From Pseudothauera rhizosphaerae (lineage in GTDB: Bacteria; Pseudomonadota; Gammaproteobacteria; Burkholderiales; Rhodocyclaceae), in assembly GCF_004801305.1 (NCBI RefSeq), contig NZ_SSOD01000003.1, forward strand, positions 62,001 to 126,000: 64,000 nt of DNA. Reading direction: 5' to 3'. A program made the position numbers and the translations under genes. The stretch's first letter is position 1. The number at the start of each line of letters is the position of its first letter. The notes under the pieces are model-generated. The model was not told the origin of the DNA and made no database searches. It was given only the letters and a program-made list of their open reading frames with translations. Below, in pieces: positions 1 through 64,000 of this stretch.

Positions 1-1
1 G

Positions 2-2548
2 GCCTTCGGCCTCGCCCCGGCGTGGGGCTACATGGTGTGCGCGCTGGTGGTGATTCCGCTGGTCACCCACGGCATCACCAACATCAGCCGCTTGCAGACG
101 CTCTCCCAGCCCCTGTGGCTGGTGCTGCTGGTGCTGCCCTACGTCTTCCTGTTGCAGCAGGAGCCGGAAGTGCTGCAGGGGCTGTTCGCCTATCCGGGGC
201 AGGACGGGCGGGGCGGCGGCTTCGACATGCACCTGATTGGTGCGGCTGTGACCGTCGGCATCGCGCTGATCACCCAAGTTGGTGAGCAGGTGGACTACCT
301 GCGCTTCATGCCGGAGCAGACCCGCGCCAACCGCGGGCGCTGGTGGTTCGCGGTGCTGCTGGGCGGGCCGGGCTGGGTGGTGATGGGCGCGGTGAAGATG
401 CTGGGCGGCGCGTTGCTGGCCTGGCTGGCGCTTTCCGCCGCCGTGCCCGCCGATAAGGCGGTGGACCCCAACCAGATGTATCTGGTGGGCTTCTCCTACG
501 TGTTCGACAGCCCCAGGGTGGTGCTGGCGGTGACGGCGGTGTTCGTGGTGGTCTCGCAGTTGAAGATCAACGTCACCAATGCCTACGCCGGGTCGCTGGC
601 CTGGTCCAACTTCTTCGCCCGCGTCACCCACAGCCATCCGGGGCGGGTGGTGTGGATGGTGTTCAATACGCTGATCGCCCTGATGCTGATGGAGCTGGAC
701 GTGTTCCAGGCCCTCGGCCAGGTGCTGGGGCTGTACTCCAACGTGGCGGTGGCCTGGTTTGCGGCGGTGGCCGCCGACCTGGTCATCAACAAGCCCCTGG
801 GCCTGTCGCCGAAGGGCATCGAATTCAAGCGCGCCCACCTGTACGACATCAACCCGGTGGGCGTGGGGGCGATGCTGCTGGCCTCCGCATTGTCGGTGGC
901 GGCCTTTCTCGGCGCCTTCGGCCCGGCGGTGCAGCCCTACGCCACGCTGATCAGCCTGGGCGTGGCCTTCGCCGCGGCGCCGCTGATCGCCTGGGCCACC
1001 GGCGGGCGCTACTACCTGGCCCGCGCGGACCACGCGCCGGCCGGCGGCGGGCTGCGGCGCTGCGTGGTGTGCGAGCGGGAATACGAATCCGACGACATGG
1101 CCCACTGCCCCGCCTACCAGGGCCACATCTGCTCCCTGTGCTGCTCGCTGGACGCCCGCTGCCACGACCTGTGCAAGCCCCAGGCCACGCTGGCCGCCCA
1201 GTGGGCGGCGGTCGTCGAACGCCGCCTGCCGGCCGCGCTGCAGCCCTGGCTGCATTCCGGGCTGGGCCATTTCCTGCTGCTGATGGCGCTGATCGTGCCG
1301 GCGCTGGCCTTGCTGCTCGGCCTCCTTTACCTGCACGAGATCCAGGCGCTCGGATGGGAACACGCCGCGCTGGTGTCGGCGCTGCAGTCGAGCTTCGTCA
1401 AGGCCTATGCGGCCCTGCTGCTGGTGGCGGGCGTGGCGGCCTGGTGGCTGGTGCTGGCCCACAAGAGCCGGCAGGTGGCGCAGGAGGAATCCAACCGCCA
1501 GACCCATCTGCTGACCCGCGAGATCGAACTGCACCGCCGCACCGACGAGCAGTTGCAGCGCGCGCGGGAGCAGGCCGAGCACGCCAACCAGGCCAAGACG
1601 CGCTACATCACCACTATCAGCCACGAGATGCGCACGCCGCTCAACAGCATCCTCGGCTACGCGCAGATGCTGGCCGACGATCCGGCCGTGCCGGCGAACC
1701 GCCGCCAGGCCCTGCGGGTGCTGCGGCGCAGTGGCGAGCACCTGCTGTCCCTGATCGAAGGCACGCTGGACATCGCCCGCATCGAAGGCGGCAAGCTCAA
1801 GCTGGAGGTGGGCACGCTGGATTTTCCCGAGTTCGTGGACGACCTGGTGCGCATGTTCGAACTGCAGGCACGGGACAAGGGCATCGCCTTCCGCTACGAG
1901 CAGCAGGGCGAACTGCCCGCCGCGGTGCGGGCGGACGAAAAGCGCCTGCGCCAGATCCTCATCAACATCGTCGGCAATGCGGTCAAGTTCACCGTGCGCG
2001 GCGAGGTGGTGCTGCGACTTGCTTATGCGCGGGAAATGGCCGTGTTCGAGGTGCAGGACAGCGGGCCGGGCATCGCCGCGGAAGACCTCGCGCGCATCTT
2101 CGAGCCCTTCGCGCGCGGCGTTTCCGGCAGCGCGGAAGCCAGCGGCACCGGGCTGGGGCTGACCATCGCGCGCATGCTCACCGACCTGATGGGCGGCGAG
2201 ATGCAGGTGGAAAGCACGCCGGGGCGGGGCACCACCTTCCGCGTCCGTCTCTTCCTGCCGCGCGTGGCCGAAGCGCCCCGGGCTTCCCGTCCGCGCCCGG
2301 CCCCGCGCCGTGCGCCGGCCCCGCCGCCCGCGCCGGTGCTGGTGTACCCTGAAGTCGCCGCGCTGCACGCCCTGGACGAATTGATCGGCCTGGGCTATCT
2401 GCGCGGCATCCTCGAAAAGCTCGACGAAATCGAAGCCGCGCAGCCGGCCTGCGCCGAGTTCGTGCGCCGCCTGCGCGTGCAGGCGCGGGAATTCCAGTTC
2501 GACGCCATGAAAACCCTTGTCCTGGCAGGCCATGAGTCCCGTCCGTAA
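2..2548 (+). CDS. NCS1-type permease fused to sensor histidine kinase (5' partial)
   Basis: The reading frame is open from base 2, so the 5' end lies outside the window. The N-terminal half is a multi-helix membrane domain resembling NCS1 nucleobase/cation symporters (segment VTNAYAGSLAWSNFF). A Cys-rich segment follows at about 1061-1190 with CVVC, CSLCC and further Cys residues, possibly a metal site. Two more membrane helices and a short coiled coil lead to a HisKA domain (TISHEMRTPLNS, phospho-acceptor His codon 1622-1624) and an HATPase_c domain (N box GNAVKFT, G boxes DSGPGI and GTGLGL). The C-terminal tail is Pro/Ala-rich. Its 3' end overlaps the response regulator gene, so the two probably form one two-component system. 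The ligand is unknown; a purine or pyrimidine is a guess from the permease family. Confidence 0.88.
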   Translation, partial: AFGLAPAWGYMVCALVVIPLVTHGITNISRLQTLSQPLWLVLLVLPYVFLLQQEPEVLQGLFAYPGQDGRGGGFDMHLIGAAVTVGIALITQVGEQVDYLRFMPEQTRANRGRWWFAVLLGGPGWVVMGAVKMLGGALLAWLALSAAVPADKAVDPNQMYLVGFSYVFDSPRVVLAVTAVFVVVSQLKINVTNAYAGSLAWSNFFARVTHSHPGRVVWMVFNTLIALMLMELDVFQALGQVLGLYSNVAVAWFAAVAADLVINKPLGLSPKGIEFKRAHLYDINPVGVGAMLLASALSVAAFLGAFGPAVQPYATLISLGVAFAAAPLIAWATGGRYYLARADHAPAGGGLRRCVVCEREYESDDMAHCPAYQGHICSLCCSLDARCHDLCKPQATLAAQWAAVVERRLPAALQPWLHSGLGHFLLLMALIVPALALLLGLLYLHEIQALGWEHAALVSALQSSFVKAYAALLLVAGVAAWWLVLAHKSRQVAQEESNRQTHLLTREIELHRRTDEQLQRAREQAEHANQAKTRYITTISHEMRTPLNSILGYAQMLADDPAVPANRRQALRVLRRSGEHLLSLIEGTLDIARIEGGKLKLEVGTLDFPEFVDDLVRMFELQARDKGIAFRYEQQGELPAAVRADEKRLRQILINIVGNAVKFTVRGEVVLRLAYAREMAVFEVQDSGPGIAAEDLARIFEPFARGVSGSAEASGTGLGLTIARMLTDLMGGEMQVESTPGRGTTFRVRLFLPRVAEAPRASRPRPAPRRAPAPPPAPVLVYPEVAALHALDELIGLGYLRGILEKLDEIEAAQPACAEFVRRLRVQAREFQFDAMKTLVLAGHESRP

Positions 2549-3482
2549 CCGCATCGACAACGACATCGTCCTGATCGTGGACGACGTGCCGGAAAACCTC
2601 TCCCTGCTGCACGACGCCCTCGACGAGGCCGGCTACACCGTACTGGTCGCCACCCACGGCGAGGCGGCGCTCGCCCGCGCCCGCCAGAGCCTGCCCGACA
2701 TCGTGCTGCTGGACGCGGTGATGCCCGGCATGGACGGCTTCGAGGTGGCGCGCCGGCTCAAGGCGGATTTCGTCACCCAGCACATTCCCATCGTGTTCAT
2801 GACCGGGCTCACGGAGACCGAGCACCTGGTGGCGGCCTTCGCCGCGGGCGGTTCGGACTACGTGACCAAGCCCATCCGCCCGGCGGAGGTGCTGGCCCGC
2901 ATCGCCGCCCATTTGCAGAGCGCGCGCCAGATGCGCCAGGCCCGCAGTGCGCTGGACGCCTTCGGCCAGGGCACCATCGCCATCCACACCGCCAGCGGGC
3001 GCATCGTGTGGCAGACCGCGCTGGCACGCACGCTGCTGGCCGAATGGTTTCCCGATGCCGGCGGCGCCACGCCGCCCCGTCTGCTGGGCTGGGCCGAACA
3101 CGCGGAGCGCGCCCGCCGCGCCGGCGAGGAGGCGCCCCAGCTCGTGCATGCGGACGGCCCGCGGCGCCTGCTCGCCACCTTCCACGACCGCAGCGCGGAG
3201 GAGGGCGAGGACGAATGGCTGATCGTGCTGCGGGAGGAAAGCGACGCCTCCGCCATCGAGGCGCTGGTGGCCGCCTTCCGCCTCACCGCGCGGGAGGCCG
3301 AGGTGCTGTACTGGGTGATCCGCGGCAAGACCAACCGGGACATCGGCGACATCCTCGGCACCAGCCCGCGCACCGTGCACAAGCACCTGGAGCACGTGTT
3401 CGACAAGCTGGGCGTGGAGACCCGCACCGCCGCGGCCTCCATGGCCATGGGCAAGATCCGCGGCGCGGGCGGGGAGGGCTGA
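2532..3482 (+). CDS. Response regulator, REC plus LuxR-type HTH
   Basis: The N-terminal receiver domain has the acidic pair VDDVPEN and the phospho-acceptor Asp61 in LLDAVMPGMDG, with a conserved Lys in YVTKPIRP. A linker leads to a C-terminal LuxR/GerE helix-turn-helix (LTAREAEVLYWVIRGKTNRD, then SPRTVHKHLEHVFDKLGVET). The chosen ATG at 2532 overlaps the upstream kinase gene by 17 bases; a TTG at 2517 in the same frame is an alternative. It is almost certainly the partner of the kinase. Its HTH closely resembles that of the LuxR protein at 6355-7464, although that protein lacks a receiver domain. Confidence 0.9.
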   Translation: MSPVRNRIDNDIVLIVDDVPENLSLLHDALDEAGYTVLVATHGEAALARARQSLPDIVLLDAVMPGMDGFEVARRLKADFVTQHIPIVFMTGLTETEHLVAAFAAGGSDYVTKPIRPAEVLARIAAHLQSARQMRQARSALDAFGQGTIAIHTASGRIVWQTALARTLLAEWFPDAGGATPPRLLGWAEHAERARRAGEEAPQLVHADGPRRLLATFHDRSAEEGEDEWLIVLREESDASAIEALVAAFRLTAREAEVLYWVIRGKTNRDIGDILGTSPRTVHKHLEHVFDKLGVETRTAAASMAMGKIRGAGGEG

Positions 3483-3485
3483 AGC

Positions 3486-4118
3486 GTGCATCCCCACGGC
3501 ATGCCGCCCGAACTCTTCGCCAGCCAGCAGTTGCGCCGCTACGCCCGCGGCGAGTTCATCTGCACGCCGGGCCGGCGCAGCGATTCGGTGTTCCTGCTGC
3601 AGGACGGGCGTGCCCGCGTGTTCCTGGCCGGAGAAGGCAAGGAACTGACGCTGGCCTTCCTGGAACCGGGCGAAATCTTCTCCACCCACAGCCGCGCCTG
3701 GGTGGAGGCGGTGACCGACTGCCGCGTGCAGGTGGCCGACACGGCGAGCTTCCGCGCCCGCCTGCTGGCCGAGCCCCAGCTCACCCCGGTGGTCATCCGC
3801 GTGCTGGCGCGCCTGCTCGCGGGCTCCATCGACATCATCGAGAACCTCGCCTTCCGCGACGTGCCGGCGCGGCTGGCCAACTTTCTGCTGGGCCTCGCGC
3901 GCGCGGCCGATCCGGCGCTGCCGCCCGGCCTGCGCGTGCCGCTGGCGCTGCGCACCGAGGACATCGCCCGCCTGCTCGGCACCACGCGCCAGACCGTGTC
4001 CTCGCTCATCGCCCAACTGGTGCGCGACGGCGTGCTCGCGCGGGAAGGCCGGCGCACCCTGGTGGTGCGCGATCCGGCCGAACTGCAGCGCCGCGCGGGC
4101 GGTCTGTCGGCTGGCTGA
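3486..4118 (+). CDS. Crp/Fnr-family regulator resembling the CO sensor CooA
   Basis: The protein is about 210 residues: an N-terminal cyclic-nucleotide-fold sensor domain, a dimerization helix and a C-terminal Crp HTH (TEDIARLLGTTRQTVSSL). From memory of Rhodospirillum rubrum CooA, the match runs through the sensor domain: IFSTHSRAWVEA here against MFCMHSGCLVEA, which keeps the proximal heme ligand His (His68 from the GTG start) but has Ser in place of Cys75. The recognition helix keeps the RQT of CooA. The GTG at 3486 has a good Shine-Dalgarno (ggagg, about 8 bases upstream). An in-frame ATG at 3501 would give a protein beginning MPP, like CooA, whose Pro2 is the other heme ligand. A perfect inverted repeat overlaps its stop codon, in front of cowN. 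Heme binding is inferred. Confidence 0.82.
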   Translation: MHPHGMPPELFASQQLRRYARGEFICTPGRRSDSVFLLQDGRARVFLAGEGKELTLAFLEPGEIFSTHSRAWVEAVTDCRVQVADTASFRARLLAEPQLTPVVIRVLARLLAGSIDIIENLAFRDVPARLANFLLGLARAADPALPPGLRVPLALRTEDIARLLGTTRQTVSSLIAQLVRDGVLAREGRRTLVVRDPAELQRRAGGLSAG

Positions 4119-4120
4119 CA
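4105..4120 (+). promoter_or_regulatory. Candidate CooA/Crp-type operator in front of cowN
   Basis: TGTCGGCTGGCTGACA is a TGTC-N8-GACA inverted repeat; one more base each side also pairs (CTGTC...GACAG, 4104-4121). This is the form of known CooA sites. It overlaps the last codons of the regulator gene. A weak -10-like GACAAT at 4143-4148 would put the operator centre near -42, the class II activation geometry. Confidence 0.68.
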
Positions 4121-4182
4121 GACGCGGGCGCCGCCGGGCGGCGACAATCCCGGGCTCCGAACCCTCGCACCCCGAATCCGCC

Positions 4183-4527
4183 ATGTCCGACGACAGCTCC
4201 AACGATCCCTACGCCGCCGCGCTCGCCGCCAACCCCTTCGCCCAGGCGCTGGACAAGCCCGACCGCTACGTGAGCTTCTGCGGCATCGACTGCGACGGCA
4301 ACGCCCGCCTGCTGATGCAGTACGTGCGCCGCCACATCGACGTGCCGGGGCAGAGCAACGCCTTCTGGGACCAGTTCCGCGACAAGCTGGAAGGGCGCAG
4401 CAGCCAGCGCTGCGACGAACTCTTCCTGGTGCACAGCTACATCAACATGATCCGCGAGTTGTTCGAGACCTACGAAGACGACGAGGCCCTGGCGCTGCTC
4501 GACAAGATCGAAGAGGAGTGCTGCTGA
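4183..4527 (+). CDS. cowN: CowN, N2-fixation-sustaining protein (CO protection of nitrogenase)
   Basis: The 114-residue soluble protein matches the CowN family: core RYVSFCGIDCDGNARLL, then SNAFWDQF, the segment LFLVHSYINMIRELFE and the Cys-Cys C-terminus. In R. rubrum, CowN sustains nitrogenase turnover when CO is present. The first 25 residues or so are an N-terminal extension compared with short CowN proteins. It lies 64 bases after a CooA-like regulator gene, with a CooA-type box between, so CO-dependent induction is the simplest reading. The presence of cowN implies the organism fixes nitrogen, although nif genes are not in the window. Confidence 0.9.
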   Translation: MSDDSSNDPYAAALAANPFAQALDKPDRYVSFCGIDCDGNARLLMQYVRRHIDVPGQSNAFWDQFRDKLEGRSSQRCDELFLVHSYINMIRELFETYEDDEALALLDKIEEECC

Positions 4528-4989
4528 ACGGGGGCGGGTTCCCTGCGGCCCGGTGCCGCGCGGGGATCCCGCCGCCGTGTCCGCTTTCGTCCATTAGGCA
4601 GAGGCGGCGTACCGCGTGGAGCACACCTCGTCCGCCATTGTGTCCGGGTCGTTGCGCGGACGGCATCGCCGCCATGCCGGACCCGCTCCTGTCGCGCCGG
4701 CCCGGATGAGGCCATTCCGGCCTGCCGGAGCCGGCCGGTTGAATGCCTTGCCCCGCCTGGGTTCCGCCCAATCTGCGATCTTTCCGGCATTCCGCTCCCC
4801 TTGCATGACGTGCGCAGTTGTGTAACATCGTGTTGCGATACTTTCCGGCGGGCGGGAACACGGCGATGCCGGGTGCGAACGCAGTCAAGAGGGTGGAACA
4901 AGTATTGCTAAAGACATAACGAGCCGAACATCCCGGTCGCCACGGCCGGTGGGCGTCATGGCCACATCATCGATTAGCGGAGGACAGCA
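4528..4989. other. 462-base intergenic region
   Basis: No convincing gene: open frames here are on the opposite strand and look non-coding. Just after cowN there is an imperfect GC-rich hairpin (GGCGGGTTCCC near 4532, GGGGATCCCGCC near 4562) without a T run. A partly symmetric AACATCGTGTT lies at about 4823-4836. The one strong signal is the sigma-54 promoter at 4894-4909. Confidence 0.6.
4894..4909 (+). promoter_or_regulatory. Sigma-54 (RpoN) promoter of the bacteriohemerythrin gene
   Basis: TGGAACAAGTATTGCT matches the sigma-54 consensus TGGCACR-N4-TTGCW at every fixed position but one, with the invariant GG and GC exactly 10 bases apart. The predicted start of transcription is near 4920, giving a leader of about 70 bases. 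I found no clear NifA (TGT-N10-ACA) or NtrC site upstream, so the activator is unknown. Confidence 0.7.
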
Positions 4990-5448
4990 ATGGGAGCGAG
5001 AGACAGTCTCGTGCAATGGGACGACAGCTACAGCCTGGGGCTGGAGCAGATCGACGACCAGCACAAGGTGTTGTTCGACATCATGAACCACCTGTGGTCG
5101 GCCATCGTGAACCGGGCCGCTGACGGCGAGATGCTGAAGATTCTCGACGAGCTGGAAAGCTACACCGTCTCGCACTTCACGGCGGAAGAGAACTTCATGC
5201 AGTCGACGGGTTATCCCAACTTCGACGAGCACCGCAAGCTGCACGCCCAGTTCGTCAAGCGCATCCACGATGCGCGCGTCGAACTGCAGCAGGGCAAGCA
5301 GATCAGCCTGGACCTGCTCCACTTCCTGCGCGACTGGCTGGTGGAGCACATCCAGGCCGAAGACCGCGGCTACGCCAAGGCGTACGAGCGCGGGCAGCAC
5401 GGCGGCATTCTCGGCCGCTTCTTCGGCCGCCTGCTGCGCTCCTCCTGA
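4990..5448 (+). CDS. Bacteriohemerythrin
   Basis: The 152-residue protein carries the full set of di-iron ligand motifs of the hemerythrin fold: DDQHKVLFD, SHFTAEENFM, DEHRKLHAQF and EHIQAEDRGY, giving the expected five His and two acidic ligands. Family members reversibly bind O2 at a non-heme di-iron site and act as O2 carriers or sensors. No signal peptide or extra domain is present, so it is a single-domain cytoplasmic protein. The start has a good Shine-Dalgarno (cggaggacagca). A sigma-54 promoter precedes it and cowN is its upstream neighbour, which suggests, without proving, a role linked to nitrogen metabolism or nitrogenase protection. Confidence 0.92.
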   Translation: MGARDSLVQWDDSYSLGLEQIDDQHKVLFDIMNHLWSAIVNRAADGEMLKILDELESYTVSHFTAEENFMQSTGYPNFDEHRKLHAQFVKRIHDARVELQQGKQISLDLLHFLRDWLVEHIQAEDRGYAKAYERGQHGGILGRFFGRLLRSS

Positions 5449-5463
5449 GCCGCGGGGGCGGGC

Positions 5464-5850
5464 TCAGTGCCCCCGCGCGTAATCGACCATGCCCTGGAAA
5501 TCCACCACCACCGCGGGTTCGTCCCCCACCACCCAGGCGTCGTGACCCGACGGCAGCAGAGAAACATCTCCCGGCCGGCATTCCAGTTCGGTGCCGTCGT
5601 CCATGCGCACCATCAGGATGCCGGAGACGTGGTACTGGAAGTGCGGCGCCTCGCAGCTCGCGGTCCGCGCGATCGGCTTCACCGACTCCGACCAGCGCCA
5701 GCCGGGCTGGAACACGGCGCGGCCTATCATGGCGCCGCCCACCTTCACCAGCTCCAGGCGGCCCTTGGGAAATTCGCGGATTTCGTCGGGCCGGTCGAAG
5801 GCCTTGAGTTCGGCGCGTTCGTCGAGCGTGCTTGCCACTTGCGTGTTCAT
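5464..5850 (-). CDS. Cupin-domain protein
   Basis: The 128-residue protein (start MNTQVASTLDE, preceded by GGAGG five to six bases upstream) has a single cupin barrel. The motifs HFQYHVSGILMVRMDDGTE and PGDVSLLPSGHDAWVVGDE place two His in the usual metal-binding region. An upstream in-frame start would overlap the preceding gene and is less likely. It follows the 5862-6218 gene by 11 bases and is probably co-transcribed. No specific substrate can be assigned. Confidence 0.82.
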   Translation of the reverse strand: MNTQVASTLDERAELKAFDRPDEIREFPKGRLELVKVGGAMIGRAVFQPGWRWSESVKPIARTASCEAPHFQYHVSGILMVRMDDGTELECRPGDVSLLPSGHDAWVVGDEPAVVVDFQGMVDYARGH

Positions 5851-5861
5851 GGAAACCTCCT

Positions 5862-6218
5862 TCAGTCCTGGCCGGCAACCGCCCAGTATTCCTGCGGCGG
5901 CTTGCCTTCGTCGCGCCGGATGACCGTGGCGTCCAGCTTGTCGCCGCGCACCTGGCCGTTCCATTCCAGGCTGCCGTAACGGGAGCTGCGGGTTTCGCAG
6001 GAGAAGCGGATCGCGTCGCCTTCCCGCGTCGCCGTGTAGGGCGCTCCCCCGTAGCCGTATTCCTCGCAGGCGGTCGAGCTGAAGCGGCCGTCGGCGAAGA
6101 CCAGGGTGTCCGCGTCGCCGCTGGTCTGGCCCTTTTCGAGGATCACCCCGGCGAAGCGCCTGCCGTCCAGCAGACCGGCGGCCGTGCCGGTGGCCGTGTT
6201 TTCGAGTGTCTGTGCCAT
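5862..6218 (-). CDS. Conserved hypothetical protein, 118 residues
   Basis: A small soluble protein without a signal peptide or membrane segment. It has alternating hydrophobic/polar stretches (TLVFADGRFSSTACEEYGYG, IRFSCETRSSRYGSLEWNG) typical of a small beta-barrel. Two Cys residues lie in the two strands. It starts with a good Shine-Dalgarno (GGAGGAC) and is the first gene of a two-gene unit with the cupin gene. I do not recognise a named family. Confidence 0.75.
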   Translation of the reverse strand: MAQTLENTATGTAAGLLDGRRFAGVILEKGQTSGDADTLVFADGRFSSTACEEYGYGGAPYTATREGDAIRFSCETRSSRYGSLEWNGQVRGDKLDATVIRRDEGKPPQEYWAVAGQD

Positions 6219-6354
6219 GTCGTCCTCCTGTCGTGCCTGCGCCGGGCTTGTTCCGGCCGGCTGACTATACTTTTAGCAGCCGGCGGCAAGCCGCGGAATA
6301 CGTGACCCCACGTAGGTCCGCAGGCCCGCGCAGGGCGGGCCGCCGGCGCGTTCC

Positions 6355-7464
6355 ATGCCCGCATCCACGCACGGCGCCCAGGGGCGTGCGCTCGGCTTTC
6401 TGCACCGCATGGCCGAACAGGCCGCGGCGGTGGCGCGCTTTGCGCGCGAAGGCGTGGACGGCCTGCCGGAGCTGGTGGATTCGGAACTCACCACGCTGTC
6501 GATCTGCGATCTGGTGCGCGGCCGGCGCACCGTGTACAGCAGCGACCCCGGCGCCATCGGCCGGGAGGAGCGGGCGATCTTCGACCGCATGTTCTTCGAC
6601 CACCCGCTGGTGCAGTACCACGCCGCCCACCCGCGCGGCGCCACGCGCAAGATCAGCGATTCCCTGCCGTCCGCGCGCTTTCACCGCACCGAGCTGTACA
6701 ACGAGTACTACCGCCGCATCGGCATCGACCATGTGATGGCCATGCCGCTGTTCGTGGACCAGCACCTGCTGGTGAGCTTCGTCGTGCAGCGCAGCGGGCG
6801 GGATTACGACGAACGGGAGCGTGCGCTGCTGGACCTGGTGCGCCCGCAACTGGCGCTCATGTTCCGCCACGCGCTGGCGCTGGAACGCCTGAGCGCCGCC
6901 GCGGCGCGGCTGGAAGAGGTGTGCGGCGAGGCCGGCTGGTACGAGATCGGCCTGGACCCGCTGCGCCGCGTGCGCCGCGCTTCGGAGCGCGCCGTGCTGC
7001 GCCTGGCGGGTTTCTGCGGCGGTGCGCGGGTGGTGCCCGGCCGCCGCTTGCCGGCGCAGATCGACCGCTGGCTGGCGACGCTGCTCGCCGACTCGCCCGA
7101 TCCGCTGCTGGGGCCGCGCACCGGCACGCTGCGCCTGGTCGAGGGCGACACGGAGCTGGACATCCACCTGCTGCCCGACGCCGCCGAGGCCGACGGCCAC
7201 CTGCTGCTGGTGGGCCGGCCGGTGGGCCGCGGTGTGGCCGCGCGCTTCGCCGACCTGCCGCTCACGGCCCGCGAGCGCGAGGTGCTGCAATGGGCCGCGG
7301 CCGGCAAGAGCAATCCGGAGATCGCCCTCATCCTGGGCGCCAGCCCGCGCACCGTGGAAAAGCACTTCGAGCACATCCTCGCCAAGCTCGGCGTGGAAAG
7401 CCGCACCGCGGCCGTGGTGCGGGGGCTGACGGTCGGCTGGGCGTCCGGCGGCCCGACCGGCTAA
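6355..7464 (+). CDS. LuxR-family transcriptional regulator
   Basis: The 369-residue protein has a large N-terminal region with no receiver-domain Asp. It may be a GAF-like sensor (FVDQHLLVSFVVQRSGRDYD, ERALLDLVRPQLALM). The C-terminal LuxR/GerE helix-turn-helix starts at LTAREREVLQWAAAGKSN and ends SPRTVEKHFEHILAKLGVES. It diverges from the 5862-6218 / cupin pair and may regulate it. Its 3' end overlaps the convergent GST gene by four bases. The signal is unknown. Confidence 0.85.
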   Translation: MPASTHGAQGRALGFLHRMAEQAAAVARFAREGVDGLPELVDSELTTLSICDLVRGRRTVYSSDPGAIGREERAIFDRMFFDHPLVQYHAAHPRGATRKISDSLPSARFHRTELYNEYYRRIGIDHVMAMPLFVDQHLLVSFVVQRSGRDYDERERALLDLVRPQLALMFRHALALERLSAAAARLEEVCGEAGWYEIGLDPLRRVRRASERAVLRLAGFCGGARVVPGRRLPAQIDRWLATLLADSPDPLLGPRTGTLRLVEGDTELDIHLLPDAAEADGHLLLVGRPVGRGVAARFADLPLTAREREVLQWAAAGKSNPEIALILGASPRTVEKHFEHILAKLGVESRTAAVVRGLTVGWASGGPTG

Positions 7465-8165
7465 CGCGGCGTCGCGGACGGGCGGCGGTCCTCGATCAGC
7501 GTGCCGGCGGCCAGCGCCTCGCGTTCGTGGTCCTCGTCGCGCCAGGGTTCGGCCAGCGCGGCGGCCTCCCATTCCCGCAGCGCCGGCAGCGCGAGCACGC
7601 GGTCGACCCAGCCGCGCGCCGCAGCGGACAGCGGCAGGTCATAGGCCTGCACGCGGAACGCCACCGGTGCGAAGAAGGCATCGACCGCGCCGAACTGCCC
7701 GCCGGCGAGGAAGGGGCCGCCGAAGCGTTCCAGGCCCTCGCGCCACAGTTCGTCCAGGCGGTCGAGATCCTTGCGCAGCGCGGGGCCGATGGCGCGCATG
7801 CGGATGCGCAGGGCGACGTGCATGGAGCACTGCTCGCGCAGCGCCCCGAAGCCGCTGTGCATCTCGGCCGCGGCGCAGCGCGCCCAGGCGCGCGCCTTCG
7901 CGTCCTCCGGCCACACTCCGGCATGGCGCTCGGCCAGGTATTCGGCGATGGCCAGCGAATCCCACACCACCTGCGCCCCGTGGTGCAGGCAGGGCACGCG
8001 CCCGCTGGGCGAGAAGGCCCGGAAGGCATTCCAGTTGGAGCCCGGCGCGAAGGGCGACAGACGCTCCTCGAAGGGGATGCCCAACGTGCGCATCAGCGCC
8101 CAAGGGCGCAGGGACCAGGACGAGTAGGTCTTGTTGGCGATGTGGAGAACGTAGCGGTTTTCCAT
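7461..8165 (-). CDS. Glutathione S-transferase family protein
   Basis: The 234-residue protein has an N-terminal thioredoxin fold (VLHIANKTYSSWSLRPWALM, the SSWS serines at the expected glutathione-activating position). The glutathione gamma-glutamyl contact motif WDSLAIAEYLAE is present, followed by an all-helical C-terminal domain with GAVDAFFAPVAFR. It is a single gene with its own start and ends convergently against the LuxR regulator. The substrate is unknown. Confidence 0.88.
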   Translation of the reverse strand: MENRYVLHIANKTYSSWSLRPWALMRTLGIPFEERLSPFAPGSNWNAFRAFSPSGRVPCLHHGAQVVWDSLAIAEYLAERHAGVWPEDAKARAWARCAAAEMHSGFGALREQCSMHVALRIRMRAIGPALRKDLDRLDELWREGLERFGGPFLAGGQFGAVDAFFAPVAFRVQAYDLPLSAAARGWVDRVLALPALREWEAAALAEPWRDEDHEREALAAGTLIEDRRPSATPR

Positions 8166-8244
8166 GGCGGCTCCGCGGGTGGGGGGCTGCCGGGATCATA
8201 CGCCTGTCGTCTGTGCCCCGGCACCGCGCGGGCGCGTCCGGGGT

Positions 8245-10908
8245 TCATTCGAGCACCACGCCCGCCAGCGCGCGCAGGGCCAGCGCCGGCTCGGCGAGGG
8301 CGGTGCTGCCGCCCAGCAGCCGGGCGACGATGCGTTCGGGCGAGAGCACGATGAGGATGCCGTGCCCGTCGTTGGCGGTGTCGGGGCGGACCACGTGCTC
8401 GGCCAGCGCGGCCTCGCTCTGGTAGAGCAGGTTGACCGGGTCGATGCGGCTGTTGGCGACTTCCGGGATCTCGCCCAGGCGGTGCACCAGGATGCCGAAC
8501 GGCTCCTTGCCGCGCCCGCGCACCACGACGATCTGGCGATAGCCGGCGGCATCCACCGGCCGGCGCAGGCGCAGGTGGGCCTTGAGGTCGAGCACCAGCA
8601 GCGGGCGGTCCTGGTACATGAACACGCCCTGCACGTGATCGGGCAGGCCGGGCACCGAGGTGATGCCCGTCGCGTCCACCGCTTCGAGCACGTGGGCGGA
8701 GACGATGCCCAGCCATTCGTCGCCGATGAAGAAGGTGGCGATCTCGGTGCTGCCGCCGGGCGCGCCGGTCTGGCGCAGGCGCGGCAGGCGCACCAGGCCC
8801 GGCTCCCCGGCCGGCACTTCGCCGGCGGCCGGCACCGCGCCCAGCGGCACGAAGACCAGCGCGGCCACGTCGTTGTGGTAGGCGTCGTCGGCGGACTTGA
8901 ACTCGCGGTAGCCGGCCGACATGCGCGCGCCGACCGCGTGGTAGCAGCCGTCCAGCGCATGGATGGTGGCGCTGTCGGTGCCGTTGGCGAGCTGGAACAG
9001 TGCCTCGGGCAGCGGCAGTTCGGTGCCGATGGGGTAGCGCGCGTCAGTGCTGGCGATCACGCGCCGGCCGCGGTCGGCGAATACCGCGAAGCTGCCGGGC
9101 ATGATCTCGCCGCGCGCGTTGCGCGGCAGGGCGTCCTGCAGCATGGCGCGGAACTGGGGCTCGGCGTCGAACACGATGCCGATGCCGCCGCAGGTGCCGC
9201 CGTGCCCCGCGTCGGTGTCGGCGATGGCGGCTGCGTAGATGTAGGTGTGGCGGCCGTGGTACAGCGGCGTGGGCGCGAAGGCCGATACCACGTAGCTCTG
9301 CGTGTCGGCCGGGGCCAGGCAGCGGCGCACCCATTCCTCGCCCACCGCGTGGCCGATGCACTCGCCGTAGTGCGGGTTGGAAACCGCCACCACGGTGCCG
9401 GCGGCGTCGAACACCACCAGGTTGTCGTACACCGTGTACAGGGCGTTGATCGCCTCCAGCACGCGGGTGATGGCGGCGCGGGCCTCGTCCGGGGCCTCGG
9501 CGAGCCGCCCGAGCTGGCGCGCCAGGGAGGCGTTGAGCGCCCACCAGCGACAGTCGTTGGCGCGCTCGTAGAGGTTGCGGTCCATGATGTCGATGGCCAG
9601 CGAGGCGAGGAAGCGGGTGTCGTCGAGGATGGACGACACCACCGTCTCGTTGAGATTGCCGATGGAGCGCTCGAAGACGTCGGTGGTCTTCAGCCCGGTG
9701 TTGCCGATCTCCCACAGCAGCACCTTGGAGAACGAGGTGTTGGCCGGCACCTCGCTGCTGCTCTGGCGCACGTTGCCGTTCCACACGGAGCGGTTCAGCG
9801 CGCGCTGGATCTGTTCGGCCTGGCGCGGGATGTTGCGCAGTTCCTCGGAGAACAGGGTGGGGCTCTTCATCACCGCCGCCATCACGCCGGCGGGCAGCGC
9901 GGCCAGGCGGTCGGCGCCCTGGTGGGCGAAGGCGTGCTCGATGGGCACCATCGCATGGCCCATCCAGCCCGGCCCCATGTAGCCCTGATAGCCCTGGGTG
10001 GGGCGGGTGGTGGCGAGGTATTCGCGCCCGCCGAAAAGCACCACGCCCCAGTCGCCCTCCAGCACCCGTTCCATCGGCGCGCCCACCGGCAGGTGGTAGG
10101 GATCGCTGCTGGCGATCACCCCGCCGTCCGCGTCCAGCAGCGCCAGCACCGTCCGGTCGCGCGGCTTGCCCAGGTTGGCGAAGATGCGCCGGGTCTCGTT
10201 CTCGAACCTGAAGCACAGGCACAGCACCGCCAGGGGCGTGCCGTCCTCCTCGGTCACCCGATAGGCGTAGATCAGGCCGGGACGCGGTTCGGCGAGCAGG
10301 TCGGAGCGGCGGAACACCTCCACGTACGCCTCGGGCGTCTCCAGCGCCTCGCGCACCAGCGGGTCGGCGGACTGGCGCACGGGATTGCTTGCGTCCAGTT
10401 GCGCGAGCACCCGCCCGTCGGTGCCGAGCAGGATGATGTCGTGATAGACCGAGTACTTGCGTACGTACTCGCGGAAGCGCTGCTCGATGCGCTGGCGGTG
10501 GCCGGTACAGCACTGCGTGTCCTCGCCGCGGGCGAGCAGGTCGCGCATGCAGCGCGCGAAGCCGCGGATGTCGTCGTCCTGCGCCAGGAAGCCGATGTCG
10601 GCGGTGCGCTCGAAGAGGTTGCGCACCATGATGTCCACCGCCACCTGGGCCTTGGACTTGAGCGCCTGCACGGCCTTGTTGCGGATCTCGATGCCCAGGC
10701 GGTTGAGCAGATCCGCGGTGAGGGCGGCGAACGCCTGTCGGGTTTCGCTCATGTCGGTGCCGCTGCCCGACAATTGTCCCAACAGCGTCAGGTTGTCCCA
10801 CACTGCCTGCAGGCTTTGCAGCGTCTCGCGGTAGTCCTGCACCGGGTCCATGTGGCGGACCACCGCGCTCAGCGTATCGTCGAAGTCTATGCCCTTGTAA
10901 ATGCTCAC
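8245..10908 (-). CDS. Soluble tandem Cache-like sensor protein with C-terminal CheW domain
   Basis: 887 residues, starting at a GTG with a strong Shine-Dalgarno (GGGAGGAG). There is no signal peptide, membrane helix, HAMP or MCP signalling domain. The protein appears duplicated: RNLFERTADIGFLAQD (about residues 96-111) recurs as RNLYERANDCRWWALN (about 444-459), and each copy is followed by a Cache/PAS-like region (for example DIILLGTDGRVLAQLDAS and NLVVFDAAGTVVAVSNP). Residues about 720-870 are a CheW domain (TEIATFFIGDEWLGI, PDHVQGVFMYQDRPLLVLDL, FGILVHRLGEI). It could present a sensed signal to a CheA kinase without a classical receptor. No other che genes are near. Confidence 0.85.
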   Translation of the reverse strand: MSIYKGIDFDDTLSAVVRHMDPVQDYRETLQSLQAVWDNLTLLGQLSGSGTDMSETRQAFAALTADLLNRLGIEIRNKAVQALKSKAQVAVDIMVRNLFERTADIGFLAQDDDIRGFARCMRDLLARGEDTQCCTGHRQRIEQRFREYVRKYSVYHDIILLGTDGRVLAQLDASNPVRQSADPLVREALETPEAYVEVFRRSDLLAEPRPGLIYAYRVTEEDGTPLAVLCLCFRFENETRRIFANLGKPRDRTVLALLDADGGVIASSDPYHLPVGAPMERVLEGDWGVVLFGGREYLATTRPTQGYQGYMGPGWMGHAMVPIEHAFAHQGADRLAALPAGVMAAVMKSPTLFSEELRNIPRQAEQIQRALNRSVWNGNVRQSSSEVPANTSFSKVLLWEIGNTGLKTTDVFERSIGNLNETVVSSILDDTRFLASLAIDIMDRNLYERANDCRWWALNASLARQLGRLAEAPDEARAAITRVLEAINALYTVYDNLVVFDAAGTVVAVSNPHYGECIGHAVGEEWVRRCLAPADTQSYVVSAFAPTPLYHGRHTYIYAAAIADTDAGHGGTCGGIGIVFDAEPQFRAMLQDALPRNARGEIMPGSFAVFADRGRRVIASTDARYPIGTELPLPEALFQLANGTDSATIHALDGCYHAVGARMSAGYREFKSADDAYHNDVAALVFVPLGAVPAAGEVPAGEPGLVRLPRLRQTGAPGGSTEIATFFIGDEWLGIVSAHVLEAVDATGITSVPGLPDHVQGVFMYQDRPLLVLDLKAHLRLRRPVDAAGYRQIVVVRGRGKEPFGILVHRLGEIPEVANSRIDPVNLLYQSEAALAEHVVRPDTANDGHGILIVLSPERIVARLLGGSTALAEPALALRALAGVVLE

Positions 10909-11114
10909 TTTCGTCTCCTCCCTTGCAATGGGTGGGCCAGACTTCAGGCGTTGCGGTCTGCCGTCGGTTCGGGCCGGCGGGGCGGTCCGGGCCGGAGGTC
11001 CGGGACTGAAATCCGTTCAACGCATGCAAGAAACATTCCCTTTTCGTTCCGGAGGCTTGACGCAAGGGGGCGCACGGGTGGATCGTTGCGGCTCTCGAAC
11101 CAGGGAGCATTGCG

Positions 11115-12326
11115 ATGAGATTGGGAACACCGCTGTCGGCCAGCGCGCTGAAGGTCATGCTGCTGGGCTCGGGCGAACTGGGCAAGGAAGTGATCATCGC
11201 CCTGCAGCGCCTGGGCGTGGAAGTGATCGCGGTGGACCGCTACGCCAATGCGCCCGGCCACCAGGTCGCACACCGCGCCCACGTCATCCCCATGACCGAC
11301 GGCGCGGCCCTGCGCGCGCTGGTGGAGCGCGAGCGCCCGCACCTGATCGTGCCGGAAATCGAGGCCATCGCCACCGATACGCTGGCAGAGATCGAAGCCG
11401 AGGGACTGGCCGAGGTCATCCCCACCGCGCGCGCCGCCCGCCTCACGATGAACCGGGAAGGCATCCGCCGCCTGGCCGCCGAGGAACTCGGCCTGCCCAC
11501 CTCGCCCTACCGCTTCGCCGATTCGCTGGCCGAACTGCAGGCCGCCATCGACGGCGCCATCGGCTATCCCTGCGTGGTCAAGCCGGTCATGTCCTCCTCC
11601 GGCAAGGGCCAATCCACCGTGCGCGGGCCGGAGGACGTGGCCCGCGCCTGGGAATACGCCGCCGCCGGCGGGCGGGTGAACCAGGGCCGGGTCATCGTCG
11701 AAGGCTTCATCGACTTCGACTACGAGATCACCCAGCTCACCGTGCGCGCCCGCGACGGGGCCGGCACGGTGCAGACGTATTTCTGCGAGCCCATCGGCCA
11801 CGTCCAGGTCGGCGGCGACTACGTGGAATCCTGGCAGCCCCAGCCCATGAGCCCCGCCGCGCTGGCGAAATCGAGGGAAATCGCCGCCGCCGTCACCGGC
11901 AGCCTGGGCGGGCGCGGCATCTTCGGCGTGGAACTGTTCGTGAAGGGCGACCAGGTGTGGTTCTCCGAAGTCAGCCCGCGCCCCCACGACACCGGCCTGG
12001 TCACCCTGTGCTCCCAGCGCTTCTCCGAATTCGAACTGCACGCCCGCGCCATCCTCGGCCTGCCGGTGGATGTCGCCCTGCGCGAGCCCGGCGCCTCCGC
12101 GGTGATCTACGGCGGCCTGGACGCCCCCGGCATCGCCTTCGAGGGCGTGGCCGAGGCGCTGGCCGTGCCGCGCACCGATCTACGCCTGTTCGGCAAGCCG
12201 GAATCCTTCGCCAAACGGCGCATGGGCGTGGCGGTGGCGAATGGTGCGACGGTGGAGGAGGCGCGGCAGCGCGCGAAGCTGGCGGCGGGCAAGGTGAGGC
12301 CGGTGCAGGGCGGAGGGCGCGGCTGA
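11115..12326 (+). CDS. purT: Formate-dependent phosphoribosylglycinamide formyltransferase PurT
   Basis: The 403-residue protein has the usual PurT length and layout: an N-terminal Rossmann-like domain ([20 protein letters not shown]), an ATP-grasp core ([44 protein letters not shown]) and a C-terminal lid domain. It makes formyl-GAR from GAR, formate and ATP, the folate-independent third step of purine synthesis. The ATG at 11115 follows a Shine-Dalgarno (cagggag). It is a single gene. The 206 bases upstream contain no recognisable purine riboswitch. Confidence 0.95.
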
Positions 12327-12428
12327 TCGTATGATCCGTTCTCTACCAGCCCGACTCACGCAGCCGTCGGATTCCGCAGGGCCGGTGTGCCGGCCGCCCG
12401 CTGTTGAAGGCCACCCTGGAAGGAAACA

Positions 12429-13610
12429 ATGTACTTCGACGATCCCACCCTGATGTTCGCCGTCACCGTGGTCGGCGCGGCCAACGCGGTCGTGCTGGTC
12501 TGGGGCGCGCTGCTCGGGGCCTGTCGCCAGCCCTTGCTGTATTGGGCGGCGGCCAACGGGCTGGCGGCGCTGGCTGCGTCCATGGTGCTGATCCTGGCGG
12601 AATCCGGGTCGCCCTGGCTCGGGCCGCTCTTCAACAGTTTCTTTCTGCTCGGGCATGCCTGTTGGCTGGTCGGTACGCTGCACTTCTTCGGCCGTCGGGT
12701 GGCGGCCGGTCCGTTGGCGGCGCTGCTGATCCTGAGCATCGTGGCCACGGTCTGGCTCGGTGTCGTGAGCCCGGACCGCGCACTGCGCATCTTCCTGGCC
12801 GCCAGTACCGCCGCGATCCTGCGCCTGTTCAGTGCCATCGTCCTGCTGCGTTTCAGCGGTACTTTCGGCCGGCGGGCGGTGGCGCTGGCGGTGGCGCTGG
12901 TCATGCTGATCGACGCCGGGGTGCTCGCCCTGCATGCACACATCGGCCTTGCCGGCGTAGTGCCGTTGATCACGGGCAGCGAGCAGAACGATCCCTTCAT
13001 CCTGACCTGGATCACCATGCTGCTCTCCACGGCGGTGGCGACGCCCTTGCTGATGCTGCTGGCCCTTTCCCGGCTGCTGGACGATCTGAAGCGCTCGGCC
13101 CACTACGACAGCCTGACCGGGCTGCCCAACAGGCGCGGCTTCTTCGAGCGCATCGGCCCGCTGCTGGAGCAGGGCCGGCGCCAGGGGCAGACCGGTTCGG
13201 TGCTGGTGGTGGACATCGATCGTTTCAAGCATCTCAACGACCGCTTCGGCCACGCCATGGGCGACGAAGTGCTGTGTGTGATGGGCGCCGTGCTGAATGA
13301 CGTGCTGCGCGGCGTCGACACGGCGGTGCGCTGGGGCGGAGAGGAGTTCTGCGCGCTGCTGCCGGACACCGGCGGCAGCGGCGCATATGCCGGCGCCGAG
13401 CGCATCCGCGCCGAATTCAGCCGCCGCTGCCGTGCGATTCCGGCATTGGCCGAGGTGCCGATGAGCGTCAGCATCGGCGTTGCATCCGGCCGCTGGAACG
13501 AGGTGGATTTCGACACCCTGCAGCACCGCGCCGACGCCGCGCTCTACGCCGCCAAGCACGGCGGCCGGGACCGCACGGTACTCGCCGGGGCGGAAACTGT
13601 CGCCTGTTAA
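12429..13610 (+). CDS. Membrane-bound diguanylate cyclase (GGDEF)
   Basis: The 393-residue protein has an N-terminal half of six to seven hydrophobic helices and a C-terminal GGDEF domain. The active site reads GGEEF (AVRWGGEEFCALLP), and the inhibitory site RGVD lies five residues before it, so both catalysis and c-di-GMP product inhibition are expected. DSLTGLPNRRGF and VDIDRFKHLNDRFGH are further family motifs. The start has a good Shine-Dalgarno (aaggaaac). The ligand of the membrane domain is unknown. It converges on sfsA. Confidence 0.92.
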   Translation: MYFDDPTLMFAVTVVGAANAVVLVWGALLGACRQPLLYWAAANGLAALAASMVLILAESGSPWLGPLFNSFFLLGHACWLVGTLHFFGRRVAAGPLAALLILSIVATVWLGVVSPDRALRIFLAASTAAILRLFSAIVLLRFSGTFGRRAVALAVALVMLIDAGVLALHAHIGLAGVVPLITGSEQNDPFILTWITMLLSTAVATPLLMLLALSRLLDDLKRSAHYDSLTGLPNRRGFFERIGPLLEQGRRQGQTGSVLVVDIDRFKHLNDRFGHAMGDEVLCVMGAVLNDVLRGVDTAVRWGGEEFCALLPDTGGSGAYAGAERIRAEFSRRCRAIPALAEVPMSVSIGVASGRWNEVDFDTLQHRADAALYAAKHGGRDRTVLAGAETVAC

Positions 13611-13649
13611 CCGGCAATCAAACCGGAGACAGCGTTCGCCCTGAACCTT

Positions 13650-14354
13650 TCACGGCACGTGCACCGGCAGCATCCGGCTCAGTTCGATGCCGGCCGGCGA
13701 TACCGTCGCCCCCAGGGCCAGCACTTCCACGCCCGCCGCCATCGCTTCCCGCAGCGCGCGTCCGTAGGCCGGGTCGATGTGATCGGCGGGCCGCACCTCC
13801 CGCACGTCCTCCCGCTGCACGCAGAACGCCAGCACCGCCCGGTGGCCCGCGGCCACCATGCCCGCCAGTTCCCGTAAATGCTTGGCGCCCCGCAGCGTCA
13901 CCGCGTCCGGAAAGTGGCCGATGCCGTCCTGCACCGCGGCGGTAACGTTCTTCACCTCCACGTAGCAGGGCGGCCGCCCGTCCGCCTCCAGCAGCAGATC
14001 CACCCGGCTGTTCGCCCCGTACTTCACCTCGCCCCGGATGCGCGGATAACCCCCCAACGCAGCCACCCGCCCCGATTCGATCGCCTCCCGCACCAGGGCA
14101 TTGCTGCGCCCCGTATGCACGCCCACCAGCACGCCGGGTTCGGCTTCCGCCAGTTCCCAGGTCCACGCCAGCTTGCGCGCCGGATTCGCCGCAGGCGACA
14201 GCCACACCTTCATGCCGGGCTCGGCGCAGCCCATCATGGAGCCGGTGTTCGGGCAATGGGCCGTGAGGATGCCGCCGGAGGTCTCCACGTCGGCGAGGAA
14301 GCGGTTGTAGCGGCGGATCAGATGGCCGGGCTGGAGGGGGGTGGGGAAGTGCAT
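13650..14354 (-). CDS. sfsA: SfsA family protein (sugar fermentation stimulation protein)
   Basis: The 234-residue protein has the length and conserved motifs of SfsA: CPNTGSMMGCAEPG, ARKLAWTWELAE, GEVKYGANSRVDLLLE, CYVEVKNVTA, and DAVTLRGAKHLRELA. SfsA proteins are described as DNA-binding and carry a nuclease-like fold with the catalytic-type Glu/Lys of EVKNVT. It is a single gene on the minus strand, convergent with the diguanylate cyclase gene. Its cellular role is poorly defined in the family. Confidence 0.93.
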   Translation of the reverse strand: MHFPTPLQPGHLIRRYNRFLADVETSGGILTAHCPNTGSMMGCAEPGMKVWLSPAANPARKLAWTWELAEAEPGVLVGVHTGRSNALVREAIESGRVAALGGYPRIRGEVKYGANSRVDLLLEADGRPPCYVEVKNVTAAVQDGIGHFPDAVTLRGAKHLRELAGMVAAGHRAVLAFCVQREDVREVRPADHIDPAYGRALREAMAAGVEVLALGATVSPAGIELSRMLPVHVP

Positions 14355-14539
14355 GGCGGGTCGGGTCGATGGACGCGGGGCGTAGCTTGTCAGGATCGGC
14401 GCCGGTTATCCAGTGAGGACGTCCGCCTGCCTTGGTCCCCACGCATTCCGCGGAGGCGATGGTACGGCTCCGGCAGGAAGGGGGCAGGTCCGGCCTCTGT
14501 TATTCCGCCTATGCGCATCGCCCCCGATTCGTGGTGTGC

Positions 14540-15376
14540 TCAGTCATGGGCCGCCATGGGCAACCGGCTTTTCCACTCCCGAGGCGACTGCCCGGATTGC
14601 GCCTTGAACGCGCGCGAGAGTGCGGCTTCGCTGCCGTAGCCGACTTCCATTGCGATCACTTTCAAAGGACGTCCGCGCCGCAGGGCTTCCTGTGCCAGCC
14701 GCATGCGCCAGCCTTGCAGATACTGTCCCGGCGTGATGCCGACTTTCTGGCGGAAAGTCGTGGCGAATACGCTGCGCGACATGCCGGCCGCGCTGGCAAG
14801 TTCCTCGAGCGTCCATTCCCGTGCCGGCGCCTCGTGCATCGCCACCAGCGCATTGCGCAGACGTGGATGCGACAAGCCCGACAGCATCCCGCCTTTCACT
14901 TCGCCGCTTTCCATCAACTGGCGCAAGACCTGGATCATCACCACTTCGAACAAGCGCTCGACCAGCGCCACGCGCCCGCATCGCCGTTCGAATGCTTCCT
15001 CGAACAGCAGCGACAGTACCGGCCCGGCACCCGGTATCCCGTCCAGCGGCAGGCAGACGACATCCGGCAACGCCGATGCGATCGGATTGCCTGCGCCGCC
15101 CTCGAACGACAGGTTCGCGCAAACCATGTCCGCACCGCGCTCGGGGTCGGTGACAAAGGTGTGCGTCAGCGGCCGCGGGAACAGCAGCAAGCTGGGTCGT
15201 TCGACGTGCAGTGATTCCTTGCCGTATCGCACCTCGACTGCGCCGCTGCGCACCAAGTGCAACTGTCCGTGCGCACGGTCGCTTTCCAGGGCGTTGATGC
15301 CGCACAGCGCCCCGGCATTGAACATTTGTGCGCTCACCGGGAAGTGCAGCATCAGCGCAGCGAGTCGATCGGTCAT
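14540..15376 (-). CDS. AraC-family transcriptional regulator with cupin-type N-domain
   Basis: The N-terminal region is a cupin-like sensing domain (GQLHLVRSGAVEVRYGKESL, PRPLTHTF). The C-terminus has two AraC helix-turn-helix motifs (TLEELASAAGMSRSVFATTF and LKVIAMEVGYGSEAALSRAF, ending SPREWKSRL). The ATG at 15376 has a Shine-Dalgarno (TGGAG) about eight bases upstream and is preferred over a TTG at 15394. The gene is divergent from ohr and the hydrolase gene and probably controls them. A perfect inverted repeat lies in the shared intergenic region. Confidence 0.9.
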   Translation of the reverse strand: MTDRLAALMLHFPVSAQMFNAGALCGINALESDRAHGQLHLVRSGAVEVRYGKESLHVERPSLLLFPRPLTHTFVTDPERGADMVCANLSFEGGAGNPIASALPDVVCLPLDGIPGAGPVLSLLFEEAFERRCGRVALVERLFEVVMIQVLRQLMESGEVKGGMLSGLSHPRLRNALVAMHEAPAREWTLEELASAAGMSRSVFATTFRQKVGITPGQYLQGWRMRLAQEALRRGRPLKVIAMEVGYGSEAALSRAFKAQSGQSPREWKSRLPMAAHD

Positions 15377-15384
15377 GGCAATAC

Positions 15385-15404
15385 TCCAGATCAAATTTTC
15401 TGGA
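15385..15404. promoter_or_regulatory. Inverted repeat between the AraC regulator and ohr
   Basis: TCCAGA-N8-TCTGGA, two perfect six-base arms, lies nine bases upstream of the regulator start. It could be an operator of the divergent regulator. AraC proteins more often use direct repeats, so this is tentative. Confidence 0.35.
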
Positions 15405-15496
15405 TTTTATATCACCAATAGTTCCTGTTGGGCGAGCAGAATTCGTCTCACCGAGCAACCCCCGCCCGGCAATCCACCAACACAGGAACCACCATC

Positions 15497-15925
15497 ATGT
15501 CCATCGAAAAGATCCTTTACACCGCCGTAGCCTCCGCCACAGGCGGCCGGGAAGGCCGCGCCACCTCCTCCGACAACGTACTCGATGTGCAGTTGTCCAC
15601 GCCTCGCGAGTTGGGTGGCGCTGGCGGCCCCGGCACCAACCCGGAGCAATTGTTCGCCGCTGGATATTCGGCCTGCTTTCTTGGCGCGCTGAAGTTTGTC
15701 GCCGGCAAATCGAAGGTTGCACTGCCTGCGGACACCACCGTTACCGGCAAGGTCGGCATCGGCCAGATCCCTACCGGCTTCGGCATCGAGGCCGAACTGA
15801 CCATCGCCGCCACCGGCATTGCCCGTGGCGTGTTGCAGGCGCTGGTCGACCAGGCCCATGTGGTCTGCCCTTATTCGAACGCCACGCGTGGAAACATCGA
15901 CGTGACGCTCGTCATCGCCGACTGA
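15497..15925 (+). CDS. ohr: Ohr, organic hydroperoxide resistance protein (OsmC/Ohr family)
   Basis: The 142-residue protein has the two redox Cys of the Ohr/OsmC fold in [13 protein letters not shown] and [14 protein letters not shown], which reduce organic peroxides with lipoyl partners in the family. The start ATG at 15497 has a Shine-Dalgarno (aggaac); an upstream in-frame extension is unlike the family and is rejected. It precedes the secreted hydrolase gene by 39 bases, and both are divergent from an AraC regulator. A MarR-type OhrR, the usual regulator, is not present here. Confidence 0.92.
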
Positions 15926-15964
15926 TCTGAGTCACCCCTCGCATACGAACAGGAAACCAGCACC

Positions 15965-16906
15965 ATGAACGTCATCACCCGCATCGTTGCCACGCCGCTG
16001 CTGGCTATCGCGCTGCAGTCCGGCTTTGCCGCGCACGCCGCAAAGCCGGTGTCCGATACCGCCATTGCCCACACCGCAAGCACCGTCACCACAGCCGACG
16101 GCGTGCAGCTCTATTACAAGGACTGGGGCCCGAAGGACGGCCCGGTCGTCACCTTCAGCCATGGCTGGCCGCTGAATTCGGACAGTTGGGAATCCCAGAT
16201 GATCTTTCTGGCCGGCAAGGGCTATCGCGTGGTCGCTCACGATCGCCGCGGCCATGGCCGCTCCAGCCAGCCGTGGGACGGCAATGACATGGATCACTAC
16301 GCCGACGATCTGGCCGCAGTGATCGAGACGCTCGACCTGAAGGACGTCACCCTGGTCGGCTTCTCCACCGGGGGCGGTGAAGTGGCGCGCTACATCGGAC
16401 GCCATGGTACCGAACGGGTCAAGAAAGCCGTGCTGGTCAGCGCCGTGCCGCCGCTGATGCTGCAGACCGCCGACAATCCGGGCGGCCTGCTGCTCGAAGT
16501 GTTCGACGGCATCCGCAAGGCCTCGCTGGAGAACCGCGCACAGTTGTACCTTGATCTTGCATCCGGCCCGTTCTACGGTTTCAACCGGACGGGCGCCAAG
16601 GTTTCGCAAGGTCTCATCGACAGTTGGCGGTCACAGGGTATGCAGGCCGGGCACAAGAACACCTACGATTCCATCGCAGCGTTCTCGGCCACCGATTTCC
16701 GCGAAGATCTGAAGAAATTCGACGTGCCTACGCTGGTGATCCACGGAGACGACGACCAGATCGTGCCGATTGACATCTCCGGCAAGGCCTCCGCCGCGCA
16801 GATCAAAGGGGCTAAGCTGATCATCTACCCCGGCGCGCCGCATGGTCTGACCGACACGCACAAGGATCGCTTCAACCAGGATCTGCTGGAGTTCCTGAAG
16901 GACTGA
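15965..16906 (+). CDS. Secreted alpha/beta hydrolase, cofactor-free haloperoxidase-like
   Basis: The 313-residue protein begins with a Sec-type signal peptide (about residues 1-25, ending AAHAA), so it is probably periplasmic. The mature domain has the perhydrolase/non-heme chloroperoxidase arrangement: [26 protein letters not shown], nucleophile elbow [13 protein letters not shown], and the acid and His of the triad in [12 protein letters not shown] and PGAPHGLTD. Non-secreted relatives are common; the signal peptide is less usual. The genes are ordered ohr then hydrolase, suggesting a shared response, perhaps to peroxides or peracids (inferred). Confidence 0.88.
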
Positions 16907-16926
16907 GTGAGCAACTGCGCTGTGCC

Positions 16927-16950
16927 GGCCGCAGGTTGTTCCCTGCGGCC
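16927..16950 (+). terminator. Hairpin after the hydrolase gene
   Basis: GGCCGCAGG and CCTGCGGCC form a perfect nine-pair stem with a six-base loop, 20 bases after the hydrolase stop codon. There is no T run, so it may be a weak or factor-assisted terminator. Confidence 0.4.
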
Positions 16951-17059
16951 GCTGTCAGCTCGGAGGGGCGGTTCCTGGCTTCGCAGGGGCATGGCCGGTT
17001 CAGCGCCCGATAGCAGAGCCCGGCAGTCGTCCCGTGTGGGCCGGCTCGTCTGCCTGCCC

Positions 17060-17075
17060 CCTACGCAACCTTGCG
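17060..17075. promoter_or_regulatory. Perfect palindrome upstream of urtA
   Basis: TACGCAA-CC-TTGCGTA, two perfect seven-base arms, about 95 bases before the urtA start. It is the only strong symmetric site in the 263-base region. It does not match NtrC (TGCACY-N5-GGTGCA). It could be an operator for the urea transporter operon; the binding protein is unknown. Confidence 0.4.
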
Positions 17076-17169
17076 TATTTCATGCATCCCCCCGTCTCCC
17101 TAATCTTTGATCGTGCAACGCAGCAAGGCCGGGTGTCCGGCATTTCCGATCACTTCAAGGGAGACTTCC

Positions 17170-18426
17170 ATGCAGACTCGTCGCAACTTCCTCAAGGCGC
17201 TGACCCTTTCCGCTTCTATCGCCGCCATCGGCGTACCGTTCGGCGCGCAGGCGGCCGATACCATCAAGGTGGGCGTCCTGCATTCCCTGTCGGGGACGAT
17301 GGCGATTTCCGAGACGGCGCTGAAGAACGTGGCGCTGATGACCATCGAGGAGATCAACGCCAACGGCGGCGTGCTGGGCAAGAAGCTGGAGCCGGTGGTG
17401 GTGGACCCGGCCTCCAACTGGCCGCTGTTCGCCGAGAAGGCTCGCCAGCTCATCAGCCAGGACAAGGTGGCGGCGGTGTTCGGGTGCTGGACTTCGGTGA
17501 GCCGCAAGTCGGTGAACCCGGTGTTCAAGGAACTCAACGGCCTGCTGTTCTACCCGGTGCAGTACGAAGGCGAGGAACTGGAGAAGAACGTGTTCTACAC
17601 CGGCGCCGCGCCCAACCAGCAGGCGATTCCGGCCGTCGAATACCTGATGAGCGAGGAAGGCGGCGGCGCGAAGCGCTGGGTGCTGCTGGGCACCGACTAC
17701 GTGTATCCGCGTACCACCAACAAGATCCTGCGCGCCTTCCTGAAGAGCAAGGGGGTGGCGGAAGCCGACATCATGGAGGACTACACCCCCTTCGGCCATT
17801 CGGACTACCAGACCATCATCGCCAACATCAAGAAGTTCGCCTCCGAGGGCAAGAAGACGGCGGTGGTGTCCACCATCAACGGCGACTCCAACGTGCCCTT
17901 CTACAAGGAACTGGGCAACGCCGGCCTGAAGGCCACCGACGTGCCGGTGGTGGCCTTCTCGGTGGGTGAGGAAGAACTGCGCGGCGTGGATACCAAGCCC
18001 CTGGTGGGCCACCTGGCGGCGTGGAACTACTTCATGACGGTGAAGAACGGTGAGAACGACGCCTTCATCAAGAAGTACAAGGACTGGGCGAAGAAGAACG
18101 GCGTGCCCAATGCCGACACCGTGGTCACCAACGACCCGATGGAAGCCACCTACGTGGGCATCTACATGTGGAAGCAGGCGGTGGAGAAGGCCAAGTCCAC
18201 CGACACGGACAAGGTCATCGCGGCCATCGGCGGCCAGACCTTCAAGGCGCCGTCCGGCTTCACGCTGACCATGGACAAGACCAACCACCACCTGCACAAG
18301 CCGGTGCTGATCGGCGAGGTGCGTGCGGACGGCCAGTTCGACGTGGTGTGGCAGACCAAGTCGCCGATCCGCGCCCAGCCGTGGAGCCCGTTCATCGACG
18401 GTAATGAGGGCAAGCAGGGGCTTTGA
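17170..18426 (+). CDS. urtA: Urea ABC transporter substrate-binding protein UrtA
   Basis: The 418-residue periplasmic protein of the UrtA/FmdD branch of the type I solute-binding fold. Its N-terminus has a twin-arginine signal (TRRNFLKALTLSAS), followed by a cleavage region ending AQAA, so Tat export is expected. Family motifs include HSLSGTMAISE, FGCWTSVSRKSVNPVFKE, FYPVQYEGEE and GAAPNQQAIPAV. The ATG at 17170 is preferred to an upstream in-frame start because it places the RR motif correctly. It is the first gene of urtABCDE, which imports urea at low concentration. Confidence 0.96.
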   Translation: MQTRRNFLKALTLSASIAAIGVPFGAQAADTIKVGVLHSLSGTMAISETALKNVALMTIEEINANGGVLGKKLEPVVVDPASNWPLFAEKARQLISQDKVAAVFGCWTSVSRKSVNPVFKELNGLLFYPVQYEGEELEKNVFYTGAAPNQQAIPAVEYLMSEEGGGAKRWVLLGTDYVYPRTTNKILRAFLKSKGVAEADIMEDYTPFGHSDYQTIIANIKKFASEGKKTAVVSTINGDSNVPFYKELGNAGLKATDVPVVAFSVGEEELRGVDTKPLVGHLAAWNYFMTVKNGENDAFIKKYKDWAKKNGVPNADTVVTNDPMEATYVGIYMWKQAVEKAKSTDTDKVIAAIGGQTFKAPSGFTLTMDKTNHHLHKPVLIGEVRADGQFDVVWQTKSPIRAQPWSPFIDGNEGKQGL

Positions 18427-18444
18427 TGCCGGCTTGACTCTACT

Positions 18445-18516
18445 GTAGGAGCGGCCTTGGCCGCGATGCGGCCTGCGGGGAAACGACCGCCGCATCGCGG
18501 GCAAGCCCGCTCCCAC
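18445..18516. repeat. REP-like inverted repeat between urtA and urtB
   Basis: Two 27-base arms (starting GTAGGAGCGGCCTTGGCCG and ending CAAGCCCGCTCCCAC) are near-perfect inverted complements. This is the GTAGGAGCGG...CCGCTCCYAC repeat type well known from Pseudomonas and related genomes. It could form a long hairpin and shield urtA mRNA, allowing more binding protein than permease. Confidence 0.8.
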
Positions 18517-18551
18517 GGCATCTTCGCTACACGGCCGTTTCGGGCACTGAC

Positions 18552-20183
18552 ATGAAGAGAACCTCCCCCTGGGCGCAGCGCGCCTGGCTGATCCTGCCGC
18601 TGCTGGCGGCCTTTCTGCTGCTCGCCGCCGCCGGCCAGGCGCGTGCGGCGGTGGACGAGGGCGCCCTGCAGCAACTGGCGACGGGCGACTTCGGCGCGCG
18701 CATCGCCGCCATCGAAGCTATCGGCGCGGGCGGCGGCGAGGAGGCGCGCCGGGTGATCGCTGCGCTGGGGGCGGGCGAACTGGGCGTGCTGGACGGCCGC
18801 GTGGTGATCGTGCGGGATGGCAGGGTGACCGACGTGGGCGGTGCCGTGGTGGAGGCCGCGCCCGATGCGGTGGACCTGCTGCGCGTGAACAACCGCGTGC
18901 GCCGCGCGCTGGCTACGGCCAATGCGGCGCTGGACTTGTCCGCGGACGATGCCACGCGGCGCCTGGCCGCCGCGCAGACCTTGCGCGACAACGCCTCCGA
19001 AACCCTGCTGCCGGTGCTCGAACGGGCACTGGAAAGCGAGCAGGACGACGCCATCCGCGAGATCGTGCTGCTGGCCGCGGCGAAGGTGAACCTGAACGCG
19101 GACGATCCGGCCAAGCGCCTGAAGGCGGTGACGGCGCTCGGCGAATCCTCCGACCCGGCGGTGAAGGCGCTGCTGGAACCTTTCATGGCCCAGGACAATG
19201 GCACCTGGCGCGAGCCCGACGCCCTGGTGCGCGAGGCCGCCGCCGCGTCCATCGCGGCCATTGAGCGTCGCGTGGCCGTCGCCCAGAACATCGGCACGGT
19301 GTTCTCCGGCCTGTCCCTGGGCTCCATCCTGCTGCTGGCGGCCCTCGGCCTGGCCATCACCTATGGGGTCATGGGCGTCATCAACATGGCCCACGGCGAA
19401 CTGCTGATGGTCGGCGCCTACGCCACCTTCGTGGTGCAGGGCCTGTTCCGCGCCCATCTGCCGGAGTGGGTGGACTGGTACGTGGTGGCCGCCATTCCGG
19501 CCGGCTTCCTCGCCGCCGCCGCGGTGGGCGTGGTCATGGAGCGCAGTGTGCTGCGCTTCCTGTACGGCCGGCCGCTGGAATCGCTGCTCGCCACCTGGGG
19601 CATCTCCCTGGTGCTGATCCAGGCCGCGCGGGTGGTCTTCGGCCCGCAGAACGTGGAACTCGCCAACCCGGTGTGGATGTCCGGCGGCGTGGAGCTGGCG
19701 GCCGGCGTGGTGCTGCCGTGGAACCGCATCGTCATCCTGGGCTTCGCGGCCTTCGTGCTGTTCCTGGTGTGGCTGATGATGAACCGCACCCGGCTGGGCA
19801 TGTTCGTGCGCGCGGTGACGCAGAACCGTGCCATGGCCGGCTGCGTGGGCGTGCCCACGGCGCGCGTGGATACGCTGGCCTTCGCCATCGGCGCGGGCAT
19901 CGCCGGGCTGGGCGGGGTGGCCCTGTCGCAGATTTCCAACGTGGGCCCGGCCATGGGTACGGGCTACATCGTGGATTCCTTCATGGTGGTGGTGCTGGGG
20001 GGGGTGGGGCAACTCGCAGGCGCGGTGTGGGCGGCGATGGGGCTGGGTATCGTCTCCAAGTTCCTGGAAGGCTGGGCCGGCGCGGTGATCGCCAAGATCC
20101 TGGTGCTGGTGTTCATCATCGCCTTCATCCAGAAGCGTCCGCAGGGCATCTTCGCCCTCAAGGGCCGCTTCGCAGACAACTGA
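18552..20183 (+). CDS. urtB: Urea ABC transporter permease UrtB
   Basis: The 543-residue protein has a signal peptide and a long N-terminal periplasmic region of about 250 residues with HEAT-like Ala-rich helices (DDATRRLAAAQTLRDNAS, DDPAKRLKAVTALGES). This is usual for proteobacterial UrtB. The LivH-type membrane domain follows (LGLAITYGVMGVINMAHGE) with a conserved late loop (YIVDSFMVVVLGGVGQLAG). It forms the membrane channel with UrtC. It is separated from urtA by a REP-like repeat and followed by urtC after 21 bases. Confidence 0.95.
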   Translation: MKRTSPWAQRAWLILPLLAAFLLLAAAGQARAAVDEGALQQLATGDFGARIAAIEAIGAGGGEEARRVIAALGAGELGVLDGRVVIVRDGRVTDVGGAVVEAAPDAVDLLRVNNRVRRALATANAALDLSADDATRRLAAAQTLRDNASETLLPVLERALESEQDDAIREIVLLAAAKVNLNADDPAKRLKAVTALGESSDPAVKALLEPFMAQDNGTWREPDALVREAAAASIAAIERRVAVAQNIGTVFSGLSLGSILLLAALGLAITYGVMGVINMAHGELLMVGAYATFVVQGLFRAHLPEWVDWYVVAAIPAGFLAAAAVGVVMERSVLRFLYGRPLESLLATWGISLVLIQAARVVFGPQNVELANPVWMSGGVELAAGVVLPWNRIVILGFAAFVLFLVWLMMNRTRLGMFVRAVTQNRAMAGCVGVPTARVDTLAFAIGAGIAGLGGVALSQISNVGPAMGTGYIVDSFMVVVLGGVGQLAGAVWAAMGLGIVSKFLEGWAGAVIAKILVLVFIIAFIQKRPQGIFALKGRFADN

Positions 20184-20204
20184 TACCCACGGAGGACGCG
20201 CCGC

Positions 20205-21407
20205 ATGCGCACCCCATTGACGGTCCGATTGTTCGCCAAGCTGCCGCGCGCCGGCTGGGCGGCGCTGGCGCTCTTCGCCCTGTTCGCCTGGGTGTGGGTG
20301 CCGGTGGCCCACCTGGCGCTGCCGGCGGACCACGCGCTGCACCTGTCGTCCTACTGGGTGAGCCTGCTGGGCAAGATCCTGTGCTACATGGTGGTGGCGG
20401 TGGCGATGGACCTGATCTGGGGCTACGCGGGCATCCTCAGCCTGGGCCACGGGCTCTTCTTCGCCCTCGGCGGCTACGCCTTCGGCATGTATTTGATGCG
20501 CCAGATCGGCCGCGACGGCAGCTACGGCGCGGACCTGCCGGACTTCATGGTCTTCCTGGACTGGAAGGAACTGCCCTGGTACTGGACGGGGTCGGATTCC
20601 TTCCTGTGGGCGCTGCTGCTGGTGGTGGCGGTGCCGGGGCTGCTGGCCTGGGTGTTCGGCTACTTCGCCTTCCGCTCGCGCATCAAGGGGGTGTATTTCG
20701 CCATCATCACGCAGGCGCTCACCTACGCGGCCATGCTGCTGTTCTTCCGCAACGAGACCGGCTTCGGTGGCAACAACGGCTTCACCGACTTCAAGCGCAT
20801 CCTGGGCTACGGCATCACCACGCCGGAGATGCGGGTGATCCTGTTCGCGCTCTCCGCCGCGCTGCTGGCCGGCGTGCTGCTGCTGGGGCGCTATCTCGTC
20901 ACCTCCCGCTTCGGCCGCGTGCTGACGGCGATCCGCGATGCGGAGAGCCGGGTCATGTTCATCGGCTACAACCCGCTGCATTACAAGCTCTTCATCTGGA
21001 CCCTGTCCGCCGTGCTGTGCGGCTTGGCGGGTGCGCTCTACGTGCCCCAGGTGGGCATCATCAACCCCTCCGAGATGAGCCCGGCCAACTCCATCGAGAT
21101 CGCCGTGTGGGTGGCGGTGGGCGGGCGCGGCACGCTGGTGGGCGCGGTGCTGGGGGCGGGTATCGTCAATCTGGCCAAGAGCTGGTTCACCGTGTCCTTC
21201 CCGGAATACTGGCCCTTCTTCCTGGGTTTCCTGTTCATCGCGGTGACGCTGTTCCTGCCCAATGGCGTGATCGGGCTGTGGAGCAAATTGCGCGGCCGGC
21301 ACGCGCCTGCCACGGAAGAGGAAGCGGAGCCGGCGCCGGCACCTGCGGCAGAACCCGCCGTGCTGACCGCTCCCCCCACCGAATCCACCCGCGGAGCCGC
21401 CGCATGA
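20205..21407 (+). CDS. urtC: Urea ABC transporter permease UrtC
   Basis: The 400-residue LivM-type permease has about ten membrane segments. It contains the typical WGYAGILSLGHGLFFALGGY and the late segment EIAVWVAVGGRGTLVGAVLG. The C-terminal 50 residues are Pro/Ala/Glu-rich and cytoplasmic. Its stop overlaps the urtD start by four bases (ATGA), indicating translational coupling. Confidence 0.95.
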   Translation: MRTPLTVRLFAKLPRAGWAALALFALFAWVWVPVAHLALPADHALHLSSYWVSLLGKILCYMVVAVAMDLIWGYAGILSLGHGLFFALGGYAFGMYLMRQIGRDGSYGADLPDFMVFLDWKELPWYWTGSDSFLWALLLVVAVPGLLAWVFGYFAFRSRIKGVYFAIITQALTYAAMLLFFRNETGFGGNNGFTDFKRILGYGITTPEMRVILFALSAALLAGVLLLGRYLVTSRFGRVLTAIRDAESRVMFIGYNPLHYKLFIWTLSAVLCGLAGALYVPQVGIINPSEMSPANSIEIAVWVAVGGRGTLVGAVLGAGIVNLAKSWFTVSFPEYWPFFLGFLFIAVTLFLPNGVIGLWSKLRGRHAPATEEEAEPAPAPAAEPAVLTAPPTESTRGAAA

Positions 21408-22249
21408 GCACCGTCATCGACCGCGACGCCGAGCAGGCCAACCAGCGCGAGCAGTGGGAGGGCGGGGCCAACATCGGCCATGTGGTGCAGCCGGGCGAGC
21501 TGGACCTGTCCCACGACGTCATCCTCTACCTGGACGACATCACGGTGAGCTTCGACGGCTTCCGCGCGCTGAACAAGCTGAGCCTCGCCATCGACGCCGG
21601 CGAACTGCGCTGCATCATCGGCCCCAACGGCGCGGGCAAAACCACGATGATGGACGTCATCACCGGCAAGACACGGCCGGACGAGGGCAAGGCCTTCTTC
21701 GGCCAGACCCTGGACCTGACCCGCATGAGCGAACCCGAGATCGCCCATGCCGGCATCGGGCGCAAGTTCCAGAAGCCCACCGTGTTCGAGCAGCACACCG
21801 TGTTCGAGAACCTGGAACTGGCGATGAAGGCCGACAAGCGCGTGCGCCGCAGCCTCTTCGCACGCCTGACGGCGGAGGAGGGCGACCGCATCGCCGCGGT
21901 GCTGGAGCGCATCCGCCTGGCGGGGGCGGCGGACCGCAGCGCCGGGCTGCTTTCCCACGGCCAGAAGCAGTGGCTGGAGATCGGCATGCTGCTGATGCAG
22001 GAGCCGAAGCTGCTGCTGCTGGACGAACCCGTGGCCGGCATGACCGACGACGAGACCGAGCGCACCGCGGAGCTGTTCGTGAGTTTGGCGGGGGAGCATT
22101 CCCTGGTGGTGGTGGAGCACGACATGGCCTTCGTGGAGGCGCTGGGCGGCAAGGTGACGGTGTTGCACGAAGGCTCGGTGCTGGCCGAAGGCGATCTGGC
22201 CGCAGTGCAGAACGACCAGCGGGTGATCGAGGTTTATCTGGGGCGTTGA
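21404..22249 (+). CDS. urtD: Urea ABC transporter ATP-binding protein UrtD
   Basis: The 281-residue LivG-type ATPase has Walker A GPNGAGKTT, Walker B LLLLDEPVAGM, and H-loop VVVEHDMAFVEAL. The signature loop is LSHGQKQWLEIGMLL, the form typical of UrtD. About 40 N-terminal residues precede the ABC fold. It starts inside the end of urtC (ATGA overlap). A 150-base gap with a repeat separates it from urtE. Confidence 0.96.
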   Translation: MSTVIDRDAEQANQREQWEGGANIGHVVQPGELDLSHDVILYLDDITVSFDGFRALNKLSLAIDAGELRCIIGPNGAGKTTMMDVITGKTRPDEGKAFFGQTLDLTRMSEPEIAHAGIGRKFQKPTVFEQHTVFENLELAMKADKRVRRSLFARLTAEEGDRIAAVLERIRLAGAADRSAGLLSHGQKQWLEIGMLLMQEPKLLLLDEPVAGMTDDETERTAELFVSLAGEHSLVVVEHDMAFVEALGGKVTVLHEGSVLAEGDLAAVQNDQRVIEVYLGR

Positions 22250-22267
22250 CGCGCAGGAGGGCAAGGT

Positions 22268-22370
22268 CATTCCTCCCCCTTCAAGGGGGAGGCCAGGAGG
22301 GGGATGGTTTCGGTCCAGTGCCGCGAAAACCCATCCCCACCCCAACCCTCCCTTTGAAGGGGAGGGGGTG
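22268..22370. repeat. Paired REP-like repeat between urtD and urtE
   Basis: Two GC-rich palindromes (TCCCCCTTCAAGGGGGA and CCCTCCCTTTGAAGGGGAGG) bracket a short spacer with GGGATGG and CCCATCC that also pair. A second copy of the same layout lies at 25740-25844 between genes of the next transporter, and a single arm at 49549-49571. Confidence 0.75.
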
Positions 22371-22398
22371 CGCCAAGGAAACAGGAACGAGTACAAGC

Positions 22399-23088
22399 AT
22401 GCTGAAGGTCGACAAGCTCAACCAGTACTACGGCGGCAGCCACATCCTGCGCAACCTGTCCTTCGAGGTGCCGCTCGGGGTCACCACGCTGCTGGGGAGG
22501 AACGGCGTGGGCAAGACCACGCTGCTCAAGACCCTGATGGGCCTGGTGCCGGCCGCTTCCGGCAATGTGGTGTTCGACGGCCGGGAGATCACCCGCGCCC
22601 CGTCCTACGAGCGGGTGCGCGCCGGCATCGGCTACGTGCCCCAGGGGCGCGAGATCTTCCCCCGCCTGACGGTGGAGGAGAACCTGCTGATGGGCCTCGC
22701 CACCCGGCCCCGCGGCACGGCGGTGCCGGAACGCGTGTTCGGCATGTTCCCGGTGCTCCGGCAGATGCTGGGGCGGCGCGGCGGCGACCTCTCCGGCGGG
22801 CAGCAGCAACAGCTCGCCATCGGCCGGGCGCTGGCCTTCGGGCCGCGCCTGTTGATCCTTGACGAACCCACCGAGGGCATCCAGCCTTCCATCATCAAGG
22901 ACATCGAGCGCGCCATCCGCAGCCTGGCGGAAACGGGCGAGATGGCCATCCTGCTGGTGGAGCAGTATTACGATTTCGCGCGCTCGCTGGCCGACCACTA
23001 CCTGGTCATGGAGCGCGGCGAGATCGTCATGCGCGGCGCGGGTGCCGACATGGACGCCGACGGGGTGCGCGAGGCGCTGTCCGTCTGA
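22399..23088 (+). CDS. urtE: Urea ABC transporter ATP-binding protein UrtE
   Basis: The 229-residue LivF-type ATPase begins MLKVDKLNQYYGGSHILRN. It has Walker A LLGRNGVGKTTL, the Q loop GYVPQGREIFP, the signature LSGGQQQQLAI, Walker B LLILDEPTEGIQPS, and the switch region ILLVEQYYDFA. These motifs are characteristic of UrtE. It closes the urtABCDE set. The start ATG is placed after gaacgag; the region between urtD and urtE holds a repeat. Confidence 0.96.
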   Translation: MLKVDKLNQYYGGSHILRNLSFEVPLGVTTLLGRNGVGKTTLLKTLMGLVPAASGNVVFDGREITRAPSYERVRAGIGYVPQGREIFPRLTVEENLLMGLATRPRGTAVPERVFGMFPVLRQMLGRRGGDLSGGQQQQLAIGRALAFGPRLLILDEPTEGIQPSIIKDIERAIRSLAETGEMAILLVEQYYDFARSLADHYLVMERGEIVMRGAGADMDADGVREALSV

Positions 23089-23256
23089 ATCCTTGCCCGG
23101 CGCATTCCGTTCCGGAGCAGGTTGACGTGGGCTGCGGAATATTCCGCAGTGCTGACAACGGCGTTCGGCCGCCTTGCCGGGCTTACGCCTTAAGATATAC
23201 GATTTGCCGCTTCCGGCTCCCGCCTCGTCGCCTCGGTCCACCTTCGGACACAGATC

Positions 23257-24444
23257 GTGAACAAGCTCTGGAACACCATCAGCGAGCACATCGTCGCGCC
23301 GACGCAGCTCACCCGCGGGCAACTGCTGGGGCTGCTGACGCCGTTCGGCCGCTCGGTGCATATGCGCCGCCACGCAGCCTTGGTGATCATCGCGCGGGTG
23401 CAGTTGATTTCCGCCCTGTTCGCCGTCCTGGTGCCCCTGTGGTCGGTGGTGGACGTGCTGGTGTTCGACAGCCATACCGCAGCGTGGCTGGTGGTGCTGC
23501 GCCTGGCTTCGGCCGCCGTGTTCGTCGGGCTGGCCTGGCCGCGCCAGGTGTCGCCCTCGCATCCCTATCTCCAGGCAGTGATCATGCTGCTCATCATGCT
23601 GATGGTGCCGCCGGCCTTCTATCTGGTGTCGCTGCAGCTCATCGACGCCTCCGCGCTGGTCAATGGCCAGTTCCTGGTGATGCAGCTTTACGCCTTCATG
23701 CCCACCATCGTGCTGGGCGGGCTGGCGATCTTTCCGCTCACGGCGCTGGAGATACTGCTGTTTTCGCTGCCGGTGCTGGGCATCGCCGTTACCGGCATGG
23801 TCTCCGGCGGCGCCGAGCTGGCGCTGGACCAGCACGGCGCCACGCTGTGGTTCATGCTGATGATGATGGGCGTGGCGATGTTCTCCGGCATGAGCCAGTC
23901 CCACTACATGGAAAGCCTGGTGCACAAGGCCATGACCGACCCGCTCACCGGCGCCTACACCCGGCGCTCGGGCACCGAGGCGCTGGAGCTGATGTTCCGC
24001 CTCTCTTCCATGTCCGCCAAGCCGCTCGCGGTGGCCTTCTTCGACCTGGACCGCTTCAAGACCATCAACGACCAGTACGGCCACGATGCGGGCGACCAGG
24101 TCCTGTGCGCGCTGGTGGAACGCCTGCGCCAGACCCTGCGCCGGGGCGACGTGCTGGTGCGCTGGGGCGGCGAGGAGTTCATCGCCATCCTGCCGGAGAT
24201 GCCCGCCGACCAGATGCCCGCCTTCCTCAGGCGCCTGCGCGAGGCCGGCTTCGGCACACGCCCGGACGGCAGCCCGCTGACCGCCTCCATCGGCGTCACC
24301 GAAAGCCTGGCCGACGGCGTGCTCGACTGGCCGGTGCTGGTGGAACTGGCCGATCAGCGCATGTACGAGGCCAAGCGCGGCGGACGCGACCGCGCCGTGC
24401 TGCCGGGCGATGTCAGCGTGCCGCTGGGGCCGGCGGCGGTGTAG
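23257..24444 (+). CDS. Membrane-bound diguanylate cyclase (GGDEF)
   Basis: The 395-residue protein (GTG start) has an N-terminal membrane domain of about six helices and a GGDEF domain with active site GGEEF (VLVRWGGEEFIAILP). The inhibitory RRGD lies five residues earlier. FFDLDRFKTINDQYGHDAGD is the metal and GTP region. It sits alone between two ABC transporter operons. Its membrane domain differs in sequence from that of the cyclase at 12429-13610. The input signal is unknown. Confidence 0.92.
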   Translation: MNKLWNTISEHIVAPTQLTRGQLLGLLTPFGRSVHMRRHAALVIIARVQLISALFAVLVPLWSVVDVLVFDSHTAAWLVVLRLASAAVFVGLAWPRQVSPSHPYLQAVIMLLIMLMVPPAFYLVSLQLIDASALVNGQFLVMQLYAFMPTIVLGGLAIFPLTALEILLFSLPVLGIAVTGMVSGGAELALDQHGATLWFMLMMMGVAMFSGMSQSHYMESLVHKAMTDPLTGAYTRRSGTEALELMFRLSSMSAKPLAVAFFDLDRFKTINDQYGHDAGDQVLCALVERLRQTLRRGDVLVRWGGEEFIAILPEMPADQMPAFLRRLREAGFGTRPDGSPLTASIGVTESLADGVLDWPVLVELADQRMYEAKRGGRDRAVLPGDVSVPLGPAAV

Positions 24445-24541
24445 GAACAGGCACGCCTTTGCATTGCGAGTGGTCGACGTCCCTATGCCGATGGCGGTAT
24501 AAGGAGCGGCTTGCATCCCCCGATCACCCAAGGAGTCATCC

Positions 24542-25705
24542 ATGCCCATGCTGAAACGCGCGGCGCTCGCTGCCGCCCTGTGTACCGCCTTTGCCGCCCA
24601 GGCCGCCGATTCCGTCAAGGTCGGCATCGCGCTGGACATCTCCGGCCCCTTCGCGGCCCTCGGCGCCGAGTCGCGGGACGGTTTCGACCTGGCCATCGAA
24701 AAGCTGGGCGGCAAGCTCGGCGGCCTGCCGGCGGAGGTCGTCAAGACGGACTTCGGCGGCAGCCCGGAACAGGCCGTGCAACTGGTGCAGCGCTACCTGC
24801 AGCGGGAGAAGATCGACTTCTTCACCGGCCCCATCGCGTCCAACTCGGCGCTGGCCGTCGGCCCGGCGCTGTTCGCCGCCAAGGTGCCCTTCATTTCCAG
24901 CAACCCCGGCCCCAGCCCCTATGCCGGCAAGCAGTGCAACCCGTACTTCTTCGGCCAGTACCAGAACGACACCTACGACGAGGCCGCCGGCAAGCTCGCC
25001 AACGAGAAGGGCTACAAGAACATGGTCATCGTCGCCCCCAACTACCCGGCGGGCAAGGACCACCTGAACGGCTTCAAGCGCCTCTACAAGGGCGCGCTCA
25101 AGGACGAGATCTACACCAAGGTCGGCCAGATCGACTACGCCGCCGAGATCGCCCAGATCCGCGCCGCCAAGCCGGATGCGGTGTTCTTCTTCCTGCCCGG
25201 CGCCATGGGCATCAACTTCGTCAAGCAGTTCGTCGGCGGCGGCCTGAAGGACATCCCGCTGGTGGCGCCGGGCTTCTCCGCCGACCAGGACGTGATCCAG
25301 GCCGTGGGCGAGCCCATGCTGGGCCTGTACAACACCGCCCACTGGACCCACGACCTGCAGATCCCCGCCAACGCCGAGTTCGTCGCCGCCTTCCGCAAGA
25401 AGTACGACGGCCGCTATCCCACCGTGTACGCCGCCATGGCCTACGACACCATCATGGCCATCGACGCCGCGGTGCGCGACGTGGGCGGCAGGATCGAGGA
25501 CCGCGCCGCCGTGGCGGCCGCGCTCGCCAAGCCCAGCTTCCAGTCCGTGCGCGGCGAGTTCGCCTACGGCCGCAACCACTATCCGGTGCAGAACTACTAC
25601 CTGCGCGTGGTGGACAAGGACGCGGAAGGCAAGCTCACCAACAAGCTGGTGGGCACGGTGCTGGAGAAGCACCAGGACGCCTACGTGGGCGAGTGCGGGA
25701 TGTGA
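24542..25705 (+). CDS. Branched-chain-amino-acid-type ABC transporter substrate-binding protein
   Basis: The 387-residue periplasmic binding protein has a Sec signal peptide (about residues 1-21, ending AAQAA). Motifs: VGIALDISGPFAALGAESRD, FFTGPIASNSALAVGPALF, SNPGPSPYAGKQCNPYFF and MVIVAPNYPAGKDHLNGFKR. The last two resemble binding proteins linked to aromatic acid uptake (the Nba-like group), so an aromatic or carboxylic acid is possible besides amino acids. That is recalled family knowledge, not proof. It is the first gene of a five-gene transporter unit (24542-29249). Confidence 0.88.
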   Translation: MPMLKRAALAAALCTAFAAQAADSVKVGIALDISGPFAALGAESRDGFDLAIEKLGGKLGGLPAEVVKTDFGGSPEQAVQLVQRYLQREKIDFFTGPIASNSALAVGPALFAAKVPFISSNPGPSPYAGKQCNPYFFGQYQNDTYDEAAGKLANEKGYKNMVIVAPNYPAGKDHLNGFKRLYKGALKDEIYTKVGQIDYAAEIAQIRAAKPDAVFFFLPGAMGINFVKQFVGGGLKDIPLVAPGFSADQDVIQAVGEPMLGLYNTAHWTHDLQIPANAEFVAAFRKKYDGRYPTVYAAMAYDTIMAIDAAVRDVGGRIEDRAAVAAALAKPSFQSVRGEFAYGRNHYPVQNYYLRVVDKDAEGKLTNKLVGTVLEKHQDAYVGECGM

Positions 25706-25739
25706 GGGGGGAACTCCCTTCGTAATGCAGCCCGATTGC

Positions 25740-25844
25740 TCCCTCCCCCTCAGGGGGAGGGCTGGGGTGGGGGTGGGTTCATCTCCGCGCTGAACCGAAA
25801 CCCATCCCCACCCCGACCCTCCCCTTGAAGGGGAGGGAGTTGCT
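25740..25844. repeat. Paired REP-like repeat, second copy
   Basis: CTCCCTCCCCCTCAGGGGGAGG and CCCTCCCCTTGAAGGGGAGG bracket a spacer containing GGGTGGGTTC and GAAACCCATCCCC. It has the same layout as the copy at 22268-22370. It lies between the binding-protein gene and the first permease gene and could act as a hairpin limiting read-through. Confidence 0.75.
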
Positions 25845-25861
25845 ACCCCCGAATCTCCCCG

Positions 25862-26782
25862 ATGGACGCCATCTTCATCTTCGAGCAGCTTCTGAACGGC
25901 CTGGGCTACGGCCTCATGCTGTTCCTGCTCGCCGCGGGCCTCACGCTGGTGTTCGGCATCATGGACACCATGAACCTCGCCCACGGCTCCCTCTACATGG
26001 CCGGCGCCTACATCGCGGCCAAGGTGCATGAAGCCAGCGGCTCCTTCGTCGGCGCGGTGGCGGTGGCCATCGCGCTCACCGTGCTGGTGGCCGCGGTCGT
26101 CGAAGTGCTGGTGATCCGCCGCCTGTACGCCCGCGACCACCTGGCCCAGGTGCTGGCCACCTTCGGCCTCATCCTCATCGCCGACGACGCGGTCAGAGCC
26201 ATCTGGGGGCCGTCGCCCATCCTGGCGCCCACGCCCGCCGCGCTGGCCGGCCCGGTGCAGCTCCTCCCCGAGCTGCCCTATCCCGCCTACCGGCTGGTGC
26301 TGCTGGGCGCCGGTCTGGCGGTGGCTGTGGGGCTCTACGTGCTGGTCAACCACACCCGCACCGGCATGCTGGTGCGCGCCGGGGCTTCCAACCGGGTCAT
26401 GGCCGAGTACATGGGCGTGCGGGTGGGGCGGGTGTTTTCCTTCGTGTTCGCCCTCGGCGCCGCGCTGGCCGCGCTGGCGGGCGCCTTGATGGGGCCTATC
26501 GGCGCGGTGCAGATCGGCATGGGCGAAGCCATCCTGATCCCGGCGCTGGTGGTCATCGTCATCGGCGGCATCGGCTCGGTGCGCGGCGCCTTTGTCGCCG
26601 CGCTGCTGGTGGGGCTGGTGGACACCGCCGGCCGCGCCTTCCTGCCGCCCGCGCTGCGCGCCGTGCTGCCGCCGTCCCTGGCAGCCGACCTGGGGCCGGC
26701 GCTGGCCGGGATCGCCATGTACGTGCTGATGGCGGCGGTGCTCGCGTTCAAACCGGCGGGACTCTTCCCGGCGCGGGCCTGA
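25862..26782 (+). CDS. LivH-type ABC transporter permease
   Basis: The 306-residue membrane protein has about eight helices and the LivH family pattern: LLAAGLTLVFGIMDTMNLAHGSLYMAG near the N-terminus (shown here in part) and a late loop LIPALVVIVIGGIGSVRGAFV. It is the second gene of the transporter unit, nine bases before the LivM-type gene. The substrate is defined by the binding protein and is not known. Confidence 0.9.
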   Translation: MDAIFIFEQLLNGLGYGLMLFLLAAGLTLVFGIMDTMNLAHGSLYMAGAYIAAKVHEASGSFVGAVAVAIALTVLVAAVVEVLVIRRLYARDHLAQVLATFGLILIADDAVRAIWGPSPILAPTPAALAGPVQLLPELPYPAYRLVLLGAGLAVAVGLYVLVNHTRTGMLVRAGASNRVMAEYMGVRVGRVFSFVFALGAALAALAGALMGPIGAVQIGMGEAILIPALVVIVIGGIGSVRGAFVAALLVGLVDTAGRAFLPPALRAVLPPSLAADLGPALAGIAMYVLMAAVLAFKPAGLFPARA

Positions 26783-26791
26783 GGACGGGGC

Positions 26792-27778
26792 ATGACGCAA
26801 AGCGAGCGCATCGCCCCGTCCGCCACTGTCCCCGCACGTCGGTTCGACGCGGCCGGCATCCTGCCGTGGGCGGTATTCGCCCTGCTGGCGGCGGTGCCGC
26901 TGATCGCGCCTCACTTCGGCCTGGAGTACTACGTCGGCTTCGTGCGCCACATGCTCATCGTGGCCATCGCCGCCACCAGCCTCAACGTCATCCTGGGCTA
27001 TGGCGGCATGGTGGCCCTGGGGCACGCCGGTTTCGTCGGCGTGGGCGCCTATGCCGCGGTGGCGCTGGTGGAGGCAGGCGTCGGCTCCGCGTGGCTGGCC
27101 TGGGGTGGGGCGCTGGCCGCGGGGGCAGTGTTCGCCGCGCTGACCGGTGCAGTGTCCCTGCGCACGCGGGGCGTGTATTTCCTGATGATCACGCTCGCCT
27201 TCGCGCAGATGCTCTACTACCTGGCCGTGTCCCTGCGCACTTACGGCGGCGACGACGGCTACGGGCTTTACACGCCCCTCTCCCTGGGCTGGCTGGACGG
27301 CGTGCACGGGGACGTCTTCTACTGGGTGGTACTGGCCCTTGCCGCGCTGGTGTTCGCGCTCGCCAGCCGGCTGGCGGTGTCCCGCTTCGGCCACGCGCTG
27401 ATGGGCATCCGCGACAACGAAACGCGCATGGCCGCGCTGGGCTATCCGGTCTATCGCATCAAGCTCGCTGCCTTCACCGGCGCGGGCGCGCTGGCGGGGC
27501 TGGCCGGCGGGCTCCTCGCCAGCCACAACGCCTTCGTCAGCCCGTCCCTGATGCACTGGACGGAATCGGCCACGCTGCTGGTGATGGTCGTGCTCGGCGG
27601 CCGGGGCCGGCGCTGGGGTGCGCCCCTGGGCGTGGCGATCTGGTACACGCTGGCGGAAGTGCTCAAGATCAACACCGAATACTGGCATTGGCCCCTGGGC
27701 CTGATGCTGCTCCTCGTCGTGTTCCTCGCGCCGCGGGGCGTGGCGGCTCTGTTCGAACGCCGCCGGGGGGAAGGGTGA
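26792..27778 (+). CDS. LivM-type ABC transporter permease
   Basis: The 328-residue membrane protein has the LivM pattern: LNVILGYGGMVALGHAGFVG, TRGVYFLMITLAFAQMLYYL, and MHWTESATLLVMVVLGGRGR. About nine to ten helices are visible. Its stop overlaps the ATG of the next gene by one base. Third gene of the unit. Confidence 0.91.
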   Translation: MTQSERIAPSATVPARRFDAAGILPWAVFALLAAVPLIAPHFGLEYYVGFVRHMLIVAIAATSLNVILGYGGMVALGHAGFVGVGAYAAVALVEAGVGSAWLAWGGALAAGAVFAALTGAVSLRTRGVYFLMITLAFAQMLYYLAVSLRTYGGDDGYGLYTPLSLGWLDGVHGDVFYWVVLALAALVFALASRLAVSRFGHALMGIRDNETRMAALGYPVYRIKLAAFTGAGALAGLAGGLLASHNAFVSPSLMHWTESATLLVMVVLGGRGRRWGAPLGVAIWYTLAEVLKINTEYWHWPLGLMLLLVVFLAPRGVAALFERRRGEG

Positions 27779-28536
27779 TGAGCGCCGCGAGCCTCTTCCA
27801 GGCCCGCGGGCTGGTCAAGCGCTTCGGCGGCCTGCTTGCCACGGACCACGTGGACCTTGCCGTGGAGAAGGGGGAGATCCATGCCCTCATCGGCCCCAAC
27901 GGCGCCGGCAAGTCCACGCTGGTCAACCTGATCTCCGGCCTGCTGCCGCTGGACGGCGGCAGCCTCTCCCTGGACGGCGTGGAACTCACCGGCCTCGCCC
28001 CCCACCAGCGCGTGCGCGCCGGGCTGTCCCGCTGCTTCCAGGTCACCAGCGTGTTCGGCCACGACACCGTGCTGGACAACCTGCTGCTTGCCGCCCAAGC
28101 TCATGCCGGCTCCAGCTTCCGCTTCCTGTCCCGGCGCTCGGCCGAGAAGGAACTGATGGACACCGCGCTGGCCCTGGCCGAAACCGTGGATCTCGCCGGC
28201 GCCCTGCACCGCATCGCCGGCACCTTGCCCCACGGTGCGCAACGCAAGCTCGACGTGGCCCTGGCGCTGGCCGCCCGGCCGCGCCTGCTGCTGCTGGACG
28301 AGCCCATGGCCGGCATGGGGCCGGAGGATTCCCTGCAGATGGTGGCGCTGATCGAAAAGCTGCGGGCGCAGACCGCCATCCTGCTCATCGAGCACGACAT
28401 GGACGCCGTGTTCCAGCTTGCCGACCGCGTCTCCGTGCTGGACTACGGCCGCGTGCTGGCCTCGGGCGACGTGGATTACATCAAGGGCCACCCGGAAGTG
28501 CAGGCGGTGTACCTGGGGACGGACACGGAAACATGA
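27778..28536 (+). CDS. LivG-type ABC transporter ATP-binding protein
   Basis: The 252-residue ATPase has Walker A GPNGAGKSTL, Walker B LLLLDEPMAGMGPED and H-loop LLIEHDMDAVFQL. The signature reads LPHGAQRKLDVALAL, the usual LivG-type departure from LSGGQ. It overlaps the upstream permease by one base and the downstream ATPase by four, so the unit is tightly coupled. Confidence 0.93.
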   Translation: MSAASLFQARGLVKRFGGLLATDHVDLAVEKGEIHALIGPNGAGKSTLVNLISGLLPLDGGSLSLDGVELTGLAPHQRVRAGLSRCFQVTSVFGHDTVLDNLLLAAQAHAGSSFRFLSRRSAEKELMDTALALAETVDLAGALHRIAGTLPHGAQRKLDVALALAARPRLLLLDEPMAGMGPEDSLQMVALIEKLRAQTAILLIEHDMDAVFQLADRVSVLDYGRVLASGDVDYIKGHPEVQAVYLGTDTET

Positions 28537-29249
28537 AGCACGAACCCCTCCTGACCTGCCGCGGCCTGGAAGCCGGCTACGGCGCCAGCCAGGTGCTGTT
28601 CGGGCTGGACTTCGACGTCGGCGCCGGCGAGGTGGTGGCACTCCTGGGCCGCAACGGCATGGGCAAGAGCACCACCATCAAGACCCTGGTGGGCGGCCTG
28701 CGGGCGAAGAAGGGCGAAATCCACTTCGGCGGCACGCCCATCCACGGCGCGCGGGCGGACGCCATCGCGCGCCTGGGGGTGGCCATCGTGCCCGAAGGGC
28801 GGCAGTGCTTCCCCAACCTCACCGTGCGCGAGCACCTAGTCGCCTTCGCCGACACCCGCAACGGCCGGCGCGACGGCTGGACGCTGGACCGCCTCTACGC
28901 CCTGTTCCCGCGCCTGAAGGAGCGCGCCGGGCATACGGGCAACCAGCTCTCCGGCGGCGAGCAGCAGATGCTGGCCATCGCCCGGGCGCTCTCCACCAAT
29001 CCGCGCCTGCTGGTCCTGGACGAAGCCACCGAGGGCCTGGCCCCGGTGATCCGCGACGAAATCTGGCACTGCCTGGCCCGCCTCAAGGCCGACGGCCAGA
29101 CCACGCTGGTGGTGGACAAGTACGTGGAAAAACTCGTCCAACTGGCCGACCGCCACCTCATCCTGGAACGGGGGCGTATTGCCTGGAGCGGGACTTCTGT
29201 GGAACTGGATGCGGATCGGGAGCTTTGGTCGCGGTACTTGGGGGTGTGA
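28533..29249 (+). CDS. LivF-type ABC transporter ATP-binding protein
   Basis: The 238-residue ATPase has Walker A LLGRNGMGKSTTIKTL, signature LSGGEQQMLAIARAL and Walker B LLVLDEATEGLAPV. The switch region reads TTLVVDKYVEKLVQLADRH, where most LivF proteins have LLVEQN; this form occurs in a subset of transporters for aromatic or unusual substrates (recalled, moderate certainty). Last gene of the unit. A hairpin follows at 29261-29285. Confidence 0.92.
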   Translation: MKHEPLLTCRGLEAGYGASQVLFGLDFDVGAGEVVALLGRNGMGKSTTIKTLVGGLRAKKGEIHFGGTPIHGARADAIARLGVAIVPEGRQCFPNLTVREHLVAFADTRNGRRDGWTLDRLYALFPRLKERAGHTGNQLSGGEQQMLAIARALSTNPRLLVLDEATEGLAPVIRDEIWHCLARLKADGQTTLVVDKYVEKLVQLADRHLILERGRIAWSGTSVELDADRELWSRYLGV

Positions 29250-29411
29250 AAGCCTGGCAGGTTGGGCTGACGAAGGAAGCCCAACATGGGGGGCGGATCG
29301 GGTGGTCTGCGTTGAGCTTCGCTGCGCCCCGCCCAACCTACGCGGGCCGAACTGTTTGTTCAGGGTGGCCCAACAAACCGTAGGAACCACCCGGTCGGCT
29401 GGAGTGGGATG
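29250..29411. other. Intergenic region with hairpin and left flank of the integron remnant
   Basis: Holds a hairpin GTTGGGCT/AGCCCAAC (29261-29285) that may end the transporter operon, and the left copy of a 33-base direct repeat (29310-29342). After that the sequence becomes lower in GC. A weak GGGTGG/CCACCC pairing near 29360-29395 may be what is left of the last attC site. Confidence 0.5.
29310..29342 (+). repeat. Left 33-base direct repeat flanking the integron remnant
   Basis: It matches 33008-33040 at 29 of 33 positions by eye (shared GAGCTTCGCTGCGC-type core and CCTACG end) in the same orientation. The two copies enclose the cassette array and the truncated integrase gene. Confidence 0.7.
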
Positions 29412-29690
29412 TTATGAATTTGCGTCCTCATTTGTGAGTGTAGTTTTCGCGCGCCCAGTGCGAGACCAAACAAGCCACCCTACAAGCACCGCACCAGCCA
29501 ATGTGAAAGGCGGCACAACCATGAATAAGAGAATGCCAAAGCCTAAGTCGTCGCCCAACTCGGCCCGAGAGTTCATGCCAGTCGAGAACATCTCGTAGTA
29601 GGCAGCAAGCTCTGCCGCAAGCCATGCAAATGCGGGTGCGCTGACAAGAGCAGCAGTTGATGCCAGAAGTGCGCGCAGGCCTTTATGCAT
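29412..29690 (-). CDS. Cassette gene 4: small membrane protein
   Basis: 92 residues with two or three hydrophobic segments (GLRALLASTAALVSAPAFAWL, given in part, and FGILLFMVVPPFTLAGAVLV) and a charged C-terminus. The ATG used here lies inside the attC core GTTATGC; a GTG at 29705 is an in-frame alternative inside the attC arm. No homolog is recognised. It is the fourth and last cassette gene counted from the attI end, in lower-GC DNA. Confidence 0.6.
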   Translation of the reverse strand: MHKGLRALLASTAALVSAPAFAWLAAELAAYYEMFSTGMNSRAELGDDLGFGILLFMVVPPFTLAGAVLVGWLVWSRTGRAKTTLTNEDANS

Positions 29691-29768
29691 AACGAGCCGC
29701 TTCACAGGCGCTAAGCCAGCGGGCCAGAGCCCGCTGGCTTAGCGTCCGGGTACAAGCGGAGGTTAGCA
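29687..29768 (-). other. attC site between cassettes 3 and 4, split by a MITE
   Basis: An imperfect palindrome bounded by GCATAAC (29687-29693) and GGTTAG (29761-29766). Outer arms AGCCGCTTC/AAGCGGAG pair. The inner arms GCTAAGCCAGCGGG (29710-29723) and CCCGCTGGCTTAGC (29730-29743) are perfect complements. The core at its cassette-3 end is interrupted by the element at 29767-29917. Confidence 0.72.
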
Positions 29769-29917
29769 GGGTGATGCAAAAGTGCTCTCTACGCGAGTGA
29801 CGAAAAATCTGACCTCTCAAAAAAGGACCTATAAGCCGTTTTCGCTACCGAGGGAAGGGTCGGACTATCCCCGAAGATCGTCATATTCACGCTTTCGACG
29901 AGTTTTGCATCACCCTG
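29767..29917. mobile_element. 151-bp MITE inserted in an attC core site
   Basis: Perfect 15-base terminal inverted repeats CAGGGTGATGCAAAA / TTTTGCATCACCCTG are flanked by a four-base duplication TTAG (29763-29766 and 29918-29921). No open frame of any length lies inside. The YTAR-type target is the kind used by IS5-family transposases, so it is probably a non-autonomous derivative of such an element (inferred). The duplication falls on the attC core and on the stop codon of cassette gene 3, which is preserved. Confidence 0.78.
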
Positions 29918-30889
29918 TTAGGACTGTGATAGATAAGCAAGCCCGTCTGCAACAGCCGTAAATGCAAGAATGATCGTGAATAGTACAGCACTCGCGATGA
30001 CGATCGCCAGCGCCAAGCTGTTGATTGGGTCTTCAGTCGTCTTGAGAAACCTTCTTGCGGAGACTCCGATTCGATCCAGTCGCACTGCCGCAAACAGAAT
30101 GAGATAGCCCAGCACGTAGAGCCACAACCAAACAGAGGTGAGCAGGCTGGAAAGGAATAGCACCGACTCTGGAAACGCGTAGACGATTTCAGTAAGTAGG
30201 CCGCCTTTGATGTCAAAGTTGCCGTCACCTCGTGCAACCAGCATGTCCGCCGATAGTGGTCGGAGAAATTCGATGCCGATTGGCAACCCAGCGGGGTTGA
30301 ACCACACTCGAAGCGAGTCCAACAGTCCGAGTGCTCCGTTTGCTGGATGAACGACTAGCTTCGCGGAGGTGAACAGAAAGTAGAAAACCAGCACGGAAGC
30401 CACGAGATCTACGGCGACCGCGGACATCAGCCATAGCCTTCCTTTGGCCATCACTGCTCGTGCGATTGCACGAGTCACGCAAACGGATACATAGTCGGCT
30501 ACAAGTGAAGCTGCGAGCAATACACCGGCGCTCTGCAATATTAGCTTTCTCGATATGTTGCCGCCAAGCCAACTGCTGTAGTTGGGATAGACAGCAATGC
30601 AGGCTGCGAGCACGCCAGCTATCCAGAAGATGCTCAGCGCAATTGACCGTAATAGCGCCTTCCATGAAAACAGCTTCGGTCCAAAGTATCGATCTGACGC
30701 GCGAAGGAAATATACAAACGCACCACGCATGGCCGGGAGCAATTTGCGCTCAAGCAGGAGTTCACGTAACCGTTGCCTCGCCAGTTCGGACGAGCCCTTC
30801 TCGGCGAGATGGGCCATGTAGTAACAAAAGGCAGCGATTCCGGCCAAAGCGGGAAGGAGAGCCTTCGCGAGACTAAGAGTGTTGGTCAT
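29918..30889 (-). CDS. Cassette gene 3: multi-helix membrane protein of unknown function
   Basis: The 323-residue protein has about six hydrophobic helices (for example ALLPALAGIAAFCYYMAHL, LALAIVIASAVLFTIILAF) and a basic loop after the first (RQRLRELLLERKLL). No signal peptide or known domain is evident. ATG start; the TAA stop lies in the attC core and in the target duplication of the neighbouring MITE. Codon use and GC are unlike the flanking operons, as is usual for cassette genes. Confidence 0.75.
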   Translation of the reverse strand: MTNTLSLAKALLPALAGIAAFCYYMAHLAEKGSSELARQRLRELLLERKLLPAMRGAFVYFLRASDRYFGPKLFSWKALLRSIALSIFWIAGVLAACIAVYPNYSSWLGGNISRKLILQSAGVLLAASLVADYVSVCVTRAIARAVMAKGRLWLMSAVAVDLVASVLVFYFLFTSAKLVVHPANGALGLLDSLRVWFNPAGLPIGIEFLRPLSADMLVARGDGNFDIKGGLLTEIVYAFPESVLFLSSLLTSVWLWLYVLGYLILFAAVRLDRIGVSARRFLKTTEDPINSLALAIVIASAVLFTIILAFTAVADGLAYLSQS

Positions 30890-30905
30890 GCTCGTGTGCG
30901 TAGGG

Positions 30906-30974
30906 GCTTAACGTTGGAGGTGACCGGCCTCGCGCGCTTCTTGCGCGAGGTCCGTGTCGACCGAGAGGTTAGCC
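30906..30974 (-). other. attC site between cassettes 2 and 3
   Basis: Bounded by GCTTAAC (30906-30912) and GTTAGCC (30968-30974), the core-site pair of integron recombination sites. Between them lie arms GACCGGCCTCGCGCG and CGCGCGAGGTCCGTGTC around a TTCT loop. About 69 bases long. The stop codon of cassette gene 2 (TAA) falls in the core, typical of compact cassettes. Confidence 0.82.
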
Positions 30975-32228
30975 ATCGGATAGGGCTGCGCGAGTGGTGT
31001 CATGAGCCTTGGGTTCACCAATGTCGTCTAGAACACGAGCCACAATGGCAGCGGTGAAAAGGTCGGCGCAGTAAATTGTGGTACTCGCAGCATCTTCGTT
31101 GAAAACGCTCTCGTCGCCGTGCTCAAGTGTGTTGGTGTAACGCGCCGTCATGCTGAAATCATGGTGCGTGATGTCAGACAGAAAGGAATATAGATCCTTG
31201 TGATGCTCAAGCCCTAGCGGGAATAACCGAGCTTTCTCGGCAACAACGCTTACCAATCGGAAGCCGAACATCTTGGCGTCCTTCAGTCGTTTTGCATCGT
31301 AGGCGGATAGCCCAGCCTTTACCTGTTCGTGATAGGTCTCGTCGCAATACTTCTCCCATTCCTTCTCGGACATTACGGCAGAAATTTGCAGGTACCGATA
31401 CATCTGTGTAGGAGCAATCCAATCTACGTAGAAGGTTAGGGCAAGCTCATACAAAGTCCTGACGAGGGAGGCTGCATTCAGATGTAGGCCGTGCCCGGAG
31501 AGAAGCTTTATAGCCTCCAGTGTTTCCTGAGCACGCAAGAGTACTGAGTACAGCGTATGGTGATAATGGAGTGTGGTTACTCCGCCGCGGTGAAAGTTCT
31601 TAACCTTTTCCTTTGTTGTTTGAACCGTCTCGATAAGTCGTGCAAGCGCACTGGCATGATCGGGCCGATTGGTCCCAAGAATAGATGGCACCATCTTATG
31701 GGTGACGCTGACAATGCCATCCATGTGAGATGTAAGCGGGTTGTATGTGCATTTGTATTGCCTGATTCCTATACCCGATTCATCGAGTGATTCCGGCTTA
31801 CCTATGAGTATTACGGGCGGTGTACGAATGCCTAACGACTCATACGCCCGATACGACGCCACATCGTCCGGGCAAACAAAGTCAAACGGATCAGCTTTGT
31901 TCGGATTGGGATAGACGTGTAATGCAGAGCGATCTCCCAGCCGAATCAGGTCTTCCATGAATCGAACATCGTCATCGGTGACGTTGTCGCAGATGTATTC
32001 GAACCCCGGATTGCTTGGGCGCCAAAATCCAGGTCTGATTCGACTCAGGGGCATGCGGGTGGCGTAGATCGTCACCTTACCTTTCAGATAGCCAAGATAC
32101 TTGTTGAGAAATATCTCGTCTGTGACGGCGCCCTCCTTCGTAACGATCTGATCCAGCGGAATCTTTTTTGTCGGCAACCCACGGATGAGCGCGAGAGGGT
32201 TTGCACTGAGAGGAAGTGGGAGAGTCAC
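30969..32228 (-). CDS. Cassette gene 2: large protein with DUF5677-like C-terminal region
   Basis: 419 residues from a GTG start ten bases after the upstream attC core. The N-terminal 160 residues are soluble with a ParB-like flavour (PLDQIVTKEG, ALHVYPNPNKADPFDFVCP, ASYRAYESLGIRTPPVILIG). The C-terminal half is helical and resembles DUF5677 (LRAQETLEAIKLLSGHGLHL, AASLVRTLYELALTFYVDWI, ending with HHDFSMTARYTN). Both assignments are from pattern memory and weak. No membrane segment or signal peptide. It is far larger than most cassette proteins. Function unknown; a role in defence is possible but not shown. Confidence 0.75.
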   Translation of the reverse strand: MTLPLPLSANPLALIRGLPTKKIPLDQIVTKEGAVTDEIFLNKYLGYLKGKVTIYATRMPLSRIRPGFWRPSNPGFEYICDNVTDDDVRFMEDLIRLGDRSALHVYPNPNKADPFDFVCPDDVASYRAYESLGIRTPPVILIGKPESLDESGIGIRQYKCTYNPLTSHMDGIVSVTHKMVPSILGTNRPDHASALARLIETVQTTKEKVKNFHRGGVTTLHYHHTLYSVLLRAQETLEAIKLLSGHGLHLNAASLVRTLYELALTFYVDWIAPTQMYRYLQISAVMSEKEWEKYCDETYHEQVKAGLSAYDAKRLKDAKMFGFRLVSVVAEKARLFPLGLEHHKDLYSFLSDITHHDFSMTARYTNTLEHGDESVFNEDAASTTIYCADLFTAAIVARVLDDIGEPKAHDTTRAALSDG

Positions 32229-32237
32229 GATGACGAT

Positions 32238-32303
32238 GTCTAACGTGGAGCTAACCCGACTGCGCGGCTTTTCGCGCAGGTCGGGTTGAGCGCAGGGTTA
32301 GAC
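32238..32303 (-). other. attC site between cassettes 1 and 2
   Basis: Bounded by GTCTAAC (32238-32244) and GTTAGAC (32297-32303), both exact matches to the RYYYAAC / GTTRRRY cores. The arms CTAACCCGACTGCGCG and CGCGCAGGTCGGGTTGAG pair around GCTTTT with the usual extrahelical bases. 66 bases. The stop codon of cassette gene 1 falls in the core. Confidence 0.88.
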
Positions 32304-32669
32304 ATCTTTCACACGAGAGGATTTGGCTAAATATCCTCCCAGGATCGCTGCTGGGACGACGGTTAGAAAACAGATGATATTGAACCAAAGTGGATTGTCT
32401 TGTGCAGGAAGTAAGCCAATTAAAATGCCTAGCCCCCCCACCACGCCAGCGTTAACGTATAAGCGTTTCTTTGCTATTCGTGCAGCGACATAACCACCTA
32501 GAATTGTTGTAAGAGTACCCAATACGATGCTGCCAATGAAAAACTTGGTATTGGGTGGCACACCTAGTGGTTGCCCCAGAGCAAACGATAGTCCGAATGC
32601 GGCAATAACGTCCGCAAATAGTACGACGATTGCTGCAATAAGAACTGCCTTGATGCTGATTCCACTCAA
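32298..32669 (-). CDS. Cassette gene 1: four-helix membrane protein
   Basis: 123 residues starting at a TTG with a strong Shine-Dalgarno (GGAGGTGGTCAC-TTG). Four hydrophobic helices are visible (VLIAAIVVLFADVIAAFGLS, FIGSIVLGTLTTILGGYVAA, VGGLGILIGLLPA, NIICFLTVVPAAILGGYLA). The repeated GGYVAARIAK/GGYLAKSSR pattern suggests a duplicated hairpin. Unknown function. It is the first cassette next to the attI-like region. Confidence 0.78.
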   Translation of the reverse strand: MSGISIKAVLIAAIVVLFADVIAAFGLSFALGQPLGVPPNTKFFIGSIVLGTLTTILGGYVAARIAKKRLYVNAGVVGGLGILIGLLPAQDNPLWFNIICFLTVVPAAILGGYLAKSSRVKDV

Positions 32670-32684
32670 GTGACCACCTCCAAT

Positions 32685-32804
32685 GTCTAATGTGTTGTAG
32701 ACATCAAAAATGATGGATAACCCGGGCGATGCTGGATAACCCGGTACACATCATTACTCGCTTTTGTCATTGTGTTCAATCCCTTACACGCCAATTCTGT
32801 ATGC
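32685..32804. promoter_or_regulatory. attI-like region between the integrase remnant and cassette 1
   Basis: It begins with a core-like GTCTAAT (32685-32691; one mismatch to RYYYAAC) at the cassette junction. Two 16-base direct repeats follow, ATGATGGATAACCCGG (32710-32725) and ATGCTGGATAACCCGG (32729-32744), placed like the DR1/DR2 integrase-binding repeats of known attI sites. The divergent integrase and cassette promoters should lie here; none is clear-cut. Confidence 0.65.
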
Positions 32805-33011
32805 ATGAACAGCATGGGCGGCTACCCCAAACCCGGCAAGTCTCAAGACCCCGCGGCTGCCAAGCCGCCAAGGCTGCTCGAACAGGTTCGGGCGTGCATC
32901 CGTTACAAGCGTTACAGCATACGAACCGAGAAGGTCTATGTCTATTGGGTTCTGGCGCTCATAAGGCATCAGGGCATGCGCTATCCACGGGAGATGGGGG
33001 AGGGTGACGTT
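32805..33011 (+). pseudogene. intI: Integron integrase IntI, truncated after about 69 residues
   Basis: The N-terminal SAM-like DNA-binding domain of an integron tyrosine recombinase is clear: LLEQVRACIRYKRYSIRTEK, then VYVYWVLALIRHQGMRYPRE and MGEGDV, aligning with the start of IntI1 (LDQLRERIRYLHYSLRTEQ...). The match stops at about 33008, where a 33-base repeat begins; the catalytic domain (R-HxxR-Y) is absent. The open frame goes on only as antisense of pxpA. Orientation, divergent from the cassettes across an attI-like region, is exactly that of an integron. It cannot be active. Confidence 0.88.
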
Positions 33012-33040
33012 GGGCTTCGCTGCGCGCAGCCCAGCCTACG
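33008..33040 (+). repeat. Right 33-base direct repeat flanking the integron remnant
   Basis: Direct copy of 29310-29342 with four mismatches. It begins exactly where integrase similarity ends and covers the pxpA stop codon (33036-33038). The sequence type (GTTGGGCTTCGCTGCGC...CAGCCYARCCTACG) is a dispersed short repeat seen in many proteobacterial genomes. Confidence 0.7.
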
Positions 33041-33818
33041 GTCGGGTTTCCAGCACTTCCGGCAATGGCGCGATGTGCCAGCCCTCGGCCTCCAAGGTAG
33101 CGCGCAGTCGGCGGGCGTTGTCCGCCGCACCCGGCGTATCCCCATGCACGCAGATGCTGTCCACGGGGCAGGGCAGGGTGCGTCCGCTCACGGTGACGAT
33201 GCCGCCGGCCTCCAGCATGCGCAGCACGTGGACGGTGAGGGCGGCGTGGTCGTGGATGACGGCGCCGGGCTGGTTGCGGGGGACCAGGGTGCCGGCTTCG
33301 GTGTAGGCGCGGTCGGCGAAGATTTCGGCGGCCACGGGCAGGCCGGCGCGTTCGCCGGCCTTGTGCAGTTCCGACAGGGCCGGGGCGAGGAGGATCAGCG
33401 TGGAGTCGGCGGCCTTGACGGCGCGGGCGATGGTTTCGGCGAGTGCCGCGTCCTCGCAGGCCTGGTTGTTGAGGGCGCCGTGGGGCTTCACGTGGGTGAG
33501 CCGGCCGCCTTCGGCTGCGGCCATGGCGGCGAGCGCGCCGATCTGGTAGATCACCAGGGCTTCCAGCTCCGCCGGCGCCATGGTGAGCGGGCGGCGGCCG
33601 AAGCCCTGCAGGTCAGGCCAGGAGGGGTGGGCGCCCAGGCTCACGCCGGCATCCAGCGCGGTGCGCACGGTGCGGCGCATCACCAGGGGGTCGCCGGCAT
33701 GGAAGCCGCAGGCGATGTTGGCGCTTGCCACCACCTGCAGCAGGGCTTCGTCCTCACCCATCTTCCAGGGGCCGAAGGATTCGCCTAGGTCGGCGTTGAG
33801 GTTGATCGGTCGGCTCAT
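33036..33818 (-). CDS. pxpA: 5-oxoprolinase subunit PxpA (LamB/YcsF family)
   Basis: The 260-residue protein has the LamB/YcsF signature: INLNADLGESFGPWKMGEDE, SANIACGFHAGDPLVMRRTV, GAHPSWPDLQGFGRR, VKPHGALNNQA and FADRAYTEAGTLVPR, and CVHGDTPGA near the C-terminus. With PxpB and PxpC it cleaves 5-oxoproline (pyroglutamate) to glutamate at the cost of ATP. Its start overlaps the pxpC stop (ATGA). The last codon lies in a dispersed repeat next to the integron remnant, but the C-terminus looks complete. Confidence 0.96.
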   Translation of the reverse strand: MSRPINLNADLGESFGPWKMGEDEALLQVVASANIACGFHAGDPLVMRRTVRTALDAGVSLGAHPSWPDLQGFGRRPLTMAPAELEALVIYQIGALAAMAAAEGGRLTHVKPHGALNNQACEDAALAETIARAVKAADSTLILLAPALSELHKAGERAGLPVAAEIFADRAYTEAGTLVPRNQPGAVIHDHAALTVHVLRMLEAGGIVTVSGRTLPCPVDSICVHGDTPGAADNARRLRATLEAEGWHIAPLPEVLETRP

Positions 33819-34858
33819 GGGGTGTGCTCCGGGTTCAGCGCATCGACGGCGTTGCCGGCGAGGTTGGCATCGTACAGGGCGGCTTCGTCCAGCCCGCCGG
33901 CCAGGCGGCGGATGGCGGCCAGCAGGCGGCGCGTTTCCGTCTCCCGCTCGCGGGCGGCGGCTTCGCCGGTTTCCGCGCTCACCGCCGTGAAGCGTAGACC
34001 GTCACCGGGCCGGCATTGCGCCAGGCGGGGCAGGTCGGCGCCGATCACGGTGGCGATCTTGGGATAGCCGCCAGCGGTCTGGGCGTCGGCCAGCAGCACG
34101 ATGGGCAGGCCGTTGCCCGGCACCTGTACGGAACCGGGCACGGTGGCGTCCGACACGATCTCCGGCGCGCCGCGATGGGCCAGGGCCGGGCCGTCCAGGC
34201 GCACGCCCATGCGGTCGGCCTGGGGGCTGACGCGGTATTCGGCGGAGAAGAAGGTGTGCAGCGCTTCGGGCGTGAAGTGGTCGTCCTGCGGGCCGGGCAC
34301 GGCGCGCAGCGTGCAGGGGCCGGTTTCCGGCGCGGGCGCTGCGGGCAGCACGCGCTCGGCATGGCCCGGGGCGGCGGCGGCCTGCAATCGGGTGCCGGCG
34401 GCGAGCGCCCGGCCGTCCATGCCGCCGAGTTGCGCCCGGGTGTAGGTGGCCGCGCTGCCCAGCATCCGCGGTACGGTGAGTCCGGCGATCGCCACCACGG
34501 CGATGCGGCCCGCCTCCATGCGGCGGATGCGCAGGCTGTCGCCGGGGGCGAGCGTAAGGGAGCGCCAGGGGGCGGCGGCGCGGCGTTCTGCGCCCCGGTC
34601 CACCTCCAGTGCGGCATGGCCGGCGACTGCCACGTGCAGCGGGCCGTCGCAGGCGGCCAGGTGCAGGCCGCCGTCGAAGCATTCGATGACCGGGGTGTTC
34701 TCCGCGTTGCCCACCAGCACGTTGGCGATGCGCATCAGGCGGGCGTCCAGCGCGCCCGCCCAGGGCACGCCGATATGCCGCCAGCCGCGACGTCCGGCGT
34801 CCTGCAGGGAGGCGTAGGCGCCGGGGGAGAGGATCTCGGCCTGGGCCGTGCCGTTCAT
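33815..34858 (-). CDS. pxpC: 5-oxoprolinase subunit PxpC
   Basis: 347 residues of the biotin-dependent carboxyltransferase-like family (KipA/AHS2): SPGAYASLQDAGRRGWRHIG, GVPWAGALDARLMRIANVLV (adjoining), AQLGGMDGRALAAG, RMGVRLDGPALAHRG and DAQTAGGYPKIATVIGADL. The start ATG at 34858 overlaps the pxpB stop by four bases. It is the middle gene of pxpBCA. Confidence 0.95.
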   Translation of the reverse strand: MNGTAQAEILSPGAYASLQDAGRRGWRHIGVPWAGALDARLMRIANVLVGNAENTPVIECFDGGLHLAACDGPLHVAVAGHAALEVDRGAERRAAAPWRSLTLAPGDSLRIRRMEAGRIAVVAIAGLTVPRMLGSAATYTRAQLGGMDGRALAAGTRLQAAAAPGHAERVLPAAPAPETGPCTLRAVPGPQDDHFTPEALHTFFSAEYRVSPQADRMGVRLDGPALAHRGAPEIVSDATVPGSVQVPGNGLPIVLLADAQTAGGYPKIATVIGADLPRLAQCRPGDGLRFTAVSAETGEAAARERETETRRLLAAIRRLAGGLDEAALYDANLAGNAVDALNPEHTP

Positions 34859-35613
34859 GGGCGGGTCTCGTGGGCGCCGTCGGCGGCCAGCCAGTGCTGC
34901 GGGGCGATCTCCCGCGCTGCGATGGCGGCGGTCAGGCGCCGGTATTCGGCTGTGCCCACCGGTTCGAAGCGCACCCGGTCGCCTGCGGCGAGCAGGGCGG
35001 GGGCGCCCCGCCCGGCGTCGAACAGGGGCACCGGGCAGCGCCCCAGCAGATGCCAGCCGCCCGGGCTTTCCCAAGGGTAGATGGCGGTCAGTCCGGTGGC
35101 GATGGCCACGCTGCCGGCCGGCACGCGCACCCGCGGTTCCCCTCGGCGGGGCAGGCGCAGCGCTGCGGGCAGGTCGCCCATGAAGGGGAAGCCGGGCAGA
35201 AAGCCGAGCATGTACACGAGGTATTCGGTGCCGCTGTGCAGGGCCACCACCTCATCTGCGCTGCGGCCGATGGCGCGGGCGGTCTCGGCCAGGTCGGGGG
35301 CGGCCTCGCCCTCGTAGCACACGGGCAGGCGCCAGTGCCGCGCGGCCGGCGGCGCAACCGTTTCCGCGGCGGCGAGCAGGGGTTCGAGGGCGTTGCGCAG
35401 GGCTGCGCGGGAGGTCGCCAGGGGATCGAAGAACACCGTCAGCGAGCGGAAGGTGGGCATGGTTTCGATCAGCCCCGGCAGGCCGCCTTCGGCGTGCATC
35501 CGGGAGATTGCCGCGTCGAGGGCGTTGACCGATGCCAGCAGGCGCGGATCGATGGCGTCGCCGAATTCGATGGTGAGCGCGGCGTCGCCGGCGTCGAGCA
35601 CGCGGACGTTCAT
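34855..35613 (-). CDS. pxpB: 5-oxoprolinase subunit PxpB
   Basis: 252 residues of the KipI/AHS1 family: DAALTIEFGDAIDPRLLASV, YLVYMLGFLPGFPFMGDLP, RVRVPAGSVAIATGLTAIYP, ESPGGWHLLGRCPVPLFD. The start MNVRVL at 35613 is preferred to a longer in-frame start that would add a Pro-rich tail. It lies 19 bases after the regulator gene and is the first of the three overlapping 5-oxoprolinase genes. Confidence 0.95.
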   Translation of the reverse strand: MNVRVLDAGDAALTIEFGDAIDPRLLASVNALDAAISRMHAEGGLPGLIETMPTFRSLTVFFDPLATSRAALRNALEPLLAAAETVAPPAARHWRLPVCYEGEAAPDLAETARAIGRSADEVVALHSGTEYLVYMLGFLPGFPFMGDLPAALRLPRRGEPRVRVPAGSVAIATGLTAIYPWESPGGWHLLGRCPVPLFDAGRGAPALLAAGDRVRFEPVGTAEYRRLTAAIAAREIAPQHWLAADGAHETRP

Positions 35614-35632
35614 GGCCGGCGGCCCCTGCGGC

Positions 35633-36175
35633 TCACAGCGCGGAGGTGGAAGCGGCCCGGGCGGCCTGGTCATAGCGGCCGGACAGGGTGCGCAGCAGGC
35701 GGGCGAGTTCGCCGATCTGGGCGTTGTCCTCGGCGCTGCCGGTGAAGCCGGGCATCAGGCAGGCTTCGCGCACGTCCCGGTAGGCGAGGCAGATTTCGCG
35801 CCCCTCTCCGGTGACGGAAAAGAAGGCCTCCTTGCCGCGCCGGGTGCTCTGCACCAGCCCCAGCCCGGCGAGCTTGCGCAGCGAATAGGAGACCACGTGG
35901 GTGTCCTCCACGTTGAGCACGAAGCAGATGTCGGCCAGGCGCTTTTCCGTGTCCCGGTGCGCCACGTGGTGCAGTACCAGCACGTCGATGGGCGTCATGT
36001 CCTTGACCCCGGCCGCGGTCATGCAGCGCATCATCCAGCGGGCGAAGGCGTGCCAGGCGATGATCAGGCCGAACTCCAGCTCCGACAGTTCGGGGGATTT
36101 CGGCGATACCAGGTGCTGGGAGGACACGATGCGTCCACCTTCCAGGGCGGAGGGGGGCGACTTCGGATTGCCCAT
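35633..36175 (-). CDS. Winged-helix (MarR-like) transcriptional regulator
   Basis: The 180-residue protein has a winged-helix core: MTPIDVLVLHHVAHRDTEKR, LADICFVLNVEDTHVVSYSL and RKLAGLGLVQSTRRGKEAFF. It is first in the pxpBCA unit and divergent from dctP; two adjoining palindromes lie 14 bases upstream. It is therefore likely the regulator of both 5-oxoproline uptake and breakdown (inferred from position). Confidence 0.87.
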   Translation of the reverse strand: MGNPKSPPSALEGGRIVSSQHLVSPKSPELSELEFGLIIAWHAFARWMMRCMTAAGVKDMTPIDVLVLHHVAHRDTEKRLADICFVLNVEDTHVVSYSLRKLAGLGLVQSTRRGKEAFFSVTGEGREICLAYRDVREACLMPGFTGSAEDNAQIGELARLLRTLSGRYDQAARAASTSAL

Positions 36176-36188
36176 TTTTTTCTCACGT

Positions 36189-36212
36189 TTCGTTTACGAA
36201 TTGTTGACAATT
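36189..36212. promoter_or_regulatory. Two adjoining palindromes in the divergent pxp/dctP promoter region
   Basis: TTCGT-TT-ACGAA (36189-36200) and AATTGT-TG-ACAATT (36199-36212) are perfect inverted repeats sharing two bases. An AT-rich stretch with TTGACA (36204-36209) overlaps the second. The position, just upstream of a winged-helix regulator and between divergent operons, fits an autoregulatory operator. Confidence 0.6.
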
Positions 36213-36322
36213 TATAGATGAAATCCCAACCTTTCAACAACGGCGCATCCGGGATAACGGATTCGCCGTTGAGTTTCCCGCTGGCCTCACACCCCTCAGC
36301 CCTTTCCACGGAGACTTTCCCC

Positions 36323-37306
36323 ATGAACGTGAAGCACCGCATCCTGCACACCGCGGCGTGTTCCATCGCCGCGCTCGGCATTGCTGGCGCTGCCCATGCG
36401 CAGACCGCCTGGGATATGCCCACCCCGTATCCGGCCACCAACTTCCACACCGAGAACATCCAGAAGTTCGCCGACGACGTGGCGCAGGCCAGCGTCGGCA
36501 AGCTCAAGATCACCGTCCATGCCAACGGCTCCCTGTACAAGGCCAACGAGATCAAGCGCGCGGTGCAGGGCGGCCAGGCGCAGATCGGCGAGGTGCTGCT
36601 GTCCAGCCTGGCCAACGAGGATGCGCTCTACGCGCTGGACACCGTGCCTTTCCTCGCCACCAGCTACGCCGACGCGCTGAAGCTGTGGCGGGCCTCGCGG
36701 GCCGCGGTGGAGGCGCGGCTGGCGAAGAACGGGCTCAAGCTGCTGTACGCGGTGGCCTGGCCGCCCCAGGGCATCTATTCCAAGACCGCACTGAATTCGA
36801 TGGCGGATCTGAAGGGCATCAAGATCCGCTCCTACAGCCCGACCGTGGCGCGCATGATCGAGCTGATGGGCGCGCAGCCGGTGACCGTGCAGGCGGCGGA
36901 CCTGACCCAGGCCCTGTCCACCGGCGTGGTGTCGGCCAACCTCACGTCGTCGGCCACGGGCTACGACTCCAAGAGCTGGGAACAGCTCGACTACTACTTC
37001 GACGTGCAGGCCTGGCTGCCGAAGAACATCGTGTTCGTGTCGCAGAAGGCCTTCGACGCGCTCGACGGGGCCACCCGGCAGGCCGTGCTGGACGCCGCTG
37101 CGGCGGCCGAGACCCGCGGCTGGAAGCTGTCGGAGGAAAAGACCGCCTGGTACGTGGATCAGCTCAAGACCAACGGCATGAAGGTGCTGCCGCCCTCCGA
37201 CGCGCTGCGCGCCGACCTGCTCCAGGTGGGCGAGCGCATGGCCGCGGAATGGGTCGAGAAGGCCGGTGCCGACGGACAGGCGATCCTCGCCGCCTACCGC
37301 AAGTAA
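36323..37306 (+). CDS. dctP: TRAP transporter solute-binding protein DctP (probably pyroglutamate)
   Basis: The 327-residue periplasmic protein has a signal peptide ending GAAHAQ and the DctP fold: WDMPTPYPATNFHTENIQKF, LKITVHANGSLYKANEIKRA, QIGEVLLSSLANED, KGIKIRSYSPTVARMIELMG. ATG at 36323 follows a Shine-Dalgarno (cggaga). A DctP subfamily in Bordetella was shown to bind pyroglutamate; placement opposite pxpBCA supports that ligand here. A strong terminator separates it from dctQ. Confidence 0.9.
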   Translation: MNVKHRILHTAACSIAALGIAGAAHAQTAWDMPTPYPATNFHTENIQKFADDVAQASVGKLKITVHANGSLYKANEIKRAVQGGQAQIGEVLLSSLANEDALYALDTVPFLATSYADALKLWRASRAAVEARLAKNGLKLLYAVAWPPQGIYSKTALNSMADLKGIKIRSYSPTVARMIELMGAQPVTVQAADLTQALSTGVVSANLTSSATGYDSKSWEQLDYYFDVQAWLPKNIVFVSQKAFDALDGATRQAVLDAAAAAETRGWKLSEEKTAWYVDQLKTNGMKVLPPSDALRADLLQVGERMAAEWVEKAGADGQAILAAYRK

Positions 37307-37321
37307 GTCCGTTTCCTCCCG

Positions 37322-37344
37322 AGCCCGGCCCGCCGGGCTTTTTT
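37322..37344 (+). terminator. Intrinsic terminator between dctP and dctQ
   Basis: AGCCCGGC / GCCGGGCT form a perfect eight-pair stem with a two-base loop region, followed by a run of six T. It lies 16 bases after dctP and 16 bases before dctQ, so it should reduce the membrane subunits relative to the binding protein. Confidence 0.88.
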
Positions 37345-37360
37345 CTGCCCGGAGCCCGCC

Positions 37361-37879
37361 ATGCGAGCCTTCCTCGATTTCCTCTACCGCCTGTCCGGAG
37401 CGCTGGCTGCGGTCGGCATGGTGGGCACGCTGGTGATGGTGTCCACCGGCATCGTCAGCCGGCCGCTGGGCATTTACCTGCCCGGCACCGACGACTACGC
37501 CGGCTACGCCATGGCGGCCTGCGGCTTCCTCGCCCTGGCCTACACCTTCAAGCATGGCGAGCACATCCGCGTGAGCCTGGTGCTGGAACGCACCGGGCCG
37601 CGCCTGCGCCGCGCGCTGGAGTGGTTCTCGCTGGCCGGCGCGACCGTCGTGGCCGGCATGCTCGCCTGGCATGCGGTGCACCTGGCCTGGGAGTCCCATG
37701 CCTTCGGGGACGTCTCCCAGGGCGTGGATGCCACGCCCCTGTGGATACCCCAGTTGTCCATGGCCTTCGGCACCGTGGTGCTGCTGATCGCCCTGGTGGA
37801 CGACCTGGTGCTGACGACGCTGGGGCGTACGCCGGCACGGCTGGCCGGGGCCGGCGCCGAAGCGGCGCGCATGGAGTGA
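37361..37879 (+). CDS. dctQ: TRAP transporter small permease DctQ
   Basis: The 172-residue membrane protein has four helices and the DctQ pattern: an early VSTGIVSRPLGIYLPGTDDY and the central AYTFKHGEHIRVSLVLERTG. It pairs with DctM. Separated from dctM by seven bases. Confidence 0.9.
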   Translation: MRAFLDFLYRLSGALAAVGMVGTLVMVSTGIVSRPLGIYLPGTDDYAGYAMAACGFLALAYTFKHGEHIRVSLVLERTGPRLRRALEWFSLAGATVVAGMLAWHAVHLAWESHAFGDVSQGVDATPLWIPQLSMAFGTVVLLIALVDDLVLTTLGRTPARLAGAGAEAARME

Positions 37880-37886
37880 GGCCGAC

Positions 37887-39185
37887 ATGGATCTGACCAT
37901 CGCTGCAATCCTCATCGGCACGATGCTGGTGCTGCTGGCCGGCGGCCTGTGGATCGGCCTCGCGCTGATGGCCATCGGCATCCTCGGCCTGTTCGGTTTC
38001 ACCCCGCGTGCGCCCGGCGACGGCCTGGCGGTGGCGGTGTGGGGCGTCAATTCCAGCTGGACGCTGACCGCGCTGCCGCTCTTCCTGTGGATGGGCGAGA
38101 TCCTGTTCCGCACCCGGATGTCGGAAGACCTGTTCAGCGGCCTCGCCCCCTGGCTGGAGCGCCTGCCGGGCCGCCTGCTGCACACCAACGTCATCGGCTG
38201 TACGCTGTTCGCGGCGGTGTCCGGGTCGTCGGCGGCCACCTGCGCCACCATCGGCAAGATCGCGCTGCCGGAACTCACCCGGCGCGGCTACCCGGAATCC
38301 ATGGCCCTCGGCACGCTGGCCGGCGCCGGCACGCTGGGCCTGCTGATTCCGCCCTCCATCATCATGATCGTCTACGGCGTGTCGGCGGACGTGTCCATCG
38401 CCAAGCTCTTTATCGGCGGCGTGCTGCCGGGCGTGATGCTGGCCGTCCTGTTCATGGGCTGGGTGGTGCTGTGGTCGCTGCTGAACCGGGACCGGATTCC
38501 GCCCGCCGACCTGCGCACCGGCTTTGCCGACAAGATCCGCGCCTCGCGCAACCTGATCCCGGTGATCCTGCTCATCGGCGGCGTGCTCGGCTCCATCTAT
38601 GCCGGCATCGCCACTGCCACCGAGGCGGCGGCCATCGGCGTGATCGGCAGCCTGATCATCGCCGCCAGCCAGCGCTCGCTCACCCGCCGGAGCTTCATCG
38701 AGGCGCTGCTGGGCGCCACCCGGCTGTACTGCATGATCGCGCTGATCCTCGGCGGTTCGGCCTTCCTGACCCTGGCCATGGGCTACATCGGCCTGCCGCG
38801 CCATCTGGCGGAGTGGATTGCCACGCTGGGCCTCACGCCGGGCATGCTGCTCCTGGTGCTGGCGGTGTTCTTCGTGGTGCTGGGCTGCTTCCTGGACGGC
38901 ATCTCCATCGTGGTGCTGACCATGGCGGTGCTGCTGCCCACCATCCAGGCCGCCGGCATCGATCCCCTGTGGTTCGGCATCTTCGTCGTGGTCATGGTGG
39001 AGATGGCGCAGATCACCCCGCCGGTGGGCTTCAACCTCTTCGTGCTGCAGGGGCTGACGGGCCGGCAGATCACCACCATCGCGCGCTATGCGCTGCCGTA
39101 CTTCCTGCTGATGGTGCTGGCGGTGGTGCTGCTCTACGTTTTCCCGGGTCTGGTGACCTGGCTGCCTGCCCACATGATGGGCTGA
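37887..39185 (+). CDS. dctM: TRAP transporter large permease DctM
   Basis: The 432-residue protein has about twelve helices. Family motifs include AAVSGSSAATCATIGKIALP, GTLAGAGTLGLLIPPSIIMI, GVLPGVMLAVLFMGWVV and ITPPVGFNLFVLQGLTGRQI. It is the transport subunit, using a cation gradient. Last gene of the TRAP unit; a long hairpin follows at 39236-39268. Confidence 0.94.
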   Translation: MDLTIAAILIGTMLVLLAGGLWIGLALMAIGILGLFGFTPRAPGDGLAVAVWGVNSSWTLTALPLFLWMGEILFRTRMSEDLFSGLAPWLERLPGRLLHTNVIGCTLFAAVSGSSAATCATIGKIALPELTRRGYPESMALGTLAGAGTLGLLIPPSIIMIVYGVSADVSIAKLFIGGVLPGVMLAVLFMGWVVLWSLLNRDRIPPADLRTGFADKIRASRNLIPVILLIGGVLGSIYAGIATATEAAAIGVIGSLIIAASQRSLTRRSFIEALLGATRLYCMIALILGGSAFLTLAMGYIGLPRHLAEWIATLGLTPGMLLLVLAVFFVVLGCFLDGISIVVLTMAVLLPTIQAAGIDPLWFGIFVVVMVEMAQITPPVGFNLFVLQGLTGRQITTIARYALPYFLLMVLAVVLLYVFPGLVTWLPAHMMG

Positions 39186-39207
39186 TCGCCCCGGCTGAAG
39201 ACTCTTG

Positions 39208-39224
39208 TGCACCGCAATGGTGCG
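39208..39224 (+). promoter_or_regulatory. NtrC-binding site upstream of the urease operon
   Basis: TGCACC-GCAAT-GGTGCG matches the NtrC consensus TGCACY-N5-GGTGCA at all but the last base. Its centre is about 111 bases upstream of the transcription start predicted from the sigma-54 promoter at 39301-39316, the classic distance for an NtrC enhancer site. Confidence 0.78.
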
Positions 39225-39235
39225 CATGTTCTCCG

Positions 39236-39268
39236 GCCTCGCCCGGCCGTGCTCCGGCCGGGCGAGGC
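39236..39268 (+). terminator. Long hairpin after dctM
   Basis: GCCTCGCCCGGCC (39236-39248) and GGCCGGGCGAGGC (39256-39268) form a perfect 13-pair stem. There is no T run downstream. It lies between an NtrC site and a sigma-54 promoter, so it may end the TRAP transcript, help position the enhancer loop, or both. Confidence 0.5.
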
Positions 39269-39300
39269 AAGTGCATGATTCATAAGAGGTGACTGGCCGC

Positions 39301-39316
39301 TGGCGCGCCGATTGCT
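39301..39316 (+). promoter_or_regulatory. Sigma-54 promoter of the urease operon
   Basis: TGGCGCGCCGATTGCT matches TGGCACR-N4-TTGCW with one mismatch and the required 10 bases between GG and GC. The predicted start of transcription is about 39327, next to the ureD ATG at 39328, which would make a nearly leaderless transcript. Confidence 0.7.
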
Positions 39317-39327
39317 ATGGGTCGTGC

Positions 39328-40209
39328 ATGAATGCCGTCTCCGAGCGCTCGGACCTTCTCGCCCGATCGGCTGCCGTCCCGCCCCGTGCGGGCTGGCGCG
39401 CCCGGCTGGCGCTGGATTACGCGCGCCGCGGCGCGCGCACGGTGCTGGCGGCGCGCAGCCACCATGGGCCGCTGGTGGTGCAGCGCCCCCTCTACCCGGA
39501 GGGCGAGGCGATCTGCCACACCATTCTGGTGCATCCGCCCGCCGGCATCGTCGGCGGCGACCAGCTCGAATTCTCCGCCACGCTGGGGGAGGGCGCCCAC
39601 GTGCTGCTGACCACGCCCGGCGCCGGCAAGTGGTATCGCTCCGCGGCCGGCGTGGCGCCGGGGAGCTTCACCCAGCGGCTGGACGTGGCGGCCGGGGCCG
39701 TGTGCGAATGGCTGCCCCAGGAGAGCATCGTCTATGACGGCGCCGTGGGCGAGCAGGCGCTGGAAGTGGAACTGGCGGAGGATGCCGTCTTCATCGGCAG
39801 CGAGATGCTGTGCCTGGGCCGCACCGGCGCGGGCGAGCGTTTTCAGCGCGGTGCGTTTTCCCTGTCCACCCGTATCGCCCGCGACGGCCGGCCCCTGTGG
39901 CTGGAAGCGGGCCGCATCGACGGCGGCGGCGCGCTGCTGGATTCGCCGGCGGGCCTGGCCGGCCAGCCCGTGACCGGCACCCTGCTGGCGACCGGCCCGG
40001 GACTCGATGCCGCCCTGCTGGATGCCTGTCGCGCCGTGCCGCCCGCGGCGGGCGAGGGCGGCGTGACCCTGCTGCCCGGCCTGCTGGTGGCGCGCTGGCT
40101 GGGCCTCCACGCGGAAGCCGGACAGCAATGGCTGCGCGCCCTGTGGCGCGTGCTGCGTCCGGCGCTCACCGGTCGCGCCGCCGAGGCCCCCCGAATCTGG
40201 AACACCTAG
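39328..40209 (+). CDS. ureD: Urease accessory protein UreD
   Basis: The 293-residue protein has UreD/UreH motifs: [63 protein letters not shown], and [12 protein letters not shown]. With UreF and UreG it loads nickel into the apo-urease. The start at 39328 has no Shine-Dalgarno and lies almost on the predicted transcription start. It opens the cluster ureD-A-orf-B-C-E-F-G. Confidence 0.94.
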
Positions 40210-40217
40210 GAGTACGC

Positions 40218-40520
40218 ATGGAACTCACTCCCCGCGAAAAGGACAAGCTGCTGCTCTTCACCGCCGGCCTGCTGGCCGAGCGCCGCCTGGCCCGCGGCCT
40301 GAGGCTGAACTACCCGGAGGCGGTGGCGCTGATCAGTTGCGCCATCCTGGAAGGTGCCCGCGACGGCCGCAGCGTGGCCGAGCTGATGGGCTACGGCGCC
40401 ACGCTGCTCACGCGGGAACAGGTCATGGACGGGGTGCCGGAGATGATCCCGGAGATCCAGGTGGAGGCCACCTTCCCGGACGGCACCAAGCTGGTCACGG
40501 TGCATAACCCCATCGTCTGA
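40218..40520 (+). CDS. ureA: Urease gamma subunit UreA
   Basis: The 100-residue protein is the standard length for the separate gamma subunit: [60 protein letters not shown], ending VTVHNPIV. Good Shine-Dalgarno (taggag). It is part of the (UreABC)3 enzyme in the cytoplasm. Confidence 0.97.
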
Positions 40521-40565
40521 AAACTGGCCTTACCGATAACCATTGCATACAAACAAGGGGAAACC

Positions 40566-40868
40566 ATGAGCGAGATGGAACTGGAAACCGCAAGGCTGCT
40601 GGCCCGTTTCAAGCTGCAGGTGCGTCGCAGCCTCGACATGGCGGTCGATCTGGCCGCGCTGACCGCCGATGAGCAGTATGCCGAGAAGCTGCTGCACGAA
40701 GTCGAGGAGCGCGCCGAGGACGAGGAACTGCTGCTGATGGTGGTCCGCCTGCGTGACCGTCTGCGCGCCCAGTATCAGCCGGCACCCGTGGTGGAGCCGG
40801 CCAACGAGGAAGTTGTGAAGCCGGCGACGCCTGCCGTGCGCGACTACCGTTTCGGCGCCCGCGGCTGA
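40566..40868 (+). CDS. Small charged helical protein encoded between ureA and ureB
   Basis: 100 residues. Residues 1-70 are predicted helical and highly charged (MELETARLLARFKLQVRRSL, YAEKLLHEVEERAEDEELL). The C-terminal 30 are Pro/Ala-rich. No signal peptide, membrane segment or known motif. A good Shine-Dalgarno (aagggg) precedes it, and its position inside the urease operon makes it a real gene likely co-expressed with urease. I do not recognise it as a named urease factor. Confidence 0.78.
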   Translation: MSEMELETARLLARFKLQVRRSLDMAVDLAALTADEQYAEKLLHEVEERAEDEELLLMVVRLRDRLRAQYQPAPVVEPANEEVVKPATPAVRDYRFGARG

Positions 40869-40912
40869 GCCGCCCGCGTGTTCTTGCCATGAGATAGCCC
40901 AGAAGGACGACC

Positions 40913-41217
40913 ATGATTCCAGGTGAAATCCTGCCGGCCGACGGCGACATCGAACTCAACGCCGGCCGCGCCACGCTGACGCTGTCGGTCACCAACACCG
41001 GCGACCGGCCGATACAGGTCGGCTCCCACTACCACTTCGCCGAAACCAACGCCGCGCTCGCCTTCGACCGCGCCGCGGCGCGCGGTTTCCGGCTCAACAT
41101 CGCCGCCGGCACCGCGGTGCGCTTCGAGCCGGGGCAGTCGCGCACCGTGGAACTGGTCGCGCTCGCCGGTGCGCGCAAGGTTTACGGCTTCAACGGCGAC
41201 GTGATGGGAGCACTGTG

Positions 41218-41218
<1 letters not shown>
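40913..41218 (+). CDS. ureB: Urease beta subunit UreB
   Basis: The 101-residue protein has the UreB pattern: [77 protein letters not shown]. Standard length for a separate beta subunit. Its stop overlaps the ureC ATG by one base. Confidence 0.97.
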
Positions 41219-42993
<1,775 letters not shown>

Positions 42994-43006
42994 TGGGAAG
43001 AGGATC

Positions 43007-43546
43007 ATGATCGCCACCGATATTCCGCCTGTCGCAGAAACCGCCGTCCGGAACTCCGCCATGCTGCTGATCGAACACCTCCACACCGGCCACGGGGTGG
43101 CCGGCGAACAACTGGAACTGTCCTTCGAATACCGCACCAAGAGCAGGCTGCGCGCCAGACTCAAGTCCGGCGAGGAAGTGGGCCTGTTCCTGCCCCGCGG
43201 CACCATCCTGCGCGGCGGCATGAAGCTCGCCGCGGCCGACGGGCGCATCGTCGAGGTGGTGGCCGCCCCCGAGGAACTGCTGGAAGTGCGCTGCGCGGAC
43301 GCCTTCGAACTCGCCCGCGCCGCCTACCACCTGGGCAACCGGCACGTGGCGGTGGAACTGGGCGAAAGCTGGCTGCGCATCCAGGCCGACCACGTGCTGG
43401 AAGACATGCTCGCCGGCCTGGGCGCCTCGGTGGCGCCGGTCACCGCGCCCTTCGAGCCGGAAGCCGGCGCATACTCCCACGGCCACCAGCACGAAGGCGA
43501 AGGCGCCAAGGGCGCGCGCATCCACATGATGGACGGCAACTACTAG
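43007..43546 (+). CDS. ureE: Urease accessory protein UreE (nickel chaperone)
   Basis: The 179-residue protein has the UreE two-domain layout: a peptide-binding N-domain ([40 protein letters not shown]) and a metal-binding C-domain ([35 protein letters not shown]). The GNRH His is the conserved interface nickel ligand. The C-terminal tail is only moderately His-rich ([11 protein letters not shown]). The start at 43007 follows aagagg. Confidence 0.95.
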
Positions 43547-43557
43547 GCCGCGCCGCC

Positions 43558-44277
43558 ATGCTGCCCCTGGTGCGCCTGCTGCAACTGGTCAGCCCCGCCT
43601 TGCCGGTGGGCGCCTACACCTATTCCCAGGGGATGGAATGGGCCGTGGAGGCCGGCATGGTGAGGAGCGAGGCCGACGCCGCGCGCTGGATCGGCGACCT
43701 GCTGGAGCACGGCATCGGCGCCTTCGAGGCCCCGCTCGCCGCCCGTCTGCTGGCGGCATGGACGCAGGCGGACGAAAGCGAGGGCGGCTGCGGCAGCGAC
43801 GCGAGCGAGGCGGAACGGGAGATCGCCGCCCTCAACGCCGACTTCCTCGCCAGCCGCGAAACCGCCGAGCTGCGCGCCGAGACCGTGCAGATGGGCTATT
43901 CGCTGGTGCGCCTGCTGACCGGGCTGCCGGCCTTCGCCGGACTGCCCGGCTGGGCGGCGCGGCTGGAGGCGGTGGAGGAACCGGCCTTTCCCACCGCCTG
44001 GACGGCCGCCGCGGCGGCATGGCGGGTGCCGCCCGAGGAGGCCATCGCCGCCTACCTGTGGGCCTGGGCCGAGAACCAGGTCATGGCGGCGATCAAGGCC
44101 GTGCCCCTGGGCCAGAGTGCCGGCCAGCGCCTGCTCGCCGGCCTGGGCGAGCGCATCCCGGCCCTGGCCGAACGGGCGCTGGCGCTGCCGCGCGCCCAGT
44201 GGAGCAATTTCTCGCCCGCGCTGGCCATCGCCAGCAGCCGGCACGAGACGCAGCACACCCGGCTGTTCCGTTCGTAA
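43558..44277 (+). CDS. ureF: Urease accessory protein UreF
   Basis: The 239-residue all-helical protein has UreF motifs: LVRLLQLVSPALPVGAYTYS, QGMEWAVEAGMVRSEADAAR, AETVQMGYSLVRLL, YLWAWAENQVMAAIKAVPLG and SPALAIASSRHETQHTRLFR. It acts as the gatekeeper in the UreDFG complex. It lies 11 bases after ureE. Confidence 0.95.
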   Translation: MLPLVRLLQLVSPALPVGAYTYSQGMEWAVEAGMVRSEADAARWIGDLLEHGIGAFEAPLAARLLAAWTQADESEGGCGSDASEAEREIAALNADFLASRETAELRAETVQMGYSLVRLLTGLPAFAGLPGWAARLEAVEEPAFPTAWTAAAAAWRVPPEEAIAAYLWAWAENQVMAAIKAVPLGQSAGQRLLAGLGERIPALAERALALPRAQWSNFSPALAIASSRHETQHTRLFRS

Positions 44278-44295
44278 ACGGTGTGGCCCCGCTAT

Positions 44296-44353
44296 CCGTT
44301 CGGGCTGAGCTCGTCGAAGCCCTCGTGCCCTTCGACAAGCTCAGGGCGAACGG
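44296..44353. repeat. Inverted repeat between ureF and ureG
   Basis: CCGTTCGGGCTGAGCTCGTCGAAG and CCTTCGACAAGCTCAGGGCGAACGG are near-perfect inverted complements around a nine-base loop. The arm CCCTTCGACAAGCTCAGGGCGAACGG is a dispersed repeat known in many proteobacteria. It separates ureG from the rest of the cluster. Confidence 0.75.
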
Positions 44354-44390
44354 ATCACTGTGAGCTTGATGACACAAGGAGCATTCGACA

Positions 44391-45014
<624 letters not shown>

Positions 45015-45029
45015 GCCTGCCGCAGGGCG

Positions 45030-45263
45030 CTACTTCCCTTCGCTGCCGTTGCCGCCGTCTGCGTCCGTCTCCCCATCGGGGCGGGCGAAGCCGCCATCCG
45101 CGAAGCGTGCGGCGATGCGGCGCAGCGCGGCCATCTGCTCGTTGTAGCGGGTGCAGCCCGTGCAAATCAGCAGGTGCGCGCGCAGCGTGAGCCGTTCGCG
45201 CAGCGTGAGGGGACGGTCCAGTGCTTCCGAGCACAGTCGGGTGGCGTCCTTGCAGGTCAGCAT
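45030..45263 (-). CDS. Zinc-finger (zf-HC2) anti-sigma factor
   Basis: 77 residues. The HxxxCxxC zinc-binding anti-sigma motif is seen in HLLICTGCTRYNEQM, with an earlier Cys in MLTCKDATRLCSEAL. No membrane segment, so it is a soluble sensor-type anti-sigma, like those that release sigma on oxidation or metal binding. The start at 45263 overlaps the sigma gene by seven bases and has GGGGGA upstream; an ATG at 45272 is an alternative. It is the second gene of the sigma/anti-sigma unit. Confidence 0.85.
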   Translation of the reverse strand: MLTCKDATRLCSEALDRPLTLRERLTLRAHLLICTGCTRYNEQMAALRRIAARFADGGFARPDGETDADGGNGSEGK

Positions 45264-45883
45264 GCGCGGCATTCCCCCGTGACGAACCAGTTGCGTTCCA
45301 GGCACTGGCGCAGGCCGGTGCGCGCCCGGTGCAGGATGACGTGGCAGTTGTTGGCGGTGATGCCGGCCTTTGCGCAGATCTCGGCGGTCTCGAAGCCGAG
45401 CATCTCGCGCATCATGAATACCCGCGCCACGCTCTGGGGCAGGTGGTCCAGGCAGGCCTCGAACACGGCCCAGAACTGCTTGTTCTCCAGGGATTCCTCG
45501 GGCGCTTCCCAGCCCCGGGGGCGACAGTCTGGCTGCCAGTGGCCGTTGGCGCGGAACAGGGCGTCGATGGCGCCTTCCTCGTCATCCTCGCCCACCACGC
45601 ATCCCAGCGTCGTCAGCCGGCTGCCGCGGCGCAGGAGGTCCACGATCTTGTTGCGCAGGATGCTGAACACCCAGGTGCGCAGCGCGGCCTTGCCCGCATA
45701 GGCCGCCGCGCCGACCAGTGCGGCCTCGATGGCTTCCTGCACCGCGTCCTCGGCCAGTGCCTGATCGCGCAACTGCAGGCGGGCGAAGCGCAGCATGTCC
45801 CGGTGCAGGGCGGCGAGCTGGGCCGGGTCGGACAGTGCGGCCGTCGTGTCGGTCGCCGCGGCCGGGGAGGGGGCCGCGCTCAT
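45257..45883 (-). CDS. ECF-type RNA polymerase sigma factor
   Basis: The 208-residue protein has sigma region 2 (LHRDMLRFARLQLRDQALAE, DAVQEAIEAALVGA, TWVFSILRNKIVDLLRR) and region 4 (LPQSVARVFMMREMLGFETA, EICAKAGITANNCHVILHRA). The start at 45883 is preferred: the in-frame ATG at 45976 would lie at the predicted transcription start. It is divergent from the bufferin operon and shares its promoter motif. The pair resembles the sigma-E/MseR pair of Neisseria, which also neighbours DUF692 genes (recalled knowledge). Confidence 0.9.
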   Translation of the reverse strand: MSAAPSPAAATDTTAALSDPAQLAALHRDMLRFARLQLRDQALAEDAVQEAIEAALVGAAAYAGKAALRTWVFSILRNKIVDLLRRGSRLTTLGCVVGEDDEEGAIDALFRANGHWQPDCRPRGWEAPEESLENKQFWAVFEACLDHLPQSVARVFMMREMLGFETAEICAKAGITANNCHVILHRARTGLRQCLERNWFVTGECRAC

Positions 45884-45984
45884 GCCGCAACCTTTCGCCG
45901 GCGGCGGGCACGGTGGGACGGCGTCGAACGACGGTGCATGGAGTTCTCCTCGCGCTGATGCAATTGTAGGGGCCATCGGGCATC

Positions 45985-46011
45985 GTCGTCCGGGCGTGGG
46001 CGAATCTTACA
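45985..46011 (-). promoter_or_regulatory. ECF-type promoter of the sigma factor gene
   Basis: On the minus strand TGTAAG (46011-46006), 17 bases, then CGAC (45988-45985). The same TGTAAG-N17-CGAC arrangement faces the other way at 46036-46062. Predicted start of transcription is near 45977. Autoregulation by the sigma factor is inferred. Confidence 0.72.
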
Positions 46012-46035
46012 GTCCGGCCGTACCCGCGAATGGCG

Positions 46036-46062
46036 TGTAAGGAATCGGCACCGTGCCTCGAC
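46036..46062 (+). promoter_or_regulatory. ECF-type promoter of the bufferin operon
   Basis: TGTAAG (46036-46041), 17 bases, CGAC (46059-46062), identical in elements and spacing to the divergent copy in front of the sigma gene. The predicted start near 46070 leaves a leader of about 64 bases before bufA. Confidence 0.72.
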
Positions 46063-46133
46063 TGACCCCTGTCGCAGCCGGCACGGATTCACCGCACCGG
46101 CGATGCCGACCCATTCATGATCAGGAGAGACAC

Positions 46134-46439
46134 ATGAACCGCACTACCGCCACCCGTCACGCCGCCGCCCTCGCGCTCGCCCTCGGCGCCGCGCTGACCC
46201 TGTCCACCGCGCCGGCGTCCGCCGCCGACGACGACAAGGAGAAATGTTACGGCGTCGCGATGAAGGGCAAGAACGACTGCGCCGCCGGTCCCGGCACCAC
46301 CTGCGCCGGCACGGCGAAGATGGACTACCAGGGCAATGCGTGGAAGTTCGTCCCCAAGGGCACCTGCGAGCAGATGAAGTCGCCCGCCTCGCCCACCGGC
46401 CAGGGGCAGTTGATGCCGTTCCAGGAAAAGAAGTCCTGA
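46134..46439 (+). CDS. bufA: BufA-type bufferin (DUF2282), periplasmic peptide metallophore precursor
   Basis: The 101-residue protein has a signal peptide (about residues 1-31, ending APASAA). The short mature region has four Cys ([33 protein letters not shown]), the DUF2282 pattern. In bufferins these Cys are modified by the DUF692 enzyme to bind copper or other metals. The start at 46134 follows caggagag. First gene of bufABC-doxX. Confidence 0.92.
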
Positions 46440-46464
46440 GCGGCGCGAGCGCGGAGCGTCCGTC

Positions 46465-47352
46465 ATGACGACCATCGTCCCTTGCGCATCGTCCGCGGCG
46501 GGCGTTGCCGCGCTGCCGGCCCGGGCCGGGCTCGGGCTCAAGCCGGCGCACGTCCGGCAGATCCTCGACACCCGGCCCGCGGTGGGCTTCTTCGAAGTGC
46601 ACGCGGAGAACTACATGGTGGCCGGCGGGCCGTTCCACGAACATCTGGCCCGCATCCGCGCACACTATCCCCTATCGATCCACGGCGTGGGCCTGTCCAT
46701 CGGCGGCGAGGAGCCGCTGGACGAGGCGCATCTGGACCGGCTCGCCGCGCTGCTGGGACGCTACGCGCCGCAGGCCTTTTCCGAGCATCTCGCCTGGTCC
46801 GGCCACGGCGGCGCCTTCTTCAACGACCTGCTGCCGCTGCCCTGGACGCCGCAAACCCTCGCCCGCGTCTGCGACCACGTGGACCGGGTGCAGGAGCGCC
46901 TGCGCCGGCCCATGCTGCTGGAGAATCCGGCGACCTACGTGGAATTCGCCGAATCCACGCTGGGCGAGGCGGAGTTCATCGCCGAGGTGGTGCGCCGCAC
47001 CGGCTGCGGCCTGCTGCTGGACGTGAACAATGCCTACGTGTCCTGCACGAACCACGGGAGCGATGCGCGTGCCTACGTGCAGGCCCTGCCGCTGGGGGCG
47101 GTGGGGGAAATCCACCTGGCCGGCTTCGCCCGCCAGCAGGATGCCGCGGGCGCCGACCTGCTGATCGACAGCCACGGCTCGCCGGTGGATCGCGCGGTAT
47201 GGGCGCTCTACGCCTTCGCGCTGGAACGGCTCGGCCCGACGCCGACGCTGATCGAGCGCGACCACGACATTCCGCCGTTCGACACCTTGCTGGGCGAGGC
47301 CCGCGAGGCCGAGCGCCTGCTCGCGGCGCGCGACGAGGCGGTGCCCGCATGA
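46465..47352 (+). CDS. bufB: BufB, DUF692 multinuclear iron oxidase (MNIO)
   Basis: The 295-residue TIM-barrel enzyme has DUF692 motifs: [106 protein letters not shown] and [12 protein letters not shown]. The His, Glu and Asp residues are the iron ligands. It is expected to modify Cys in BufA. It overlaps bufC by four bases (ATGA). Confidence 0.94.
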
Positions 47353-48131
47353 CGACGCAAACGGAATTCGCCGCCGCCCTGCTGGATGCGGGGCTGCCCT
47401 GTCCGCCCGGGCTGGTGGCGTGGAACGGCTCGGACCCGGCACTGCGCTTCGCGGTGTATCGCAACAACGTGGTGGTGTCCCTGGTGGATGCGCTGGCGGA
47501 CAGCTTTCCGGTGACGCGCGCGCTGGTGGGTGACGACTTCTTTGGCGCCATGGCGCAGGTTTACGTCACGGCGGCGCCGCCGCGCTCGCGGCTGCTGGCG
47601 TTCTATGGCGAGGGCTTCGCGGACTTCGTCGCCGCCTTCCCGCCCGCCGCGGCACTGCCCTGGCTGGCCGACGTGGCCCGGCTGGAGATGCTGCGCGTGC
47701 GTGTCTGCCACGCGGCCGATGCGGAGCCGCTGCCGGACGCGGAACTGGCAGCATTGCTCGGCGATCCGGGCCGCCTTCCCCTGCTGCGCTTGGTGCTGCA
47801 CCCGGCGCTCGGCGTGCTGCGCTCGCCCCATGCGGTGGTGGATCTGTGGGCCGCGCACCAGGTTGAGGAGGTGGACCTTTCCGCGGTCGACCCGGCCAGC
47901 GCCCAGGCGGCGCTGGTCGTGCGTGCCGGCGGCGAGGTGTATGTGGTCGCGCTGCCCGCGGCAGCCGCGGCCTTCATCGAGCGCGTGCAGGCAGGGGCGA
48001 CGCTGGGCGACGCATTCGCGGTCGCGGAGCCCGGCCTGGATGCGGCGGATGCGCTGGCGACCCTGCTGCGCTGGCGGGCCATCGTCGCCATCGGGGAAGG
48101 AGGGCCGGAACATGAATGGCAGCACGAATGA
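47349..48131 (+). CDS. bufC: BufC, DUF2063 partner protein of the MNIO enzyme
   Basis: The 260-residue protein has the DUF2063 N-terminal domain: [72 protein letters not shown]. Such proteins bind the precursor peptide for the DUF692 enzyme. It is translationally coupled with bufB (ATGA overlap) and overlaps the DoxX gene by 20 bases. Confidence 0.92.
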
Positions 48132-48624
48132 CCCATCCGCGCCGCCCGCGGCTGCCGCGCTGGTGAGGCGGCTGGTGGCCCTGTGCGGCCGGGTGCCGGC
48201 GGACCTGATCGCCGCCGTCGGACGTTTCTCCATCGCCGGCGTGTTCTGGCGGTCCGGCCAGACCAAGATCGAGGGCCTTGCCATCGACCTGGTCGAAGGC
48301 GAATTCAGCCTGGGCTGGCCGCGGCTGGCGGACAGCGCGGTGTACCTGTTCCGCGAGGAATACCGACTGCCGCTGATCCCCCCGGAACTCGCCGCGCCCC
48401 TGGCGGCCTTCGCCGAGCACCTGTTTCCCGTGCTGCTGCTGGTCGGTCTGGCGACCCGCTTCTCCGCCCTGGCGCTGCTGGGGATGACGCTGGTGATCCA
48501 GGTGCTGGTCTATCCCGGCGCCTGGCCCACCCACGGCGTGTGGGCGGCGGTGCTGCTGTACCTGATCGCGCACGGGCCGGGGCGCTTGTCCTTGGATCAC
48601 TGGATCGTGCGCCGCTGGGCCTGA
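48112..48624 (+). CDS. DoxX-family membrane protein
   Basis: The 170-residue protein has four hydrophobic helices with DoxX features: [79 protein letters not shown]. DoxX proteins are usual last members of bufferin operons. The start overlaps the end of bufC by 20 bases. Confidence 0.9.
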
Positions 48625-48631
48625 CGCGGGT

Positions 48632-48856
48632 TCAGGTCTCGCCATCCGTTGCCGGTGGGGGCGCCGCCTCGCGCCAGTCCACCCACTGCCCGCAGGCATT
48701 GCGCGGGCCGCGCAGGCTGCCGTGCCAGGGGCCTTCGATGCAGGGGCCGCGCAGACGCGCGGGGTCGGGCAGCACGGTGCTGCCGTCGGGTGCCAGTTCG
48801 CGCACGCCGCCCCAGCGTTTGCAGGTGGCGCAGCGTTTCGGTTCGGCGATCTGCAT
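48632..48856 (-). CDS. Small Cys-containing protein, possible zinc ribbon
   Basis: 74 residues starting MQIAEPKRCATCKRWGG. CxxC near the N-terminus and two later Cys (RGPCIEGPW, RNACGQWVDW) with conserved-looking Trp/Gly suggest a small metal-binding or disulfide-stabilised fold. It ends eight bases from the convergent DoxX gene and is 11 bases downstream of the YitT gene, with which it may be co-transcribed. Not recognised as a named family. Confidence 0.62.
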   Translation of the reverse strand: MQIAEPKRCATCKRWGGVRELAPDGSTVLPDPARLRGPCIEGPWHGSLRGPRNACGQWVDWREAAPPPATDGET

Positions 48857-48867
48857 GGCGGCTGCAT

Positions 48868-49470
48868 TCACACGCCGAAATAGCGTCCGGGGCGGTGGTT
48901 GATGGCGATCACCAGGTTCAGGGCCAGCGCGCCCAGCACCGACAGGGCCACCAGCGGCACCGGCACCCAGGGCAGCGCGGCGGCAAGGATCAGGAAGTCG
49001 GCCACCATCTGTACCTTGCCGGCCCGCCAGCCGCGGTTGCGCTGAAGCCAGATCGCCATCACCCCCACACCTCCCAGGCTGGCATGGTGGCGGATCAGCA
49101 TCAACAGCCCGGTGCCCGCCAGCAGGCCGCCCATCACGGCACCGAAGGCCGGGTGCAGGGCGTCCAGCGTGATCACCCGTGGCAGCACTTCCGCATACGC
49201 CGACAGCAGGCCGACCGCGCAGAAGGTCTTGATGGTGAACACCCACCCCATCGCGCGCACCGCGAACACGTAGAAGGGCAGGTTGATCAGGAAGTAGAGC
49301 AGGCCGAAGTTGAACCCGCTGGCATAGTGCGTGAGCAGGGCCAGCCCGGCGGTGCCGCCGATCAGCAGACCGGTGTGCTTGAAGAACACCACCGCGAGGC
49401 CGACGAAGAGCGAGCCCACCAGCAGTCCCTGGACGTCTTCGAGGATGTTGTGGCGGGCGGTGGATGACAT
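48868..49470 (-). CDS. YitT-family membrane protein
   Basis: The 200-residue protein has five to six hydrophobic helices and the YitT/UPF0750 N-terminal pattern: LVGSLFVGLAVVFFKHTGLL, IGGTAGLALLTHYASGFNFG, LLYFLINLPFYVFAVRAMGW, IRHHASLGGVGVMAIWLQRN. The C-terminal soluble domain of longer members is absent. The function of the family is not established. Confidence 0.9.
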   Translation of the reverse strand: MSSTARHNILEDVQGLLVGSLFVGLAVVFFKHTGLLIGGTAGLALLTHYASGFNFGLLYFLINLPFYVFAVRAMGWVFTIKTFCAVGLLSAYAEVLPRVITLDALHPAFGAVMGGLLAGTGLLMLIRHHASLGGVGVMAIWLQRNRGWRAGKVQMVADFLILAAALPWVPVPLVALSVLGALALNLVIAINHRPGRYFGV

Positions 49471-49507
49471 GGATTTCCTTTGGAAGCGGGAGCAGGGGAG
49501 ATTATTG

Positions 49508-49616
49508 ACCCGGCAATCAAATACACGCAGTGGTTTGGATGTGTTGTTCCTCCCCCTTCAAGGGGAGGGAGCTGCGGTGTCGCCCTGTTTCTGAATTTCG
49601 CAGTTGATTGCCGGGT
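49508..49616. repeat. 109-base element with 13-base terminal inverted repeats
   Basis: ACCCGGCAATCAA (49508-49520) and TTGATTGCCGGGT (49604-49616) are perfect complements. Inside lies one arm of the CTCCCCCTTCAAGGGGAGGGAG repeat (49549-49571). No clear target duplication is seen. A related ACCGGCAATCAAA occurs at about 13611. It may be a MITE-like element or a composite repeat. Confidence 0.5.
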
Positions 49617-49628
49617 TAGTAGCCGCCC

Positions 49629-51002
49629 CTACCGGTCCGTAGCCACCAGGCGCGACAGCTTCCACGCCATGGCGCCGAGCAGTGCCACGGCGAGCAGCAG
49701 GCTGCCCCACAGCATCCAGCGCCGGGTGTCGATGGGTGCCTTCAGCCGGGCGTCGCCGCCCGCGGCGGCGGATTCCCCCAGCCGGGCATCGGCGATGGGC
49801 AGCGTTGCAGCATCCGCCTTGCCGTAGCCGGGCACCAGCCCGTCGATGGGATAGGCGGCCGGATCGGCCCGGTAGCGCCCGAAGGCCAGCGTGAAGGGCG
49901 GCGTGCCGCGGGCGGCGAACACCAGCGCGTGCGGCACCCAGCCGATCGACACCGCCGGCACGCCGGTGCCGAAGCCGCCGCCGCGCTCGTCCGGGCGCAA
50001 CATCAACTCGCCCGCGGGGCGCAGCGGCAGGTCGGCGTTGCGCCGCTCGGCGCCGTCCTCGGTCAGCCGCCATACGCTGTGCCGGCCCAGGGAACGCCAC
50101 TGGGCGTCCGGCCGCTCGCGGGTAAACACCTCCACGGGCACCACGCTGTTGGCCTGGGGCGGTTCGACACGCAGCCGGTCCGCGGGCACCGCGCGCGGCA
50201 GCGCGAAGTGGTATTCGTGACGGCCGCCGACTTCGTGCACCTGCGGCGCATCGAGAGCGAGCCAGGTGCGTTCGGCCTCCACCAGCGCGGGCACCGGTTC
50301 CACGCGCGCGGCATCGAAGACGTGCTCGCGCAGGCCGGCCGGCGGCGAGCCGGACCAGGTGAGGCGCAGGTATCGGGCCTGGGTGGCCGGCCATTCGATG
50401 CGCAGGCGCGCGAGTTCGTGGTCCTCGGCCTGCAGTTGCAGCAGCGGCGCACTGGCCACCAGCGTGCGCCACTGGGCGAGGTCATTGCTGGCTTCCACGC
50501 GCATGCGGCCGGAGAACTGGCGGGTAGGGTCGTTCATGGTCAGATCCAGCGCCCGGATGCGCTGGCCGAGCTGGCTCACATCCACCAGCCAGGCGCCGGC
50601 CGGCCCGCGCGGGCGGCCGGTTTCCGGCCCCAGGCTGACCACCGCCCCGTCCGTGCGCGTCTCGATGCGCAGGTTCAGCGCCCGGCCGCTGTCGGCGGCG
50701 GTGCCGAGCACGAACAGGGGTACGGCGACCGGCGTGCCGGGCGTGCTCAGTTCGAGGGCGCGCGGTTCGAGGGCGTGGGGCACCACTTCGCCGTCGGCAT
50801 TGAATACGCGCAGGTCGGCGAGGTCTCCATGGGTCATGCCGCGATAGACCGCCGGCGGCAGGGCGATGCGCTGGAAGGGCGCGGGGCGTTCCAGCGCGAT
50901 GGGAGCGGCCCAGGCGTAGTCGTCCACCGTCTCGGCCAGGGCGCCGGCAGCGGCGAATGCCCCCAGCAGGGCGGCTGCACAGCGGACCAGGGCTGAATTC
51001 AT
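49629..51002 (-). CDS. DUF3999 family protein
   Basis: The 457-residue protein has a signal peptide (about residues 1-23, ending GALAE), a large periplasmic beta-rich region (PAPFQRIALPPAVYRGMTHG, RALDLTMNDPTRQFSGRMRV, YLRLTWSGSPPAG) and a single C-terminal membrane helix (MLWGSLLLAVALLGAMAW). It follows the DUF2339 gene with a four-base overlap; the two families are commonly adjacent. Function unknown. Confidence 0.88.
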   Translation of the reverse strand: MNSALVRCAAALLGAFAAAGALAETVDDYAWAAPIALERPAPFQRIALPPAVYRGMTHGDLADLRVFNADGEVVPHALEPRALELSTPGTPVAVPLFVLGTAADSGRALNLRIETRTDGAVVSLGPETGRPRGPAGAWLVDVSQLGQRIRALDLTMNDPTRQFSGRMRVEASNDLAQWRTLVASAPLLQLQAEDHELARLRIEWPATQARYLRLTWSGSPPAGLREHVFDAARVEPVPALVEAERTWLALDAPQVHEVGGRHEYHFALPRAVPADRLRVEPPQANSVVPVEVFTRERPDAQWRSLGRHSVWRLTEDGAERRNADLPLRPAGELMLRPDERGGGFGTGVPAVSIGWVPHALVFAARGTPPFTLAFGRYRADPAAYPIDGLVPGYGKADAATLPIADARLGESAAAGGDARLKAPIDTRRWMLWGSLLLAVALLGAMAWKLSRLVATDR

Positions 51003-53722
51003 CGTGCGTTCTCCATGCTGTTTTCCAGGCTCCTGGGCGGAACCGGAGCGAACCAGCCGATCACCAGCATCAGCACGCCGACGCCGAGGAAGGACACCAC
51101 GCGCTCGATGCCGCCGACGTTGGACAGGTCCACCAGGAAGAGTTTACCCACCACTACGCCCATCAGCACCGCGCCCGCGATCCACGGCGCGCGCTGCGTG
51201 CGCCGTGCGCCGGCCACCATGACCGCCAGCGCGATCAGCGTCCAGAAGATGGAGAGCGCCGCCTGCACCAGGCGAGAAGCGAGCAGCAGGTCGATGTCCC
51301 AGGGTATGCCTGCGAAGTGGTGCAGGCTGCGCATCAGCACGCCGTTGGCGATCAGGAAGGCGAGCGCTCCGAGGATCGCACCCGCCATGCCGCCGGTCTG
51401 CGCTGCGCCGGCCGGTTCCTCCCGGTGCAGTGCGGCCAGCCACCAGACGGCCAGTAACAGCGCCGCGACCAGGCCCAGTTCGAGCGGATTGACGAGCGGA
51501 ACATAGGGCAGCGGATCGGCCCAACCGTCGTGCGCCCAGTTGGCGAACTGGCTCCAGCCGAGCAGAAAGACCGCCAGCGGCGCGCCACCCGGCACCAGAT
51601 AGGCATGGCGATGCGGACCGAAAGGCCAGCGTTCGGTGTCCAGCGACGCCAGCCCGGCGATCAGCGCGCCGGGCACCAGCACGATGCCGAGCAGGGCCCA
51701 GGCCGAAGCGCCGTCCACCACCTGGTCGATGCCGCGAGCGGCGGCGAGCCCGCCCACCAGCGCCAGCACCCACAGCCCCAGCGCGTGCAGCCAGGGCGCG
51801 GTGCGCGGGTGCGCGGCTTCATGGCGATACAGGGCGAAGAGATGCGCGCCCAGGAGCGCCGGCCAGGCCAGCCAGCCGAGCGCAGCCAGCGGGTTGTGGG
51901 ACTGGTCCAGCGCGTGCACCGCGGCCAGCGCGATGGCCGGCCCGATGAACAGGCTGGCGCTGCCGCCCTGCGCCCAGCCGCTGCGGTGGGCGAAGGCCGC
52001 CAGCGCGGCGGCGGAAATCGCCAGGAAGAGCAGGAAGGCGTTGACCTCCACCGGGTAGGGCAGGTGGTGGCCCGCCTGCAGCAGGCCGGCGGCGACCCAC
52101 CAGCCCAGGCCCCAGATCAGCAGCGCGGGCGCCGCGGCGCGTTCCGCGTCATGCAGGGCCTTGCCGTGGCGCGCCAGATACCAGGCGCTGAACAGCCCGG
52201 CGAAGGCGATCAGCGTGCAGCCGAGGAACTGCGCATTGAGCAGCGGCAGGTCTCCGCCGCCGGGCAGGTCCAGCAGGAAGGCGCCGCCCGCGCCCAGTTG
52301 CAGCAGCAGCGCGAAGGCCCGCGCCGGCAGCCGCGCCTGACGCACCCCGATCCACAGGATGGCGGCTGCCTCCAGCGCCCAGGCCGCCGCCGTCCAGCGG
52401 CCTTCGAACGCGAGGGGCACGGCCAGCGTGGCGAAGGCCACGCCCAGCGCGTAGTACGCTTCCACCAGCAGGCGCAGCTTTTCGCCTGCGCGCCGCCACA
52501 GGCCGCGGGCCAGCAGCAGGTAGAGCGCGCCCAGCGCCACCGCGCTGAACGCCGCGCCGTACTCGAAGCCGCTCACCAGGCGCAGTTGCAGGCCGAAGGC
52601 GACCAGGGGCACGCCGAACACCAGGGAGGCATCCACGTAGGCTGCCGTGCGGCCCTGGTCGTCCTCGACCCGGCGGCGCAGCGCGTAGCCCACCGGTACG
52701 GCGAGGTAGATCAGGAAGAACAGCAGCAGGAAGGGTTCCACGCTGGCGAACAGTTCCGGTCGGTAGTAACGCGCGCCCCACAGGGCGCCGATGACGAAGG
52801 TGAAGACGAAGCCCAGCAGGTTAAGCTCCCGCCATGCGCGCCGCCACGCCAGCGCCAGCACGCCAGCATTGAGCACCGCGTAGTAGGAGAACAGCGCCAC
52901 GTGGCTGCCGCTGCCGGTGGAAGCGAGCAGCGGCGCGAGAAAGCCGCCGCAGGTGCCCAGCACCGCCAGCGAGCGTCCCTCCTGCAGCAGCGCAAGCACG
53001 CCGGAAAAGGCCGCGATGGCGACCAGCGCCGCGAAGGCCGCCGGTGCCGGGATCAACTGGTACAGGCGCAGCGCGGCGAACACGGTGAGATAGAGCAGGC
53101 CCACCGCGCCGCCCTGCAGCGCCAGCGCGTAGCCCGCGCGCCGCTCGCGCAGGCGCCAGCCCAGCACCAGCAGGACGACGGCGCCCAGCGCCACGCCGGT
53201 CAGGCGCAGTTCGATGGGCACCTGCACGCGCTCGTAGGCGTACTTGAGCAGGAAGGCCACGCCGAAGAACAGGATGACGATGCCGGCCCGCACCACGGTG
53301 TTGCCGCCGAACAGCCAGTCGCGCAGCCAGCCGGCCGGGGAGGGTGTGTCGAAGGACGGCGGCTGGGGCAGCGGCGTCGGGCGAGGCAGGGCGTCTGCCG
53401 GCGCGGCCTGTGTCCTGGATGGCAGCGGCAGATCGAATTCGAGAATGTCCGGCCCGGCCGCGGCGGCCGGTGCCGCCGATTCGGGCGCAATGGCCGGTTC
53501 TGGTGCGGCGGGTGCCGCGGCATCCGCCGGCACGCGCGCGGCCGCTTCCAGGGTTGCCACCTGGCGGATCAGCCGGTTCTGCGCGAGCTGGAGCAGGTCC
53601 AGGCGCTCCTCGATGCGCTGCAGCTGTTCCGCATCCGGGCGCCGGCCGAGACGCCCGCCGAGCAGGCCGCCGAAGAAACCGATCAGCAGCAATCCGCCGA
53701 TGGCGAAAACGATGATCCCCAT
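50999..53722 (-). CDS. DUF2339 family polytopic membrane protein
   Basis: The 907-residue protein has an N-terminal helix, a coiled-coil/Pro-Ala linker, then more than twenty hydrophobic helices. Family features: GWLRDWLFGGNTVVRAGIVI, LFFGVAFLLKYAYERVQVPI, GGFLAPLLASTGSGSHVAL. The C-terminus has FLVDLSNVGGIERVVSFLGV. DUF2339 proteins are predicted membrane proteins of unknown role. Overlaps the DUF3999 gene (ATGA), so the two are one unit. Confidence 0.92.
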   Translation of the reverse strand: MGIIVFAIGGLLLIGFFGGLLGGRLGRRPDAEQLQRIEERLDLLQLAQNRLIRQVATLEAAARVPADAAAPAAPEPAIAPESAAPAAAAGPDILEFDLPLPSRTQAAPADALPRPTPLPQPPSFDTPSPAGWLRDWLFGGNTVVRAGIVILFFGVAFLLKYAYERVQVPIELRLTGVALGAVVLLVLGWRLRERRAGYALALQGGAVGLLYLTVFAALRLYQLIPAPAAFAALVAIAAFSGVLALLQEGRSLAVLGTCGGFLAPLLASTGSGSHVALFSYYAVLNAGVLALAWRRAWRELNLLGFVFTFVIGALWGARYYRPELFASVEPFLLLFFLIYLAVPVGYALRRRVEDDQGRTAAYVDASLVFGVPLVAFGLQLRLVSGFEYGAAFSAVALGALYLLLARGLWRRAGEKLRLLVEAYYALGVAFATLAVPLAFEGRWTAAAWALEAAAILWIGVRQARLPARAFALLLQLGAGGAFLLDLPGGGDLPLLNAQFLGCTLIAFAGLFSAWYLARHGKALHDAERAAAPALLIWGLGWWVAAGLLQAGHHLPYPVEVNAFLLFLAISAAALAAFAHRSGWAQGGSASLFIGPAIALAAVHALDQSHNPLAALGWLAWPALLGAHLFALYRHEAAHPRTAPWLHALGLWVLALVGGLAAARGIDQVVDGASAWALLGIVLVPGALIAGLASLDTERWPFGPHRHAYLVPGGAPLAVFLLGWSQFANWAHDGWADPLPYVPLVNPLELGLVAALLLAVWWLAALHREEPAGAAQTGGMAGAILGALAFLIANGVLMRSLHHFAGIPWDIDLLLASRLVQAALSIFWTLIALAVMVAGARRTQRAPWIAGAVLMGVVVGKLFLVDLSNVGGIERVVSFLGVGVLMLVIGWFAPVPPRSLENSMENAR

Positions 53723-53911
53723 GATTCACCTTCCGGTCGATGCGCGGCGTTTCCGCGCCATGCAGACATCACGCGCCGGCAAGCCGATGGCATGGACGGC
53801 GCGCGGGATGGCGCAAGAATACTCCGTCCGGGGCAATCCAGCCGCCCGGCGTCGCGGCAGCGGTACGGGTTCGCGCCGTTCGGCTGCGGGGTATCGCCAG
53901 GCGGTACAGGT

Positions 53912-55054
53912 TCAGCCCAGCGCCTGATCGAGGTCGGCGATCAGATCCTCCACCGCCTCGATGCCCACCGACAGGCGCAGCAGGTCGGGCGGGCACAGGG
54001 AGCCGGGGCCTTCCACGCTGGCGCGGTGTTCGACCAGGCTTTCCACGGAGCCCAGCGAGGTGGCGCGCTTGAACACCTGCAGCCGGCCGGCCGCGGCGAT
54101 GGCGGCCCCCTCGCCGCCGGCCACGCGCAGGGCCAGCATGCCGCCGAAGCCGCCCTGCATCTGCGCAGCGGCCACGGCGTGGCCGGGATGGGAGGGCAGG
54201 CCGGGGTAGAGCACGGCGGCGACGCGCGGGTCGCGCTCGAAGGCCCGGGCGATGGCAAGCGCCGAGGCGCTGGCCTGGCGCACGCGCGGGTAGAGGGTGC
54301 GCATGCCGCGCAGCAGCAGCCAGGCTTCAAAGGGGCCGAGCACGGCGCCGCCCAGGGCGCGGTTCTGCCGCGCGCGCTGCCAGGTGGGCGTGTCCTCGCG
54401 GCACACCAGCGCGCCGGCCACCACGTCGGAATGGCCGTTGAGGTACTTGGTGGCCGAGTGCATGACGAAGTCCGCGCCCAGCGCCAGCGGCCGGGTGAGC
54501 ACCGGCGTGGGCACGGTGGAGTCCACCGCCACCAGCGTGCCGTACCGGCGCGCGGCGGCGCAGGCGGCGGCGATGTCGGTGACTTCCCAGGTGGGATTGG
54601 CCGGGGTCTCGATCCACAGCAGGCGCGGCCGCAGGGCGTCGAGCGCCATGGTCAATCCGGCGGTGTCGGCGTTGTCGTAGAACTCGACCGCGATGTGCCC
54701 GCGCGCGGAGAGTTCGATCAGCCAGTTGCGCAGCGCCCAGTACATGGCGCGCGGCGCCAGCACGCGCGCGCCCGGCTCCAGCGCCTGCAGCAGCGCGGTG
54801 GCGGCGGCCATGCCGGAGGGGAAGAGCAGGGCCTGGTGCCCGCCTTCAAGGGCGGCGAGCAGGGCTTCGGCCTGGTCGTAGGCCGGGCTCTGGTCGCGGG
54901 AATACACGCGCCCGCCGGGGTAGCTGCCGTCGCCGGCGCGCTCGAAGGTGCTGGCGGGATGAATGGCGGGGGCGATGTCGTGGTGCGGCTGGGTGATCCA
55001 GCCCAGGCCCTGGGCGGCCAGGGTGTCGGGCGAGAGGGACTTGGGGGCGGTCAT
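53912..55054 (-). CDS. PLP-dependent Cys/Met metabolism enzyme (cystathionine gamma-synthase/beta-lyase type)
   Basis: The 380-residue type I aminotransferase-fold enzyme has YSRDQSPAYDQAEALLAALE, LLFPSGMAAATALLQAL, WIETPANPTWEVTDI and the PLP lysine in MHSATKYLNGHSDVVAGALV. GSVESLVEHRASV is the late substrate-binding motif. Family members act in methionine/cysteine interconversion; beta-lyase-like activity is suggested by close resemblance to MetC-type sequences, but synthase, beta-lyase and gamma-lyase cannot be told apart here. Divergent from the esterase gene. Confidence 0.9.
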   Translation of the reverse strand: MTAPKSLSPDTLAAQGLGWITQPHHDIAPAIHPASTFERAGDGSYPGGRVYSRDQSPAYDQAEALLAALEGGHQALLFPSGMAAATALLQALEPGARVLAPRAMYWALRNWLIELSARGHIAVEFYDNADTAGLTMALDALRPRLLWIETPANPTWEVTDIAAACAAARRYGTLVAVDSTVPTPVLTRPLALGADFVMHSATKYLNGHSDVVAGALVCREDTPTWQRARQNRALGGAVLGPFEAWLLLRGMRTLYPRVRQASASALAIARAFERDPRVAAVLYPGLPSHPGHAVAAAQMQGGFGGMLALRVAGGEGAAIAAAGRLQVFKRATSLGSVESLVEHRASVEGPGSLCPPDLLRLSVGIEAVEDLIADLDQALG

Positions 55055-55190
55055 CGGTGGCGGTCCGGCGGGGTGGGGTGGATTCTTATACCACGGGCCA
55101 TGCGACTCCGGGTTCGGGCAATGGACCTACAATACCCGGCCCTGACAACGCTCCAAGCTTGCCGCGCCCGCCGGTGCGGCTTCGACGAAC

Positions 55191-56135
55191 ATGCCGCTAT
55201 CTCCCCAGGCCCGGGCGCTGCTCGACATGGTCTACCGCGTGGGCGCGCCGCGCTTTCACGAACTGTCGGTGGCGCAGGCCCGCCATTCCTTCCAGAAGCT
55301 GCTGTTCGCCTTCCGCCCGGAGGCGCCGGCGGTGGCGTCGGTGACCGAGGTGCCCATGGCGCGCCCGGACGGCAGTGCGCTGCTGGCGCGCTTCTACCGC
55401 CCCTTTGCCGCCCACCGGGACGACGTGCTGGGGCTGCTGATCTACTACCACGGCGGCGGCTGGTGCGTGGGCGACGTGGAGAGCTACGACGTGCTGTGCC
55501 GGGAACTGGCCAACGCGTCCGGCTGTGCGGTGCTGTCGGTGGATTACCGCCTGGCGCCGGAGCATCCCTTCCCGGCGGCGGTCGTGGACGCGCGCCTGGC
55601 CTTCGAGTGGGCGGCGGACCAAGCGGACCTGCTGGGCATCGCCCCGGGGCGCATCGCGCTGGGCGGCGACAGCGCGGGGGGCAATCTTTCCATCGTCACC
55701 GCGCTCGGCCTGCGGGATGCGGGCGGGGTGCAGCCGCGCTTCCTGCTGCTGGCCTATCCGAGCACGGAGATACTCGGCGCGCGGCCCTCGCGGGAGCGCT
55801 ACGGGGACGGCTATTTCCTCGACCGGGAGAGTCTGACGTGGTTCTTCGAGCGCTACCTGCCAGACGGTGAAACCGAAGACTGGCGCGCCTCGCCGCTGCG
55901 CGCGGCGTCGCTGTCCGGGTTGCCGGCCATGCTGCTGATGACCGCCGAATGCGATCCGCTGATCGACGAGTGCCTCGCCTTCGCCGAGCGCGTGCGCGCC
56001 GAGGGCGGCACGGTGGAGCACCTGCCGGTGGCCGGCATGGTCCATGGCTTCCTGCCGCTGGGGAAGTTCTTCGCCGAGGCCAGCGACACGGTGCGCGCCG
56101 CGGCCCAGGCGCTGCGCCGGGCGCTGGAGGACTGA
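55191..56135 (+). CDS. Alpha/beta hydrolase, hormone-sensitive-lipase family
   Basis: The 314-residue protein has the HSL oxyanion motif YYHGGGWCVGD, nucleophile elbow GGDSAGGNLS, and the acid and His of the triad in TAECDPLIDECLAF and VAGMVHGFLPLG. No signal peptide, so it is a cytoplasmic esterase or lipase-like enzyme. Substrate unknown. Confidence 0.92.
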   Translation: MPLSPQARALLDMVYRVGAPRFHELSVAQARHSFQKLLFAFRPEAPAVASVTEVPMARPDGSALLARFYRPFAAHRDDVLGLLIYYHGGGWCVGDVESYDVLCRELANASGCAVLSVDYRLAPEHPFPAAVVDARLAFEWAADQADLLGIAPGRIALGGDSAGGNLSIVTALGLRDAGGVQPRFLLLAYPSTEILGARPSRERYGDGYFLDRESLTWFFERYLPDGETEDWRASPLRAASLSGLPAMLLMTAECDPLIDECLAFAERVRAEGGTVEHLPVAGMVHGFLPLGKFFAEASDTVRAAAQALRRALED

Positions 56136-56141
56136 GGGCCG

Positions 56142-57266
56142 TCAGTCCGCCGCGGGTGCGCAGGCGTGGCGCCGCCACACCGCTTCGATGCGCGGGCGGG
56201 CGCACACCATGGCGCGTACGCATTCCAGGTCGAGCTTGTCGCCGGCCAGCGCTTCGATCTGGGCGAAGGCGTCGTCCAGGCTCCAGGGACGCTTGTAGCT
56301 GCGCAGACAGGTCAGCGCGTCGAAGATGTCCGCCGTGCTGACGATGCGTGCGGCCAGCGGAATGGCGTCGCCGTGGATGCCTTCCGGGTAGCCGCTGCCG
56401 TCCAGGCGTTCGTGGTGGTGGGCCACCACCGCGTGCAGCGTGCGGATGCCGGGGATGTCCTGCAGGTCGAAGTTGTCCACCAGGCGCTCGACCATGCGCC
56501 GACCCATGATGACGTGTTCCTTCATGTGCTCCCATTCGTCGCGCTCGAAGCGGCCGGGCTTGAGCAGGATGGCGTCGGGGATGCCGACCTTGCCGATGTC
56601 GTGCAGGGGGCCGAACAGCGTCAGTTCGGCAATGAACTCGTCGGAGAGGCCGTGGGCGGCGGACAGTTCCTCCGTCAGCACGCGGATGTAGTCGCGCAGG
56701 CGCAACTGGTGCTCGCCGGTTTCCCGGTCGCGCATCAGCGTGAAGTCGAGGGCGAAGCGGGTGGCGCCGATGAGGGCGTGTATCGCTTCGATGCCCTGCG
56801 CCAGCAGGCCGGTGGCGATCCGTCCCCAGGTGAGCAATTGACGCACGTCCCAGGTCGGCAGTACGACCGCCGGATCGGCTTCGACGACGAGAAAACCGTA
56901 GAAGCGCCGCAGGCGGCTCACCGGCAGCACGACCAGCGGACAGGTGCGTCCGTCGGCCGCCCATTCCAGCGCCGGGTCGAGGCGGACGAAGGGGGTCTGG
57001 GCACAGCCCAAGGCGCCGCAGCGCGACAGGGCCGGGTTGTCCGGGAGACTGGCGACACCGGGCGGGCAGGGGCGCACGCGCCCTTCGCTGTCGGCCCAGT
57101 GGGTCAGGCGGGCCTGCTCGTCGTCCACCAGGAAGATGCCGACGCGCACGACGTCGGGCAGCACGCTGCCGATCTGCACGCGCAGATCGACCAGGCGCGC
57201 GGGGAGGGTGGCGGCGAGAAAGGCGTCGGCGATCTGGCGGTCGCTGCGGACGGGCACGGCAGTCAT
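56142..57266 (-). CDS. HD-GYP domain protein (probable c-di-GMP phosphodiesterase)
   Basis: The 374-residue protein has an N-terminal GAF-like region with several Cys (about residues 30-140) and a C-terminal HD-GYP domain: HDIGKVGIPDAILLKPG, EWEHMKEHVIMGRRMVE, AVVAHHERLDGSGYPEG, ARIVSTADIFDALT and the R-x-Y-K of LTCLRSYKRPWS. All catalytic His/Asp and the GYP residues are present, so hydrolysis of c-di-GMP is likely. Confidence 0.92.
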   Translation of the reverse strand: MTAVPVRSDRQIADAFLAATLPARLVDLRVQIGSVLPDVVRVGIFLVDDEQARLTHWADSEGRVRPCPPGVASLPDNPALSRCGALGCAQTPFVRLDPALEWAADGRTCPLVVLPVSRLRRFYGFLVVEADPAVVLPTWDVRQLLTWGRIATGLLAQGIEAIHALIGATRFALDFTLMRDRETGEHQLRLRDYIRVLTEELSAAHGLSDEFIAELTLFGPLHDIGKVGIPDAILLKPGRFERDEWEHMKEHVIMGRRMVERLVDNFDLQDIPGIRTLHAVVAHHHERLDGSGYPEGIHGDAIPLAARIVSTADIFDALTCLRSYKRPWSLDDAFAQIEALAGDKLDLECVRAMVCARPRIEAVWRRHACAPAAD

Positions 57267-57374
57267 GGATTTCGCTCCCCGGACGAATGTCCTCGTGCCG
57301 GTGTGACTGGGGCCGCCAGGATGAATTCCCCGTTCCGGGGAATCCGGTGTGAACTTCTTCCGCCGTGCCGTGGG

Positions 57375-58235
57375 TCAGCCAGCCACGGCCGAGAGCAGAT
57401 CCTGACGCCCGGCGCGCGCGGCATCGAGCAGTTCGTCGAACTTGCTGCGGTCGATGCCGGCGGTGCAGGTTTCCAGCAGCGCGGCCTTGTTGTTGATGCC
57501 CTGCAGGGAGTCGAAGGGATTGGGCGTCTCGGCCGCCAGCCCGGCGATGAAGATCAGGTCGCCCAGGTCTTCGGGCGGCCAGTTGCCGCCGTAGGGGTCC
57601 TCGTACTGGAAGGCGTCGAGGATGGCCTCGGGCAGTTCAAAGGCTTCCAGGATCGCGCGGCCCACCGGTTCGTCCCAGGTGGAGACGAACTCGGCGAAGC
57701 GGTTCATGTTGCTTTCCAGCGCCGGGTAGTCCGCCGCGCGGGCGAGCAGGAAGAACTGGCCGATGTCCACCATCATGCCGGCGAGCATGGCGGTGTCCGG
57801 ATTGATGGTGCGCAGGTGGCGGGCGAAGGCGTAGGACCAGGCGGCCACATCCACCGAATGCATCCACAGCCCCGAGGCCACCAGGCGCATCTCCCGCGAC
57901 CGGTGGTCCTGGGCGAGTTGCTCGGCGGCTACCGCGAAGGCCAGGCAGCGCAGGGCCGAGAGGCCGATGCGCTTGACCGCGTCGCTGACTGCGGTGATCT
58001 GTGCACCGTAGGGGTTGAGCAGCACCGCGTTGGCCATGCGCACGGCCTTGGCGCTGAGCACCGGCTCGGCCTTCACCACCGCGGCGATCTCGTCCAGCGT
58101 GGATTCCGGATTGTCCGCCAGGCGCTTGATGCGCAGCGATACGTCCAGCGCGGTGGGGAAGTTGAGCCGCCCCTCCTGCAGTTCCTCCTCGATGCGGGAC
58201 GCAAAGGCCTGGGCTTGTTCTTCGAATTCCTGCAT
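57375..58235 (-). CDS. HDOD domain protein
   Basis: The 286-residue protein has the HDOD pattern: FPTALDVSLRIKRLADNPES, AAVVKAEPVLSAKAVRMANA, AVSDAVKRIGLSALRCLAFA, LWMHSVDVAAWSYAFARHLR, AMLAGMMVDIGQFFLLA. The HD catalytic pair is not complete (MVDIGQF), as usual for HDOD, which act as non-enzymatic signalling domains. It lies 108 bases upstream of the HD-GYP gene on the same strand. Confidence 0.9.
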   Translation of the reverse strand: MQEFEEQAQAFASRIEEELQEGRLNFPTALDVSLRIKRLADNPESTLDEIAAVVKAEPVLSAKAVRMANAVLLNPYGAQITAVSDAVKRIGLSALRCLAFAVAAEQLAQDHRSREMRLVASGLWMHSVDVAAWSYAFARHLRTINPDTAMLAGMMVDIGQFFLLARAADYPALESNMNRFAEFVSTWDEPVGRAILEAFELPEAILDAFQYEDPYGGNWPPEDLGDLIFIAGLAAETPNPFDSLQGINNKAALLETCTAGIDRSKFDELLDAARAGRQDLLSAVAG

Positions 58236-58300
58236 ATCGCCTATCTCCTGGATGCGGATGCCGCAGTGTAGCGCGCGGGGGCCTTTCCTGGCTGCCTACC

Positions 58301-58912
58301 TCACTCTTCCGCCTGGCGCAGGATGGCCTTGCCACCCTCCAGGCGCTCCACCTGGGCCAGCGTGGACACCGGGATGCCGAGCGCTTCCACCGCCTCGTGG
58401 CCGCGCTTGAAGCGCTTTTCCACGATGAAGCCCGCGGCCAGCACTTCCGCGCCGGCCTCGCGCGCCATCTCCACCAGCGCCACCGCGGTGCGGCCGTTGG
58501 ACAGGAAGTCGTCCACCAGCACCACGCGCGCGCCGGCCGGCACGTAGCGCTGCGCCAGCACCAGCTTGGTCTCGCCGCCCTTGGTGGGCGAGGGGATCAG
58601 GCGCGAGATGAAGGGCGATTCCACCTGCGGCGAATACTTCTTCGCGTACACCAGCGGCACGTTGAGCGCCTGCGCCACCACCAGTCCGGGGGCGATGCCG
58701 CTGGCCTCGGCGGTGAGGATCAGGGTCGGATGGAAGGCCGACAGGCGGCGTGCCAGTTCCCGGCCCATGTCCACGATGAAGGCCGGTTCGATGCGGTGGT
58801 TGAGGAAGTGGTCGATCTTGAGGATCTGGTCGCCGATGACCGTGGCCTCCGCTTCGATGCGATGGACCAGGGGCGGGTAGGGTGCGGTGAGGTCGCTGAT
58901 GTTGATGTTCAT
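58301..58912 (-). CDS. xpt: Xanthine phosphoribosyltransferase
   Basis: The 203-residue protein resembles the Bacillus-type Xpt: IGDQILKIDHFLNHRIEP, LTAEASGIAPGLVVAQAL, VYAKKYSPQ, and the PRPP motif VVLVDDFLSNGRTAV, then GFIVEKRFKRGHEAVEALGI. It makes XMP from xanthine and PRPP for purine salvage. A terminator for the upstream exporter gene lies just before it, so it has its own promoter. No purine riboswitch is apparent. Confidence 0.94.
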   Translation of the reverse strand: MNINISDLTAPYPPLVHRIEAEATVIGDQILKIDHFLNHRIEPAFIVDMGRELARRLSAFHPTLILTAEASGIAPGLVVAQALNVPLVYAKKYSPQVESPFISRLIPSPTKGGETKLVLAQRYVPAGARVVLVDDFLSNGRTAVALVEMAREAGAEVLAAGFIVEKRFKRGHEAVEALGIPVSTLAQVERLEGGKAILRQAEE

Positions 58913-58923
58913 GCAGTGGGGCC

Positions 58924-58952
58924 GAAACGAAAAAGCCCCCGCGACCGGGGGC
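58924..58952 (-). terminator. Intrinsic terminator of the LysE-type exporter gene
   Basis: On the minus strand GCCCCCG-gtcg-CGGGGGC is a perfect seven-pair stem followed by TTTTTCGTTT. It lies 45 bases after the exporter stop codon and just before the xpt start. Confidence 0.88.
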
Positions 58953-58996
58953 GACTCAAGGACAGGGGCGCGATTCTAGCGCATGGGCGGGCGTGT

Positions 58997-59653
58997 TCAG
59001 TTCAGCGTGGCGGTGGCGAGCTTGGCGCCGAAACCGATGAAGAGCCCGCCCACGCCGCCGGTGGCCGCCGCGGCGAAGCGGCGCCGGCGGCGGAACTGCG
59101 CGGCCAGATAGGCGCCGCCGAAGATCAGCGTGGACAGGTAGAGGGCGCTGGCCACCTGCACGATGGCACCCAGGATGACGAAGGACAGGCCCGGGTGGGC
59201 GTAGGCCGGATCGACGAACTGGATGAAGAAGGAGACGAAGAACAGGATGGCCTTGGGGTTCATCAGGCTGATCATCAGCGCCGTGCGGAACGGGCGTTTG
59301 GCGGCGGGCGCCGGCGCGGACGGTTGCGGTGCCGCTTCCGCCGGCCCGGTCCGCCAGGAAGCGATGGAGGCGCGCAGCAGGCCGAGGCCGACCCAGGCCA
59401 GATAGGCCGCGCCGGCGTACTTGATGACCATGAACAGTTCCGGCGTGGCGCGCAGCAGCGAGGCGGTGCCGGTGGCGGCGAGGATCATCAGGATGGTGTC
59501 GCCGGCGAACACGCCACAGGCGGCGCGATAGCCCGGCGCCACGCCCCAGCGCGAGGCCACCGACATCACGTAGAGCGAGTTCGGGCCGGGCAGCAGGACG
59601 ATGAAGATGGTGCCGAGGATGAAGGTGGTCAGGTCGGTGATGCCGTAGAACAT
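58997..59653 (-). CDS. leuE: LysE/RhtB-family amino acid exporter, LeuE-like
   Basis: The 218-residue membrane protein has six helices. It aligns well from memory with E. coli LeuE: GTIFIVLLPGPNSLYVMSVA, AACGVFAGDTILMILAATGT, ISLMNPKAILFFVSFFIQFV, and the ending GFGAKLATATLN. LeuE exports leucine and related neutral amino acids. A Pro/Ala-rich cytoplasmic loop (about residues 105-120) is longer than in E. coli. The symbol is by resemblance. Confidence 0.86.
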   Translation of the reverse strand: MFYGITDLTTFILGTIFIVLLPGPNSLYVMSVASRWGVAPGYRAACGVFAGDTILMILAATGTASLLRATPELFMVIKYAGAAYLAWVGLGLLRASIASWRTGPAEAAPQPSAPAPAAKRPFRTALMISLMNPKAILFFVSFFIQFVDPAYAHPGLSFVILGAIVQVASALYLSTLIFGGAYLAAQFRRRRRFAAAATGGVGGLFIGFGAKLATATLN

Positions 59654-59763
59654 GATGGGAACACCCCGTGGATGGAGGCCGCGCGTCTGTCGCGCAAGCC
59701 GTTGATCTTAACAGGGTGGGGAATGTTCCCGCAGGTCGATTCGCCGGCGGCGGACGGGGTCGT

Positions 59764-61038
59764 CTACAGCACCAGGATGGCGCGGAAGTCGTTCACGTTG
59801 GTCAGCGTCGGCCCGGTGACCACCCCGTCGCCCAGGGCGGCGAAGAAGCCGTGGCCGTCGTTGTCGGCCAGCGCGGCACGGGGGGCCAGCCCCACGGCGC
59901 GGGCGCGCGCCAGCGTGTCCGGCGTGATCAGCGCGCCGGCGGTTTCCTCCTGGCCGTCCACGCCGTCGGTGTCGCCCGCCAGCGCCCAGGTGTCCGCCTG
60001 GCCGTCCAGCGCCAGCGCGAGGGCGAGTAGGAATTCCACGTTGCGTCCGCCGCGCCCCTGGCCGCGCACGGTGACCGTGGTCTCGCCGCCGGACAGCAGC
60101 ACCGCCGGGGGGTTCGCCGGCTGGCCGTGGCGGCGCACCTGGCGGGCGATGGCGGCTATCGCGCGGGCCACTTCGCGCGCTTCGCCTTCGATGGCGTCGC
60201 CCAGGATCAGCGGCGTGACGCCGGCTGCGCGGGCCACCTCGGCCGCGGCTTCCAGCGCCATCTGCGGGGTGGCGACGAAGCGCGTGGTGATGGCCGGCAG
60301 GCATGGGTCGCCCGGCTTCACCGTTTCGCCGGCGCCGCTTTCGAGCAGCGCACGTACCGCAGGCGGGGGTTCGATGCGGTAGCGCCGCAGCACCGCCAGC
60401 GCATCGGCGCAGGTGGTGGGATCGGCCACGGTGGGGCCGGAGGCGATGTCGATGGGGTCGTCGCCCGGCACGTCGGAGATCAGCAGGTTCACCACCGGTG
60501 CCGGATGGCAGGCCGCCGCCAGCCGTCCGCCCTTGATCGCCGAGAGGTGGCGGCGCACGCAGTTGATCTCGGCGATGGCGGCACCGCACTGGAGCAGTGC
60601 GCGGCCGAGCGCCTGCTTGTCGGCGAGCGTCAGTCCCGGCGCGGGCAGCGGCAACAGCGCCGAGCCGCCGCCGGAGACGAGGCAGATCACCCGGTCGTCG
60701 GCCGTGAGTCCGCGCACCCTGTCGAGCATGCGCCGCGCGGCGGCTTCGCCGGCCGCGTCGGGGAGCGGATGGCCGGCTTCGACGATTTCCACCCGGCGGC
60801 ACGGCACCCCGTGGCCGTAGCGGGTGACCACCAGGCCGGAGAGTTCGCCCGGCCAGTGCGCTTCCAGCGCCTGCGCCATGGCGGCCGAGGCCTTGCCGCA
60901 GCCGACGGCCACGGTGCGCCCGCGGGTTGGCGCGATGCCGGCCAGCACGGCCGGCAGGCGTGCCATGGGCTGCGCCGCGGCGATGGCCGCGTCGAACAGG
61001 CGCCGCAGCAGCACGGGCGGATCGCGGGCGGGGCGCAT
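59764..61038 (-). CDS. Glycerate 2-kinase (GckA/TtuD, MOFRL family)
   Basis: The 424-residue protein has the DUF4147 and MOFRL domains: VAVGCGKASAAMAQALEA, GHPLPDAAGEAAARRMLD, CLVSGGGSALLPLPAPGLTL, RRHLSAIKGGRLAAAC, LISDVPGDDPIDIASGPTV, LLSGGETTVTVRGQGRGGRN and AGDTDGVDGQEETAGAL. It phosphorylates glycerate to 2-phosphoglycerate. The ATG at 61038 is used; the open frame extends upstream only as shadow of the next gene. It lies two bases after the TerB gene. Confidence 0.93.
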   Translation of the reverse strand: MRPARDPPVLLRRLFDAAIAAAQPMARLPAVLAGIAPTRGRTVAVGCGKASAAMAQALEAHWPGELSGLVVTRYGHGVPCRRVEIVEAGHPLPDAAGEAAARRMLDRVRGLTADDRVICLVSGGGSALLPLPAPGLTLADKQALGRALLQCGAAIAEINCVRRHLSAIKGGRLAAACHPAPVVNLLISDVPGDDPIDIASGPTVADPTTCADALAVLRRYRIEPPPAVRALLESGAGETVKPGDPCLPAITTRFVATPQMALEAAAEVARAAGVTPLILGDAIEGEAREVARAIAAIARQVRRHGQPANPPAVLLSGGETTVTVRGQGRGGRNVEFLLALALALDGQADTWALAGDTDGVDGQEETAGALITPDTLARARAVGLAPRAALADNDGHGFFAALGDGVVTGPTLTNVNDFRAILVL

Positions 61039-61040
61039 CC

Positions 61041-61514
61041 TCAGCCGGCGCCAAGCCCCGCGGCGGCGCGGGCGCGCTGCTTGGCGGCGACGAAATCGCC
61101 GCGGGGGATGTAGAGCAGGTCGCCGAGCTTGAGCATCAGGTGGTTCTCGTGGTGGCTCAGGTGGCCGTCGGCGTAGGCGATCTGCCACAGGTATTCGACG
61201 ATGCGCACCTTCTCCTCCGCGCTGTAGCCCTTGTTGAGGCGGGAGGTGAAGCTGTGCAGGTCCGGCGCGTCGTGGGAGGTGCTGCGGGCCAGTTCGTAGA
61301 GTCCGTCGACTTCGTCGGGGGCGAGCGCGAAACGCTCGCGCAGGGCGTCGAGGATGGCCTGGCGTTCGGACTCGCTGGCTTTGGCGTCGGCGCGCATGAC
61401 TTCCACCATCAGCACTGCGGTGGCGAGCTGCAGACGGTGTTCCCGCTGTTCCGGGAGGGCGGCGGCGGACGGTTCGGCGAGGGCGTTGAAGAGTTCCTTG
61501 AGGGTGCGGAGCAT
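61041..61514 (-). CDS. TerB-family protein
   Basis: The 157-residue protein has a TerB-like helical domain: HRLQLATAVLMVEVMRADAK, EERVRIVEYLW-like VRIVEYLWQIAYADGHLSHH, ENHLMLKLGDLLYIPRGDF. The acidic residues of the TerB metal site (MRADAKASESER and YADGHLSHHEN) are recognisable. No other tellurite-resistance genes are nearby. First gene of the unit with glycerate kinase. Confidence 0.88.
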   Translation of the reverse strand: MLRTLKELFNALAEPSAAALPEQREHRLQLATAVLMVEVMRADAKASESERQAILDALRERFALAPDEVDGLYELARSTSHDAPDLHSFTSRLNKGYSAEEKVRIVEYLWQIAYADGHLSHHENHLMLKLGDLLYIPRGDFVAAKQRARAAAGLGAG

Positions 61515-61645
61515 GGCAGATCGGAACGGGGGCTGTTCTCGGGCAGAATGTAGTATCGGCTGAGTGGGAGAGGCGGGAAAGAGTTCCGCCGCGGAACTCG
61601 TGCCGCGGACCGCCCCGGTGCGGTGCGACCACAGGCGGAGACGGG

Positions 61646-62602
61646 ATGGCGGACAGGAGAGGATGGCGGCGGTGGCTGCCGGCGGCGCTGGTGCTGGCAG
61701 CGGCGCTGGGCGTTCTGGAATGGCGCTTCCAGCCGCTCAACCTGACGCGCCACTGGCTGCAGATGAAGGCCGGGGAGTCGCGCTGGGCGGCGGCGGGAAT
61801 ATGGCTGCCGGCGTACAGTGTGACGATCGATGCTCGTGTCATAGAAGGCATCGACGGCAACGCCTCGGGGCTGACCTTCGATCCGGTGCGCGGCTCGCTG
61901 TATACGGTGACCAACAAGCCGCCCGCGGTGTTCGAAGTGTCCCGCGAGGGCAAGCCGCTGCGGCTGTTGCCGTTGCGCGGCATCACCGACCCGGAAGGCA
62001 TCGCCCATGTGCGCGGCGATCTGTTCGTGATCGCCGACGAGCGCAGCCAGCAACTGGTGCTGGTGCGCATCGGCGCGGATGCCACCGCAGTGGACGCGAG
62101 CGATGCGCCGCGCCTCGGGCTGGCGATTGACCTGGACGGCAATCGCGGTTTCGAGGGCGTGTCCTGGGATTCGGTGCGCGGCCGCCTGCTGGTGGTCAAG
62201 GAGAAGTCGCCGCTGCGCATCTACGAGATCAACGGCCTGCCGGAAGCCTTGAGCGGCGGGCGTCTGGACCTGCAGATCAGCGAATGGAAGGAGCCGGGTT
62301 CGTCGGGGCTGTTCATGCACGATCTGTCGTCGCTGACCCTGCACGAACCGACCGGCCACATGCTGCTGCTGAGCGACGAGTCGCGGCTGGTGGTCGAGTA
62401 CGACGCCGCGGGCACGCTGGTCAGCCTGATGCCGCTGTGGCCCGGCTGGCACGGCCTGGCGCACGGCATCGCCCAGGCCGAGGGCGTGGCGCTGGACGAC
62501 GAAGGCGCTCTCTACCTGCTCTCCGAGCCCAACCTGTTCTACCGCTTCGAGCGCACCACCCCGGCCGCCTGGCAGCCGCAGCGGGCAGCGGCGGGGCGCT
62601 GA
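61646..62602 (+). CDS. SdiA-regulated-domain (YjiK-like) protein
   Basis: The 318-residue protein has an N-terminal membrane anchor or signal (RRWLPAALVLAAALGVLEW) and a beta-propeller-like periplasmic domain: NASGLTFDPVRGSLYTVTNK, GITDPEGIAHVRGDLFVIAD, GFEGVSWDSVRGRLLVVKEK, HDLSSLTLHEPTGHMLLLSD, QAEGVALDDEGALYLLSEPN. This repeat pattern is that of the SdiA-regulated family, of unknown function. Confidence 0.88.
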   Translation: MADRRGWRRWLPAALVLAAALGVLEWRFQPLNLTRHWLQMKAGESRWAAAGIWLPAYSVTIDARVIEGIDGNASGLTFDPVRGSLYTVTNKPPAVFEVSREGKPLRLLPLRGITDPEGIAHVRGDLFVIADERSQQLVLVRIGADATAVDASDAPRLGLAIDLDGNRGFEGVSWDSVRGRLLVVKEKSPLRIYEINGLPEALSGGRLDLQISEWKEPGSSGLFMHDLSSLTLHEPTGHMLLLSDESRLVVEYDAAGTLVSLMPLWPGWHGLAHGIAQAEGVALDDEGALYLLSEPNLFYRFERTTPAAWQPQRAAAGR

Positions 62603-62724
62603 CGGGGCGGTTCGCGGGGACGCATGCCGGGCGGGTCGGGCGCCGGTGCGGCGGCGGTTTTCCTAGCCCCGGAGGGCCTTCTCAGGCCATAATCGCGGGC
62701 TACGCCAGAGGGGATACGGAAGTA

Positions 62725-63969
62725 ATGAAGCGTGTGGACGATTTTCGCCTGCAGTTCGGCAAGCAGGAACTGGTGCCGATCATGATAGGCGGCATGGGGG
62801 TGGACATCTCGACCGCCGAGCTCTCGCTGGAAGCCGCACGACTGGGAGGCATCGGCCACATCTCGGATGCCATGGTCCCCACGGTCTCGGACCGCCGCTT
62901 CAAGACCAAGTACGTCAAGAACAAGCTGCAGCAGTACAAGTTCAACGTCGAGAACCCCGACAAATCGGTGGTGCAGTTCGACCTCGGCCTGCTCGCCGAA
63001 GCCACCGCGCTGCACGTGGGCCGCACCATGGAAGCCAAGCGCGGCCCCGGCATGGTGTTCATCAACTGCATGGAAAAGCTGACGATGAACGCCCCCAGGG
63101 AAACCCTGCGCGTGCGCCTGTCGGCCGCGCTCGATGCCGGCATCGACGGCATCACGCTGGCCGCGGGCCTGCACCTGGGTTCGTTCGCGCTGATCGAGGA
63201 CCATCCGCGCTTCCGTGACGCCAAGCTGGGCATCATCGTCTCGTCCCTGCGCGCGCTGCAGCTCTTCCTGAAGAAGAGCGCGCGCACCGGGCGGCTGCCC
63301 GACTACGTGGTGGTGGAAGGCCCGCTGGCCGGCGGCCACCTGGGTTTCGGCGAGGACTGGGCGCAGTTCGATCTGGCCGCCATCGTCGTGGAAATCCGCG
63401 ACTGGCTGGCGGCCGAACAGCTCGACATTCCGCTGATCCCGGCCGGCGGCATCTTCACCGGCAGCGACGCGGTGAACTTCCTCGAAGCCGGCGCGGCGGC
63501 GGTGCAGGTGGCCACCCGCTTCACCGTGACCCGCGAGTGCGGCCTGCCGGAAGACGTGCAGCAGGAGTACTTCAAGGCCAGCGAGGGGGACATCGAGGTC
63601 AATCACATTTCCCCCACCGGCTATCTGATGCGCATGCTCAAGGGCAGCCCGGCCATCGGCAACGGCATCCGCCCGAACTGCGAGGCCTACGGCTATCTGC
63701 TGGACGCCAAGGGCCACTGCCAGTACATCGACGCCTACAACCGCGAGGTGGCGCTGCACCCGGAAGGCGCCAAGGTCAGGGTGTGGGACAAGACCTGTCT
63801 GTGTACCCACATGCGCAACTTCGACCTTTGGACCTGCGGCCACTATGCCTACCGGCTCAAGGACACCAGCCGCAAGGACGACAGCGGCCGCTACGAAATC
63901 CTCACGGCCGAGCACGTGTTCCACGACTACCGGTTTTCCACCGACAACCGGATCGCGCTGCCGGAATGA
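62725..63969 (+). CDS. NPD (2-nitropropane dioxygenase) family FMN-dependent protein
   Basis: The 414-residue TIM-barrel flavoprotein has MIGGMGVDISTAELSLEAAR, LGGIGHISDAM, VVVEGPLAGGHLGFGEDW, PLIPAGGIFTGSDAVNFLEA and GAAAVQVATRFTVTRECGLP, matching the nitronate monooxygenase/NPD superfamily. The C-terminal 80 residues add several Cys (WDKTCLCTHMRNFDLWTCGH), not part of the classical enzyme, and may bind a metal or cluster. The start at 62725 follows a weak Shine-Dalgarno (ggatacggaag). Activity on nitronates is not assured. Confidence 0.85.
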   Translation: MKRVDDFRLQFGKQELVPIMIGGMGVDISTAELSLEAARLGGIGHISDAMVPTVSDRRFKTKYVKNKLQQYKFNVENPDKSVVQFDLGLLAEATALHVGRTMEAKRGPGMVFINCMEKLTMNAPRETLRVRLSAALDAGIDGITLAAGLHLGSFALIEDHPRFRDAKLGIIVSSLRALQLFLKKSARTGRLPDYVVVEGPLAGGHLGFGEDWAQFDLAAIVVEIRDWLAAEQLDIPLIPAGGIFTGSDAVNFLEAGAAAVQVATRFTVTRECGLPEDVQQEYFKASEGDIEVNHISPTGYLMRMLKGSPAIGNGIRPNCEAYGYLLDAKGHCQYIDAYNREVALHPEGAKVRVWDKTCLCTHMRNFDLWTCGHYAYRLKDTSRKDDSGRYEILTAEHVFHDYRFSTDNRIALPE

Positions 63970-64000
63970 CCCGGGTCACACGAGATCGATGCGCACCGCC

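Follow-up and report, generated by a model that had tools for sequence, protein, structure and literature searches.

A divergent ECF sigma/ZAS anti-sigma pair and bufferin operon in Pseudothauera rhizosphaerae, with predicted promoters facing both ways and a correspondence of sensor and promoter type across bufferin loci

The sigmaE factor of Neisseria meningitidis recognizes promoters with a -35 element GTMAGBWTT and a -10 element CGTCTAAH, separated by 12-13 nt, and is autoregulated; MseR carries Cys4, His30, Cys34 and Cys37 (PMC2893595). Meningococcal sigmaE was described as giving no response to peroxide, diamide or singlet oxygen (PMC2893595), and peroxide is cited as its inducer in a report in which sigmaE/RpoE2-type factors bear the group name ECF group 13 (PMC7907618). 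For Cupriavidus metallidurans, control of the gig genes by RpoQ is presented as an assumption, and rpoQ itself is read by the housekeeping sigma factor (PMC10304878). The sigF gene of Caulobacter is not strongly autoregulated (PMC3511200), and around 55% of ECF sigma factors are predicted to be autoregulated (PMC8103513). The main text of a survey of MNIO enzymes mentions sigma factors and NrsF, with zf-HC2 absent from it (PMC12452194).

The window analysed here is a stretch of 64,000 nucleotides from Pseudothauera rhizosphaerae (contig NZ_SSOD01000003.1). It holds a sigma/anti-sigma gene pair and, divergently oriented, the operon bufABC-doxX (Table 1). The gene identities put forward in the original prediction (ECF sigma factor, zf-HC2 anti-sigma factor and bufferin operon) were borne out by profile matches. 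The content of the Buf1 bufferin cluster was complete, with a four-Cys DUF2282 precursor, MNIO, DUF2063 and DoxX genes together; the signal peptide of BufA was judged by eye only. The last bases of the sigma gene are shared with the start of the anti-sigma gene. Both starts were picked by reading, as ATG 45263 for the anti-sigma gene and as the ATG preceded by AAAGG for the sigma gene, the longer in-frame start at 45976 being nearly leaderless. The anti-sigma protein also matched the NF052368 anti-sigma family (74.5 bits, cut-off 50), and Cys4, His30, Cys34 and Cys37 were checked on the sequence; by reading alone, a long hydrophobic stretch is absent. A search for solved structures found none for the anti-sigma factor and distant ECF sigma factors only for the sigma factor. 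At an E value of 0.001 or lower, the sigma model gave five matches in the genome, the strongest of the listed matches besides this sigma factor reaching 59 bits. Urease genes (ureC to ureG by reading, with a CobW/HypB/UreG match; window positions 41215-45014) adjoin the anti-sigma gene and are convergent with it.

Table 1. Positions of genes and promoter motifs in the window, and of codon-embedded motifs in related loci
Feature	Position	Strand	Remarks
Soluble zinc-finger (ZAS) anti-sigma factor, 77 aa	45030..45263	-	zf-HC2 28.3 bits, cut-off 22.2
ECF sigma factor, 208 aa	45257..45883	-	Sigma70_r2, Sigma70_r4_2; TIGR02943 255 bits, cut-off 162
Putative sigma-side promoter motif, TGTAAG (-35) N17 CGAC (-10)	45985..46011	-	faces sigma gene
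Putative bufA-side promoter motif, TGTAAG N17 CGAC TGA	46036..46062	+	faces bufA
bufA, DUF2282 (Buf1) bufferin precursor	46134..46439	+	PF10048 91.3 bits; four cysteines
bufB, MNIO bufferin maturase	46465..47352	+	PF05114 352 bits; NF050167 MNIO_BufB 384.5 bits, cut-off 310
bufC, DUF2063 partner protein	47349..48131	+	PF09836 91.7 bits
doxX-like membrane protein gene	48112..48624	+	PF07681 60.2 bits
Codon-embedded motif	L035 6896-6921		corresponding places in L026, L036, L041, L043, L050, L057, L058, L117
Codon-embedded motif, further loci			L159, L180, L193, L195, L202, L204, L217-L219, L222-L226, L228

Between the sigma gene and bufA, TGTAAG-N17-CGAC had been claimed on both strands, 24 bases apart. 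Pattern search confirmed this with exact coordinates, and the two sites were the only matches in the window. Dinucleotide shuffling (100 shuffles) gave a mean of 0.05 matches per window and none with two, a figure that is generous if taken alone, as the pattern was picked after the sequence had been seen. A scoring matrix was built from 24 sites in relatives, the six genomes assigned to the genus contributing none. It ranked the bufA-side motif first in the window (27.5) and the sigma-side motif second (20.8), followed by a score of 13.7; because the training sites were gathered with the same core pattern, this is agreement rather than rediscovery. The equal spacing of the two motifs, pointed out originally, means little, since the relatives use N16 (19/24 training sites) or N17 (5/24). 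A stricter pattern, GTAAGR-N15-16-CGACTNA, composed after both of its matching sites were known, matched twice in the genome, before bufA and msrP, and not at all in the control. The sigma-side site did not fit this pattern and is without TAA-like bases after CGAC.

The bare core was not enriched in the 4.6 Mb genome. TGTAAG-N16-18-CGAC matched 4 times, compared with 10 times for the reversed control, and the wider TGTAAG-N15-18-CGWC 7 times, compared with 26. A regulon scan by the bare core motif alone was rejected, as the reversed control was commoner than the real pattern. The N16 match, on contig C19, falls inside long reading frames; three other matches of the wider pattern, on contigs C4, C5 and C21, have spacers of 15 or 18.

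Sensor type was compared with promoter type across bufferin loci. Among 274 genomes drawn from the class, DUF2282 was found in 77 (93 places). A TIGR02943-type sigma factor of at least 130 bits, the threshold of our list of strong sigma matches (37 places), lay within 6 kb in eight of these genomes (six above the cut-off, two just below) and NrsF within 6 kb in four, the remaining 65 showing neither match at that distance. These twelve, together with eight bufA-bearing loci of the sigma scan and one further locus of the genus (L167), made up 21 bufferin loci, 17 of ZAS type and four of NrsF type; two of the latter (L163 and L164) belong to one genus. The sigma scan left 27 weak matches to distant sigma factors (L060-L086) out of 80 loci, and removal of identical loci reduced 82 to 79. 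A ZAS motif was present behind the sigma gene in 68 of these 79 distinct loci and in 16 of the 17 ZAS-type bufferin loci, the contig of L007 ending first.

Wherever one of the motifs was present, promoter type followed the sensor. NGTAAG-N16/17-CGWC faced bufA in 15/17 ZAS-type loci, including the window, and in 0/4 NrsF-type loci; its -35 element was TGTAAG in 14 and CGTAAG in L011, and the motif was absent in L159 and L160. GTAAC-N16/17-CGAA faced bufA in 4/4 NrsF-type and 0/17 ZAS-type loci. Crossovers among the 21 loci were zero, and Markov-resampled sequence gave chance expectations of 0.07 and 0.03 loci of 21 for the two patterns, respectively. In the window, no GTAAC...CGAA with N16-17 occurred in either direction in the 500 nt before bufA. 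NrsF (PF06532) had no match in this genome at E 0.001, in agreement with the earlier statement that the sensor here differs from NrsF. That the sigma factor would control the bufferin operon, also proposed originally, is supported by the matrix scores and by the sensor/promoter match over the 21 loci. A second motif facing away from bufA was seen in all three genus members with bufA that were examined (the window, L007 and L167). Three of the four NrsF loci likewise had a GTAAC-type motif facing away, and L161 had an AGTAAG match in that orientation. The back-to-back layout thus recurs with either sensor. In L156, an identical promoter motif with its flanks occurs twice before bufA, at 6901 and 6980 (-), 79 bases apart, as a tandem promoter duplication.

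One locus appears to separate the history of the operon from that of its regulator. The bufferin operon of L166 is near Gallionella/Ferrovum-type operons, yet its regulator and promoter are of NrsF type. In a BufB tree of 19 rows, L166 fell within a ZAS-type clade (support 100/99, then 96/88, 95/92 and 95/90), and a long-branch warning concerned other rows. The starred branches of the tree force at least two changes of sensor label; label shuffles on the tree were not significant, a result without bearing on the nesting of L166. At the DNA level, 2.3-2.4 kb of the L166 operon is 69-75% identical to L035, L036, L043 and L058. The similarity begins only at 3548-3626, downstream of the promoter motif of L166 at 3488, that is, between promoter and bufA. 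Read most simply, this means that the operon was retained while its regulator and promoter were swapped together. This apparent joint swap is the best evidence that the bufA motif is read by the neighbouring sigma factor.

The genome search for further TGTAAG-N17-CGAC sites suggested in the original prediction yielded one more, the third and last in the genome, on contig C9 directly before msrP-msrQ, the periplasmic methionine sulfoxide reductase operon. MsrP was assigned at 460 bits (cut-off 207) and MsrQ by reading only. Conservation was assessed at the 33 msrP places that came with the loci, other listed msrP places being left out. A motif match 55-70 nt upstream of msrP was present in 9/23 sigma-bearing genomes and absent in 14/23, and a match at a like distance was present in 1/10 genomes without the sigma factor (G061, 51 nt). 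In G061, no sigma factor was found at E 1e-30, in an assembly 85% complete in 730 contigs; G016, also without the sigma factor, had an AGTAAG match 384 nt from msrP. Within the genus the msrP motif was present in G000 and G004 and absent in G002 and G005, which carry the sigma factor, as well as in G001 and G003, which do not. With this proportion of sigma-bearing and sigma-less genomes, and a patchy distribution within the genus, msrP appears to be a recurrent but not a general target of the sigma factor.

The motif was also seen before other genes in relatives. In stretches without a bufA match (L008 3723 (+) and 12872 (-), L009 7911 (+)), it precedes three kinds of gene, namely a fusion of a VTT domain with an FAD oxidoreductase, arsS (the arsenosugar radical SAM gene) and a gene for an ArsM-like methyltransferase. 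Back-to-back motif pairs separate a gene for a pyridine nucleotide oxidoreductase from a divergent frame in L052, L053 and L054 (around 5630-5760) and in L045 (5622-5638), which come from Novosphingobium and a gammaproteobacterial MAG. The oxidoreductase scored above the TIGR03169 cut-off in L045 and just below it in L052, those of L053 and L054 being alike by eye. Between the sigma gene and bufA of L058, with a motif at 5906 (-), is a frame of Asn-Pro-Cys-Ala repeats that by eye may encode another cysteine-rich peptide precursor.

Self-control of the sigma gene was examined over 115 distinct sigma genes, pattern-picked from 149 candidate loci (28 yielded no gene, 7 yielded repeats only and one yielded two). 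The motif was upstream in 11 genes, including that of the window, inside the gene in 24, at neither place in 80 and at both in 0. The earlier scan found it upstream in 8/79 distinct loci; L051, with an upstream motif in that scan, is among the 28 loci in which no sigma gene was picked. General self-control of this kind of sigma factor was not borne out by these upstream counts. For the window, the proposal that the sigma factor drives itself is favoured by the exact core match before its gene and weakened by the lower score and weaker flanks of that site and by the rarity of upstream motifs, which are confined to few lineages. The motif also faces the sigma gene in L007 and L167. Transcription of its own gene and the anti-sigma gene by the window's sigma factor is likely but less certain than its predicted action on bufA.

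Sequence within the sigma gene of relatives suggests another arrangement. Where Cys-Lys and [Pro/Ser/Ala/Thr]-Thr stand at fixed places in region 4.2, the codons read TGTAAG-N16-CGAC; in the genes for which our script located an anti-sigma start, this motif precedes it by 104-137 nt. In all, 23/24 genes with suitable residues carried this codon-embedded motif. The Cys codon was TGT in 24/24 and the Lys codon AAG in 23/24. The residue before Thr was P, S, A or T in 11, 7, 4 and 2 genes, and its codon ended in CG in 24/24; overall, 27% of codons of the P/S/A/T kind in these sigma genes end in G. A sample gathered after the hypothesis had been formed comprised 24 genes from 29 loci, found with a search profile that favoured the peptide, not the codons. 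In this sample, 12 of the 13 genes with suitable residues matched, compared with 0.82 expected from their own codon usage, one of the 12 repeating an earlier gene; as many codon-motif genes are related to one another, these counts lack independence. The rest of the 90 kb of sigma reading frames contained only three matches, in the extended 5' part of L007, L048 and L088, and these were also counted among the upstream motifs. Codon-embedded motifs were spread over Gallionella- and Ferrovum-like records, families f1, f2, f58, f149, f154 and f198, and one Phycisphaerae record. In the window's sigma gene the motif is absent, the residues there being CAKAGITANN.

Codon choice in region 4.2 is thus held while one amino acid varies, and we predict that these codons carry a copy of the promoter motif that the sigma factor itself reads. 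DNA of the relatives would then serve as protein code and promoter at once. Taken with the pattern of sensors and promoters, these observations lead us to favour, with a fair measure of reserve, a model in which bufferin operons are run by exchangeable cassettes, each made up of a sensor, a sigma factor and the promoter that fits it and swapped as a whole ahead of the same genes. Feedback in the ZAS type would take either of two forms that appear to exclude each other. In the first, to which the window belongs, a promoter would stand ahead of the sigma gene; in the second, it would lie within the codons for sigma region 4.2, which reads the -35 box, and would serve the anti-sigma gene alone.

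For the window itself, we propose with considerable confidence that the ECF sigma factor, held by its soluble ZAS anti-sigma factor, drives bufABC-doxX, msrPQ and probably itself, the two motifs acting as divergent promoters. In the resting cell, homology suggests, the anti-sigma factor encoded behind the sigma gene would hold the sigma factor. Disturbance of its cysteine/zinc site, the probable causes being oxidation of the envelope or of thiols or an excess of a thiophilic metal, would free the sigma factor. It would then transcribe bufABC-doxX rightward, its own gene and that of the anti-sigma factor leftward, and msrPQ elsewhere in the genome. MsrPQ would repair oxidised periplasmic methionines. 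Bufferin would bind excess copper (PMC12452194). As predicted targets, bufA is well supported and msrP fairly well supported. Production of a copper-buffering peptide and periplasmic methionine repair would in this way be tied to one switch in environmental bacteria.

One alternative concerns the nature of the signal. The anti-sigma factor may be a sensor of metal (Cu, Zn or Au) rather than of redox state, with msrPQ as a side target, and this is quite possible, if short of an even chance: bufferins improve growth under copper stress (PMC12452194), and gig is induced by copper and gold (PMC10304878). Against a metal sensor stand the sharing of one promoter type by msrPQ and bufA, the response of H. 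influenzae RpoE2 and its DoxX/DUF2063 cluster to HOCl (PMC7907618), and the Cys4/His30/Cys34/Cys37 layout, which corresponds to that of the redox-sensing RsrA (PMC2893595). With msrPQ as second target, the signal leans towards envelope oxidation. Somewhat unlikely, in our judgement, is an arrangement in which only the bufA-side (and msrP) motif works, the sigma and anti-sigma genes being read constitutively by housekeeping RNA polymerase and the sigma-side motif being weak or inert. The lower matrix score of that site, its failure to fit the stricter pattern, the scarcity of upstream motifs and the precedents of rpoQ, which is not self-controlled, and sigF, which is not strongly so (PMC10304878, PMC3511200), would all suit such an arrangement. 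It is opposed by an exact match to the core, with roughly 0.05 expected per window, by the like-oriented motif in L007 and L167, the two other genus members with bufA that were examined, and by the autoregulation of Neisseria sigmaE (PMC2893595) and that predicted for over half of ECF sigma factors (PMC8103513).

The sigma-model matches elsewhere in the genome, four in number and weaker, indicate that other ECF sigma factors exist, and one of these might read the promoters, the neighbouring sigma factor being a bystander. We consider this very improbable, as, over the 21 loci, each type of neighbouring sigma/anti-sigma pair has its own promoter type, and a change of pair inside a single operon clade goes with a change of promoter. 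Chance resemblance without function has a negligible probability. The bare pattern is indeed no commoner in the genome than its reversed control, but the position, flanks and conservation across genera of the motifs led us to reject chance, and the promoter/sensor match over the bufferin loci makes it unlikely. We therefore retain the divergent-promoter proposal for the window, and offer as a candidate rule that NGTAAG-CGWC goes with a soluble zinc-finger sensor and GTAAC-CGAA with membrane NrsF. If this holds, regulation would be predictable from sequence.

Several features of the proposed system have precedents. A soluble ZAS anti-sigma factor over a bufferin-type operon is not in itself new, having been published for N. 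meningitidis (PMC2893595, PMC3240639) and H. influenzae (PMC7907618). An internal promoter for the anti-sigma gene is known from Corynebacterium glutamicum, where a SigH-dependent promoter inside sigH serves rshA only (PMC3489674). SigH/RshA thus shares with the relatives studied here a ZAS anti-sigma gene with a sigma-dependent promoter inside the sigma coding region, but its motif is not that of their codon promoter (PMC3489674). For the present sigma family, no report of an internal anti-sigma promoter was found among the papers listed by searches of the open-licence PMC literature. The published accounts consulted on these systems likewise did not show a divergent ZAS arrangement with a matching promoter pair, MsrPQ as a target or the sensor-promoter rule.

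Caulobacter sigmaF/NrsF also combines an ECF sigma factor with a small regulon, but its NrsF is a six-helix membrane protein with conserved, probably periplasmic cysteines, and its promoter, GTAACC-N16-CGAA, is near the motif of the four NrsF-type bufferin loci and unlike that of the window (PMC3511200). In C. metallidurans, gigPABT is a bufferin-type operon divergent from the ECF sigma/anti-sigma pair rpoQ-rsqA, as here; RsqA is predicted to be membrane-bound, however, and rpoQ depends on RpoD (PMC10304878). H. influenzae RpoE2/HrsE is an ECF sigma factor with a small cytoplasmic ZAS anti-sigma factor that controls DoxX/COG3767/COG3220/DUF2063 genes and msrAB and responds to HOCl; its target cluster, as we understand that account, lies apart from the rpoE2 region (PMC7907618). 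N. meningitidis sigmaE (NMB2144) and MseR (NMB2145), of operon NMB2140-2145, likewise form a pair of ECF sigma and soluble ZAS anti-sigma factors with the same Cys/His numbering. The promoter type also agrees, with GTAAG...CGTC at matching spacing (PMC2893595), and a methionine sulfoxide reductase is again the second target (PMC2893595, PMC3240639, PMC7907618). The sigma gene of N. meningitidis is in one operon with targets and the reductase is MsrA/B, whereas in the window the sigma gene is divergent, with two putative promoters and MsrPQ as predicted target. Traits of the sigmaE/MseR type found here are sigma regions 2 and 4, an adjacent small anti-sigma factor with Cys4 and H-x3-C-x2-C, and GTAAG/CGWC before the bufferin operon; a methionine sulfoxide reductase among the targets is indicated by the motif alone, as msrPQ rather than msrAB. 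From the published descriptions, Neisseria sigmaE/MseR and Haemophilus RpoE2/HrsE come closest to the system of the window, whose layout is that of Cupriavidus gig/rpoQ-rsqA.
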